Below, piece after piece: positions 1 through 64,000 of a DNA stretch of 64,000 nt (position 1 is the stretch's first letter; each line of letters starts with the position of its first letter). A program made the translations under genes and the position numbers. A model generated the notes under the pieces. That model made no database searches. It was not told the origin of the DNA and saw nothing but the letters and a program-made list of their open reading frames with translations. Source of the stretch: Owenia fusiformis (Eukaryota > Annelida > Polychaeta > Sabellida > Oweniidae); the NCBI GenBank assembly GCA_903813345.2, contig CAIIXF020000007.1:18773564-18837563 (forward strand). The letters are read 5' to 3'.

Positions 1-220
1 TATTTTAATACAAGCATATCCAAGTCATTGAAACTTATATATTCAACGCAATATCGAGTAAAAACATGCATATTGACAGTATTTTTTGAATTTTTTTATT
101 TTTTCGAATTTTTTTCTCAACTCGAAAATGATTCGATTCATCAACTTCGACTCGATTCGACTCGACTCGAAGCCCCAAACCCGCTAGTCCTCGACTCATC
201 GGGTTGTCGTCTCACCCCTA
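1..220. mobile_element. hAT-like MITE, one terminus (truncated by window edge)
   Basis: Ends at 220 with GTCTCACCCCTA, the inverse of a TAGGGGTG-type hAT terminus. It is preceded by dense ACTCGA/GATTCGA subterminal repeats (about 120-175). The other end is not in the window, so neither the TSD (which would copy TTGTATAT at 221-228) nor the length can be checked. Confidence 0.5.
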
Positions 221-758
221 TTGTATATGAAGAAAATGGCATAACTGACAAAAACTGAGAAATGCCCTGGTTTCAAAACCTTTTTAGGGTCTGGTATTCA
301 AGGGATTAAATGTGCTCACTGTGAACCTTTTTAAAATACTGATCATATAATGGAAAATGCATGTTAATTTGGGACATAGATTCAAAATGTGGGACATATT
401 AGAGAACTCTATTGCCATTCTGAACCTTTTCTTTTAATTTTCTCATGCTTGATGACAAAGCTTAGAGGAATTGTCAAATAAAAGATCTAGATTTTTTCTG
501 TATGTTACAGTTATTGGATATTAAGACCTTGTACTGTAAATAAGGGGCCGTGATATGTGATAAATACAGAGTGCAAGATTTCCCTAATCTCCTATAAAAC
601 AGTTTTTGTCTGCCCTATCTAATTTATCTGTCAATGGCATGAAAATTCTAATCAATCTTCGTAACACATAATAACAGTTAGAAATTCCTAACTAGAAAAA
701 TTAACTTCAATTTCTTTTGTTTATGGCCCTAATGTGACAGTCTATTAATACAACTTAC
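1..758 (-). other. ANKIB1: ANKIB1 intron 4 (partial)
   Basis: Starts with the consensus donor GTAAGT at 758 (minus strand) and runs off the left edge. Apart from the transposon end at 1-220 it is AT-rich sequence with no exon that I can recognise. Confidence 0.75.
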
Positions 759-884
759 CGAGAATACCATCTTAGATTCCAGATATAACGCAATGTTGCT
801 GTGGTTATTTTTCTCTGCACAATCGCAAGGGGTCTGTTTCTGCTCATTCTCCGTAAATAAAGGGGCCCCTTGAGATACAAGCAA
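759..884 (-). CDS. ANKIB1: ANKIB1 coding exon 4 (ends at MVFS)
   Basis: A 126-bp exon of 42 codons, phase 0 at both ends, encoding residues 152-193. It starts [20 protein letters not shown] and continues [20 protein letters not shown] before ending FS. The vertebrate counterpart reads [42 protein letters not shown]. Acceptor TATTTCCAG|TTGCTT and donor TTCTCG|GTAAGT are clear on the minus strand. It completes the last N-terminal ankyrin repeat. In the family the next part is a UBA-like segment followed by RING1, IBR and RING2; those exons must lie left of the window, because 1-758 shows no matching peptide. Confidence 0.94.
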
Positions 885-3800
885 CTGGAAATAAACCAAT
901 TAGATAATTAGTGGAGACAACTTGGAATAATTGTTTTCACCTTTTAGCAATGAGACTACAGACTGTCGAAGTGAATCATGAAATATATACAGTCAGTCTA
1001 GATGAGACGGCTCTATACAGCGTTCTCTAAGGGTTTTTTCTCAACTGGGTGACCATTTTTAGATCTCATTTTCAAGTGAGCAAATGTCCAAATATGATCC
1101 ACATTTTTGCAATTTCCAAATTCTCTCTGGATACAAATAATTTTTAACAGGGTGCAAAATAGTTTCACAAATTCTACGGGGGTAATTTGATGCGAATTCA
1201 CACCATCTATGAATCAGCACACCTAACGAGAGGAGGGTTCTATCGAGTCTCTGAGGCTACTTTAACCTGTAGCGAAAATAATAAGTTAACTCAAAGTACA
1301 TGTAGTGTAAAGGATATAGAACCGCTATACTATATTCTCCAGTCCTCTTATTCTATAGATGGAATATTGAGTTCAAAAATGTAATGAAAAAGATAAATAA
1401 AGGTGATGACTTAAATCTGTTTTGGAACTATTAAAATCAATTAACTAATGATTACATTAAAGATTGAACACCTCCCTCCAAATAATTGAACATAGTACTT
1501 TATTGATTAGTAATAATTTTAAGTCATCTTTTAAAAATCAATATACAAATTGCAAGAGACTTTTACACCTCCGAAAACATAATTAATAATTACTTAGTTC
1601 ACATTTGCTCATAATTTTATAACTTGTACATGATCTATGATGTTCTAACCTTAAAATGGAATGTACATACACATAAGATCAATATCCAACAGTTCTAGAT
1701 CAAATAATGAAGAAATAAAGCTACAATTTTATTTGCTCCCCATAGCTAAGCCTTTTTATTGCATAGAAAACATTTAGTTTGGTTTATTTCAAAAACAACA
1801 TTTCCTTCATCAATGTAGTAAGTGTAAGAAAAAGGGAAATTCATAAGCTGGGGCGTTATGACATACCAAGCAAAAGCAACAATTATCCTGAGTGAGCCTA
1901 CAAACAGAGTAATTAGACAAGTCTACACGCAACATCACGGTTCCAATTGATCACATTCAAAAATCTATACTGGCTTCAAACAAAATTATAGATTTATCCC
2001 TGTCTGTCGACAACTTTCAAATAAAGTGCTTAGGGATGTTATTGCAAATCAACATTGATAGACTGTTAGAATTAGTTAAGAAATCTTTTTCAAAAATTGT
2101 GATTATTTTTGGCTCATACCATTCTTGCATATGTATACTTAAAATCCATGATATTACATCATTTTATCTATGTAAAAAACATATTTGTTGTTAATTTGCA
2201 AACATCAATTATAATACCCCTCCCCCCATACAATATAAGGCTTTAAAATCTAATGAGAACATTTCAAGAGCAGATGAAGAATCAGCCGGAGATTGACACG
2301 ACAGCAGATCAAGAGAGAGTGTTGCGGAGGAGTTGTCATGAAGTAACTCTCAATCAATATTTGGTATTAATGGAAAATATATTCCAAAAGTCACGCATTT
2401 CACTCTTGCAAAAGCTTAGTCTTGTTTATATTTGGGAATGATGTAGGCATGTGATATAGTGATTAAAACAGTAATGTATTATTAACAGATTCTTTTCTGG
2501 TCTAAATATTAAACATACGAGACAATATATTGGAAATTATAAGACTTGACTACTTCTTGTTATTATTGAATTTATTTTTGTATGCTTGTTCAAATTAACT
2601 GAACAACTTTATTTTTAGTTTCTAATCTTAGTTATTAGATGAGATATTCGACACATTAATTGCATTTCAGCTTTGATCTTGTCTTACAATCTTACAGTAC
2701 ACTAAAAAGAATATTAACATTAAGGTATATCCAGTTCAGTACGATTGCAAGGACCGCAATCCCACTAATCTAAATAATAGAAAAATAATACAATTTTGTA
2801 TAATGGCTAAAAGGTAGAATCAGACACACCACTGAACACCATCATTTATTACTCTCGTTATATTTAGTTCCAAATTTATGTAGAAATGTATAAAATCTTC
2901 AATAACTTCATCATGTGGAGAGATTTTGATTGAAAACATCAATGAAAATAAGGGTTTTCTAAAAACTTGTCACTTTAACAAAAGCCTTGATCAGATATTG
3001 TTGCCTAACAAAGTCTGTGAGAATAAGTCAGTTAACAAATATTTCAACCATTATTGTTGGCTAGACTTTACAAGAGTACTTATAATTCAATCAAGGTCCT
3101 TCGGGCATAAAGTCAAATAAAAAGCACCGAATTGGCAAATTGCAAAACTATTTCCAGAGTACTGATTAAGCTATTTTTAGTATTTTATGATATAGATTCA
3201 ATATTCTGTTCTTTTATGAATTTTAGTAAGATATATGGCCCTTATTGGTCAACCTGATTGTGCACTTCACAATCCAATTACTCTTAAATAGCAAAATCCC
3301 ATAAATTGACATTGTGGCCCACTCATGCTTTTATATATTATTCAATTTTACTTTGTATTTAATTTTACTTTGAAATTAATATGTAAAATAAAACTGATGT
3401 TCTTGAATAATTCTTTTTGATGAGAAGTACTATATTACTTGACAGTACATGCACTATACTGAAGAATGACATCATAGGGTTAAGAGGCATAAATCCTGAT
3501 TTAAAAATAAATTGTCTGAAATGTAGCTTTGTCTGCCTTCAACTTGAGGCAGAAGAGTACTTTGTTTGAATGACTAAAACCTGCAAATCGCTTTAAAATG
3601 CAACATGTGGACATATTTTATTTTTACATTTTCATACAACCAACAAGATTATGGGGAGATATATCATTTCGAACCACAGTTATTTAGAAACCATCCAAAA
3701 TTAAATTGTCGGCGACAATCCAAGCGCAATTGAAGGAACAATCCTCATAATGACACATTTATCGGGAGAATTTGTACACGATATATGCCCCATTTGTTCA

Positions 3801-4718
3801 CCATTGTATCTTCTTTCATAATAGCTCAAAATATTACAGTTGACCCTGAAACAACCAATGATTGCATTTTAAAGCTATGTGCAGGTTTCACAATTTTAAT
3901 TTCACAGATCAGACTAAGTCTTAAACAGAGGTAGATCAACAAATGTGAGTGATTATGCCAATTTCTTGTTTTTCACATATCTACATACAAAATCTTATTT
4001 TACAGCCAAGTCTGTATCATCCTAGCCATGATATATGCAAATGACAGTGACCATAGTGAGACACAAAGGTGACATAGAATATTATGAATTATTTTCCCAA
4101 AGAAACTAAGGCAATCAGATTTTATCTAGTTTACTCTGATCATAGCAAGAATGTGAAGGACCATGTACAAAGTCAGTGTGTCCTGAGCATACTAATGGAA
4201 AAATTAATCTTTTGCATAACATATTCAATAATTTATACAACATTTCAAGCTTCAAAAGACATGGAAATCTTAATCTGATAAAATCCATGTTTATCATGAC
4301 TAGATCAACTTGAAGCTACGACAGGATCATATCAGGAATAATGCTGCAGAGCATTGTGTTATGAGAATGAAGTGGTGAATCATTCATCAGTTGTTTCATT
4401 TCATTTTTTAAATGGCACAATTGTTTGAGTCACACATAAATTGGTACAAAAACATTCACAGAGACTTTTCTATAAGGTTTAAAGTGCTTCGATTTAGAAC
4501 TAAACCAGGAAGATGTTGCATTTATTTGAGATTTTGAAATCAACCTAAATACACCTACAATATAACTTGAAAATAGGAACAATCCTGAAAAGTTGGCATA
4601 CTTTGACCAACTGAGGGAGTTCTGACCACAGTTGGTCAAAGTATGCCAATTTTGAATGAGAATCTTGAGGCAACTTGTTACTTCAAATGCTGGGGAAAAC
4701 ATTGATGTGTTTACTTAC
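885..4718 (-). other. ANKIB1: ANKIB1 intron 3
   Basis: A 3.8-kb AT-rich intron. Apart from the hairpin at 4593-4649 I see no exon, transposon terminus or tandem repeat. The short ORFs here (for example 2253-2441 and 4084-4278) have no recognisable peptide. Confidence 0.8.
4593..4649. repeat. Perfect 21-bp inverted repeat, 15-nt loop
   Basis: The arm at 4593-4613 (TTGGCATACTTTGACCAACT + G) is the exact reverse complement of 4629-4649, with a 15-base spacer at 4614-4628. It lies in ANKIB1 intron 3, about 70 bp downstream of the donor of micro-exon 3. A transcript of either strand would fold into a short perfect hairpin. Confidence 0.85.
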
Positions 4719-4775
4719 CTCTACAGATTTCTTAAGACCTGATGCTGCAGCATAATGCAGGGCTGTGTTTTGTTT
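4719..4775 (-). CDS. ANKIB1: ANKIB1 coding exon 3 (57-bp micro-exon, ankyrin helix)
   Basis: A 57-bp exon of exactly 19 codons, phase 0 at both ends, encoding residues 133-151 (KQNTALHYAAASGLKKSVE). Vertebrate ANKIB1 has KKNTPLHYAAASGMKACVE at this point, so the assignment is strong although the exon is too short for any ORF search. Acceptor TTTTCAG|AAACAA and donor GTAGAG|GTAAGT are both near consensus. The exon carries the first helix of an ankyrin repeat; the second half of that repeat is in exon 4. Being a multiple of three and flanked by phase-0 introns, it could be skipped without shifting frame, though that would cut an ankyrin repeat in half. Confidence 0.94.
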
Positions 4776-5079
4776 CTGAAAATACAGAATCAGCACAAGT
4801 ATAGTGCACATTGTTAATTTTGATCATAGGCTTATCACAGTACACAAATTTTTGAGGGGCAAGGCCAGAATCAGCATTGCACAACCAACACTCTTATACA
4901 CAAGAATTTCAATTGTACTGGATTAAAATATACATACAGGTATGGTCCATGTACATAGGATTGTTTTACTAACAACATCTCAGTGAATAAATCATAAATG
5001 AAAAAATATAGATGGTGACTTTTTATTCTATTGAACACTCATCCATAAAAATTTGTGAATTTCCTAGTTATTAACTAGT

Positions 5080-5185
5080 TACCTAACAAGGCATTAACAT
5101 GCAAAATGTCACCACCTGCCATTTGTTACAGATGCCGAGCACTAACCGCCGAAAGCTGACCACAAAAAAGACTATAACAATATAT
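5080..5185. repeat. Dispersed repeat, AACAAGGCATTAACATG family
   Basis: Contains AACAAGGCATTAACATGCAA, AATGTCACCACCTGCCATTT and GTTACAGATGCC. The same words recur at 6459-6495 and, inverted, at 54490-54590, so this is an interspersed family. Its ends and class are not clear. Confidence 0.6.
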
Positions 5186-5224
5186 AACAAGGCATTGACA
5201 TGACAAAATGTCACAACCTAGTTG

Positions 5225-5480
5225 AAGCAAGATAAAAAAGACCTATTTGACCTTGAGGAGGTCATTAAAGGTTAAATCTATTTTGACCTTGAGAATGTAA
5301 TTGAAGGTCAAATCTATAGTCAGATTTGAAATGTTGAGAACTTGTAGATGATTTTGAAAAAAAATTGGTCAATTTACAGCAAGTTGAAAAAAGACCTTTT
5401 TGACCTTTTTTGACCTTAAGAAGGCCATTGAAGATCAAATCTTAAATACAAAGTCAGATTTGATCTTCTGAAAACATGAT
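5225..5480. repeat. Degenerate repeats carrying nuclear-receptor half-sites (block 1)
   Basis: Imperfect units built on TTTGACCTTGAGGAGGTCAT and TTGAAGGTCAAATC. TGACCTT and AAGGTCA occur repeatedly on both strands. A second block of the same family is at 6595-6905. Confidence 0.65.
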
Positions 5481-5544
5481 TTTAAAAACAATTGAATTGA
5501 AGTCAGTCTATACAGTATTTGTTAAATTATTGTAAGTTGTAAGA

Positions 5545-5640
5545 ATTTGTTACAGACGCCAACCGCCGATCGCCAACCGCCGATCGCCAACCGCCGACTG
5601 CTGTCAAAAAAACGGAGATCATAACAATATGTCACCACTT
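5545..5640. repeat. 14-bp triplication GCCAACCGCCGATC plus repeat end
   Basis: GCCAACCGCCGATC is repeated in tandem three times (about 5559-5596, the last copy diverged), after GTTACAGAC and before ATAACAATATGTCACCACTT. These flanks match parts of the AACAAGGCATTAACATG dispersed family. The block is locally GC- and CpG-rich in AT-rich surroundings. Confidence 0.6.
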
Positions 5641-6439
5641 TTTTGAGGGTTGCATTTTTGGGTTTATCCTGCACTGTATAGTGGAGATTTGTGATACTGG
5701 AAAACAAAATCTAATAAAGGTTAATTGAAATAGAAATATTATAAATTTTTATATCATTTTTGTTATAATGTAAATAAAAATAGTCTAATAATGCCTCAGC
5801 AATTATTGACTTTCATGAGCCAGTTTCCTTATAAGCCATGTTTTCCTGGAGCAGTGCATTTGATAGCAGTTAAATCTATATCCAATATAATATACATGTA
5901 CCAATAAAAGTGGGGTGCAACACACATGTGTGCTACCCAGAGCCATTTATATTGATCTGGGGCTGTATATTTTTATGCACATACATAATCAATGTATAAA
6001 TATGAGTTAATAAGGGAGTAACATGATGCCAGGCCTCTAGGCCAGTAGATTTGAAATCCTTATGATACATGTATATCCGGAATGAAATGAAGACCAAACT
6101 GAGGAATGTATTGGGGCTATGTTCTAGAAAATAAAATGTACCCATACAAACAGTGTGGTACAATTAGGAATATTCTGGTACCATTCCTGATAATCATTTC
6201 TGTAGGCTACAGTACAGAGAGCAGGAAGTGAATCTCAAGAGGTAGTTCTATTCTGATGAGAATTCTTGGACAAATTAACCTCTTACTATAAAATATGTGA
6301 GTTTTATCAACGATTCTTGAGTTTGCTGTTCTACATAATTTAGAATATGTTGTACTTATTCTACTTGGCAACAGCTATATTCAAGTCAGTGCAGAGTGAT
6401 CTACCCTGGATTATGTGGATGGGCATTACACTCCCTTGT

Positions 6440-6910
6440 AATTTGAAAAAAAGGTTAACAAGGCATTAACATGACAAAATGTCACCACCTAGTTGCTCAC
6501 AATATTATGAGTTCAATCATAAGTAAGATTTGAATTTCTGAGAACTTGTAGATGATTTTGAAAAAATAAATTGGTAAATTTGAACAAGTAGAAAAAATAC
6601 CTTTTTTGACCCTGAGAAGGTCATTGGAGGTGAAATTTCAAATCTAAAGTCAGATTTGAACTTCTAAGAACTTGTGGATGATTTTGAAAACAAAATTAGT
6701 CAATTTGAACAAAGATGAAAAAATACCTTTTTGACCTTGAGAAGGTCATTCAATGGTCATTTCTATAGCCAGATTTGAACTTTTGAGAACTTGTAGATGA
6801 TTTTGAAAAAAAAAATTGGTCAATTTTAAGCAAGATGAAAAAAGATCTTTTTGACCTTGACAATCTCATTGAAGGTAAAAGATTTTTTGACCTTGAGAAT
6901 GTCATGCTTT
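6440..6910. repeat. Degenerate tandem repeats with palindromic AGGTCA half-sites (block 2)
   Basis: Three to four imperfect units of about 115-120 bp, each containing AACTTGTAGATGATTTTGAA followed by a run such as TTTTTGACCTTGAGAAGGTC. The core TGACCTTGAGAAGGTCA, or a close variant, is an inverted pair of TCAAGGTCA-like half-sites. Confidence 0.7.
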
Positions 6911-7138
6911 CATCAATTTTTCATAAAAATATCAATTTTTCAAGAAACAATTTCAAGCAGCCTTTGACAATACAATGCTGACAAGTTTATTAAACCATAC
7001 TGAACGGATTTTGGTATACTTCCTAGTTTTGCCTTGTCGCTTTTCAGAAAAATTGACTCGGCGCTTTTTTAATTTGCCTCAAACCAAAATTATTATCCAT
7101 TCAATCCAAACTGTTTATTTTTGGAGAACCATCCTCAC

Positions 7139-7346
7139 CTCATCCTGTCCTCCAAGATCAGCTTTCTCCACCTCCCCATCCTTCAATGTAGCTCCTTTCC
7201 ACTGTAAGATGAGCATGAGGCACTCAAGTCTGCGCTGCTGCACGGAGAAGTTCTGACCATTCATGGCCATACATACACAGTGGAGAGAGGTCTCATTGCG
7301 ACTGTTCTTCTTGTTAGGATTCCCCTGGAGCTCATTCAGGAAAATT
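7139..7346 (-). CDS. ANKIB1: ANKIB1 coding exon 2
   Basis: Second coding exon, 208 bp, completing codon 63 and encoding residues 64-132. Acceptor TTTGTAG|AATTTT and donor GATGAG|GTGAGG are clear on the minus strand. Recognisable ANKIB1 peptides are GNPNKKNSRNETSLH (vertebrate GNPNKRNVHNETSMH) and CLMLILQWKGATLKDGE (vertebrate CLQMILKWKGAKLDQGE). The insert between the second and third ankyrin segments is shorter than in vertebrates. 188 + 208 bases is a multiple of three, so the exon ends in phase 0 and joins exon 3 in frame. It lies about 160 bp downstream, in gene direction, of the end of the 39-bp minisatellite of intron 1. The plus-strand ORF covering the same bases is a shadow. Confidence 0.95.
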
Positions 7347-7502
7347 CTACAAAGTATACAAATTATTTTAACATGAATTGTTATTTATAATGTAGAATTA
7401 ATGTTTTATACATAATATCAAGTATACATGTATATTCGCTATTTATTAGTAAGTGACATTTCAATTTACACTTTATTAGGTTGTAGTCTTGCTTCAACCA
7501 CC

Positions 7503-8047
7503 TGTGACCTCCAAACACCTCACCAAGGATGGGAAACCAATTGTGACCTCCAAACACCTCACCAAGGATGGGAAACCAATTGTGACCTCCAAACACCTCA
7601 CCAAGGATAGGAAACCAATTGTGACCTCCAAACACCTCACCAAGGATGGGAAACCAATTGTGACCTCCAAACACCTCACCAAGGATGGGAAACCAATTGT
7701 GACCTCCAAACACCTCACCAAGGATAGGAAACCAATTGTGACCTCCAAACACCTCACCAAGGATGGGAAACCAATTGTGACCTCCAAACACCTCATCAAG
7801 GATGGGAAACCAATTGTGACCTCCAAACACCTCACAAAGGATGGGAAACCAATTGTGACCTCCAAACACCTCACCAAGGATGGGAAACCAATTGTGACCT
7901 CCAAACACCTCATCACGGATGGGAAACCAATTGTGACCTCCAAACACCTCACCAAGGATGGGAAACCAATTGTGACCCCCAAACACCTCACCAAGGATAG
8001 GAAGCCAATTGTGACCTCCACATACCTCACCTCACCAATGATAGGAA
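7503..8047. repeat. 39-bp minisatellite, 13 full copies plus a diverged 14th
   Basis: Unit TGTGACCTCCAAACACCTCA + CCAAGGATGGGAAACCAAT, period exactly 39 bp, from 7503 to 8009, with a last partial copy to about 8047. Copies differ at one to three positions. Because 39 is divisible by three, frames stay open on both strands (for example SKHLTKDGKPIVT repeated on plus), but these ORFs are a by-product: the array lies inside ANKIB1 intron 1 and has no splice context or homology. Confidence 0.95.
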
Positions 8048-10366
8048 GAGATGAAGGGGGCTAGAAAGTTGATGCAAGATAATGAGATTTGTACTAGTCA
8101 TGAACCAAGCTCCTGTGGTGCCTCTCCTTTCTCGTGATCTCCCTAAGGGACAAGATCAAAATTTGAATGTTATTCTAAAATGTTATTCAGATTGACCCCC
8201 TCCCTCTCCCCCTGGACTATCCTTCAAGTTTCACCACTCCTCACTTAGTTTCACACCACCAAAAATCATCATTATTTAGATTGACACTTTAATTATATAA
8301 CACTATTTGAGAGCAGAAGGTTTAGGCACTCACAAATTCTGATCAACCGCTCATTTAAAAAAAATCTAACAATCGCTTTGCAAAAATTATGGAGAACCCA
8401 GACTAGGTGTTTAACTTAATTTGTATTACTAAAACACTGTTAAAATAGAAAATATTTATTTCGTGAAATCAAAGAGCGTAATGACACAAGGGAGTTTCAA
8501 CTAAATGTCAAATACAAATAAAAACATGATTTCTACTCAGGGACTAACGTTTGACATTTACATCAGTGAAGAACACTCATAATGAAGCAATATTACGCAT
8601 GCACATTGCGTCACTTGAAAAGTTGTTTTTAACATGACAGTCAAACAAACCATTTTAATTTTTGGAATATGAAGGATGCCTCAAAAACGTATTCAATTAT
8701 CTGTGCCTAACACTGAATCAGGATCAAAATTCATAGTTTACATGTCCGTGCAAAAATGGTGTTATTTGATTGAAGAGCTCTCATGTAGGGTGCCACCTCA
8801 TCTACATCCGGGTTCTTTCCCATTGCATTACACAGGGGTGTGATTTTCAATGCCGCACTGCGGCTTTATTAAACATGTAGAGTTGCATTTGCCTAAACGA
8901 TAGATGTATGTAATTAAGATATACAACAAGGCTTTTTGAACTACAATCCTCAAATCCGAAGAAATCTGTAGTTAAAAATGCAATCCAAAAGGTTACTTTG
9001 AATCTCCGATTATCTTTCTGATTATTCAATAGATTGGATCATATATCTATGCTTGAGGTCTGATGGAAGATCGGAAGCTGAGAAACTGTCATTTTGTCAA
9101 GATTCACGCTAGTTATACCAGAATTTGCTGAAATTTTGTTCGAGTAATAGGCTGCCATTTTGATGCTATACATACGCCATGATGTAATCATCGACCAATG
9201 AAATTAGCGGATCGTGACCTTTGACTTTGTAATATTCGGAAGTTTCGTTCAGAGTAATCGACTCGTTCGGCAGGCCAATGAAAATTTGTCCCTTCCAAAG
9301 CAATGCATCATGGGAGATATTTAGGTTTTCCACCTGAACTCTTATAGCGAATTGGAGTTTTATGCATTAGCATTAATCTGCAGTCTTGCATCACATTTCT
9401 ACCCTCCTATTACTTGTTTCCCCTACTCTACCTTTAGTTGATTAATCTCTTACTTAGCTGGGAAAGGGGTGCTATGTAAAAGCCTGTCTGAAACTCATCT
9501 AACAGTGTTTTTATATCTAATATTTAAGGTAGATATACCCGCAGCTCAGTCTAATAACCTAATAAGCTGAGCATTTGTTTCACATTTTTCTTTGACGCAG
9601 ACATCCAGTCTATATAGTACATCCGAATTATATTAGACGGAGCTTTCTAGTTTCTGTTAGATTCAAGACATGATTAGATAATGACGTAAAAAGGAAATAC
9701 TTGACAATCACAGGTAGTAATCAGTCCTTTGTAACCTACATCAACAAGAAATATGAGATGATGAAACATTCAATAGATATTGCAAGAAACGCACAGGTTA
9801 TTTTTCTCAGAATTGAACTGAATGAAAACTACTTATTTTATTCTGGCGCTTTCCAAAATGCCAAAACTGGATGACTTTTCAAATGGATATCCAACTTGAA
9901 TATAGAAAATTAGCGCTTGGTGCACAAATATACAGGGGCTGTTTGACATTGAGTTTCTAAGTATGTTACACTTTTAATCAGATGTTTAGGTTAGTTGTGT
10001 TTTTGAAACATCTTTGTCTTTTCCTTTTTAGAACTTGTGCTTATATATTCCATGGACCTCTTTCCCCAGAGGTTCATGAATATTCATTCATTAAATATTT
10101 ATAGCTATATCAAGTGACCGCCTACTTTATTTGATTTATCATCATGATGTTGAATTTTTAAAATAATATCTACTTCAATAAATCAGGTCTCTAGAAAATA
10201 TGATCAATATCTGACCTATAATTCTCAATTTCTTGTAATATATCAATCTCTTGTAGTAAAGCACAGATGCCTTTTATTCTACATGTCCTATGTGACATTT
10301 TGCAGCACCTCTTTAAGAAAATGGCTAAGAAATGTCAAAATCGAATCAGCCATTATGTATATTTAA

Positions 10367-10919
10367 AGGAATATTCCTTGCCAAACCATCTCTCTCCTCA
10401 TATGGTAGCTATAACCATATATATGCTTGCCATGTTTAGCAAAACACGCAAAAATGTTTTGATATGGTCAAATTTGATCACTTAGAAATGTGATGCTCAA
10501 TTCCAGTAAGCTGCCATCTTTTAAAATTTTACACAGGAAGTGATGTCATCGACTCTCAACTTTGCATATAGCATTAGGTGAGGAGCTATTAAGAATTACA
10601 AAACCAGCTAAATATTCTTTTTCAACTTTGTATCTTATTTAATCCTTCTGAAAATCTCTTCTTTTATTCTAAGTTGACAAGCCCTGAAAATATTTGTGCA
10701 CAGAAAGTTATGATCACTTGTCTAGAAATGATTTTGTGCTACTTTCCTGTACTGTTATGGGCAAGGTTATAGAAGTTGAGAGTTGATGACATCACTTCCT
10801 GCAAGAAATCTTAAAAGATGGCAGCTCACTGTTTTCCCATGTTTTGGTAAATATGGAAACTATACATATGATTATAGCTACCATATCAAGAGAGAACGGG
10901 TCTGGCAAGGAATATTCCT
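10367..10919. mobile_element. TTAA-flanked MITE (piggyBac/Kolobok-type target)
   Basis: Terminal inverted repeats AGGAATATTCCTTGCCA at the left and TGGCAAGGAATATTCCT at the right, directly flanked on both sides by TTAA (10363-10366 and 10920-10923). The termini contain the palindrome AAGGAATATTCCTT. Inner inverted homology also includes the GCTGCCATCTTTTAA and GAAGTGATGTCATC stretches. No transposase is present (553 bp). TTAA target duplication is typical of piggyBac and Kolobok; I cannot decide between them. A second copy of the left end is at 62788. Confidence 0.85.
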
Positions 10920-11510
10920 TTAAGATATACAAGGCCAACATCAGGTTGTGATCTCCTGAAAAACAATTCTAAAAATACTGATTTTCAAAGTAATACTTCC
11001 TGGGACTGAAATATGCAGATTACAAGAAATAGCTTGAAAAATTTGAGTAAGCAACCCATAGACCTGTCAATTAGTCATCTGCAGCAAATACGCCACCTAT
11101 ATTCAGAGAAGAAATACCTCATTTTATACCTCCAACCTCATTCTTAGAATTAAACAGCTAATTGGCTAACACCTCGGGATAATTCGCTTTTTGTTTTATG
11201 AATCCTTCCTTGATATTCTCTATCTAATTACAATAATAAATAAAAATGAGGGTAGTCCATTAAACACCTGCTACAGATATTACCTATAATAGTAGAGATA
11301 TATCAACAGCAATGAAGCAGCAATTGTATGGTACACTTCGTACTCAAACTTGAAAATCTATCTCTTCTAAGATCAAAAATTTGGAAAATCATGAGAAATT
11401 AAAGATATTCCTTGATCATAATTGGTTGAAATACTGAAGAGTTAATAGGTGCAACTTATATTTAAGTGCCATCTATTAACAACCCAAAATATTAAAGGAT
11501 GCTATCTATC

Positions 11511-12311
11511 TACTACTTTTTTCATGGCCTGACTTCGTCGCTTACATGCTAAATGTAAGAGTTAGCTGACGTTTGGAAGTCTGACTTACCTTCTAAAGGT
11601 TAGAACCCGAATCTTAATGAAACCATATCACCTTTGTTGCGTCGATGATGATGCATAAACATAGCATTTGATAGAAATTAGTGTAAATGCTTTTCCGACT
11701 TTTTCATTTGTAGTTATCACGAAATAACGCATTGACCCTTGAACTTTACTTTGTTGACGTGTCAACCAAGCATGTCTGGTGTGAAAATTAAAAGAATATT
11801 AAGCAATGTTCTACATCCACCAAGCTAAGTGAAGTAGTCAATATTCAAAATTACCAATTTCAAGTGAAGTACGCAACGAAAGAAACTGCATGATCTACAC
11901 TCCCACTATTGGTCTGAATGAAATGCTACGTAGAAATATGAGCCGTCTGCTGTATTAGTCGATTAATAGAGTAAGACCTGTTGGTGATGCTTTATAATTT
12001 AGACCAAAACATTGAAGAACAAACGAACCTGTAAATCGTGAAAACAACGAACAAATATTCGGTTTTCACATATGTTCGGTAATTTTTCGTATTGAAACTT
12101 CCGGAACTTACAAGGAAATCATTCATTTTCTCGGTCCATGATTTACATCTTGGATGTTATGGTAAATGCTCCATGGTTGACGGAACAAAGGTGATATGGT
12201 TTCATTAAGATTCGGGTTCTAACCTTTAGAAGGTAAGTCAGACTCCCAAACGTCAGCTAACTCTTATATTTAGCATCTTAGCGACGAAGTCAGGCCATGA
12301 AAAAAGTAGTA
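11511..12311. mobile_element. Foldback MITE with ~130-bp inverted arms
   Basis: Left arm about 11511-11642 (TACTACTTTTTTCATGGCCT...) and right arm about 12178-12311 (...AGGCCATGAAAAAAGTAGTA) are inverted copies with only a few differences. Each ends in TA, compatible with a TA target. The central ~530 bp has no recognisable coding content. It lies in ANKIB1 intron 1. Confidence 0.85.
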
Positions 12312-13280
12312 TATACTGATTGTCTGTAATATATTTTATTGATCTGGCACTTGCAGATACTATCTGTAATTACTCTTAGGTCAGATGTCCATGTTATTAC
12401 ATTCTTTGCATAATAAGCAGTAATACACTAAACCAACATCTAATTTTATGTAACAATGTTATACCATATTCTCTCTATTAAATCTAACAGTGCATCTTCC
12501 AAATGCTCCCATAGACTAATAAGGGATAATAGGGTAAAAATGAATTCTACTCTCAATACTTACCTTTCAGAATCTCGTAAAGAGGTGCCTACCCCCTTAT
12601 AAGCACCTATCGAACTTATCAAATACCAGAGTATGGAGGGAATAACTTTGAAGATTGAATAAATCATAAGGAAATTCTTAAAAAAATCAGGTGAGCAATA
12701 CTATTTTGGTAGTTATCAATCGCTATATGCTTTTCAGAGCCAAATATGACACAACAAATAGTGGTTATTATCAGCAGTACATTCAAATTAGATGATTTTT
12801 TACTTTCTGGTTTGGTACGATCCTTCGATAAAGACACAAATTTTTGTAGGCAACTTGTCAACAGTGGAATTTCACTGTTGTTCAGGCTGATACTTTTTGA
12901 TATTTCATATATATACTTTTCAAAGAAACATGGATGTAAACTTTACATTCATTGGAGTAATGTGTTTATTAGAGAGAATACGGTAATATGTCTTTACCAC
13001 AGAAACATCTTAGAATACAGAATTGATTTGTGGTTGAACTGATTTAGGTAATTTACCTCAATTAGCAAGTCCTGTATTATGAGCATTTGCCAGTAGTATT
13101 CCATTCAATAGAAAAACAGTTATTACATGTTTCCATCTAAAATATACCTAACTTTTAGCACTTTATAGACTAGACTCGCTGAGTTTCCCGATGGTCTGCC
13201 AAAAAGGGAATACAAAGTAGAGCATATTCAGGGAAATGGTCAGGATTAATTAGAGTAAAACAACATAATAGTAATCTCAC

Positions 13281-13468
13281 CTCAACAATGACTTCATCCC
13301 ATGCTTGGCCGCATAATGCAGTGGTGTCTCATGGTTGTAATGATCCCCATATGATATGTTAGGGTCAAGGCCCTTACGCAAATCAGAGCTATTGTTATAG
13401 AGGTGTAGAGCCGCATACTCATCCCCTGTCTGTAAATGTTTGCGGAACTTTGTAGATGCACTTCCCAT
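13281..13468 (-). CDS. ANKIB1: ANKIB1 coding exon 1 (N-terminus, first ankyrin repeat)
   Basis: First coding exon of an ANKIB1 orthologue, an RBR-type E3 ubiquitin ligase with N-terminal ankyrin repeats. It encodes residues 1-62 plus two bases of codon 63. The start MGSASTKFRK and the later stretches LDPNISYGDHYNHETPLHYA and KHGM closely match what I know of vertebrate ANKIB1 ([30 protein letters not shown], RHGM). Residues 48-54 (TPLHYAA) form the core of an ankyrin repeat. Gly2 with Thr6 fits the N-myristoylation pattern MGxxxS/T, also present in the human start, so membrane anchoring is possible (inference). The donor on the minus strand is AG|GTGAGA at 13280. The split codon AG+A is completed by the exon at 7346. 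Only the ankyrin part of the protein lies in this window; the RING1-IBR-RING2 module would be to the left. No convincing acceptor is visible just 5' of the ATG, so the 5' UTR start is unknown. Confidence 0.95.
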
Positions 13469-14490
13469 ATCTGTTGTGTCAGGCTCCTTACTTTCTTATA
13501 GGGCTTAATTAATTGTGTCTAGTAGGGTAAATGAATCTTTACTACTGTCCCTGCATTTCATTTAAGACATATCCCTGGATTTCAGCTTTTGCATTAAAAT
13601 CAGGTTACTCGGTCTTAATTGTTTGATTTATATCAAATCTAGTCCCTAGGTTCAAGGTATCTGATGTTAAGACAGGTCCCTCTTTCTACAGATCCTTGAC
13701 TCTTAGGTGTCAGATTTTCTGAACAGGACCTTTGGTCTAAAGACAGGCCTTAGGTATCGTTCCTATAGCTAATTCAATGCTATATATATGATATATGATT
13801 ATAGATTTTATGTCATACATTCCCACAGCGTTAATATAAAATAGAGCATGAAACGCTAAATAATATATGAAATGACCATATTATACTATATGAACTTCCC
13901 CGCAATCAGCTGTTTCCATTTGATGGTCCAGACAAATTATGAAAACTTCAATCATTAATTGTTTCAGTTGATCATCAAACAGATTCGGCACTCCTAAACT
14001 GACTGGATATAATTGCACATTCTGTGTAATATCAAAGTTCAAACACAGATCAATACCACCAATATTTCGGGTAATCACTGCAGAATTGTAATATTAATTG
14101 AAAGGGAGACCATCTGGTATTGTTTGTGCCTTGTAGCCCAGCTTGTAGGTAGTTTCAGCCCTGCCAACAATTAATGCAGCCTTCATAGTTTAACAATAAA
14201 AATTGTTCCTTTGTTCAAGACTGTGTAGTCCTTTGTTCAGTTGGATCTGTGAAGACTGAAGTAAACACGCATGCTGATTGCAGCCCAGCCTACGCTAGTG
14301 TGAAGAGTCCAGACACACGTCTGAAAAAACAAGGAACAAAAAACAATAAAATTACATTGTCTGTTATTACAGGTTTCTAGCTTGTGGTTATTTAAATAGA
14401 TGCCTGGATGTTTAATACACACAAACTAAGAGAATTATAAGATGACACATTTCCTGAAATGAAGTCTTAACAAACCATCTCCACCTAACT
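13469..14490. other. Upstream flank of ANKIB1 coding exon 1, no clear feature
   Basis: AT-rich sequence directly 5' of the ANKIB1 start codon. It may contain the 5' UTR or an intron, but I see no CpG-rich core, TATA context or splice acceptor that I would defend. Confidence 0.4.
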
Positions 14491-14492
14491 AA

Positions 14493-14705
14493 TGTGAAAT
14501 ACCCTGTTTGCTTCAACTAAAATGCCCTGTTTGCTTCAAGTGAAATGCCCTGTTTGCATCAAGTAAAATGCCCTGTTTGCTTAAGTGAAATGCCCTGTTT
14601 GCATCAAGTAAAATGCCCTGTTTGCTTCAAGTAAAATGCTCTGTTTGTTTCAAATAAAATCCCTGTTTGTTTTAAGTGAAATGTCCTCTACTTATTTTAA
14701 GTTTA
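14493..14705. repeat. 23-bp tandem repeat, about 9 copies
   Basis: Unit TGAAATGCCCTGTTTGCTTC + AAG. Copies alternate TGAAATG/TAAAATG starts and GCTTCAAG/GCATCAAG ends, suggesting a higher-order dimer. Copies decay toward the right end. Confidence 0.85.
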
Positions 14706-15178
14706 CCCTGAATCTCCATTTGTAATCTATACATGTACTTACAAAGTTATGATGCTGGTCTTACTGATCTCAAATGTAGCTCACATGACCTTAAAAAGGT
14801 GTAAAATCTATGGCTAGTCATAAACAGAAAATATAGTACAGTGAAACCTGTATATCCGAATACACTTTTTTTTCGGTCTCAAATTTGTTATTTCCTATTA
14901 ACTTACATGTTAATAAAACCTTGAAATGTAAACACCTGTTAATTTGAGCACTTTTGGTCAGTCTCAGAGTTATTTGGATTAAACAGGTTTTACCGTATAA
15001 TGGTTTTCCAATTACATATTCCAAAAGTGCCTCGGCTAAATTAATAAATTAAAAAGAGACTTATAATCTAAGGAGCATAGATAAATATAGTCTACCTCGT
15101 TATAATATTAAGCTAAGCACAGAAGAACTTGTAAATGGGAGCAACTTTCCTTATATTTGCTATTAATGGCTCCATTTA

Positions 15179-16738
15179 GGTGCGGAAACTCGTTTTTATC
15201 AATTAGCGATAAAGATAATTATCATTTATCGATAATTTTTATCAATTAGCGATAAATTTGATAATTATCAATTTTAGCTGATATTATCAGCTAATGCTAA
15301 TTTCATATGTGCCTTTCACTTTTATCAATTAGCGATAAATTTGATAATTATCAATTATCGATAAATTTTATCAATTAGCGATAAATTTGATAAATATCAA
15401 TTAGCGATAAATTTGATAATTTTGATACATGGCAGACATGAAATTAGCATTAGCTGATAATATCAGATAAATTTGATAATTATCAATTTTAGCTGATAAT
15501 ATCAGCTAATGCTAATTTCACTTATGCCCTTTTCTTCCTAACATTGACTCCAGACCCAAAATAATTATCAAATTTATCACTTTTAGCTGATATTATCAGC
15601 TAATGCTAATTTACCTGGTGCCATTTTCTATGAACATCACCTCCAGACCCAAAATTTTTTAGCGATAAAAGCTCCAGACCCAAATTTTTTTAGCGATAAA
15701 AGCGATAGTTTTGATAATTACCAAATTTATCACTTTTAGCTGATATTATCAGCTAATGCTAATTTACCTGGTGCCATTTTCTATGAACATCACCTCCAGA
15801 CCCAAAATTTTTTAGCGATAAAAGCGCCAGACCCAAAATTTTTTAGCGATAAAAGCGATAGTTTTGATAATTATCAAATTTATCACTTTTAGCTGATATT
15901 ATCAGCTAATGCTAATTTACATGGTGCCATTTTCAATGAACATCACCTCCAGACCCAAAATTTTTTAGCGATAAAAGCTCCAGACCCAAATTTTTTTAGC
16001 GATAAAAGCAATAGTTTTGATAATTATCAAATTCATCACTTTTAGTTGATATTATCAGCTAATGCTAATTTACCTGGTGCCATTTTCTATGAACATCACC
16101 TCCAGACCCAAAATTTTTTAGCGATAAAAGCGCCAGACCCAAAAAAATTTAGCGATAAAAGCGCCATACCCAAATTTTTTTAGCGATAAAAGCGATAGTT
16201 TTGATAATTATCAAATTTATCACTTTTAGCTGATATTATCAGCTAATGCTAATTTACCTGGTGCCATTTTCTATGAACATCACCTCCAGACCCAAAATTT
16301 TTTAGCGATAAAAACGCCAGACCCAAAATTTTTTAGCGATAAAAGCAAAAGTTTTGATAATTATCAAATTTATCACTTTTAGCTGATATTATCAGCTAAT
16401 GCTAATTTACCTGGTGCCATTTTCTCTGAGCATCACCTCCAGACCCAAAATTTTTTAGTGATAAAAGTGCCAGACCCAAAAGTTTTTAGCGATAAAAGCA
16501 ATAGTTTTGATAATTATCAAACTTATCAATTTTAGCTAATTTAACTTGTGCACTTTTGTCTTCGCATCGACTCCCCACCCAAAATTTTTTACCAATACTT
16601 TTGATAAAAGCAAATTGTTTTTCAGATTTAGACCAATTTATCCAAATTAGCGAAACTTTTATCAATTTTTGATAAAAACTCCCATTGAAATAACATGGGG
16701 GCTGGAGAAATTAGCAAATAAAAGTGACTTTCCGCACC
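15179..16738. mobile_element. 1.56-kb palindrome-packed array with short inverted termini
   Basis: Begins GGTGCGGAAAC (15179) and ends GTGACTTTCCGCACC (16738), so GGTGCGGAAA/TTTCCGCACC are inverted termini. The interior is almost entirely repeats. About eight copies of TTAGCTGATATTATCAGCTA + A occur near 15265, 15485, 15577, 15735, 15892, 16042, 16226 and 16380. Each is followed by TGCTAATTT and then CACCTCCAGACCCAAAATTT and TTTAGCGATAAAAGC modules, with TTTGATAATTATCAAA between units. Units are roughly 150-185 bp. No coding sequence. I read it as a non-autonomous DNA transposon filled by unit amplification; the class is unknown and no target duplication was identified. Confidence 0.75.
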
Positions 16739-16984
16739 AAGCTCATTAATGGAAGTTTGGATATGTCATAAATGCCAACTACTTTTGAATGCATATCTCT
16801 GATTGGAAAGCTAGATTTTGATCTACCTTATCTGACAAGGTTAGGCTAGTTCAATAATTTCTTATTAAAGAGTATACAATAGATGAGTCAAACTGTTAAA
16901 AAGGGTAGATGGTCGAGTCGTGCTCCCTTCAGTGACTTTTTTTAAATATATTACAGTTTTATATATTGTACCTAAATTACTGTA

Positions 16985-17205
16985 AGATCATCACTAAAAT
17001 GGCCGCCATTTATATACAAGTAGCCATTTTGAAATTCGCTTCTCGAGCAGAACTTCTAATTTCATAGGGCATATGTGTACAAAATATGAACAAAATCAGG
17101 CCAATGGTATTTGAGTTATCGCCCGAACAGATGGATGGACATGCAGACGGATGGAGGCAATCCCTACATCCCTCCGAACTTTGTTTGATGGGGTTATTAA
17201 TCACT
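16985..17205. repeat. SINE-like dispersed repeat (probable)
   Basis: Runs from AAAATGGCCGCCATTT through AGTTATCGCCCGAACAG and GATGGATGGACATGCAGACG to ATGGGGTTATTAAT. This order (gene-like head, GGCCAATGG...TTATCGCCC, then a GATGGAN-rich tail) resembles abundant interspersed repeats of marine invertebrates. This is recognition by style only; no second copy is in the window. Confidence 0.35.
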
Positions 17206-17753
17206 TTCTTTAAGAGGACTTAAGGGCAAAATACTTTTGTATAACGAACATAAGAGTCAATCATATCCAGAACTCCAACAAGGGGGCCAATATATTGAAT
17301 TTTTATTGTGACCACTAAGAAAACCAAACATACTTTATCCCCTCTACCCATTATAATCATAGCCATGGGTGCATATTGATGTATTAACATTGTTCCTATA
17401 ATACACACTTGTGTCTATGCTCAGCTGTACCACTGTAAGCTATAGAGGAGTAAAGTGTTTTGTCTACAGATCTTAGTGTTTACTCAGTTGATTGTTATAA
17501 GTATTTACGTCATAGTCTTGATACGCATCCATCTTTCTCTATTCAACCTTGACAAATAAAACATGATCGTTTCCCAATGGCAATTAAAACAGAAAATAAT
17601 AGAAAGGCAATCTGAAATATAGATCCAAATAGATTTAGTGTTATGTCAGAAAGCTGACCTAATTACAATGTACTATAATACTATTCCCTCGTAAAATAGT
17701 TATAGTTACTCATGTGAACCTCCCATATATATACACCATCTGTAGATGATAAT

Positions 17754-18037
17754 ATGGAGGCTCAGAGACATTGTGGCCCTCTCCATCTCTATTCTTCTGC
17801 GATGCAACAGAGATGACTCAGAGAATGGAGGCTCAGAGACATTGTGGCCCTCTCCATCTCTATTCTTCTGCGATGCAACAGAGATGACTCAGAGAATGGA
17901 GGCTCAGAGACATTGTGGCCCTCTCCATCTCTATTCTTCTGCGATGCAACAGAGATGACTCAGAGAATGGAGGCTCAGAGACATTGTGGCCCTCTCCATC
18001 TCTATTCTTCTGCGATGCAACAGAGATGGCTCAGAGA
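17754..18037. repeat. 71-bp tandem repeat, 4 nearly identical copies
   Basis: Unit starting ATGGAGGCTCAGAGACATTG at 17754, 17825, 17896 and 17967, period 71 bp, with almost no differences between copies, so the amplification is recent. It creates overlapping plus-strand ORFs (about 70 codons) that rotate through all three frames, as expected for a period not divisible by three. They are not genes. Confidence 0.93.
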
Positions 18038-18564
18038 CATGATTATGAACTAAGTATCCATCTAAGTATCACAATTATATCTGTTAATTAGCGTGATTTA
18101 TTTACCCATAGTTTAATCTTTTTGCAGTTTTTATTACATTCTTAATATCTGCCCAATCCTATCATAACTCAGGAAGATTAAAAACAAATATAGGATTCCC
18201 CTTATCTATCAGGTTTTCTAAAATTGGAAAGCTATTCTACCCCTATAGACAAAGATATATTTACATACTGCGTAGTCTTGCATTGTTACAGAACATCAAA
18301 TCATTAAGATATAATGGAATATCATGTAACATATCATACTGGTACTGCAGATTGAGTGTTACTTCCAATTCATTATCCAGATTATGTCGAGTCAATGGCT
18401 AATTTGTTTTATTTAATGATACTTTTATATGATATTAGTTGCATCTATAGCAATCTTATATGTATGCCATTCTAAAAGTTATTTTTTGTTCTTAACGGCA
18501 AGAGAGGAATATCATAAACATGTGCTTATTCAGTTTTTCCAAAAATGTAATTCTACCAAGGTCA

Positions 18565-18755
18565 TCCCCCAGAGAGTATTGGCTGATAGGAAGACGTCAT
18601 CAGAGGTGCATCAGTTAATAGAGGATATCTCCCAGAGTGCACCAGGTGAGATGAAAATGTTTCCCAGAGAGCAGCACACAAGAGAAAGATGTTTCCCAGC
18701 ATGCATTAGATGAGAGGAAGATGTTTCCCAGAGAGCACCACATGAGATGTAGTAG
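18565..18755. repeat. Degenerate ~35-bp repeat (ATGTTTCCCAGAGAGCA)
   Basis: Four to five imperfect repeats of GATGTTTCCCAGAGAGCACC + ACATGAGAGGAA. An ORF covering part of it (18429-18713) is explained by the repeat. Confidence 0.65.
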
Positions 18756-19083
18756 CTGTTGCTAAGTAACAGGATCTAACACAACAGAACCTAGAAGTTT
18801 ATCTTTATATGAAGATAGGTTTGTCTATGAATTCTGGTCTATATCTTAATCTTAATATGAGTATACTGTATAAATGTATGAAAACATGTGTTCTATTTCA
18901 GTAACACAAATCACAATACATTTTGAAAATTGCTCTGGGAAGTGTATCATGGATGGTAGTATTCCATACCCTTTACACCATCATAATTCATATTTTCAGA
19001 GCACAACATTCGTTTTTTGTTATCTATTTTTACCTTTCACATACTATGCTGCACTTCACCTGAAACTATTGGGCATTAGCCAT

Positions 19084-19279
19084 TTGAACAGGCATGTAGC
19101 CAGAATTTTCCAAGGGGGGGTTCACTTTTCCAAAAAATTCTAGGGGGGGTTCACTTTGGCAAATTTGGGGAAAAATCACTCAAAAAACAGTCAGAATGGT
19201 GAAAAATGCATGATTTTGAAAGAAATTTTGGCTAGGGGGCGGGTTCGCCCGAACCCCTCCTGGCTACGGGCCTGTTCAA
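19084..19279. mobile_element. Small MITE, GTAGCCAG termini (copy 1)
   Basis: TTGAACAGGCATGTAGCCAG at the left and CTGGCTACGGGCCTGTTCAA at the right are inverted. The interior holds GGGGGGGTTCACTT and GGTTCGCCCGAACCCCTCC. A related element in the opposite orientation is at 30462-30658. GTAGCCAGG-ended short elements of this kind are widespread in invertebrate genomes (general knowledge). Confidence 0.7.
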
Positions 19280-21685
19280 TGAGTATTAGCAGAGGGTGCT
19301 TTCACACAACATAGCATCCTCAAACACCTGAGCAATCGAAGTGCCAAAAATAGAAATTGAAAAAATTATCATTACGCGTGTTAACAGGGTTAAAATCACA
19401 TCTCAAAATCAACTTAAGCATTTTTCATGAATTCTACAGTGTATCATCGCTCAGCCATGTAATGTCTCAATGTCAAAATGGCAAAATTTTTCATTTTATA
19501 ATAACAAGTTCATTCATAAATTTTTCCATAAAAATTGAATGACAGTTGTGACCAATCCAAAAATCATATTCCAATTTGTTAATCTATAAGGATATAAATA
19601 CATATCATATTCCTAGTGCCTAAGGCAGTGCCATGATGAACCTGAAAGATTCAACTTTCCAAAACCAGAAAACTCAAGAGAGCTGTTAATTTGAATGTAC
19701 ATATTTTGACCATGAATAATCTTGTTCTATGAATATTCAATTGGACAAAAATGATTTTTCATGAAAGAGCTCCTTGGAACTTCATACAGAGAGATATAAG
19801 TAAGGTATTCAAACCAAGTCAAACTGTAGTTCTTTTGGTGTTTGACCTTAAGCTGGACATATCTCAAACACATTTTTTTGACTTACTCAAATATATATTT
19901 TCAAAGGAAATAACATACCCTTTTCAATACTTTGGTTTAATTGAGCTTATTCAAAAGAAAGCTTCTTGATTATCAATACCCTCTGGGCTTCAGGGTAGCT
20001 TCACCATTAGTCAGATCAATACTCTGCCCCTGTTCTGTAAGATCAGTCTTGATCTGAACAACTCATGTTTTAACATTTAAACTCAAGTGAATTCAACATT
20101 ACTGCAACATGCCCCATGAGCAAATGAAATTGTCAATCAGATAAAAACTCTTGATAGATTTTCACGAACGAACACGCTTCATATCAAAGATGGTTCTGAT
20201 AGACTTGTCAATAACATGCTGATATCTTGACTTAAAACTGAGTATCATTGATATCAAGAGACATTCTCAAATATGGTACTCTTTGCAAAACCTTTAATTC
20301 ATCTACACTCTTTAATTTAGAGATAACTCTTTGATCTAGCATGCAAGATTGTGCAATCCGAAATTCAGATGACATCATTCATGGTTTATGATTGAGGTTA
20401 AAACATTTATTAAACATATTATATACACTCCTCCCAGAATTCAGTTTTGTTGAGTGTGGATAAAATTGGTCTTCAGGTGCAGAATTTTAAATTTTGATCA
20501 GTATAATCAACCTTAAAGATGCAGTATACCATAGATTTCTCACCCAGACAATCAACGATGTACCATTATTATTGCTCATATAATATCTCACATACCAGGA
20601 ATATATCTTGAGGATGACTTAATAGGTATATTATTGAAGAAATATTGAAATAATCAATGGAACAACCAACCTTAAGAATTGAACACAATCGATTCCTTAG
20701 CTAGCGAGGGGAATCCCTGTTGAGTCACATAAGCAGCCATGCACCTCTTGAACCAGGCAGCAAATAAGGTTCATCGTAAACAAATTCAACGACCAATCAG
20801 ATTACTGGGTGATTTTCCCGATATTTTCAAACTTCAAATTGAATTAATTTCCGCAAAAATAATTAGATCGGTCAACACAATCGCAAAATTAACACTGAAA
20901 GCGGGGGAATTTGGAACTTCTTTCGTAAGTAGATAGATGAATGTGTGGTGAAACTTACAACGCAAAAATTTCTAGAGGGGTCTTGATTGTGCTATCCTAT
21001 GGTATAGAGTCTCTTTTAACTCAGTAATTTTGCACTTTCTACAGTCAAATTCCTTGCAGAAATCGCATTCCCCCTGCAGAATTCACTGCATTTCTGAAAT
21101 CTATTTCACATTCAAATTTCTATAACAGGTCATGAAAGATACATTTGAGATTGTTAAGATTTGAAAGCATCTATGATGATCAGAAAGAATCATTCTTAAT
21201 GGTCATGTAGCTAGCTAATGGGGATAACGAAATAAACTAGAGTCCGGCTAATATTCTTATGGCAAGCTAAAATAAATGGAAGCCTGAAAACTATTCTAGT
21301 GTAGAGTTTCTAAGATGCTATACCTGTGAAAACTGAGAATCATAAAAAATCTCTCAAGGTTCTTTCGGATAAACATATAGAGTATTACTACCTGAAGTAA
21401 TCTAGCCTGGCAGTTATGATAAAACATGGAGAAAATGATGTTAATGCATTTTGGTATCTATAGCCTTTACTAAGAGACTCTGGTAATTTAGAATGATGTA
21501 AATGGTAAATAATGTGAAAGGTTTTCAAGCCAGTTGATGGGTCGAGGGAAAATCTGGGAAATGCTCAAGGTTTAAATTGATTTGAGCAGTAGAATGTCTA
21601 GTCTTTTAACAACTTTTATAGTTCAAATAAGACATTTTGATACTCAAAAGTGGTATTTTCTATTCCAGCCCCCCCCCCTTACCCC
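19280..21685. other. Intergenic, no recognisable feature
   Basis: AT-rich unique-looking sequence. ORFs at 19357-19542, 19751-19969 and 20739-20936 carry no recognisable motif or splice context. Confidence 0.6.
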
Positions 21686-21689
21686 CCTA

Positions 21690-22474
21690 TCACACCAAAC
21701 TAGTTCTTACCCGTTCTTGCCAGTCCTACGAAAATGTCGTCAAACGGGCTCAATCTGGCTGTGGTCGGGAAATATGTCTGAAATAATTAGCTTCTCCGTT
21801 CTTAAACAGTCTTCAATACGTCCATCTCGTTCGCAGTTCGTTCAGGTCGCACCACGTCGGAGTGCAACGTCGTAGAACGCGCCCCTTAGTCTAGAAGGTC
21901 AACATGACCTGATTACAGAACGGTATGGTCGTCATCGAATTTTGAATCGATTCAAAATTCTAAAATCACATTCCCGTCTGAGAACGTTCATAAAGTTCGT
22001 AAATAGACCTTAGAAAGTTGCAGCTACGTTCATTCCGTTCGCACACAGTTTAAAACCAGTTTTAAAGAACGCAGTGGCAACTTGTTTGGTGTGATAGCTA
22101 TATTTTTGCTAACTCGTTCATAAGCAGTGTTAAATACGTTCTTAATCAGTTTAAACCCGTTTGCAATTAGTTCTACCTCGTTCTCAACACGTCCGCAGAC
22201 AGTTCAACTCGTTGTTAAAACGTCCCTAGTAGGATTGAAGTACGACGGTTCCGTTCGTTGTACGTCCAGCTCGTCGTTAGTACGTTGTCACTCGTTCTAA
22301 TTGTAGAACGTGACGACCACGAGAACATTTTGAGCATTGTCTAAGTTCTAGAGGACCTACCCGTTCGAGTACGTTCGATGAAGTTTGTAAATAGATCCCA
22401 AACAGTAGGTCCAGTCCGTTCGTATACAGTTGAAGCCCGTTTTCGAGAACGCAGTGAGAACTAGTTTGGTGTGA
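21690..22474. mobile_element. TA-flanked MITE with one left and two right ends
   Basis: Left terminus TATCACACCAAACTAGTTCT at 21688 (TA plus TIR). Matching right termini occur at 22094 (AACTTGTTTGGTGTGA|TA) and 22474 (AACTAGTTTGGTGTGA|TA). The inner unit is therefore 405 bp and the whole 785 bp. The body is crowded with CGTTC/AGTTC words (CCGTTC, ACGTTC, CAGTTC), far more than in the flanks, and is CpG-rich for this region. No transposase. Confidence 0.8.
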
Positions 22475-22721
22475 TAGTAGGGTTAAGGACTTCCAGCTGA
22501 CCAGTTACCATAGAGTACATATGACCATGTTATCCTGACATATCATTATGATACCTCACTACATGTATGTACCGTATGTATCTAAAGAACATATACTAAA
22601 TGATTAACTTATATCTTAGATTACACAAGTAGTATAACAGTCTCTGTTCTCAGGGATAGACCATTACACGTCATTGAGGTTTTCATAGCTTCAACAATTT
22701 CTTAAAGGTAGATAAATAAGG

Positions 22722-22860
22722 GTTATGTACTGGGAGGTTTTGGATATGGGGTTTATCCAGAGGGAGATATGCATTTATACCTGAGGGACCGTAGGGACCG
22801 AAGGTAGATGTGCATATCTCACGAGGGATGAACCCTATATCCAAACCGACCGTACATAAC
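22722..22860. repeat. 139-bp imperfect palindrome
   Basis: GTTATGTACTGGGAGGTTTT and GGATATGGGGTTTATCC at the left are mirrored by GGATGAACCCTATATCC and AAACCGACCGTACATAAC at the right. It would form one long hairpin. Confidence 0.7.
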
Positions 22861-22863
22861 TGC

Positions 22864-23137
22864 TTTATCCTATACTAAGTAGAGTTTTCAGGGGCATATG
22901 GCCATTTTAATAGTACAAGGTGTAAAAATAAAGAAATCATTCATATACAAAGTCATTTTATTGCATTTCCACTACTTACCGGAAGCGGGAAGATATGCAC
23001 AGAAGCGGGAAGATATGCACCGAAGCGGGAGATATGGCGGGAGATATGGAGGTTCTTGATATGGAAACCTCAAAATCAGAATACGGGATATATCTTACCA
23101 ACTTATCTCCCTAAAACTCTACTTGGCATAGGATAAA
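22864..23137. mobile_element. Short inverted-repeat element next to the palindrome
   Basis: TTTATCCTATACTAAGTAGA + GTTTT at 22864-22888 is inverted at 23113-23137 (AAAACTCTACTTGGCATAGG + ATAAA). The interior holds three repeats of GAAGCGGGAAGATATGCAC. The GATATGCAC word is shared with the palindrome at 22722-22860, so the two may be parts of one element. Confidence 0.6.
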
Positions 23138-26125
23138 CACTCTGATAATTCACAATAACCACTAGATCTAGAGTCCTAACTTTTTGCTCTAAATAATTTT
23201 TTCTGAAACAACTCATCAAATAAAGAAAATGTCTGTCTTGTAACTCTTGTTTGACACTAAAATGTACAGTATTTCCAAACCAACACTAATTCAAAATTGT
23301 TCTAATTAAAATTCTTCCCATTCACACAAGGTATTTTTCCTTCTTTATACATGTACATATCTAAAACATTCATGACCTCTCTCGAGTTCTGCTGTTCCAT
23401 CTCTTATGTTCGCTTTTCTCTCAGGAACATACTTAAGCTGCTTGGAATTTCCCTTATGTTGCATGAATTTCAACCATAAATATGCCAGTTCTAATAAAAG
23501 GGCCTTTTTCATTCCATACTGAGTCTTTAAGCAATTAATTAGGCCCAATTGGTCATGTCAGGGGCCGATCTTTTTAAAACGTCTTTGAATATTTTTAATA
23601 TGAGGCCGAAAAAGGTTCCCCAGATAGATCTGCAAGTGCATGTAAGCAATAAAAATATAAAAAATTAAGTTCTAAGCTCTCAAATCAGAAGTTGTTTTTC
23701 AAACTAGCAATCAAGAATTCCGTAATATGAACTCAGAATTATTGTTTTTTATTTTGTAATATGAAATCTATTCAAAGTAAAAGTAAGAACTAGATGCAAA
23801 TTATGAAGTCAAGTTGCTGTATAGAGATTATATACTGGTTTAATGGTTTATTTGATATGGGTGAAGGTACTTTATACATGAGGGTATATCAATAAAATCT
23901 CATAAAATATCACTATAATGCAGTACATAGATTACAGGATTACTCCTAGGATTGTTTATATTATAGCATATCTGCATCATGTGTGTTATAGACTATTAGG
24001 CACTGACTATTACACCTTCATTTGCACAGAACTTTCTGGTCGCTGAATGCAGTGAACCATATTTTCAAGTGTAAGATTGTGAAGACATACCCTGAGTGCA
24101 GTCTAGTTATAAACAACCCTCTGCCTAGTATAGACTATATTACAGTTTAGCAGCCCTGCCCCAAAGATTGGTGCCTGTAACAGCCTGGTGTACATGGATC
24201 TCAAAAATAACACTGGCTGTTATTGTACAGATAACACAATAATTGTTGGATAAACAGAAATATGTCACTAGTTTAGAACACGCCTCCTTTGAAAATGTTA
24301 CCTCAGATGTTTGAGTTTTGCACTGGAGAAAATAATTGAGTTGTGAAGCATTTGCTTTACACATTTTACAAAAAAAGGTGGTCAATAATTTTCAAGATCG
24401 ATCCTGAACCATTGCATGATTATTCTCAAAAGCCGGATATTTTCTTCCAGCCCTATTGGAGCCCAAGAGCAAGAACGCGAAGATCATGTAATACAAAAGC
24501 ATGGCTATTTAGACAATAGAGATCTAATAGATTATCAATGAGGGTGTCTAAGGCTATAATTGATCTAAGGCACCAAGAGACCCTTTGAAGCTAATATCTC
24601 TCTTTCTATTCATCAAGTAATAGGATATAATATAAAGGTACATGAATTAATCAATATAACTTTCCTCTGTCTTTGAAAAGATTATTGTCCTCTTGCAGTT
24701 GAAATTATTACAATGTTTGATGTTGTTCTCAATAACCACCTTGTGATTCAGAACTGATGTACAGATTCAATTGCCCTCTACAACCTGCAAGGACCAGAAT
24801 AATTCTTTGATCTTGCCTATATCCAATCAGAATATGTAATCAGAAAATTATGCCACTTCTTCCGCATGTAAGTAGCTGACTAGCTGATAAGTGACATTAT
24901 TTTTTTATATTCAAACTCCATGAAAAAATCCATGAAAGGTCAGTTGAGATCCTTAAGATTATTTGACTATTTTGGTTACCTTACACACCGAAATCTAATA
25001 TCAGATATAAGACCAATGCCATACCAAATGTCTAAATATAGGACAAATGCCATACAAAATGTCCAAAGTAGAAAAGAGCTAATATTCAAATTGAAGAAGG
25101 TCCTGAGAAGGAAGATATATGAGGAAAACGTTCCAAAACAATCTCAAATTAAGGGTATGTAACTACTAGACCAATACCATATCACAAGTGTGAAGTAACA
25201 TATTTTCTATGACCATTCTGCAAATCATAAAGTGGAAAACTCTGACCATTGCCATTCTGCAAATCATAAATTTTGAGGGCATTCTCATACCAGATCCTAA
25301 AATCTGGATCCATTGCCATGCCAAATGTCAAAAAAAGGTACCCCATGTGCGTCGGGGATCCCCGTCAAGGTTTCCATACTAGTGAACCCCTGGGAGTTGG
25401 CCCATGCTTGTGAAACAAGCACGAAATCACCTATCAAAAGTAAATCATATTCATCACATTTTTCCAGGAATTTTTACCATTCCACGTTTGAACAAATATA
25501 TCAACACAAGGATAATCAATATTTAAATGTTCCGTCTTTGTTCATCTACAGACATAACACATATACAAATATAAGGCAATTGTGACATGGATGAACTTAG
25601 CCTTGACAAAGTCTGTGCCTTTTTTATTTTTTCACCTTTACTTCACTGCCTTGTACCAAGCGCATTGGCACATGCATTAATGACAGTTTTGTTATTGTCG
25701 GTCAATTTGATCAATCGCACATATCCTAGGTTTCTGCATGAGAAAAATGCAAATTCTCACAGAAATTCTACAAGAAAAAGTCAAATTCTGCATGAAATCC
25801 CGAATTCAGCGATAAATTCTGCAAGCATTGGTTTCATCTGAACTATCATGAAAATTGCAGGAAAATCAAAGGATCCGTTACCAAATGTACCTGAAGGTGC
25901 CCCCAAAGGTTTCATTGAAAATAATATGGAAATAGTTACTTTTATCAATTATGAACACATCAAAAATGAAATTAGGTCATTTGGATTAAAACTAAGGTCA
26001 TTCAGTGCATTTAAGTTTGACTACGCAAATCATTCTAAATATCATTTTAGGGGTATGCTATTCTTCATCCATGATCATTTTAAGTATGTTGACAATTCCT
26101 CGATCGATATATCAGAACATCGTTA
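23138..26125. other. Intergenic, no recognisable gene
   Basis: AT-rich sequence with several chance ORFs of 80-92 codons on plus (24920-26126). Around 25010-25330 there are loose repeats of ACCAATGCCATACCAAATGT. No splice signals or protein motifs support coding. Confidence 0.55.
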
Positions 26126-26520
26126 AGGTAGAACACAAAGGGCAACATATTGAAAACACATATCATAAAAAAAACTAAAAACTTAATATATCTTTTGAAA
26201 AAAATGAACCTTAATAAATGTGTTCTCAACAATAGTACCATGATCACCTCAGTTGGTATACATTAGGCATTCAACCTAGAGGGTATATTAAAATATCACT
26301 AAGGTGGGACACAAAGGGCAACATACTTAAAACACAAATCATAAAATAACCCCTAAAAATAATATGATAAAATGAACCTTGTTCAATGTGTTCTGAACAA
26401 TAGTACCCTGATCACCCTTATTGTGTATACTGTAGTTTTAACCTAGGTATTCAACCTAGATATTATGTCAAAACATCATTAAAGATAAGGTAGAACACAA
26501 AGAGCAACAGTTGAAAATAC
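26126..26520. repeat. ~170-bp tandem duplication, about 2.3 copies
   Basis: AAGGTAGAACACAAAGGGCA (26126), AAGGTGGGACACAAAGGGCA (26300) and AAGGTAGAACACAAAGAGCA (26490) begin successive diverged units. These share AATAGTACCNTGATCACC and TATTCAACCTAGA. Confidence 0.75.
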
Positions 26521-28317
26521 AAAACCTAAATTCAAGCTAAATCTAGTTGCGACTTTCCATTGCATTATGTTTTCATTTGGCATTGTCAAAAATTAAAACA
26601 ATGTTAGATGACATAATGGTCTTAGTTTATTTCATATGAACACTTAACAATCAATATTCATTCAAACAAATGACTTGCCGAAACATATTTTTTCGATTAT
26701 CAGGCTCATTGCTTACTTATCACATGTTCTAATAGTATACCCCATGAACAGATTTTTGAAAAACATATTTTAAGTTACCTGTGATTTAATTGCTTTATTG
26801 CAAATGACACATGTTTTCTTTGATCTTGTTATCATTGAAAATTGAATACATGTCTGTTTAGACGTTTGAACATGGTGCTCAGAATTATCTATGGGAACCC
26901 GGGTTGGATGTCTCTGTGGCGTGATACAGAGTCTGTTGGAAGGTTCAGTTCAGAATGTCTCTCCAAATAAGATTTTCTATTTTTGTAGAAGGTTCTATGT
27001 TGCACCTACCTTAAGCCATGTAAGCAATACATTCAAGGCAGAATGGATTCTTGACTATAATGGCAATTTCAATATGGCCTCCTTTTTGAAACTTAAATTT
27101 TTGCTATACTTTCATATTGTGTATCTTCCACACTTAGGACCCTCTCTTATTTCATGTTTGAATTATAAAATAGTGTCACTACTTAACAATAAAGGTAAAT
27201 TCAGAGGGGGTCTGGTTTGTGGAAGTACCTCAATCTGTCAATAAATGGAGAAGGTCATTCACTGTTTACAACAAAAACACAACAGGGTGTCTTTCAATAC
27301 AATAGGATTACTAACTATTTATGCATGAAAGGCACATCAAATGAAGCTTAGTAGATTAGGACACATTGTAGTTCTTTTATTGACAAGTGAAATTAAGTCT
27401 ATCTACAAAACTCAAGATTTTATTCAAGGTTCTGTGAAAATATGTCAAAATTACTCATTTGAAGAGTCAATATGACATGTGTTAAGAATCACTGTTAAAA
27501 ACACCTTTTTACCATATTTTCCACACTATTTTTGTGATTTGTTGAAAATATACCTAATAAAGATTCAAATTGCATAAAAATAATTCTGGAATTCCATTTT
27601 ACTCTTTTCAATAATTTTCTAAGTTCTTATGGGTACACTAATAGGTACGGATCCTTTTGTGACATAATAGATATAGTGCAAAAGGCAAAATCCTCACAAC
27701 ACTAGTTTCTGATGACAGTTGACTGTCTATAAAGGTGTAAAGATGAGTGACAAATATAAGATGAGATTAGGCGGTTGACTGGAAAATCAAGTTTTTCGCA
27801 AAATTCTGTGCAAAAAATCAAATTCTGCAAGTGTTAGCTCATTATTCATGCTCAGTCGAAACACTTTTCGAAACCTGAACAAATCTTGCACAATTCAAAG
27901 TAAAAATATGGATATAAATCAGAGTATGATAGATGTGAGAGCATCAATTGGCAGGGTTCTCACTAGGCTTTTAGACTCCGGAGATTCTCCGGATTCTAAT
28001 GTCTTAAAACCCTCTTGCTCCAGAGTCTAATAGGTTTTCCAGAGTCTTAAGTATTATTTCCAGAGTCTAATTTTACATTTTTGTCACATCATTTGCAGTA
28101 AAACTCTTGAGAGAATACATAAAACTGGATGCAAACAAGAAATAGGAAGTCAGAAACCTTTTAGAAATAAATATTAGGATTAAAATAGCAAGATAATCTT
28201 AAGAAGTATGTTGAAAAGTATACTAATAGGATATCTCTGATCTCACATGGGGGAGAAGTAGTCGCGAAAGCACTATAAAAGTAGTCACAATACCACTAAA
28301 AATCCGGGGTCTAAATA

Positions 28318-29261
28318 TGGGGTGGGCCAAAAAAAACAATACCCAACTTCAAATCAGGATAAAAATAGTTACATTCAATATGGTACATTGACTTACATAT
28401 CATTTTAAAGGTTATACAATTTCAAACAATTTGGTATATAACACTATATCATGAAATCAATAGTAAAGTTTTATTATACTTATTTGGGAGGCCGGGTTTT
28501 ACACTTTGTTTATTTAAAGAATTTTAACAATTGCTCAATATACCCCCACCCCCTCGCCTCTGCATCAACAATAAGCTTCAAGTGGTAGCGCAATCTATCA
28601 ATAGCCTTATTGAGAGATTTCTGTTACAATTCATTTCAGCACTTTAGGATTCTGTTTCAGCTCATCAATGCTGTTTATTGGATGCTTTTGATTGTACCAT
28701 TTCCTCGAGATGGCTCCATGTATGGTAATCAAACACATTAGCATCGGGGCTGTTGGGTGGCCAAGCATCGAGATCAATCAAATTGACACCTTGTTTGCAA
28801 AGAAATGCCAATGTCTCCTTTGATCTATAGTACGAGGCAATGTCTTGTTGGAAAATAAAATCCTTGTCACATATCCATTTAATGTCTTTTAACAGACCCC
28901 TTATTGAGTACTTATTGATAATAAACAACACTGAAATTCATAAACAATAAGTTTAGTCACACAATGTGCAAATATACAAGCATGTATTCACCTAACTGAA
29001 TGATATTCTATAAATAAAAAATTAACATTATTCCGCAGATTTACTATTTTCTCCCTAAAATCTAGATACCTTAAATACCGACCCGGCCTCCCAAATAAGC
29101 ATAATAAAACTTTAATATTGATTTCATGACATATTGTTATATACCAATTTGTTCGAAAATGATTTACCTTTAAAATGATATATAAATCAATGTATCATAC
29201 TGAACATAGCTATTTTCATTCTGATTTAAAGTTGGGTATTGGTTTTTTTTGGCCCACCCTG
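28318..29261 (-). mobile_element. Tc1/mariner-like element with ~180-bp TIRs, TA target
   Basis: TIRs 28318-28498 and 29081-29261. The right end read inward is CAGGGTGGGCCAAAAAAAAC; the left is TGGGGTGGGCCAAAAAAAAC. TA flanks both ends (28316-28317, 29262-29263). The arms stay alignable as far as GGGAGGCCGGGT. Between them is a decayed transposase fragment on the minus strand. The element is only 944 bp, so it is internally deleted and not autonomous. Confidence 0.88.
28665..28931 (-). pseudogene. Mariner-type transposase fragment (catalytic core)
   Basis: An 88-codon ORF in the mariner-like element. FIFQQD contains the second catalytic aspartate of the DDE/D superfamily. DAWPPNSPDANVFDYHTW contains the third (SPD), followed by the typical DY..W segment. 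About 32 residues separate the two aspartates, near the 34-residue spacing of classical mariners. The first aspartate region and the DNA-binding helix-turn-helix are missing, so this is a remnant that cannot encode an active enzyme. The ATG is chance. Confidence 0.8.
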
Positions 29262-29386
29262 TATTTCCTGGTGAGAACCCTGATTGGATATACGGAGCTG
29301 CAAGGATTTCAACAAGAAACTTGAAAAAGATAGTATGTTGGGAGTATATAGATTTGTTATTGTTTACAACTACTGATATAGTCCTG

Positions 29387-29396
29387 GCGCATGCGC
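29387..29396. promoter_or_regulatory. NRF1-like palindrome GCGCATGCGC
   Basis: GGCGCATGCGCAA matches the NRF1 core (YGCGCAYGCGCR). It is one of only two such sites I saw in this AT-rich window. No exon is visible next to it. Confidence 0.35.
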
Positions 29397-30461
29397 AATA
29401 GTCGATTCATAATATCAGCAAAGATGAATTAGATAAAACAAGGGGGTATAATTGAAAATCAAGATAAGTAAAGGAAAATACTGAGTTAGGCAAGGCTAAC
29501 ATAACTAAAATTGCTTATTAACACATCTAGGCTCTATGTGACATGGTTCCTTTTACATATACAAATAGTACAACTCATAATCCATTTTATCATAGTAGTT
29601 AACCACCCACTTACATTTCCAATGTACTTTACCAGTAACAAGACTACTTCAATAAGGTAAATGGAAAAGAATTAAATAATTTTAGTATTTCTGGCATATT
29701 GAACTCTTGAATTATTTCTCTTTCAGCGGAAATATATTCTTAAGTGTATTTTTAGCTGAATATTGAGGATATTAGAAAACATAAAGCTTCATTATCTCGT
29801 CGCTCACAAAAAATATAATAACTAAACATAGAATTTAATTGTTCGAGCCTTCCTCGACTAATAAAGATAGAATGCTAAAGTTTATTGACTATACCTATAT
29901 GGAGCCAGGTTATAGCGGCAATTGTTGCAATAAAACAGCACAACTCCATTAGTATGTGTCAAAATTGGAAGAAATTATGTGATGGGTAAAAGTGTTTTCA
30001 AATTTATGGCAAGCAATATAGCAGTGAAATGATCCCAGTTGCATCTTCATACATCAGATTCGGGAAATGGCATCTTCCTTTATGAGAAAATGGGATGGAT
30101 TAGAACTGTTTTGACATCTATGACTCTTTTCAAAGGTATTTTATTACTATGACAAATTAGATTCTCAACAAGTAGTATCAATGCAACAAACCCTGCTTAT
30201 ATTGGATCATAGACATGATACATATCATACCTCCTTTCCAGATCACATTGATAGAGGCTCTAAATTTTAATCTATTTTACGTAAATATCCAGAATATAAG
30301 GGTAGAATCTGAGAAAGCAAGCAAGGTTTCTAAGATTTATCTCTATTTCAGTCTTGCAAGTCTATATCATTATCATACCTTGTGATGCTCAGTTGACTTA
30401 TAAAGCAAAAATGTGTTAAAACCATCATATATATAACCACGGTAATGATAGTAAAGATTCA

Positions 30462-30658
30462 CGTCCGTAGCCAGGGGGGTTCGCAGGGTTCGGGCGAACC
30501 ACACCCTGGCCAAAAATTCTTTCAAAATCATGCAGTTTTTCACCATTTTGAGCACTTCTCAAGTGATTTTATATTTGGGCCTAAATTGTCAAATGTGAAC
30601 CCCCTGGAAATTTTTGAAAACTGAACCCCCCCTTTGGCAAATCCTGGTTACGAGCCTG
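30462..30658. mobile_element. Small MITE, GTAGCCAG termini (copy 2, opposite orientation)
   Basis: Starts CGTCCGTAGCCAGGGGGGTT and ends TCCTGGTTACGAGCC. The interior shares TTCGGGCGAAC, ATTCTTTCAAAATCATGCA and TTTTTCACCATTTTGA with the inverted copy at 19084-19279. Confidence 0.7.
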
Positions 30659-31149
30659 AGATTATTTATGTCAAATATCGGAGACACGGAGCATTATTGA
30701 TAAATCAATGACTTTCATCATGGGCTTTCTCTTGAAAGCTTCGATTTCCAGCATGCAAGCAAAAACTCCAACTTTTTATACATATACTTTTTATCCTTTT
30801 TTCGCTTCATGAGAAGCACGCTACACGTGTTCAACAGACTTTTGGTTTTATTTTTATATTTCCTCTTATAAATTATTGAATATGCCCTAGGCTACATGTT
30901 ACTCGTATTAGATCTAGCCTCGTCTAAAGTGGGGGACAAAAATAAATCTCAACCCTCAAAAGTTGTCACAATGAGCTAAATTCTAATTTTCATGTCTCAA
31001 ACTCTCCCAAGTGGTAGAAAAATAATTCCCATCCACTTTAAGTAGCACAATAAATGAATCCAAAGCCTCATACCTGCAAATGATGGATAAATCCCTACCA
31101 AATCGGACTAATGTTTTCATGAATCGCCATGTTTGTGATCCAAGGAGGA

Positions 31150-31260
31150 TTGACTCCCAGAATGCAACATCAAGTAACCTTATTTATTCGTGACGTATTT
31201 CAAAACGGCGGAATGGCATTTTGAAAGCTGACACGTGTCATGTTGCATTCTGGGAGCCAA
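31150..31260. promoter_or_regulatory. Candidate promoter/boundary: inverted ZNF143-like motifs with CRE and CACGTG
   Basis: TTGACTCCCAGAATGCAACA + T at 31150-31170 is inverted at 31240-31260 with one mismatch. CCCAGAATGCAA matches the core of the vertebrate ZNF143/STAF motif (TTCCCAGAATGC). Between the arms are TGACGTA (31191, CRE-like), AAAACGGCGGAATGG and CACGTG (31232). The block lies between the two divergent genes. Promoter function is inference; the inverted arms could equally be transposon ends. Confidence 0.4.
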
Positions 31261-32083
31261 CCCACATTGCGGCGTAATCTGGCTCCAAAATCACCTCAAC
31301 ATTTGAAGAGTCGGCATTAACATGTGAATTCCACATCAAATTTTTAAGTTCTTATTTGTCATTATGGACACAAATTCCACTATATCTGGACTTACTATGA
31401 CGGAGAAAATAGAGCACTGAATACACTGAGGTAAGAATTTATTACATATGCGACAACATGTAATTTCCATAGGTTTTGTAATTCTTTATGCCCCCCACTG
31501 TACATAGACTTTATGAGTTCTCGATTTTTTTCAACCATATTTTTGAGCAACCATTTGTGACATCAAATTCATTATATATCCCATACAACAGTAAAACCAT
31601 TTTCTTTACCTGGAGTTCAGTTTGGAATATATATGACGTCTTCCTGTGTTTGGTTTGTGGTTTCCTTATCGAGATTTTATACAATGTGTCAGCCATTCAG
31701 TGGGCTTTGTTGTCTGATATTCATATTGGAATCAATATATGTCGAGATACAATAACGCAATACTTTCTTGTAATTGCAACTCATTTGTTATTATGTTTAG
31801 ATAAGGAATGCATTTGTGAGATTATTTGGTTGAAATGTAACTTACAAACCTCTTCATTTGATCATTGTTTACAAAAAATAAGGTCACTTCGACCTAGATG
31901 TCTGGAATCTCGATTGCCTATAAATAGTGCTTCAATCCCTTTATAGAGGCACATATATGATCATCAGATATCGAACTTTTGATTTGATGTTCACATTTAG
32001 CATAGATATGACAGTAAGGATGCCAATATTAGATAAAAATAAGAGCAGAAATTATTTTACCTTTTTTCAGGATCCATGATGAA

Positions 32084-32100
32084 CAATTGCATTCTGGGTA
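32084..32100. promoter_or_regulatory. Third ZNF143-like core (inverse orientation)
   Basis: CAATTGCATTCTGGGTA is the reverse complement of TACCCAGAATGCAATTG, sharing CCCAGAATGCAA with the pair at 31150-31260. Confidence 0.35.
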
Positions 32101-32558
32101 CCTCGCCTGCCATCTATATACGTAAGCCACTGCGCGTTATTTTGTCTAAATTTCATAAATAGATGTCGCACTAACAGTTCAACTACATAACATTTTCATT
32201 ACCAGATTCTAATCAATTCTGTTTTATGCCACATTTTTTGGGCTCACAAAAAGGGGGGCAGGACCCATGCCATGATCCCATGATTCTATCGTCTCCTGAA
32301 CAATTTGTTCGCAAATGTTTGTGATAAAAATGTCATGGAACTTCTGGCTATGACTTGTACAATAAGGGTAAGGATTACTCAGGAAAAATTGTTTCAGTAA
32401 CTAGTTTCAAGTAAAGTTACTGCAGTACCAGTGCATAGTAGTCAGTAGTCAGCTTTGCCAGCTGAATATTATAATTGTTCTGTTTTCAAATTGCTATAGT
32501 GGGATAAATTCAGATTCTTTTCTTCACCCTTGACCAGAGGCATATATTATTGTACGTC

Positions 32559-32690
32559 TCCGGTGGCGGATCTGGGAACCATCAAGGGGGGTCCAAAAAT
32601 AGTTTTGAAAATTTGAGGCCCATTTTCTCAAAATTTGACCTAAAATTAAAATAAGGGGCCGCCCCACCCCCCCAGATCCGCCAGGGGTCT
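32559..32690. mobile_element. Short MITE with TGGCGGATCTGGG termini
   Basis: CCGGTGGCGGATCTGGG at the left is inverted as CCCAGATCCGCCAGGGG at the right, about 130 bp in all, with G- or C-runs just inside. Short GTGGCGGATC-ended elements are common in invertebrate genomes (general knowledge). Confidence 0.65.
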
Positions 32691-32917
32691 CTACCTATTG
32701 TAGACCTAAGATGTGCCGCTTATAGTGAATCTCTTTTTACTGCTTTTCTTTTGTCATGGACCTTTTCGTCTATAGATACAGTTTGGAACATAAATAACTG
32801 ACACGTGGATTTGCTGAAGTGAGGATTTCCCATGTAAAAATAAGAGATACCCAGAGAATTTTCGAGAGGCCATAATGGATGAGATTATACAAAAATATAC
32901 AACTTTTAGGGGATATG

Positions 32918-33075
32918 CAGTGGCGTAGCCAGGATTTGGTGACCAGGGGTTCATTTTTTTATATTATCCACAAATCTCCACCTTCATTGGGGTATTTTTG
33001 TAATTTTCTTACATACAATTTACACCCCTCCCAAAAGTGTGTCAACCGTAAACTCCCCCTTGGAGTGTTTAAGCC
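32918..33075. mobile_element. Possible MITE end, CAGTGGCGTAGCCAGGA
   Basis: CAGTGGCGTAGCCAGGATTT at 32918 is a terminus common to short GTAGCCAGG-type elements. The interior has CCAGGGGTTCA and ACCCCTCCCAAAAGTG. No matching right terminus could be fixed. Confidence 0.35.
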
Positions 33076-33079
33076 TCCT

Positions 33080-34890
33080 TATGTTTGAATTATTATTCGT
33101 ATAATATGTACAGTGTAAAGGAAAAAACTGTTTTAGTGCTGGAAAAAATAAATTGACATCATGTCCGATACCTCCATTTTGTTTTGGCAAGATACAATTG
33201 AATTTGAAAAAGTTAGACAATTTGATCTATGTTAAAATAATGGCGAATCTTTTACTCAATAGATATCCTGAAATCTGAAGGCAAGGTCATGATTTTAATA
33301 TTACATTTGTTTAATAAAATTCAAATCAAGGGTTAACATCATTCTGATACTCAGACCATCTCTGCTATGCACAAGAATAGAAGGAAACTGAGAGAAGGCT
33401 GTGATATCTCACGATGAGTTAACATATATTTAGCTAAGTTTAAGGGCAAATCTTAACACATCTTTAAGGAACATATGCCTCTTTTTAAAACGAGCTACTT
33501 TAGAGAGATAGACTTAAGAGTTCACACAAACTTTACATCTTGCTTCATCAAGCTTCGAACCCATCCTCACCTCGGGATAGAACGTACACTCAAGTCACGT
33601 ATTCCTTTCATTATAACGAATTTTATGTTACACGACTACATGTTTTTATTCCGCTATTTAATATACGCTCTACAATGAGTATTTGGTATCAAATTAAACG
33701 TCTCTTAATCTTGCAAAATATCATTTAGTTTTAATCTCAGGGTTATAAAAGCTGAACGCATTATCAATCGTCGAACATTCCAAACTATCATTTTTTGCCT
33801 TGTAACCGATCACCCTTGTGTTGATTGACAGTAACTTTTTTATATTCTGAAAAGTGTTTTGTTATAATAATTGACTATTTCATCACAAAGACTGCATCGT
33901 GTCGATTGTACGTTAGCTGGAATTAATTTATTTGCTAATTTACTATTGGAAAATCGACATTAAGTATGTGTAGCCCTCGAAGGCACCATCATCGACACCA
34001 TGCTTGAAATCAACGGTGTCGAGAAGCCTCTGCACTATTCATGATAATCCCCCATTTACTTCTTTGAAATATAAATTGTCATATTAACGGATGTAAAACA
34101 TTTTCACAATACATTTGAATATGACATATTTAGCTTGTTACGTATTTTTCGACGCAAAGTACTATTTTTCAAAATCATCATCGACTCTACAAGTACGTTG
34201 TCTTTGCACTCTGCTTTCAATCAAAATCAGGTTTCAATGTTAAGTAATGGTGATGACGGTTTGTCTCAATATATATTGATAATATAAAAATACGCTTTAT
34301 TGATGTTATTCTTTGACCACGTAAAGATTGAGATATTTAGGACCATCAACGACTCCACCACATACGACTCCAAAAAACTATCCACATATTAAGTAGGTCA
34401 CATGTATAATCGAACGCTATATATTTGTTGAATGAACCTACATTCGTTAAATGACTATATTGTTGTATGTGTACCATTTTACAGTGATACCGAGCTAAGG
34501 ATTTAGAGCATATTGTTCATTGTGATTACAACGCATAGTGATAAGTAAAATTGAATCTATTAAGCAGATCATGTTATTTACTTATGATGCATATTCTGTT
34601 TGTCTTGAAATGCTAAGGTAATGTGACACAAGAATTGGGATGATTGAGCAGTTCATAGTTTTATAAAATCACTGACAAATATAGATGCACATTCCCCGAT
34701 ATTTCTTAATTCATAAACGTTTCGTTCAGTGTACTAAGTACTAGACGAAATGTATTTCTTGCCATTATTGTAAAACAATAAATATTTCATTGGGATTATC
34801 AGTTTTGTGACATTTTATTAATGTGCATAACTTCCCACACTCTCATTAGTATATCTGTCTTACTTATCAGACCTTTCTGATGATATAAGA
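33080..34890. other. Intergenic; left flank of a possible large transposon remnant
   Basis: No gene. From about 33980 the words CACCATCATCGACACC (33984), ATCATCATCGACTC (34174) and ACCATCAACGACTCC (34343) recur. Related words appear to the right of the pseudogene, at 35704 and 36076. Confidence 0.45.
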
Positions 34891-34892
34891 AT

Positions 34893-35640
34893 ATGGCACT
34901 CACCAACGCCGAGAAGTGCCGTCGTTCCCTACAGACTAGGCTTACAGTACAGGGGGAGAAAGAAAAAGAAAGATACCAAAGGCTACTTAGAGCAAGAACG
35001 ATTGCGACAGCGAGCATCGTATACACCGAGAAATAACCTGTCTGCTGAAGCTCTTCAACAGATCAGAGAAAAGAACAACAAGGCATCCCGGGAATACAGG
35101 GCACGCATACGCCAAGTGTATAGAGAAACAATCAAAATACGCCAGACTGAAGGGAACGCTCAGAGTCTAAAAGTGAAACTGCCAGGACACAAATGAAAAT
35201 CCAAGAAATCCCAGAGCGCATTATTAAAACATTGAAGATAAGGCGACCGGACTTAAACCAGTACCAGGTACCTTTCGAATCAATGCTATGAGAGGGGTTT
35301 CCGATAATATTGTTTAAACGCGAGAATTATCGTGCTATTGTGACGCATGCAGAACAGATACGTCATCCTCACCCTGTGGTTGGCAAAGGAACAACCTTAT
35401 TACCGTTAGGAAGACCCAGCAGGCAGCTAAGGTGGTCACCGAGCAACCATTTTTAAAACCAAAACGGATCACACGACGAGCACACCCGACACCCAGTACG
35501 TCAAAAGCATCGACGCCCTCTGACGTTTCCACTCTTTCAACCACATTGAAGCGTCGGCCTTTAGTACCCCATCTACTATGATTCCGGGAAATGTTCTCGT
35601 GTAAAGGGGATACTCATTGGAGAAATATTCAAATGCTTTA
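34893..35640 (+). pseudogene. Decayed gene for a very basic coiled-coil-like protein (probably mobile-element derived)
   Basis: Reading begins MALTNAEKCRRSLQTRLTVQ at 34893, then shifts frame into a strongly basic stretch (RQRASYTPRNNLSAEALQQI...KASREYRARIRQVYRETIKI) up to about 35195. Coding-like fragments in changed frames follow (IIKTLKIRRPDLNQYQVPFE; then ENYRAIVTHAEQIRHPHPVV), ending near 35640. NAEKCRRYR..L-type N-termini followed by Arg/Lys/Glu-rich helices occur in poorly described repeat-encoded proteins of aquatic invertebrates (recollection, not checked). At least three frameshifts or stops show it is dead. CpG content and codon choice differ from the AT-rich surroundings. Function unknown. 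Confidence 0.55.
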
Positions 35641-36753
35641 ATTGCAATAAAAGACGACCTTAAATGTGTAAATTATGTAAACTTTATTGTTTAAAAACCT
35701 CAGCGACCATCAGCGACACTGTTAAATAACACTTAATATCACAAGGAGGAGTGATTGACCTATTCGTAACAGTGTTGTATTTTGATGTAAGAAGACATGT
35801 GTGTCTAATTTGTACATTCATTTTGTCGATCGACGAATTGACTTGGCATATTATTTAGCTTAGAAAACAAAATCTTGAAATTAATTATCTTTAGGGAAAC
35901 TCAAAACAATGTATTTCAATGATTATCTTAATAAAATTCTCTTGTTTAAGATAAACAACAGCTATTGCAATTTATTTTTGTTCATGTGACTAAATAATTC
36001 AAACTTAATACATTAGTTTATCTTTAAACTCAAAATTAATTTTGAAACATGAATCAATATAAGCCTATGTATGCAGCATCATCGAGACCAGCAATTTAAG
36101 AGTATATTTACGTTTTGATGCACAATCAAGTAATTGTTTAAAGGGTAATAAAAATATTTTGAGAAACCTTCTTAAACCCCATGGCTAATGGTATATGCAT
36201 TTATATCTCAATCTAAAATTTCATTTTTTCAACTTTTATATTGATCAAATGTGAAAGAGATTCGTGGCTTGACTGCGTAGTGATTGAGCGTGGGAACCGA
36301 CGATCCAAAGTTCACACAAAGATGTCAAATTCTGAAACATGCAATTCCCACAATTTAATACTGAGATTATGATTTTTCTAAAAAAATTCAAAATAAAAAT
36401 ATTTTATTTGGTATATAATTTTATAATAGAGGAGTGTTCATTCATAATGACCTTAAATTTAGTTATTGAATTGAAGAATTATTAATAGTACAAAAAAGTC
36501 TTTAGAGCTACTTTAATTGATAGAAGCGGCAGTTGATAATTAGTTTTGTAAAAAATGAAACATAGGCTGAAATTCCAAACTGACCAAATTAAAATAACAC
36601 GATATCTATGGTCTCCGTAGGCTCTAAAATTAAACCTCTTTCAAATTGCAATGCCTTACAACAAAAGACACCTACTATAGTGCTGAAAATACCCATTTGT
36701 TCTTTCTTTGAATTGAAAATATAAAATTCAAAATTCAAATTCAAGTCCAAGTA

Positions 36754-37130
36754 CAGGTGACCCCAAAAACGTCACCCCTTAATTTGGGAATAACTATATC
36801 TCCGTTTTAAAGGACTTTTCATGATTTTTTGTGTAGATAGAGAATTAAATGCATAAATCATTGGAATTTACCTTATAAGCAGTCAGTGCATCATATTTGA
36901 CGAGTGTTAAATTGTTAAAAGGGTAGATTTTACATTCTATTGATAATGTATGTATGAAAGCAATCCAGAAATGGCTCAAATAATGGCTAAGACAGAAATC
37001 TCAACTTCAGAAAATTGCATTTTCAATATTTTTGGACAATATCACTAGACCATACCTGGATGGAAAATGTGATCATTTTAAAACTAAAACTTATACTAAA
37101 ATGAGAGGGTAATTTTTCTGGGTCAACCTG
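36754..37130. mobile_element. 377-bp MITE, CAGGTTGACCC termini, TA target
   Basis: Left CAGGTGACCCCAAAAACGTC and right GGTAATTTTTCTGGGTCAAC + CTG are imperfect inverted repeats. TA flanks both ends (36752-36753, 37131-37132). Tc1/mariner-type target; no coding content. Confidence 0.75.
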
Positions 37131-37574
37131 TATATGGAGGTGCACACGTGAATTGGGGAGCACGAGCGTTACAAATGTCCATTGAAATTCAGCAAAACTC
37201 TTTTGAGAAATCTTGGCTATGGCCTAAGTATATAGCAGTCACATCACAAAAGAAATCGAAGTGATGGTTGCTTGAAAAAGATTTAAAGAGTAAATCGAAA
37301 TATTGCAAAACTAAATCAATTTGTTAGTATTGAGACATTTGGTTTATTTCACCGGATATGAAGCAGCTTTTAAGTTGTGCGAAATTATTGTTATTTCTTT
37401 GCATAATGTCATGATGATCCGGGGTCTTCTCAAAATTAGACAATCCCAACCCTTGCCTAAGGTTGCCAAACTTTTGGAGAGAATTGTACAACTTTATTAT
37501 GTTTTTATTTACTGGTCATATAAATTGAATTTAATGTTTCTGGTTTTCCACAAATATTTTTGGGGGAAACCCTG

Positions 37575-37625
37575 ACCGGGGGTTCGTCCGAACCCACGGA
37601 ACCCCCGGTCCCTACGGCTATGATA
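37575..37625. mobile_element. Right end of a GGTTCGTCCGAACC-type element
   Basis: CCGGGGGTTCGTCCGAACCC and CCCCCGGTCCCTACGGCTAT resemble the ends of the GTAGCCAGG/GGTTCG MITE group. The left end is not identified. An internal palindrome, GGTTCGTCCGAACC, is present. Confidence 0.45.
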
Positions 37626-38186
37626 TGTATCAAGACATTATTGGAAACTATGGGCTTTTAAACGGCCATGATTAGGAAATAGTGATAGAAAATACACCTG
37701 TTATTTATTTATGTTCCAAACTGTAGAGGTGGATGCTTGTTATTGAAATTGTAAAACCAGGGTAATTGTTTTGATTTTTAATTGACCCTCAAAGGTCATC
37801 TATAAATTGTCATTTTATCTCTGATTTGGTGAACTTTTTCTTTGTATTGTGACAATGAATGCTTTTTATTTTTCAATAGAAAATAGGGCATCGTGAACTT
37901 TGTCAGCAAGTTTGTTTTTTTACTTTAGCTACCAAGGGTTAACTGGCCCAGATACTTTTAATTGAAAATCTATTCACCTCCCTTAATATAATTGATTTTA
38001 GACCTTAGTCTCTTTAGATCCGCATGTTTTCTCGTTGGGTAAATTTTAGCGGGGGAATATATGTGTATTTTACTTCACATTCGAATGCTACTTTTTATCT
38101 AAAAAGGCAAATTGTATATTTGTTAAAACAATACTTGGCTGTTCCGATGATACACACTCCCGCTGAAGAAGTAAAATGATTATAAA

Positions 38187-38197
38187 CAAGATGGCCG
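38187..38197 (+). promoter_or_regulatory. YY1-like element CAAGATGGCCG at likely TSS
   Basis: CAAGATGGCCG matches the YY1 core (AANATGGCGGC) often placed at the 5' end of animal transcripts. It is 48 bp upstream of the main start codon of the unknown plus-strand gene and contains the ATG of a short upstream ORF. Confidence 0.4.
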
Positions 38198-38238
38198 ACA
38201 AAACTTTTGAAAAATCACATCTAAACATTTTATCATGA
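38191..38238 (+). CDS. Upstream ORF, 15 codons, ATGA overlap with main ORF
   Basis: MADKTFEKSHLNILS, starting in a strong context (AAGATGG) and stopping with TGA that overlaps the main start as ATGA (38235-38238). If the transcript begins upstream of 38191, this arrangement would make translation of the main gene depend on leaky scanning or reinitiation. If transcription starts within the YY1-like site it would be irrelevant. I list it as a possible translational control element, not as a protein of its own. Confidence 0.35.
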   Translation: MADKTFEKSHLNILS

Positions 38239-38349
38239 AAATGGATGAAACCAGTTCGGATCATAGTCCATCTTTAAGTGACAATGCAGTTAAATCTTGG
38301 GTGACAAGCTGGGAATACGAATTGGGATGTTTATCAGATCTTAATGGAG
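38235..38349 (+). CDS. Unrecognised gene, coding exon 1
   Basis: Starts MKMDETSSDHSPSLSDNAVK and continues SWVTSWEYELGCLSDLNG, 38 codons plus one base. The exon ends GGAG|GTAAAA at 38349. Phase 1 fits exon 2 at 50751 exactly (G+GT = Gly). The second ATG (38241, AAAATGG) has the better context and may be the true start. The N-terminus is acidic and Ser-rich, followed by a Trp-containing, probably helical segment. Intron 1 is 12.4 kb and full of transposons. I could not identify the family. The gene model rests on four exons with matching phases and consensus splice sites, not on homology. Confidence 0.65.
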
Positions 38350-38738
38350 GTAAAATCACTTTATTTGTTGACCTCGAAAAGTTTTTGACTCGTCTTATTT
38401 GAGATCGATAGTTTGTAACTTTGTTGCAAAGTTTTGCGATCCATATCTACATGAGTATATATAGACTTCTACATGAGTATATATAGACTATATCGTAGTG
38501 AATACATTTATATACTTCTGTTATTATAATGTGGTTTATAATCTGTCACAGTTGAACTTGGTAATTGACCACTTTTTTGATGGACCTCCCATTTAGAAAG
38601 ACATAAACATGGATCAATACCTGACGTCGATTGGTGACCATTACCTTATTCTTCGGCCACAGCGTGGCCTTACGCTATCATCAAGCCCTGTTTGTTTTAG
38701 CGCTTTTTACCCTATCTCTCATCTGTTGCTATTAGGTA

Positions 38739-39123
38739 CAGCTGGAAAATAACATTTTGGTAAAAAATTGCTATACCTGCACATGTTATTTTCTGGTGCA
38801 CTATAACGTATGAAGGCATGTGTTAATTTCCTTGCTCTTTTCAGGAAAGTATCATTACATTGTCTTGTTTTAGTATATCTGGTAAGAGGTCAATGGAAAT
38901 TCTGATATTTCACACTTTCTATTTTTCCAAATTGTCTTTCAAAGTTTCCAGACAACACAGGACCAAACATTGACCTGTATCCAGGTTTACTAAAAGTAGA
39001 CAATGTAATAATACTTTCCTGCAAAAAGCAAGGAAATACACACATGCCTTCATACTTAATTTTGCACCAGAAAATAACATGTGTAGGTATAGCAATTTTT
39101 ACCAAAATGTTACTTTCCAGCTG
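38739..39123. mobile_element. Foldback element with ~143-bp near-identical arms
   Basis: Arms 38739-38882 and 38981-39123 are inverted copies (ends CAGCTGGAAA/TTTCCAGCTG; shared inner words TTGCTATACCT, ACATGTTATTTTCTGGTGCA and ATGAAGGCATGTGT). The loop is about 98 bases. No coding content. It lies 390 bp into intron 1 of the unrecognised gene, so the pre-mRNA would contain a long hairpin. Confidence 0.88.
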
Positions 39124-39513
39124 AACCTTAATGAACTAAAATGTAGTAAACATTCATTGAACTTAGTATGTAGCCTTAGTTCATATGTCTGTCTGTTTTC
39201 TTCGGTAAAAACGGCCATTTTATTTTTCGCTATAGCGAGATAAAATTCAACCTTAACAGATGTTTTAAAGAATGGCAGATCCGGTGATTTTAAGTTTAGG
39301 CGAAGGCATGCAATGTAGGACATTGTCCGTTTGAATTCTAATTGATATTTTTAGAATAACATCAAATTTTTTTTTACTCCAGAATAAACGTTTTCACTAG
39401 TGCACGGTTGTCGACATGCCATGTCTTCTAGCCAAGTAATTTGGCTAGACTCAAGTAAGGTGAACGAACCTGAAAGAATATTTACATCCTGAAGTTACTC
39501 TATACATATGTAT

Positions 39514-40651
39514 TAGGGATCCCACGATACATATTTTTTCGATTCGATACGTATCTCGATATTATGAAAACGATTCGATACAAACGATACGATACACATA
39601 TTCATGTAAATGTCTGTTTATACATGGGGGGAGGGGGTCCGAGTCCCCCGCTAAAAAAAGTTACCCTTCTGAGCGTAGAAAGTTGTGTTGTTATTGAATG
39701 TTGGGTTTTTAATAGACCTCCACACCTCAGACTTACCTTTTGGGTTGTGTTTATTGCGATGGTGTTCTCCATATTACGAATATAAGCAAATTTACGGGAT
39801 TTAAATCTCGCCGATGTTTGCGCTATTCATTAAATATCCGAACGTCATGTTTGATTGTTGTTCGCTAAATATAACGCAAATTGGAAAGCTACTATAACAT
39901 CTTAAAACATTAAAATAAAGATACGTCTGGGGCCCTGTCGCATTTATTACGTATTTAGATAATTAATGGTATAATGTTTGGTGTGGAAATGCACATATGG
40001 CATCTAAAATCACAAATGTTCGCAAAATTATTGAAAATCCGTTTATTGCTAAAAAGTTCACGTTCGGTTTGAATCAAGAAAATTTGTGGCGCGTCATATG
40101 TAATAATAGGATTTTATTAGTACTGATGCCCTTTTAGGGCCAAACGTACATCCAATATACAATTTTCAATAACAGTAAATATAGGCAATAAAGTAAAGAA
40201 AATAGGATTACATTCTTCAAATGACATATAAAATGTTACTTTGATATAAGAATCCTGTCTCTACCCATCATTAGATACTTTATCATGTCAGCAGATTCTT
40301 TTAATATGATCCCCTCACTCGTCAATAGAAAAATTGTCTTTTGGTGGTCATTCATGTTTTTAAAATTACGACACAGGTTTTCAAGTTTTTCAATATGGGA
40401 TTTTCTGATAAACTCCAATTTTTTACATTTGAATATGAGCTCATATGAGCTCTTCAAAATATTTTTAATTTTTCGCTGAGTTTTGCTGTGTCAATTTTGG
40501 TTTAATAGAGCTCTTTTACTTACTTAACGGGTAAGTTGATTTGAAAAACGATTATCGATAATATCGAAAATAGAGGATCCATATCGATTAATCGAATTGG
40601 AGGTGATTTCTAGCAATTATATCGGTGCATCGAGCAATCGTGGGATCCCTA
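39514..40651. mobile_element. Non-autonomous hAT element, intact 8-bp TSD
   Basis: TIRs TAGGGATCCCACGAT and ATCGTGGGATCCCTA, flanked by identical 8-bp repeats ATATGTAT (39506-39513 and 40652-40659). Subterminal CGATTCGATAC/ATCGAT words are abundant at both ends. An 8-bp duplication with TAGGG-type termini is the hAT signature. No hAT transposase is visible in its 1138 bp. Confidence 0.92.
40236..40490 (-). pseudogene. Possible LINE ORF2 C-terminal tail inside the hAT element
   Basis: The reading frame TQRKIKNILKSSYELIFKCK followed by KLEFIRKSHIEKLENLCRNF and NMNDHQKTIFLLTSEG resembles the region after the reverse transcriptase of some non-LTR retrotransposons, where a cysteine-containing segment precedes a ...IRK.Y...L...F...L.D..K..FLL... 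stretch. There is an upstream stop and no RT motif. It is short, so the identification is tentative. Confidence 0.3.
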
Positions 40652-40938
40652 ATATGTATAGGTTACTCTAAAGAGTACCATAACTTCAACATGTGATTAT
40701 TCAACCAAGTTCAGTCAACGCAGATGTTCCTGGGAAAATACAGGGTGTCTCACTGTCTCAAAAAAGGAAACCGGGATTAAATTGCTTATTTCTCAAATAT
40801 GAATGATAATATGATCATTTCACAGCTACCATCTGACAGGTTATGATGTTCTCTTTCTAATGAATCTAAAGGTGTCTATTTTTCTTCACGAATAACTGAG
40901 TTCTAAGGGATATAAGCGACCATGTCAGAAATAGGTTT

Positions 40939-41217
40939 GTGCCATTCTGTCATGAATGTCTGAACAATGGGGGATTAAAATGGCTATGCCAGGATGGTTT
41001 TGCACCCTGTGACTTCTTCCTTTGGGATTATCTCAAGGATAAAATCCACACAACATTTCCAAGAGGCATTGATAATCTAAGGCCCAGGATTTTTGCAGCA
41101 GTTGAGGATCTAAGGGGAGTGAGAGACATCATCAGGGATGCAGTACGTGTGATGAGATCTGGGGCAGACATCTGCCTTGAGAGGAATGGGGGTCATGTTG
41201 AAGGAGACTGGGGATAA
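40939..41217 (+). pseudogene. C-terminal transposase fragment (mariner-like)
   Basis: Reads CQDGFAPCDFFLWDYLKDKI, then an Arg/Ile/Val-rich helical stretch, then ICLERNGGHVEGDWG. This is the usual order at the end of a mariner-type transposase (final Asp of DDD in APCDFFLWGYLK, a helical tail, then C...GGHxE). The N-terminal DNA-binding part and the first two catalytic Asp are gone: left-TIR sequence runs directly into this fragment. Confidence 0.75.
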
Positions 41218-41340
41218 AACATATGGAATGGTCATTAGGATTGAAAAGGGGTGTTAAATATGATATGTGTAACTTTAATTGGAATGAATGAGAAAAAGCG
41301 TAATAGCCTGATGTTTGTTGTGTTATGATAGTGAATATCC

Positions 41341-41766
41341 CAGATGCGAGTAGAAATAATCTTGATTTACGTCATTAAATATTCATAATTCAGTCAAACT
41401 GATGTCATATTTGGAATCTACATGTAAAATTACCTTTAGAAATCTGGTTTTGAAAAGAGTTTATCAACTTTGAAAATTTAATTTTCTTAGAAAATGTGAC
41501 TTCTAGGTCGGAGAGATTCCCCATAGACCCCATGTTGTAAAACCACAAAAAATGATATATCTCTTCTTGTGTTGGGCAGATAATATTTTCTTTTACTGGT
41601 CATATTTTAATTTGTATAACTATCAGATACATAAAGGTAATATGAAAAGTGAACCACTAAAACTGATGCATATTCAAGTTTAAGGGAATCTTGTAATACC
41701 CTGCCATGTTAATTCCCCCGAATCAGCCACCTGGTGGTGAAACTGGTAACTACCTACTCGCATCTG
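41341..41766. mobile_element. MITE, 13-bp TIR CAGATGCGAGTAG (copy 1)
   Basis: Perfect terminal inverted repeat CAGATGCGAGTAG / CTACTCGCATCTG. The body contains GCCACCTGGTGGTGAAACTG and TCAACTTTGA.AATTTAATTT. A second full-length copy is at 56813-57246. No coding content. No target duplication could be assigned. Confidence 0.88.
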
Positions 41767-42031
41767 AGTAATTGACTTGGCTGAAAGTGGCACAAACCCA
41801 TTTCTGACATGGTCACTTAAATCCCATATTGCTCAGTCATCTATGGACATGGAGGAAAATAGAAGATCTTATACCATATGAAAGAGGACATAATGATGCA
41901 AATGATGGTACCTGGGAATTGTCCCTAGCATTATTCATCCTTGAGAAATAAGCAATTTTACGAGGGGAACGTCTACCCGCCTATACACACCCAAGGGGTC
42001 GGGCCCAATAATATTCCTCCCATCCTTCCCA

Positions 42032-42290
42032 TATTTCATTACAATCAGATTGACAGTTGCAATGTTTCAGCACTATGAACATGCTCCAGGTGTGGCCATC
42101 ATCACACTGTAGGCAAACCTGCACAAGTAATTAATGACTTGACTTCATTCCTCAGCAGGTTTGGCCTGAATGACATGGATGATCTCTCTTTTGAGGTGTG
42201 TAATTGTCCTGAGGCCATTCTTGTAGCTCTGCCTTTGGTATATCCTGACAGGAAGATGTCAGGTACGGACATTTTGGGCAACACATAGAC
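42032..42290 (-). pseudogene. Second, more decayed mariner-like C-terminal fragment
   Basis: The minus-strand frame contains CPKMSVPDIFLSGYTKGRAT, the equivalent of a PCDFFLWGYLKxRV segment with several substitutions, followed after a stop by a WPHLEH remnant of the GGHLEH tail. It faces the plus-strand fragment at 40939-41217. Confidence 0.5.
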
Positions 42291-42309
42291 ATGTGCAGGT
42301 TTGCCTACA
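42107..42309. repeat. 18-bp inverted repeat TGTAGGCAAACCTGCACA
   Basis: TGTAGGCAAACCTGCACA near 42109 is inverted near 42290 (TGTGCAGGTTTGCCTACA), bracketing the second transposase fragment. Probably part of that remnant. Confidence 0.6.
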
Positions 42310-43638
42310 GCGTAATAGTGGCCACTGTAGCATGTTAAAATGCTGTAACATTGTGACTTTAACTCTTATGGTCGTGAAATAAGTAAGCTGATGGGAAATT
42401 GAATGATGTACAGATGTGTAAAATATCAGGGAGTAATTACCTAGAACGACAAAGATATGAGGAAATAGTAGCAGGGTTGCCATTTTTATTAACCACCCTG
42501 TACATTTGTACTTACATAACAGTTCTATATTTCATGAGGCTCAGAACTAAAGAGGGTTAAACTGATTCAGCTTTGTTAATTTCTACTTTATATATTCTGT
42601 TAAAGCAAGTTAGTACTTAAAGGTTTTTGTGATTTTTAAAACAGGTTTGCTTCAACTTGAACAAATTTGGACAAATTTATAGACATTTTATGTTTACTTA
42701 TAGGGAAAATTCTTGGAAAGAACATTGATTTTGGCATTATTCTTTATTTTTTTTCTTAATTTGATGCCGTTTACATTGTCAGTAGTAACTTAGTCCCAAT
42801 GCAAAGGCTCATATTTCACAACAGAATTATTCACAATATTTTATTCAATGCAGCATAATACCCGTCAGTCTCTAGTTATAGTACATAGGCATTTTTTATT
42901 TGTGCCTCTTATGAAAGTGACAAATATTGTTTGCTCTTGTCAAAAGTGAAGTATATAACTTGAGTAATCTATCTTAAATTGTATATTTAGGCAGTATCAT
43001 TGCAGATGCTATGAATATGCTAGACTAAAAAATGAACTGACTTTTGGAAGTATAAATTGTGACACTCTGATAAATAATAATAAAAATGAAATACAGTGAG
43101 GTGTTGTGAGTTGTGACCAATATTATCATGTAATGATATAATATTCCAATAAATATATTTAAAATAGAATACAGAAGTAGTATAATGTATAGGGGCAATT
43201 TTAATTATACCTGTTCTCTGAAGATTTATACAGAAAACCATTATGGAATACCATGGCACTCTCTTCTAGCATCATAGATCGCCATGGAATTTGGTATAGC
43301 GTACTTTTGATTTAGATTTGGTGGAATCGACAGACGAATCAAATTTGTTTTAATAAACACATGATTTAAATGTCACATCTCAACAGGAATTCTCAATGAA
43401 CTGCATAATTTAGGGGGCATGTAAATTTTCATTGTTTCACATGCCCCCTAAATTCCAGAAGTCCCCTTCGGGATTGCATGCTAAAACCTGCTTATGTTTG
43501 GTGAATTCAAAAAGTTCATCAAAGTCGTAAATAAAAAATATTAATGATAATAAAGGAATGAAATAAAGAAGTAAATATCAATAAGTTTTAATACACTTTC
43601 AAATTGATCCAGTTGCCAAACTTATGAAGGGAGTCTAC

Positions 43639-44518
43639 TAGGGGTCAAACGGTTCAAAATTCCAACGGTTCGGTCACGGTTTTTAGGTTCACGGTTCGGT
43701 TCTTTCACGGTTCTTGCGGGTCTCGTAAATTGGTAATATTTCCTTATAAATTGTAAAGACAGCTCATAAAAAAACAGGTTTTAGCTTTCTTTCTAGCCTT
43801 GCCCAAGTTGGTCACTTTCTGGTCCCACTATCCTTTTTTTTATTAAATTTTTTTATTATTAAAGCAAAGTTTATTGTGGCCCACTTTAAATTTTAAACTT
43901 AAGATTTTTCTGTCCTTGATAAGATTTCTGTCAGATAAGAGCTGAGATCTACATGTAGCACAAGCAGTAACATAGCCCCGGGATTCTTGAAGTCTGTCAA
44001 AGCAGCTGAATCAGCACAGATGGCGCTGCGATTGTGCGGGAGATTTAAACACAAATATGTTTCAAGTTTTTAACAAAGACATTAGTAATGTTATAATTTC
44101 TGTAATTGCAGTATTTTTTAAATAATATTGATTAAAAACTAACTCATTATAACAGACAAAACACCTCCACGAAGCAAAATTAATTGTACTATGAATAGCG
44201 TAATCTGGCGAGACCAACTTCCGGTCTATTTATATGTCACAAAAATGTAAACAATTACTTGTCTATCGATTTGTGAGCGATCTGTTTCATATCTAAGGTA
44301 AGAATTGAATGTTCTCTATTGCTATAAACATGTTTTTAAGGAATATATACATGAAGAATAAGTTCATGTCGAACGAAAGAGAGAATATTGAAGTCTAAAA
44401 AATTTCATTTTTCAATTTTTCCTCGAACCGTGGATGAACCGAATCTCATGTTTATGAACCGAAAATACCGTCCTAGCATCATTAACCGCGGTAACCGCAG
44501 TTAACCGTTTGACCCCTA
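43639..44518. mobile_element. Non-autonomous hAT element, intact 8-bp TSD
   Basis: TIRs TAGGGGTCAAACGGTT and AACCGTTTGACCCCTA, flanked by identical GAGTCTAC (43631-43638 and 44519-44526). Subterminal ACGGTTC/GGTTCACGG words repeat many times near the left end and AACCG words near the right. 880 bp, no transposase. Confidence 0.93.
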
Positions 44519-44529
44519 GAGTCTACACA

Positions 44530-47340
44530 GGGCTGCATTATTGACTTCTGCATCTCGAGATGAGAGAAAATATTCAAGAATTAGCCTACCCAGCACCCAG
44601 AGATGATTTATTTTTGTGTTATTTACCAGTGAAATATTCTGCCATCAATTTGTGCCATTCAATGACATGACAGCATTCTATAATTATTTTCCAAATGTCA
44701 TACTAGTAAATCTTTTTTAAAGTGAAACTATAATGATTGGTTAGATTGTTTGGTGGCAGTCGTATAGCAGTGAATGTGTTTGAATGTGATTTGCTACTCA
44801 TGGGTTTTGCCGATTTCTTTGCTCATATATGTATACTAAAGCATAAGAATCTCATGTGTTTGTTATTTTTGCTCAGGTCAAGAATTTGCTTCGCCATTAT
44901 TCTTAGTTTTAGTTGAATTTTGACAAAAATTGTTATCAAAATAATTGAAAAGTTCTACTACCTAAGGCACTACTTATGAAATCTTGAATTTGGTATTCTC
45001 CAAACCTCAAACTTTGAATACCTCAAGATATTTATAAGCGAGGTTATGTTGACTTTTGAGCTTCCAGTTTCTTTGGATTTGCAAGTTATGGTTATTTAGT
45101 CTCAGCAGATTCTATATTGCATTGTTAAAATTTTGCATAGATTTATGGTCCTGAAGCGTCCTAAGTAAAGGAAGCTGTTTTACTCCTGAAGACAGTTAGG
45201 AAACTTGGTGTAAATATAATGGTAATAAGATCCAAACATTTAAGACCTAAGTTGTATTCTCTATAGTGTATCAATTTTATGGTTTCAAATTTCTTAACCC
45301 ATTCTTGACTATTTTGTTGATTTATTTAAAGAAGATTGTGTTAATATCTAAGAATCAGTTTTAAAAATATTAAATCAAAAAATCAAAATATCCAATATAC
45401 ATTGTATATCATTTTTGTTCTGCCTGTTTTTACTCCGTTGAAATGATTACTTTAGATATGGTTCAAACTTATTTTTATGCGCTTTAAAATTCTTAAATTA
45501 AACAACTATTGAATTTATGTCTTGAACATGATATTCTGAGTGGTTCAAAATTAATAAACTGAAAGAACTACTCGTACTATTGTGATTACTATAACATAAT
45601 TCAATTCAATCTGTTTAAAATAAATTTCATCTTTATGCTCAATAGTTTATGAAAATGTGCATATTGAAAAAAATAATAGGAACACTTGAAAGTAAACTGA
45701 GCTTGATGGCATCATGTCAAAATCATGTGAGCCGTTAGTACTGCGATATTTCAAGAGAAATCATTGACAAACTTTTAGAGGGTCTTACTCTCACGTCTTA
45801 CTCTTGGTTTAACATTTATTCATTAAGTGCACATACTGAGTGAAGGGGAGCTAAACATGTATAAATCATAGTTATATTGTCTAAATCGCTTACCTCAAAA
45901 AATGTACATAAGGACACATGTACATGTATTTACATGTACTTAATAAATGTTAAAATGACACTTTTCTCAGTTTGAGCATCTTTTATTTTTGCACTTTTTT
46001 ATTTATATTTATTATTTTTATAAGTAGGCTGTTACAATGATAAAAACCTACATTATAGATTTATTAAATAGGCTAAATTGATTTATTATTATTTGTTCCG
46101 ATGGTTATCTATTCTTTCATACTGAAAAGAAAATATTATAATGATGTTGTTCCATTTTTGTGAGTGTCGGCTCAATAACAATTTATTTTTTAAGTTTTAC
46201 GAAAAAATCAAAAAAAAATCAGTCACTAGAATATATATTCAAATTTGTTTGTTAAGCATGTTGATTTTGGTTCCTTCTTATGTTTAGAATACTAGTACAT
46301 AAGTGATGAATGCACTCGGTGGCCACTATTAAATCTGCTAAAAAACAGGCTTAAGGCCAATTTGGTCACGGTATTCGACATGTGTGGAAGATGTTATTAG
46401 ATATCATTTCTTACATCTTTTTTTAAGATAAGATGTTTCTTAGTATATTTCAGATGCCCCCTATACACCTGTATGTCAGTACGTAAAGGTGAATCATGAT
46501 TATGATATGATAGGATTAGATAATCATTGATGTTCTTCAAGTAGTGACCAGAGTGACCACTATACTTAAATGCAGCCAGTCCCATCAGTATTCATCTTTA
46601 TTCAGTATATGTACTTGACATTTCAGCTAAAAACCGAGCATTTTTAAGAATGGATGTTTCCCAGAAGCCCCTTGTAACAATACATAGAGCAAAAACATGA
46701 TATAACTGGACAGATAGTAAAGCATTGTAGGTTGATCTCATGCTGTTAAAGGAATTCTGGGAGATACAAGTGACAAAATATTGCTTCTGGGACGAGATCA
46801 AATGACTTTGACATATTCTTTACCTTATTTAGTTTGCAATTAACCAATCAACGCAAGTACGGTATACATACCATATTTAAGCAGATATTGGACAAATTCA
46901 TAAGAATATTTTTTGATTTATAAAATCATTGATTATAAAACTGGAAGTGGGTTCTGTGACGTCCCAGTGTCGTATACAACTTTCAATCCCCAGTCTTAAT
47001 ATGGCTTTTCAAGGTTCAATAGGCGACTTTGAATTATCAGAGAAGGTTTTAAACCATCAAATCGACTCTAAATCTAACTCTAAAAAAAATTTGTACCATT
47101 TTATCGGCTGTATATTACAGTGTGCCTTTAAACCAGTATATTCCTTGAAAATACTCTGATGTATCAAGATGGCTTAAATCTGAAAATGAGGAATAATGCG
47201 ACCTTTGTCAGTGAACTTGATATATTAGGAGTAATTACAGAAGAAGTGAGTAGCTCCCATAATTCTTTCATATTCTATAGTATTCGGGGATTCCCCATTA
47301 CATCATCTCCCGCATCATCTCCAATCAAATTGCAGGATGT
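44530..47340. other. Intronic, no recognisable feature
   Basis: AT-rich sequence. No exon, TIR pair or tandem repeat stands out. ORFs at 46397-46801 (minus) and 46929-47350 (plus) show no motif. Confidence 0.55.
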
Positions 47341-47342
47341 GA

Positions 47343-47391
47343 TCACGTGAACAATCATGAGCACATGCTCTCTCAGTGCTGCGCATGCGCA
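47343..47391. promoter_or_regulatory. Candidate internal promoter: TCACGTGA E-box and perfect NRF1 palindrome
   Basis: TCACGTGA at 47343-47350 and TGCGCATGCGCA at 47380-47391 are two perfect palindromic binding sites within 50 bp. They are followed 24 bp later by an ATG in good context (47415, GGAATGG) and a donor-like ATG|GTAATA at 47456. That mini-exon would end in phase 0 and does not fit exon 2 (which needs phase 1), so it may be a non-coding or minus-strand start. The site lies inside intron 1 of the plus-strand gene. Confidence 0.4.
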
Positions 47392-47984
47392 AATTTAAAT
47401 TTGAAATCGTGGGAATGGCGATAACATCAGTTCAACATCATCATTTCAAACCTATGGTAATACTATTGAAGTTACTCGATCCATACTTTTAGAGAATACT
47501 CATAAAACTACAGCGAACATTTGGAGATCCATTTCAATGGCAAATGAGGCCTGTTTATAAAATTTGTTTTCGAATGTGCCAATACGAAAGGTCATCTTTG
47601 GGAAATCTCCCCCCCCCCTGGAGTAATTATGTTATAGTTGAAGAAATCAATTGGCTTTTTGTTCTAATATCAAACAGGTAAAATTGAATACAAATTTTTG
47701 AATGATGAAGGAAGAAAGTATAAAGAAAACTGTAAATTGTTTTATTAGGTATGAAGTACCACAGATGGACTCCACTTGAAGAATGAACACAAACAATTAA
47801 TCATCATCTTTCAAACCTAAACAAAATATTTACCTAATTCTGGGATCTATATATAGTTTGTACTTTTACTGCTTACTATATCTGAATTAGTTGATTTGTT
47901 GGTTTAGATGAGGCTCTGTGATGCCATTATCAATAACCACATAAACTATATCTAGTTGTCTCACAAGAACCTTTTATCTCCTTA

Positions 47985-48330
47985 TACCCTTTGTATTCGT
48001 TTGACTATGCTTCTTAGAAGAGAGCTTGTGCTTAAATCTCTGAACTCAACAAGCCAATCAGAGTTCATCATCAAAATATGGACGACTTTCTAAAATGGTC
48101 ATTTCCTCTGACATCATTGCATAGTTAATGACCAAGCATTTAGCATGTGTTCCTTCCAGCATGCTGATTGGTTGATGAAAAGTCAGCACAGTAAGTTTGA
48201 AATGATTTATGACCTGGGTTGTAATAGGCACTGGTTGTGGGAGCGTGGGGGCGGAGCAGCTAAACTGTTATTTAGTATATGTTAGGTAGAGGGTAGTTTA
48301 TAACAAGATTGGGTGTGAAGGGTAACCGCC
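47985..48330. repeat. Dispersed ~300-bp repeat, copy 1
   Basis: Shares TACCCTTTGTATTCGTTTGA, CAAGCCAATCAGA, AGGCACTGGTTGTGG.A and GTAGTTTATAAC with 49690-49960, in the same order and orientation. Class not determined. Confidence 0.55.
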
Positions 48331-48535
48331 GGCCCTCGCGTTCTTTTATTCTCCCACCTAATTTTCCATCACACCATGCACATCCCCTACTCATTCCCCC
48401 GAACCCCTCCTCATTATTCAGCTTTTACCATTTTATATGCCACAATATTGTATTGTTGGATCAAAAAATAAATTTTTTTGTTGTAATTGTTTATGATCAG
48501 AGGAATATCTGAAGAAATATGTTAGTATACATGTA

Positions 48536-49008
48536 CAGTATTTGCCGTAGTAGGCGCCCGGGCGCTTAAAGTAAGTCAAAACAGTTCAAAAAGTTGTCCT
48601 TATAAGCGCCCATGTGAGTCCCGCCTGAGAAAAGATGCCGGAGTTTCATTTTCAGTTTAGAAAAATTGGAAGAAAATTCTGGTTCGTGAAATTCGCCATG
48701 TTTGCATGGACCGTGGGGTTCTTACCTATCCCACTCTTTTTGCTACACTAATGGAATATAAAATATGTACTTACATCAGTATTTTACTCGATAAATCTAT
48801 AGGAAAACGGACTTATACCTGCTGAATCGAATTCGAATTTTTACTCAGCCTCAATTTGGAATTACATGTTGGGACCTATTATCACCCACTTGACTTCTTA
48901 CGTTTGACCACAATGATCGTTGATTCTTCAACCAAGGACTCACCCTCGGGCCTCCAAAAGTCTGGGGCGCGCTAATAGGAACATGGGCGCCAATTACGGC
49001 AAATACGG
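48536..49008. mobile_element. MITE with GTATTTGCCG.A.TAGGCGCCC termini, TA target
   Basis: Left CAGTATTTGCCGTAGTAGGC + GCCCGGGCGC; right ends GGGCGCCAATTACGGCAAAT + ACGG. TA lies on both outer sides (48534-48535, 49009-49010). 473 bp, with GC-rich ends and an AT-rich middle, no ORF. Confidence 0.85.
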
Positions 49009-49689
49009 TATATTCTTTAAAGATGTGAAATCAGACACTTGAAAGAGGCACTAAAAGTATGCCTGTACATAAGCCAAAATTTGCTGATGATAAAATTGTT
49101 TTCATATTCTGTTGCCGTCAACATGCAATCAAATGATTTGTTAGTATTTGAACATTCCGTTGGTCTGTTGTTTCCATTCTGTGTGTTGTAATATAGAATG
49201 ATATATTTAGCATCAAGTGTTATTTATGGGGCGGGATGTCTGGGATTATTGGGTCGCAAGATTATTTAGTCACAAGTTTACAGAACTCTGAAAGACCATG
49301 AGAAGACCCAAGAAAACTACAATTTGGAGAATGAAGATCCCAGGCTCTCCATTAAAGCAAGATATCCATCCATTTAATATACACCATCCTCCAAACACAG
49401 GCCTCCAGAACTTATACCTCATTCTTCTGGAAGAAGGAAGGAATGTAACGGATGGTGTCTAGAGCACTGCGTTCAAATGTTGACATACTCTAATGTTCAA
49501 ATAATTATCATAACATCTTTCAGATTCATGAAAATTAGATTCAGATTTTGCACATTGCGACTTGCTACTTTGTAAGGTTGCTATTTTCTAGTTAATATCA
49601 TAATATAAAATTGTGAGTTAGATATCAAAATACATAAACATTATAATTTAATCATGATTAGATAATACATTGTGGTTATTATACCTAAT

Positions 49690-49960
49690 AATATATACCC
49701 TTTGTATTCGTTTGACTTAGCTTGCAAAAATGTAGTTTCATTTTCACTCTAAGTTTAAGATAAACCTTTGAACTTACCGAGCCAATCAGATAAGAGCTTT
49801 TAATTGTCAGAATTTAAAAAGTGGTGGGTTTGATATGATCTATGTCGCAAAGTGTGACAGCCACTGGCAATGTAGGCAAGGCTGCTAAACTGTAAATTGT
49901 CAAACCTATTTAGAGGTTAGTTTATAACTAAACCGCTCGGGGTATGGTATGCACACAAGG
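49690..49960. repeat. Dispersed ~300-bp repeat, copy 2
   Basis: Diverged second copy of the 47985-48330 repeat. Shared words include TACCCTTTGTATTCGTTTGA, GAGCCAATCAGA, GGCTGCTAAACTGT and GTTAGTTTATAAC. Confidence 0.55.
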
Positions 49961-50682
49961 TATACATTGCCTCTACATCTAGCACCTTGAGATAAAGACC
50001 CCACTGCTTGATGTTATCATTTTAGGTTGAGTTATGGGCTACATTATAGCATTCAACAGTTATATGAGGGTAACATAACCTTCTTACTGGCATTCTGATG
50101 CTATGATGTCATGTGAACAACTGGATTAGGACCCGTATGATGTTTACTACTCATATATTAATTACTCCCATAAGTTATATATCTTCTCCAAATATGACTT
50201 TCTCTGGTATAAAAAAATCTTTATTTTTTATACTTGAATTGTTGAATAACTTATAGTAAATGTTCTTTGGACATTCTAACTAGTTCTGTGTTGATCATTC
50301 TGTACAGTATTGTAAAACACCATTCAGAAATACAATTCATATGCTGAAGTATGGATAGCCTCCAAATAACAAACATTACAAGTACATGTATATGGAATAA
50401 GGTTGATGGATGTAAAATGATTGTGCCTAGCAAAGTACTTTTACAAAAAAACATTGATGATATTCTTTACTAGAACCTCTCTTACCACGTTGTGTTGCAT
50501 GATTTGATACTACATGTATGTATTTATAAAAAAGAGTATGACAGAAAACCAAACTGATGAAATAAACTAATATGAGGCTTTTAATGCTACCCTTTCCAAC
50601 TTCTCTCTTGAGTAAAGGAGTAAAATAGAAAATAGAAGCTTGATACGAGACATTGATAATTTATAATTTTTATAAATATTGC

Positions 50683-50734
50683 CTGTTGTTTTCATTTGTT
50701 CAACCTGTTGTGAGAAATTCTAGTGAAATCCCTG
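50683..50734. mobile_element. Transposon right end abutting exon 2 acceptor
   Basis: GCCTGTTGTTTTCATTTGTT plus CAACCTGTTGTGAGAAATTC and TAGTGAAATCCCTG nearly match the right end of the element at 62866-63039. It stops 16 bp before exon 2 of the unrecognised gene. The left part is missing or decayed. Confidence 0.75.
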
Positions 50735-50750
50735 TTTTCTATTATTGTAG

Positions 50751-50913
50751 GTAGCAGCACTAACAGTGAGATCAATGGGTTACATGGACTTCATGCGGTG
50801 GTTGAGGACAAAGACATTGCAGCGCGGGCCGTAGCTTTTGTTGTCAACAGCACCAGGAAAGGAATCGTCCCATTGTGTGCTGATATTGCCACAATCTTGC
50901 GTGGAAGGAGAGG
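50751..50913 (+). CDS. Unrecognised gene, coding exon 2 (most conserved-looking segment)
   Basis: 163 bp, acceptor ATTATTGTAG|GTAGC and donor GAGAGG|GTAAGA. Encodes residues 39-92, including INGLHGLHAVVEDKDIAARA, VAFVVNSTRKGIVPLCADIA and TILRGRRG. Composition is regular, with no low complexity, and GC is higher than the flanks, as expected for a real exon. It looks like two or three amphipathic helices, which is an inference from the residue pattern. Phase 1 in, phase 2 out, matching exons 1 and 3. The bases just upstream (about 50683-50734) are a transposon terminus; see findings. Confidence 0.75.
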
Positions 50914-53900
50914 GTAAGATAGGATACATTAGACACATTCTGATACTCAAACAAGAACAAATACAACTAATAAAGATTTTTGGAAATAAAACTATGTATA
51001 TTGTGATTTGCTACTAAAGGAATTTGCCATTTTCTAGATATTTCTTGAGATATGTCCTTTTAAAAATACATCTCAAGTCACTATGTTTACTCATATTAGG
51101 TGTCTTTTAGAGATTATAATGGATTTGTACCTCAAGATTTCTTAAACATTGACAAGCCTACTTCTTAAATTCTGCTTTTGCATATGCTTTTGCTTATAAA
51201 CCAGTATACACATACATTTTATATTTCAAATTTAAGTATCTAACCCTTCTACTGAGGTAGGGGAACATAGATAATAGAATCCAAAGATATTTATGACAAT
51301 TAAGAGTAAAAGATATGAACTCAAAACATAAATAAATGATGAAATGTTTGTATCCTGATATTTGATGTGTAAAATATTTAATGTTTATAATAATGACCCT
51401 GATTTACCAAAAGCAACATTTTTTCTAAAATAATGAGGTCAGCAGATTTATGATTACTGGGGTGAATTCCCATGGTACAAACAGTCTGCTAACATGTTTA
51501 GTGAGTCAGCGACTGTAAAAAGGTTAATCATAATTTAAGATAATATTCATATTCTCCTAAAACAATTTTTTATGAAAATTTGTGATTGAATCAGGTTGAA
51601 TTTTAAAATATTTTTGATTATGAGTTGTTTTTGAATATGTTGAAACATTTCGTATGAATGACTGGAAGTTTGATATTTTCGCTAAAGGATGTAAGCATGT
51701 TGATTTACTATACAATTACTTTAATATAACTCATTCATGATTCAAAATATTAGCTTTTTTACATGTTTATTTCAATATCAGAGCTTTATTCAAATAGTCT
51801 TTATACAAACTTGCTCTACCTTGTCAATCGATGAAAAAATACCTTGATCACAAATGTTTTGTATCGCTAGATTTTACCCACAGGCAGATTATTTCATGAT
51901 GTTAATTTATCAAAAAAGTATTAAAATTGCTTTTTATAGAAGTATCAAGAAAGTACCCATATATAAAATAGATGCATGAAAATTTACACTGAATATGTAG
52001 TTTATGCAATTTTATAGCACCCTTCAGGGGCTATATTGGATCAGTCTTTTAGATTTATGAATCAGTATTCTTCCCAGGATTTTTTTAACCATTTTTCTAT
52101 ATATTTACAAGAGGTTTATGGACAGTAAGTATTTAGAAACAAGTAAGACCACTCACTAATTCATGATTCTTAAAAACTATTGGCAATACTATTGATAATG
52201 CACCCAGGAGCGAGTGTGGTATAATCCATTCAAAACGTATTTATGCCTACGTGAAGGTTAAACATTTTGTTATCTCTTATTTGAAAAATAGACTCATTAT
52301 GTGTAAAAAGAAATCATGTTTTGAGAAATTCTAGTTTTGTATGTTTAGCCTTTCAACATTGCGAGACGAAATAAAATGATGTTTTGATCCTGAAAATAAG
52401 TTAATACTAAGATAAGCCAATATATCAGTTACTTTTTTTTAAACATTTTTGAGATTCAAGTATATTTTATGACATTTTTTTAATTCTTCTTTATAAGATA
52501 TCAGTCAGGTAATCAAAGTTAAGTTGACAAAAAATGAGATCACAAATGATAAATATTACTTGCTACTTCAGGAATCTTGTTTGTTAGTTTACCTCGTGTT
52601 GAAAAATCACCTTTTGACAAATAAATAAAGCTTGTGTAAAGCTTTTTTCTAACTTATTTCAAAGGTAACTTTTTAATTTATGCTTGGAATAACATTGTTA
52701 ATGATTTAAAAATGATGTAAACTGTTCTTATCTGTTATGGTACCCCTTATGGTTCAGTAGCTTTATCCTACTAAATATATATTTTGGGAAATAGAGATGT
52801 CCCAATCTAATCTCTATATTTGTTTTTATTAAAATCCCAGGTCAAAGATTTAGAACAGGTCAAAGATTTGAATTTCACCCCTTCTACTGAAATATAAACT
52901 TTAATATCGATTTCTGAGTTTGTTTGATCCGACTATAGAAAATCAATGTCTCAAACCAAATGAAACAATTAAATAGAACCCTATCCCATCATACTGGCGA
53001 AACCAGGTGGGCCCAGAAAAAAAATTTAGGGCCCAATTTTGGGTTTTAAGGGCCCAAATTATTTTCCTGACTTGAAATAAATAAATTATAAAAAAAAAAA
53101 AATGTGGGCCTCTCAAATTCCTTATTTTTCTCTCAAATTCCTTGCTTTTCTCTATTTTTATTTTTGCAATGTTTTTCATGTTTTTACCTTCCTTTTCACC
53201 AGTTTATAAACTTAGAATATGATATTAGAGTGGGTTCATTGCTTCATAACTCAAAGCTTCTAAGTATTCTTTTCAAATACAAACTTCTTTTAAAATACTT
53301 TAGGTAGTTCTTAAGAGAAGTGACATCAACAACATGTAATTATTTTCCTTCATGATTAATCTGGGGACATTCTAAGTTTAGATTTATCATATACCATGTT
53401 CTATAACTTAAAAGTACAATGTTATTTTTCAGTTGTTTTACGGTGACCTTGCTTGCTGCAGTATTGTCAACATTGTTAGCCTTGAAATATTTCTTTAAGC
53501 TGGTAAAAGCTTTATTTGCTAACTTAGAAATGATGGTTCAAAGAGGTACCAAGTAAATGGTTTAAGTTTGTGTATTTAGGAAAGACGGGTCAATCCTGTC
53601 TGATCCTCTTCTCGATCTCAACAGAACATTTATATCTTTAGTCCTATTTAACGCAGTAATGACATACTTTTTATTTGGACTCCAGAGTTCCTTTTCTGGC
53701 AGAGACTATTAAAATTTACCAAATTTTGAACTGTTTGCAAACTGCTTTTTTTAATCAGATGAAATGTTAATTTTTGAATTCTCAAATTGTTGCAGTATGA
53801 CGGTTCACTATTAATAGGCTAATAGTAAAAGCTCTCTTCTAATGCACCATTCAAAGGATTTGTGAGGATGGTCAGGAATCCCACATGAGCATTGTCCCAT

Positions 53901-54474
53901 TAATACTTGAATTTGACATTGTACTTTGTCCTGGGAGTAGGAACTTTTAAAATGCATATTCCCGATGATTGGATTTAATATGGCTACATTTGACCAGCTA
54001 TTATCGCTCTCTGGGGAGTTTGACAATCAAATTTTTTTTAACATGTCCAGATTCATATCCCATCCTGCATGGGTGGGTCTCATGCAGAACTTTGAATGGT
54101 CCATTAAGAGGCAAAAACAAATTAATTGAACAGGGTACTTGATGAGATATTGCTGATGGTGATAAATGTTTATATAGTAACTTCCAGTGTTTAAAATTGA
54201 TTTCTAAAATGTTTTCACTGTTAGCGAAAAAATAGCATTTCTACATTTCTTGTATTTCAGGGTTTGATTGATAGATATTGATCGTCTTACATTATACATG
54301 CCTATTTATTTATCGGTAACAATTTTGTTAATTTAAGTATGCAACAAATAAAATGTGAGGAAAAATATAAAATAAATTAATGATGAAATACTCAAGAATT
54401 GAAGTCAATCTTTGAAAATGAATTTGAAATATGGTTGCTTTGAATTGAGCTAAAATTAATTATTATGATTTTTA

Positions 54475-54600
54475 TGTCACTTCCAGAAGTGGTGACATAT
54501 TGTTATAGTCTCCAATATCTTGTCAATGGTGTTCAGTGGTTTGTGTCTGTAACAAATGGCATTTTGCATGTTAATGCCTTGTCTTGATTTGAAATTATAC
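54475..54600. repeat. Dispersed repeat, AACAAGGCATTAACATG family (inverted copy)
   Basis: Contains TGTCTGTAACAAATGGCATT and TTGCATGTTAATGCCTTG, the reverse complement of 5085-5150, plus GTGGTGACATATTGTTATAG, matching the inverse of 5620-5640. Confidence 0.65.
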
Positions 54601-55182
54601 CTTTCGTTCATATGGATTCAGTTAAAAATTATATTATAGCTTTTATATGGTTTTAAAAAGTTCATGACAGGTAGTTATCTTTTTGTGAGAGATATAGAAG
54701 CATTGAAGTTGAGTATGGAGGCTTGCCACACATGCTCATTTCTTTAGAGACTTGAATTCATTGATAGTTTTCATGTTTTAGGGTTTTATGTTAAGCTTTA
54801 AGGTCATGATCAACTTTGTTCAGATTGGTTGTTTAAATATATGTTCTATTTGCTTTGATTATATTTCATGCTAGATCTGATCAATTTGACTGTTCATAGG
54901 TCCTTATTAATGTCTCCACAACTCAATGCCTTAAAAGCAAGAGACTGGCCAGAATATTGGCATATCATTCCATTGAAGGTATAAACTTCTTCAAGAGCCC
55001 AAAAACTGGTAAAATTAACACACGCTTCTGAAAACCCCATCTTTTTCATGTACATATATCATACTGGAAGTGAGCATGTCTCATGGTAGACCCAACTTTC
55101 TGAAGGTAGATGTGAACAGAAACTAAGAAGAACCTTCTTTTCTAAGTTAAGATGTTTTATATATCCTTGTTAAATGAGTATA

Positions 55183-55320
55183 TCATTCTGATACTCATAG
55201 CATCTTTCTGTTTCACCTGAAACATGCTCTGATATTATGAGGCAAGCTCATTATATCATGGCATCTCAGGGCTGAGAAGAAATGAGATGTCATGGTATAT
55301 CATGATGGAGTATATAGGAA
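55183..55320. repeat. Dispersed repeat CATTCTGATACTCATAGCAT, copy 1
   Basis: CATTCTGATACTCATAGCAT followed by CTTTCTGTTTCACCTGAAA and GGTATATCATGATGG recurs at 56550-56630. Shorter echoes of CATTCTGATACTCA occur at 33341 and 50936. Confidence 0.65.
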
Positions 55321-55372
55321 CTGACAATGTCCAACACATATTTTGGAAGATTTTCTAAGATATTGTAGAACG

Positions 55373-55783
55373 ATTAAGGCCAGGGTGCATGTTCAGAATT
55401 TTTCTGCATTCCTCAATTGAGTCACATGTTATTTTTCAAACAGGAATCACTCCTTCCCCACATTGTCTCCATCTTCCAGTTTTGCACAAAGAGTGCACTT
55501 ATGTGCCTAGAAAAGACTGGTGAGAAGATTTGTTTTGTAAAATGTGTAAAAAACGAGAAAATTAATTGAAAAATTTTCTGAATTTTTTCACTGAATTTTC
55601 TTGTTTTTATACATTTCATCGTAACATTCTTCTTTACATTCTTTTCTAGGTTTATTAGTGCACTCGTTGCGCAAATGCGAGAGATGTAGACATTGTGGGG
55701 AAGCAGTGATTCAAATTTGAAAAATAACATGTGACCCTATCGAGGGTTGCAGCGAAATTTTGAACATGCATCCTGACCTTAAT
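55373..55783. mobile_element. MITE with ~105-bp inverted arms
   Basis: ATTAAGGCCAGGGTGCATGT at 55373 is inverted at the right end (ACATGCATCCTGACCTTAAT, to 55783). The arms align inward to CCCCACATTGTCTCCATCTT / AGATGTAGACATTGTGGGG. The ORFs spanning it on minus are by-products. Confidence 0.75.
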
Positions 55784-56549
55784 ACAGGATAGCAAACATG
55801 AAAAGGGGTTTCTTGGAAAGACAGAGTTCCAAGTGACAAATCCCCCATATCTGGGTTTGTAAGAGGCCAACAGGTACCTAGTGTTTTCAACAAACACTGC
55901 ACATAGTGAAGTACAATCCATGGGATTCACACAAAGATCTATTCAATTTTAGTCCAAAACCCTAGTGAAATGAGGACACTTAATACCTCTGTTCATTTTA
56001 TATTTACTTGCCTGTACCCAAAGGTTCCTTTGTCTTGGCTATTTCAATATGAGTGGTAAACCACCAAACTCAATAAATTGATCATAAAAAATGTTCTGAA
56101 TTGTCTTTTACTCTGTCTCGCATCATTTCCCATCCCTGACAGGCTAGAAACTAAAAATGGTACCCAGAGGTCTAAAAACTAATGCCCTAGACTTTGGAAT
56201 TATTTTTTTATATCAAGAAGTACCTATTGTTTTTTGTACTTGGTGTTTTAGAGCTAGAGGTTTATGTAACAAATTGTTACATTTTTATCAGGTAGTGATA
56301 TTTGGCCTCTTTAATGCCTTCTTAATATTTGGTCCCAACTCTGGGCTTCTTGCCAGTACATATTGCCTGCAAATGGAAACTTCTTGTTTGTGAGTCAGCA
56401 TAACCCTATAAATTAGAATAAGGATGATTTATGTCAATGTATTAAATAGACCTACATAGCCTAGATGTTTCTTACATAGTCTTTGGCATCTCAGCAGGGG
56501 TTCTAACAGATTATAAAATGTTGAATCAATTAGGGATAAAAAAGCTTGT

Positions 56550-56632
56550 CCCCATTCTGATACTCATAGCATCTTTCTGTTTCACCTGAAAGGGCTGAGA
56601 TGACATGGTTTATCATGATGGCGTGTCCCTAA
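56550..56632. repeat. Dispersed repeat CATTCTGATACTCATAGCAT, copy 2
   Basis: Identical to 55183 over about 37 bases, then jumps by deletion to GGGCTGAGATGACATGGTTT + ATCATGATGG. Confidence 0.65.
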
Positions 56633-56812
56633 ATTTTTTAGTATAAGCTGTGGTATGTTTGTATTACACTCAAAAGAGCAGAATGAGTTCCCGGTTTGTT
56701 CATCCGAAATACGGACTGCTAATAGATAGCTTCAAATACAGTACATCGATTTGTATACATTAACATACAAATTGACTATATTGATATTGTCCAAAAACTA
56801 TAAGAAATTTAC

Positions 56813-57246
56813 TTGATGGGAGTAGACATCATCTTGATTCACATCATTAATATTCAAAATTCAGTCAAAGTGATGCCATATTTGAAATCAACATGTAAAA
56901 GTACATTTAGAAATATGGTTGCAAAAATTATTTATCAACTTTGACAATTTAATTTTTTGGGAAAATTTGACTTCTAGTTCGGGTTGATTCCCCAAATACT
57001 TAAAAGACCTCATGGTACAAAATCACAAAAAGTGAAATATCTTTCCTTGTATTGGACAGATAACATTTTCTTTTACTGAACTTATTTCAATTTGCATAAC
57101 TATAAGATACATAAGGGTTATATGAAAATTGAACCACTAAAACAGATGTAATTTAAGTTAAAGGGAACTTTCTACTATACCCGCCATGCTATCTGACCCG
57201 AACGAGCCACCTGGTGGTGAAACTGGTAATTACCTACTCGCATCTG
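56813..57246. mobile_element. MITE, CAGATGCGAGTAG family (copy 2)
   Basis: Full-length diverged copy of 41341-41766. The right TIR CTACTCGCATCTG is perfect; the left TIR has three changes. Shared blocks include GCCACCTGGTGGTGAAACTG. Confidence 0.85.
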
Positions 57247-58592
57247 CTTTATTAATGCCCCAATGTGGAAGATTAGAAATATGACAAAAAGATTTCTTTA
57301 TAATCCAATAGCATATTCAAAGTGAACATTTCAAAAACTTTCTTCTTTTCCCTTTTTATTTGAGCAAATATTCGAAATGTGACAACGGTAGAAGAGAAAA
57401 ATTTTGAAATAATTTAAAGTAAAACATTACATGTATACACAGAAATGTGAAACCAATATTCTCTCATGATTAAGTTTTAAGATGATTTTTCATTTCAACC
57501 TCTATGTGCCAAATACAACATCATACCATAAAATATTTTCAGTATTTTTTGACCACCTCTTACTGAAGACTCCAGTTACGTAAAAACTGGCTTCTTTCCA
57601 CTAAACAACAGTTTTGACTGATATGCTATCATAGATCAAGCTGAAGTCAAAACACAATGAGATTTTTACATTAATTAAATTGAACTGTCTCCTGTGAAGG
57701 ATCAAATGGTTGATAGATTAATTTAGTATCCTATGTGGTCTTAAACTTAATATGTTTTCAAATGTGGAAGTCAAAAGCTGGAAGAAACACAATGTATATT
57801 GTGAGTACATATGTGGATACAGTCTGATGCAGTGCCCCAATAAAATATTAACAGGGAAATGGACCTCTTGAAATGTGAATAGAGGGTCATATCAAGTTGA
57901 CCTATTTTTAAGGCTGTGTGTAACAGTATATGATGAGTTCCCAATAAGTTCATTTCTTTTCCTGTCTCATACTTTATTGATGTTCAAAAGAAAGTTAATG
58001 CATGTAAATACTCTATTCAGAAAACCAGAAACTTGAAACTGTTTCAACATGATTTATCTTTTTCAGGTTTTATTCAACATTATCAATTCAATGTAGAAAA
58101 GTTGTTTTTCTTAAATATTGATCTTTCAAGATTTCCTGTTCTCAGTTGGCCTCCAAATGTATTTAAAACTTCATTATTATTACTTTTATGACTATGAATG
58201 TTATTTTATGGGTCATTGATACATAAACATATACCATACATGTTATTGCATCATCTTACAATACATGTATTATTAAAAATTTCAAATGTGGATAAAAATC
58301 TGTAATGTGGATAAAATCTGTATAAAAATATCTCGAACAACTTGGTTCAAATACACTATTTTTTATGTATTTATTTGCACATGTTTATAAATCATTATAC
58401 GAGTATGTAGACTTGTAATTTCTTGTCTTATTTTATGAATGGCATCATATGTTGAACTATATATTCTTGTGATGTTATAGTTTGCCCCACAAAACCCCTA
58501 TTTCCAGTTACTATGACAACTATTCATCACCATATTTCATCACATTTTTTAGCAAAATTAGCTTTACATATTGGACATCCTGTATATTTCAG

Positions 58593-58767
58593 TTTGGAGA
58601 AAAAGATTCTGCAATTGGCTGAAGAGAATGCAGTTCTTCGTGACCGATCTGGACAGATCTCTACTAGTGTACGGACTAGCCACTCTACAAGCCCCACACC
58701 TCCCTCCCTCACATCATACAGTGATAGGAATTCTTTCCCAGAAAGCAGCAGTGAAGTTAAAACTCAG
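58593..58767 (+). CDS. Unrecognised gene, coding exon 3 (short leucine zipper)
   Basis: 175 bp, acceptor TATATTTCAG|TTTGG and donor ACTCAG|GTACGT. It completes Gly92 or 93 and then reads LEKKILQLAEENAVLRDRSG. L, I, L, N and L fall on successive a/d heptad positions, a short coiled coil with the buried Asn seen in many leucine zippers. The rest, ISTSVRTSHSTSPTPPSLTS..., is Ser/Thr/Pro-rich and probably disordered. Ends in phase 0. The longer ORF beginning at 58513 includes intron sequence, and its downstream part after GTACGT is intronic read-through. Confidence 0.75.
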
Positions 58768-59817
58768 GTACGTAATACCTCATTCAACCTGATATCAAAT
58801 CAGAATGATAGCCATCCCTTTCTGAAAAAAACATCAAACTCTAAAAGTTCTTATTTTTGTGAGAATCAGATTTGTTTTATTGATGAGAATGAGAAATTTA
58901 AGATTATTAGTAATTCAGTACAGTATATAAATAAATAATAAAAAACATGGCAGAATGGTGTTTGTCCAGAATTTGTTAAGATATGTAAGTTCATTCTAGT
59001 GGTATCTCTACGTAAGCAAGGTCATAAGATCCAGTAACCAGAGATATGTTTATTTTGACTGCATAAGCATAGTAGTAGAGCAAGAGTAGAGGTGGAGGCT
59101 GGATGAGGGATGGATTTTCAGGTTCTTTGTGTTGATGATTGCCTTTTTAGTAGGAGTCTGGATAGGCACTTTCTGATCCAAAAGTAAATTACTTTTCAAA
59201 CTCAAAAGTGATTGGCTCACATAGTCTTTCCTTCAACTATTTCCAGACAAACAACACTGGCTGTTGTCTAATAACTTAAACTGGGTTATCATGCATGATA
59301 TATTTGTTATTTGACATACTTTTGGAATTTGACCTACTTCTGCTACTTAACCTTTTGCTTCTTAAACCTTTTTGCTACTTAATCTAACTTTTAAGAATGA
59401 GAAACTAGAGGGCTTACCAAATTGTGCCATTTTTCAAAAAGAGATTATTTTCTCAAAAACAATGACTTGCGACCAAATCGTAAGTTACAATGGTTCCAAA
59501 AACATACCCCAGAATAAGATTTTGGCTTCATGGTTTTGTCTACTTATAAGGTAGAATAATACTATTAAGCTACTCAATAGTTACATGTATTAGTTTATCA
59601 GTATTAATAAGTTATATTGATGCCAGAAGCTTAAACAATTGCACAAAAGCAAGGTTGAATTTTGTTTCTTTTGAAAAAATTAAAATGAATATACTGTACA
59701 CAAATGATTTTTTCATGAGTGATTGATTGATTAAAAAGAATGTACATATTCCCAATTGTACTTGTACAGTATATGTTGAGCATGAAATAATCTTATATTT
59801 TATATGCCTAATTGCAG
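58768..59817 (+). other. Intron 3 of the unrecognised gene
   Basis: Just over 1 kb, donor GTACGT and acceptor TTGCAG. No transposon or exon seen. Confidence 0.7.
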
Positions 59818-60395
59818 GATAACTCCCGCCCATGCTCGCGTTGTAGTCACTGTTCAAGTCTCAAGTCACCACACTCCTCAAAACTGACAGACTCTTCACG
59901 AAAAAATTCTGGAAAAATGTCTCCACGATCACGTCAAGTCTCAGATTCAATGGCTAGTTCGACAACTAGCTTACAAACTGTCGCAACAAACATTCATCTG
60001 TCTGCCTCCCACTCACCTCACTCTCATTTGCCCAATGGCATCGTAACCACGGCAATAGTACACAACAACCCCTCTCCTAATGGCAACAATATTACCCCTG
60101 ACTACACTCAACAACAAAATCGGGATTATAAAACGACGGAATGTAATAATACAGAATGTAATAACATGGAGTGTAATAGCAAAGAGTGTAATAATATAAA
60201 GGATTACAATGACAATAAGGAGATAGCTGAGCATGCCACGTTATGTGATAGATTGGAGAATATAGACTGTCACCAAGGACCTGAACATTATAACGGAGGC
60301 CTAGAGCAGGATCCACATTGTAAAGGTTCCAGAGAACGGAAAGGAAAACTTCCAACAATGGTATCAGAACCTTGCCATGGAATTCGGAAAGTTAG
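59818..60395 (+). CDS. Unrecognised gene, coding exon 4 (Ser/Cys/Asn-rich region)
   Basis: 578 bp, acceptor CTAATTGCAG|GATAAC, donor GTTAG|GTAAGT, phase 0 in and phase 2 out. It opens DNSRPCSRCSHCSSLKSPHS, where four Cys in eight residues recall a small metal site but no known motif fits. Next come a Ser-rich basic stretch (SRKNSGKMSPRSRQVSDSMA), a His/Asn-rich linker and a five-residue repeat (TECNN TECNN MECNS KECNN) that derives from a 15-bp tandem repeat at about 60139-60198. It ends SEPCHGIRKVR. Most of it should be disordered. The gene continues right; I found no next exon before 64000. Confidence 0.75.
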
Positions 60396-60447
60396 GTAAG
60401 TGTGTTCTTCTATTTTTATTAAAACAATGTGTTTGTAGTAAAACCTG

Positions 60448-60846
60448 TCAAAGGACGATTCTCGGTTTGGAGAACAGTCTCCTTGGCTAATAATTTTTTT
60501 CATGAAAAATATAGAAATATTACCCAAATTAAACTATGAATATTCAAAAGAGGACATTTAAATCTACAAGATGTGAAAATAACAAATTGGTCTGAAGCAG
60601 GGATAACGCTCAATTAGACCGATTCGATAAAATACAAGTCTCGATTTGGGGAAAGAAGTTCATCAATGTACTGCGCTAATATTTTTTTGCGAAAAATCTA
60701 GAAATATTACCCAAATTAAATTATGACTATTCAAAAGAAGACATTCAAATCTATATTATGTAAAAAAAATCAAATTTGTCCGAAGCAGGGATAATGCTCA
60801 TTTAGATTGATGAACTTCGCTCTCCAAACCGAGAATCGTCCTTTGA
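60448..60846. mobile_element. Dimeric MITE with 26-bp perfect TIRs
   Basis: A 26-bp terminal repeat (TCAAAGGACGATTCTCGGTT + TGGAGA) at 60448-60473 is perfectly inverted at 60821-60846. Inside, a ~170-bp unit occurs twice head to tail: GAAAAATATAGAAATATTAC... and GAAAAATCTAGAAATATTAC..., each ending GAAGCAGGGATAA.GCTCA. A degraded terminus (ACAAGTCTCGATTTGGGGA) marks the junction. The ORF at 60807-61031 starts within it and is not coding. It lies 53 bp past the exon 4 donor. Confidence 0.88.
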
Positions 60847-62217
60847 TTGAGTATAATTGGGAGTACCAAGAAGTCTTTGGGTATACAGGTGTTCACGCCC
60901 CAAGGATGGAAGTCTATGCCAGAAAACGTTGCCATCACAAACTACAAAGGAAGATACACAAAAATTTATTTTTGCTTTGTACTATGTCTAAAGAGGTAGA
61001 ACAAACTGAAACATTATGTATCAAGATTTAAAAACCATTATATAGATGCTTAATAACCATCAATATTCCTCTTTCCTTTGTATCTTGAATATTGGTTATG
61101 TACAGAATTATAACATATTATAAGTTTTAGTGTATTTACTGAAGGAAAGTTCAAAATATGATAACAATTTACCATAACGTAGTATAGGTTAACACAGCAG
61201 CAATAAGTAACATTTATTGTTCAACATCTTTGCCCAAAAAATCGAAAACAAGCTTGGTGTAAATTGGCAGATGATGGTTATGGAGGAATGCTGTGTTTAC
61301 CACAAACATCCAGCTATCACTAACCTACTCCCAGTATGGCCAGATAACACACTTTTTAACTATTAATTATACCTTAATGTTTGATCATATTGGAAAGGTT
61401 AAATTCCAAGTTATTAATCTTGTTATTTAGAATCAGCATTAAATATTTAAGATTCTATGATTGTTAAAGATCCAAATACACAAATAAACAATCTTTTTTC
61501 ACACATTTGCATTTGAGTTATTTATAAATCATGGGATCTTCCATTTGTAAGCCCCTGAAGAATGCGTATGAAATCTGCATACGGGTTAACTGTTTATTTG
61601 TTGTTTTTGGCTTTGGCAGTCAGGGTCAATCTGTCCCATTTATCTATGCCAAAGGAGAGTAGATTACTACTCACCAGCAGAGCAAATACCCTTGACAAGC
61701 GTTCAGTTACATCTATACTCTTAAAATATAGTTCATAGTCATGGCTATATCTGATCAGAATCTGTTATCAAAAATTCAGAGCTACCTTTTGTTCTAATGA
61801 GTAACTAACCATTCAAAATCACATGAAAGGATACTTTGAGATTGTTATTATTAAGATCTTACTAGCCCAGAAACTTAAATAGTCTGTAATTGACAGAAAT
61901 TAGTGTGGCTTGTTGTTAGGAATCCAGCTACATAGCAATGCGCTGTAACTCCAAATTTTACATAGCTGTTTTAGGAAAGTAGGAAAGAACCATACTCCAG
62001 GATTTTTCTCTCTACCAGATTCAAACATTTCATATCTCTTATTCTAACTAAGAAATGTCTAAAAAAGGAGGAGGGAAAGTATAGCAACAGATTTAGGATT
62101 TTCCAAAATGATCCAATCTTTCCTGATTTATATCATCAATTAATTAGAGTGACGTTTGTTAGATGTGCAGTTTAGAAAAAAGCCTGTGAAAATGAAACAA
62201 AAACTGTTGAGTCATAC
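60847..62217. other. No recognisable feature
   Basis: AT-rich. I searched for the next exon of the plus-strand gene (phase 2 acceptor) without success. Confidence 0.5.
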
Positions 62218-62477
62218 CAGTATCATTCTTTTCCTTCTTATTCTGATGTTATCTTTAAAGAACTTTAAACCATCAAGTATATTGAAGTCAGTGAAAATAT
62301 TTAAGGCAAGTTCAACTATGTTATAATTATCCATATTTGATAGCTGTATCATTTGTTGAACAGTGAACACCCCCTTAGCATTTAGCTCAGGTTTCGGTGT
62401 AACAGCCCACATTGGCCCTAGACCCTCCAGTACCATATACACAGGTGTATTGTTGCATAAATTAAAGGACTTCATCC
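62218..62477 (-). CDS. Possible coding exon of an unrecognised minus-strand gene
   Basis: 260 bp, acceptor CCTCCAG|GGATGA (weak polypyrimidine tract) and donor GATACTG|GTATGA. Encodes about 86 residues: MKSFNLCNNTPVYMVLEGLG, PMWAVTPKPELNAKGVFTVQ, QMIQLSNMDNYNIVELALNI, FTDFNILDGLKFFKDNIRIR. The regular mix of hydrophobic and polar residues (...NYNIVELALNIFTDFNILDG) looks like helical-repeat protein, for instance armadillo-like, but I recognise no family. An internal ATG reading without splicing is the alternative. It is antisense to the presumed continuation of the plus-strand gene. Confidence 0.35.
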
Positions 62478-62783
62478 CTGGAGGATTGTAACCCTGTGTA
62501 CTTTAAATCAAATAACATGCTCCTTGTGAGACATAATCATGATTTATTTTCAAATAAATTTTCAACATGTTCTTTAAAACGTAAAACTCCACAATCAAGA
62601 TATCGGTGTGTTAAATATTTCATATTAGTACCACTCTGTTTTAAGAAACATGTGGTGAATAACAGGATGATTTTCTAAAGTTAACCTCGATTTAACCCTC
62701 TACCCGAAAACTCACCTGCATTTAGAAGTGTTATTTTTAGGGGGTTGTCGCAATAGTAACAAAAAAATGTTAAATTTAATCAC

Positions 62784-62865
62784 TTAAAGGAATATTCCTT
62801 GCCAGCCCATTTCGTAGCCATAATCATTTATATAATTTAGCAAAATTTAGAAAAACTAATAAAAG
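62784..62865. mobile_element. TTAA-type MITE, left end only
   Basis: TTAAAGGAATATTCCTTGCC at 62784 equals the left end of 10367-10919, and AGC.ATAA.CAT.TATAT and TTTAGCAAAA follow as in that copy. The sequence is then interrupted by the CAGGGG element at 62866. Confidence 0.7.
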
Positions 62866-63039
62866 CAGGGGTTTCATTAGCAGCAGGCAACAGGCGATTT
62901 TCACCGGTTGTTTTCACAAAATCGCCTATTGTTTTTAGGGACTTTTCAACTTTTTCATGTTAAATTTATGATTTCCATTTTTTGCCTGTTGTTTTTTTCA
63001 TTTATTAAGCCTGTTGTGAGAAATTCTAGTGACCCCCTG
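62866..63039. mobile_element. Short hAT-like MITE, CAGGGG termini
   Basis: CAGGGGTTTCATTAG at the left, TTCTAGTGACCCCCTG at the right (inverted, imperfect). 174 bp. Inner CCTGTTG/CAACAGG words repeat. Its right end is shared with 50683-50734. A clean 8-bp duplication is not visible. Confidence 0.65.
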
Positions 63040-64000
63040 AAAAGTAACTCGGGAAATAGATGGTATCAATAATCAATGTCGATTGTGTTCCTGCAGCCAT
63101 AACACACATAAAAGCTATAAATAAGGCGAAATAAATTGACTGAAAAACTGCAGTGATCTGGAAAAATATAGATACCATGGATGGTTTGAACCTTAGTTTA
63201 AACATGCATTATACATATGTATATGTTGCATCATATACATTTAGAATAGAATTGTTTTGATAAGGTCCCTCATTGGTGTATATTTTCCTAAGAATATCAT
63301 ATTTAATATGGCTGGCTACATAACTCATTTGAAGTTAAGTGAAGAGGTAGTGATCTATTGTCGATTTCTATGCCAAGGTTTGCACGAACTAGTGAAGGAC
63401 ACTGTTATCTCTAGTTGTACTTTAATTTTGTTGTTTATAAAGTTGAACACCAAGAGCAACTAAGTGCTACACCATGTTGTAAATTGGAAAATCACTTGCC
63501 ACCTTGGCCCAAATGCCCTAATACGTCACTTCTGCTGAATAGAAAAAAGTAGTTTTCAAAAATGAATGTAGTCCCAACACAATTGTGATCATGACGAGTC
63601 AGTAAGCTAGTATGTAGGCACAGTTGTCATCTTTTTGCAATGACAACATGCCATTTCTTCTTAAAATGCGTTTATTTGGGTTATCTGAAGGAAATTTTCG
63701 AATCAAGTGGCGTATTAATTTTGCCTTCATTTTTATGAATTTCAATTACTGTCGGCAGAGAGAGGGGGTAGTGTCACAATAGACCAATTATTTCAAAAAG
63801 TAGATGTTTGGCCCCTATTGAGTTTAGTGTCAAAATGTAGCTTAGACATAGGTTTAGAACCTCAGATAGGCCAGTGAGGCCACATAAATCCATCACTCGA
63901 GATAAAAAGTCAGGCGTTTGCCCTTTTGCCCATTGACTAGTATGGTGACGTGAATTAGGGCAGTTTGGCCCTTGAAACTGTGCTTGTATCCTGCCAAAAA
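63040..64000. other. No recognisable feature
   Basis: AT-rich sequence to the window edge. The ORF at 63257-63463 shows no motif. Confidence 0.5.

Follow-up and report, generated by a model that had tools for sequence, protein, structure and literature searches.

We found that the element at positions 15173-16744 of the window (the whole 64,000-nucleotide stretch of Owenia fusiformis DNA analysed here) is very probably one copy of a dispersed, non-autonomous class II cut-and-paste family, that is, a MITE with an internal palindromic minisatellite. An earlier note, made from the letters of the window, had described an expanded array of palindromes inside a transposon frame, and this main reading holds: the ends are dispersed in the genome, copies are bordered by 8-bp target-site duplications, and an empty site is present.

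Extent and internal structure of the element

The inverted termini GGTGCGGAAA and TTTCCGCACC, which the earlier note had framing the element, were confirmed at positions 15179 and 16738. Comparison with copies elsewhere places the true boundaries 6 bp further out on each side (adding CATTTA at the left end and AAGCTC at the right one). Full-length copies carry GGTGCGGAAA inverted at both ends, allowing one mismatch, with the outer 6 bp unequal, and the ends of the family read CATTTAGGTGCGG...CCGCACCAA(G/C)CTC. No open reading frame of at least 120 amino acids was found in the element. The features of the locus are as follows.

15162-15169, forward strand: left target-site duplication ATTAATGG, identical to 16745-16752
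15170-15172, no strand: extra CTC separating the left duplication from the 5' end, present in this copy only among those compared
15173-16744, forward strand: whole element, 1572 bp, boundaries from copies elsewhere
15173-15188, forward strand: 5' terminus CATTTAGGTGCGGAAA, pairing inverted with the 3' end exactly over the inner 10 bp, the outer 6 bp being unlike
15253-15491, no strand: imperfect inverted repeat of ~240 bp (foldback block), made up of TTTATCAATTAGCGATAAA, TTTGATAATTATCAAA and the long palindrome
15561-16543, forward strand: core tandem array with a period of 153 bp (TRF), one unit being 184 bp with a third 31-bp sub-repeat
16544-16728, forward strand: unique 3' region before the terminus
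16729-16744, forward strand: 3' terminus TTTCCGCACCAAGCTC
16745-16752, forward strand: right target-site duplication ATTAATGG

The near-perfect palindromes reported earlier for the units are real, and take the forms TTAGCTGATA-T-TATCAGCTAA and TTTGATAATTATCAAA. When short inverted repeats were counted (arms of at least 8, loops of at most 8), the element was found to contain 28, whereas 50 dinucleotide shuffles gave a mean of 1.2 and a maximum of 5. Such repeats make up 15.8% of its length; for the other 1.57-kb tiles of the window the median is 0. The description of the element as built almost wholly of palindromes was an overstatement. The core comprises about six units, rather than the eight or so first counted, namely five periods of 153 or 184 bp and one partial unit, with core palindromes spaced 153, 153, 153, 184 and 153 bp apart. 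Every core unit contains TTAGCTGATATTATCAGCTAA and TTTGATAATTATCAAA, together with CCAGACCC...TTTAGCGATAAAAG sub-repeats, of which there are two or three.

The first third of the element, previously taken for a merely different and simpler unit, is actually the imperfect inverted repeat at 15253-15491, with a self-complementarity of 80.8% over 239 bp. The 382 bp around this 5' block give a DNA fold of -87 kcal/mol, compared with -32 in shuffles (z = -12.8), while for one 153-bp core unit the gain over its shuffles is only modest (z = -2.7). Thus, of the row of hairpins proposed in the earlier note, the strong structure stands in the 5' block; along the core such a row is possible but weak. The accompanying proposal of two amplification rounds starting from a single palindromic core does not hold as stated, as the data neither demonstrate nor exclude it.

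Other tandem repeats lie elsewhere in the window. A 23-bp repeat (AAATGCCCTGTTTGCTTCAAGTA, about 8 copies) occupies 14497-14687, just upstream of the element, and a 71-bp repeat (4 copies, 99%, apparently very recent) is found about 1 kb downstream at 17754-18037. At 7496-8031, a 39-bp repeat is present in 13.7 copies (95%); as 39 is divisible by three, both strands show long open frames of repetitive sequence.

Dispersed copies, target-site duplications and possible partners

The genome (498 Mb in 525 contigs) was searched with the whole element and then with each end alone. Full or partial copies were recovered with the whole element on most large contigs, and the single-end searches recovered the same loci. 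When up to two mismatches were allowed, the terminal 22-mer had 137 sites in the genome, compared with 2 for a reversed control. About ten loci have both ends around a 153-bp core and span ~1.2-3.1 kb: nine core-bearing loci are 1233-2138 bp long, and the tenth (C5:25.1), at ~3.1 kb, contains extra DNA. The expectation that the termini would co-occur at many loci with differing numbers of units is therefore borne out by the genome searches. The copy number of the family is low, in the tens; many MITEs have hundreds or thousands of copies.

Diverged relatives were also recovered. The last ~120 bp of the 3' region together with the terminus is 94-98% conserved among copies of the A family, compared with 83-87% for the diverged B family, whose elements are mostly ~0.5-0.7 kb long (L023-L038, read from 3-kb loci). 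Most B-family elements sit at one fixed place in a larger dispersed repeat that is ~92-97% conserved for more than 2 kb, and this larger repeat has multiplied together with the elements inside it. A diverged form of ~0.7 kb, with the palindromes present and the 153-bp core absent, occurs at four loci with flanks in common, which indicates that it too is carried inside a larger repeat. Of five unpaired termini that were examined, one proved to be a minimal copy of 97 bp and two lie in the larger B repeat; the remaining two gave nothing. At a further locus (L078, G000:C11:27142310-27144141), flanking DNA and the 5' part of the element are tandemly duplicated, leaving two 5' ends and one 3' end.

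We found perfect 8-bp target-site duplications at nine of 14 aligned copies (eight core-bearing loci and the 97-bp copy), and in 3599 shifted comparisons around each of these nine, a match of 8/8 was never reached. The nine duplications are mutually different: ATTAATGG (in the window), GTCTATGA, TCAATGTT, CTCTTTCT, ACATTTGG, AATATGTC, AGGATTCC, TGACGTTG and CAATACCC. The 8-bp duplication is absent at C3:12.88, C1:13.4 and C1:56.8, and from four copies within the larger repeat. To look for empty sites, the flanks of the nine copies were rejoined with a single duplication and searched in the genome. The rejoined site of C7:38.76 is uninterrupted in at least 40 paralogues of its high-copy host repeat (99% over 188-190 bp), and as the match runs across the junction, this is a precise empty site of the kind the earlier note had proposed to look for. 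Five single-copy targets, re-tested with a shortened query, yielded no empty paralogue, only the filled locus split at the duplication.

The 97-bp copy (L092, G000:C12:34162387-34162483) consists of the first 30 and the last 69 bases of the element with a 2-bp overlap at the join, and its perfect duplication, CAATACCC, is its own. Either the ends alone may suffice for movement, or the array may have been lost after insertion; the sequence fits both.

An 8-bp target duplication is compatible with hAT, P and other transposons. Domains of the hAT dimerisation, P-type (TNP-like_GBD) and MULE kinds occur in the genome, and none of the matches listed lies within a few kb of any listed terminus; a search for a transposase gene in the vicinity of the listed termini, and for pairs of termini up to several kb apart, likewise found none. 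The best autonomous candidate, a 3.98-kb segment at C3:32329640-32333790, has related ends, which on the 3' side are 82% alike over 133 bp. It was rejected, as it has broken short frames, apparently nested and resembling other elements, and no duplication. Points against reading the family as a MITE are this lack of an autonomous partner among the listed domain matches and termini, the outer 6 bp that are not inverted repeats, the copies without a duplication, and a copy number in the tens.

The element might instead be a foldback of P or Mutator kind, comparable to Galileo or Tetris, with the array taking part in transposition, although we consider this unlikely. The inverted block and internal repeats would then be extended terminal repeats with extra transposase binding sites, a proposal consistent with the 8-bp duplications, with an inverted block of ~240 bp near one end, and with the recurrence of the motif TTATCAA/TTGATAA in the 5' end, core and 3' end. 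The internal repeats of Galileo are reported to hold extra THAP binding sites (PMC4079207), and P-type and MULE transposase genes exist in the genome studied here. However, the inverted block is found at one end only, wholly in the 5' part, the array-less 97-bp copy has a perfect duplication, and no transposase with the ends of the family was found. Because the termini are short, the family does not belong among the foldback elements in the strict sense.

Behaviour and origin of the array

The number of core periods per copy ranges from about three to nine. Of the larger insertions and deletions that distinguish the copies, many correspond to whole units (30-31, 126/129 or 153-154 bp). Two copies at unrelated sites, C7:38.76 and C6:19.03, share 99.5% identity over 1421 bp; this indicates that the array can move as a whole. 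Among 61 repeat segments, 16 are closest to another segment of their own copy, compared with 7.6 by shuffling (maximum 15), which suggests mainly inherited arrays with some later growth in place. Growth purely in place is unsupported by these counts.

For a MITE with an internal minisatellite, these results fit the following course of events. A transposase, encoded elsewhere or now lost, would recognise both ends, and the whole element would be inserted, leaving the 8-bp target duplication seen in the copies and implied by the empty site. The array travels as cargo, as the two loci with near-identical arrays show, and its unit number shifts by whole units of 31, 126/129 or 153 bp, as seen in the unit-sized changes between copies. 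Slippage or unequal exchange, probably aided by hairpins at the palindromes, would drive this gain and loss.

That a MITE took up a satellite already present in the genome, instead of the array expanding within the element, is improbable, although this order of events has been suggested for the Xenopus element miDNA4 (PMC12628747). Free arrays of the unit were not found: all listed matches to the 153-bp unit in the assembly, in which arrays may be collapsed or missing, fall within intact, truncated or decayed copies of the element. The unit thus does not look like a genome-wide satellite occurring without these ends, the finding that the earlier note had set against its own reading, and an identity as satellite DNA is rejected in the absence of long free arrays among the listed matches. 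The 5' block and terminal regions, moreover, are built from the same motifs as the core, and the presence of palindromes without a 153-bp core in the ~0.7-kb relatives fits growth from within.

We regard it as improbable that the array is itself functional, with TTATCAA/TTGATAA and the long palindromes binding transposase or forming hairpins that drive expansion and mobility. If this were true, the element would be a self-enlarging transposon whose activity is set by the length of its array.

Helitrons leave no target duplication. A non-autonomous Helentron or HINE of the Pearl type, with embedded satellite repeats and rolling-circle spread, has a similar design (repeats of ~150-160 bp in a short array that has unique flanks, with palindromes; PMC7492417, PMC5139131) but is scarcely credible here, since an identity with Helentron/Pearl is ruled out for the family by the perfect 8-bp duplications of nine copies, and the empty site fits exact insertion with duplication.

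Read as a MITE with an internal minisatellite, the family offers a clean case, one that can be dated, of a mobile element in which a satellite-like array has arisen and been carried along. One genome holds copies with zero to nine periods, a 97-bp copy consisting of ends only, a near-identical pair and many empty paralogous sites, and could thereby help to separate a course in which the array grows first and then travels from one in which it grows in place.

Comparison with known systems

The earlier note knew of no named family with this design; however, MITEs and foldback elements with satellite-like arrays have been published (PMC5139131, PMC7492417, PMC12628747, PMC4079207). Our comparison with them is by description, and as no published family was matched by sequence, the family itself may be undescribed.

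In Xenopus, miDNA4 and Xstir are MITEs with satellite-like cores, and resemble the element in having terminal inverted repeats around satellite-like units whose number varies among copies (PMC12628747; PMC9659126). By these descriptions miDNA4 is a Tc1/mariner MITE, whereas the element studied here has an 8-bp duplication. Pearl/DTC84 of bivalves and Cg_HINE likewise have unique flanks around short arrays of ~160-bp repeats, and a further likeness is the conserved palindrome near the repeat junction in DTC84 (PMC5139131; PMC7492417). Pearl, however, has been moved to the non-autonomous Helentrons, which lack target duplications; the present family has them.

Tetris, a foldback element of Drosophila virilis, is likewise non-autonomous, with 8-10-bp duplications, variable internal tandem repeats and a partner that has not been found (PMC4079207). 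Its 220-bp repeats lie inside long terminal inverted repeats, whereas here a central array lies between short ends, with an inverted block on the 5' side. Galileo, of the P superfamily, is also foldback-like and internally repetitive, with strong structural variation among copies, but its terminal inverted repeats are long and its P-type transposase is known, a partner for which no counterpart was found here. Taken together, miDNA4/Xstir, Pearl/DTC84 and Tetris cover every feature seen in the element.
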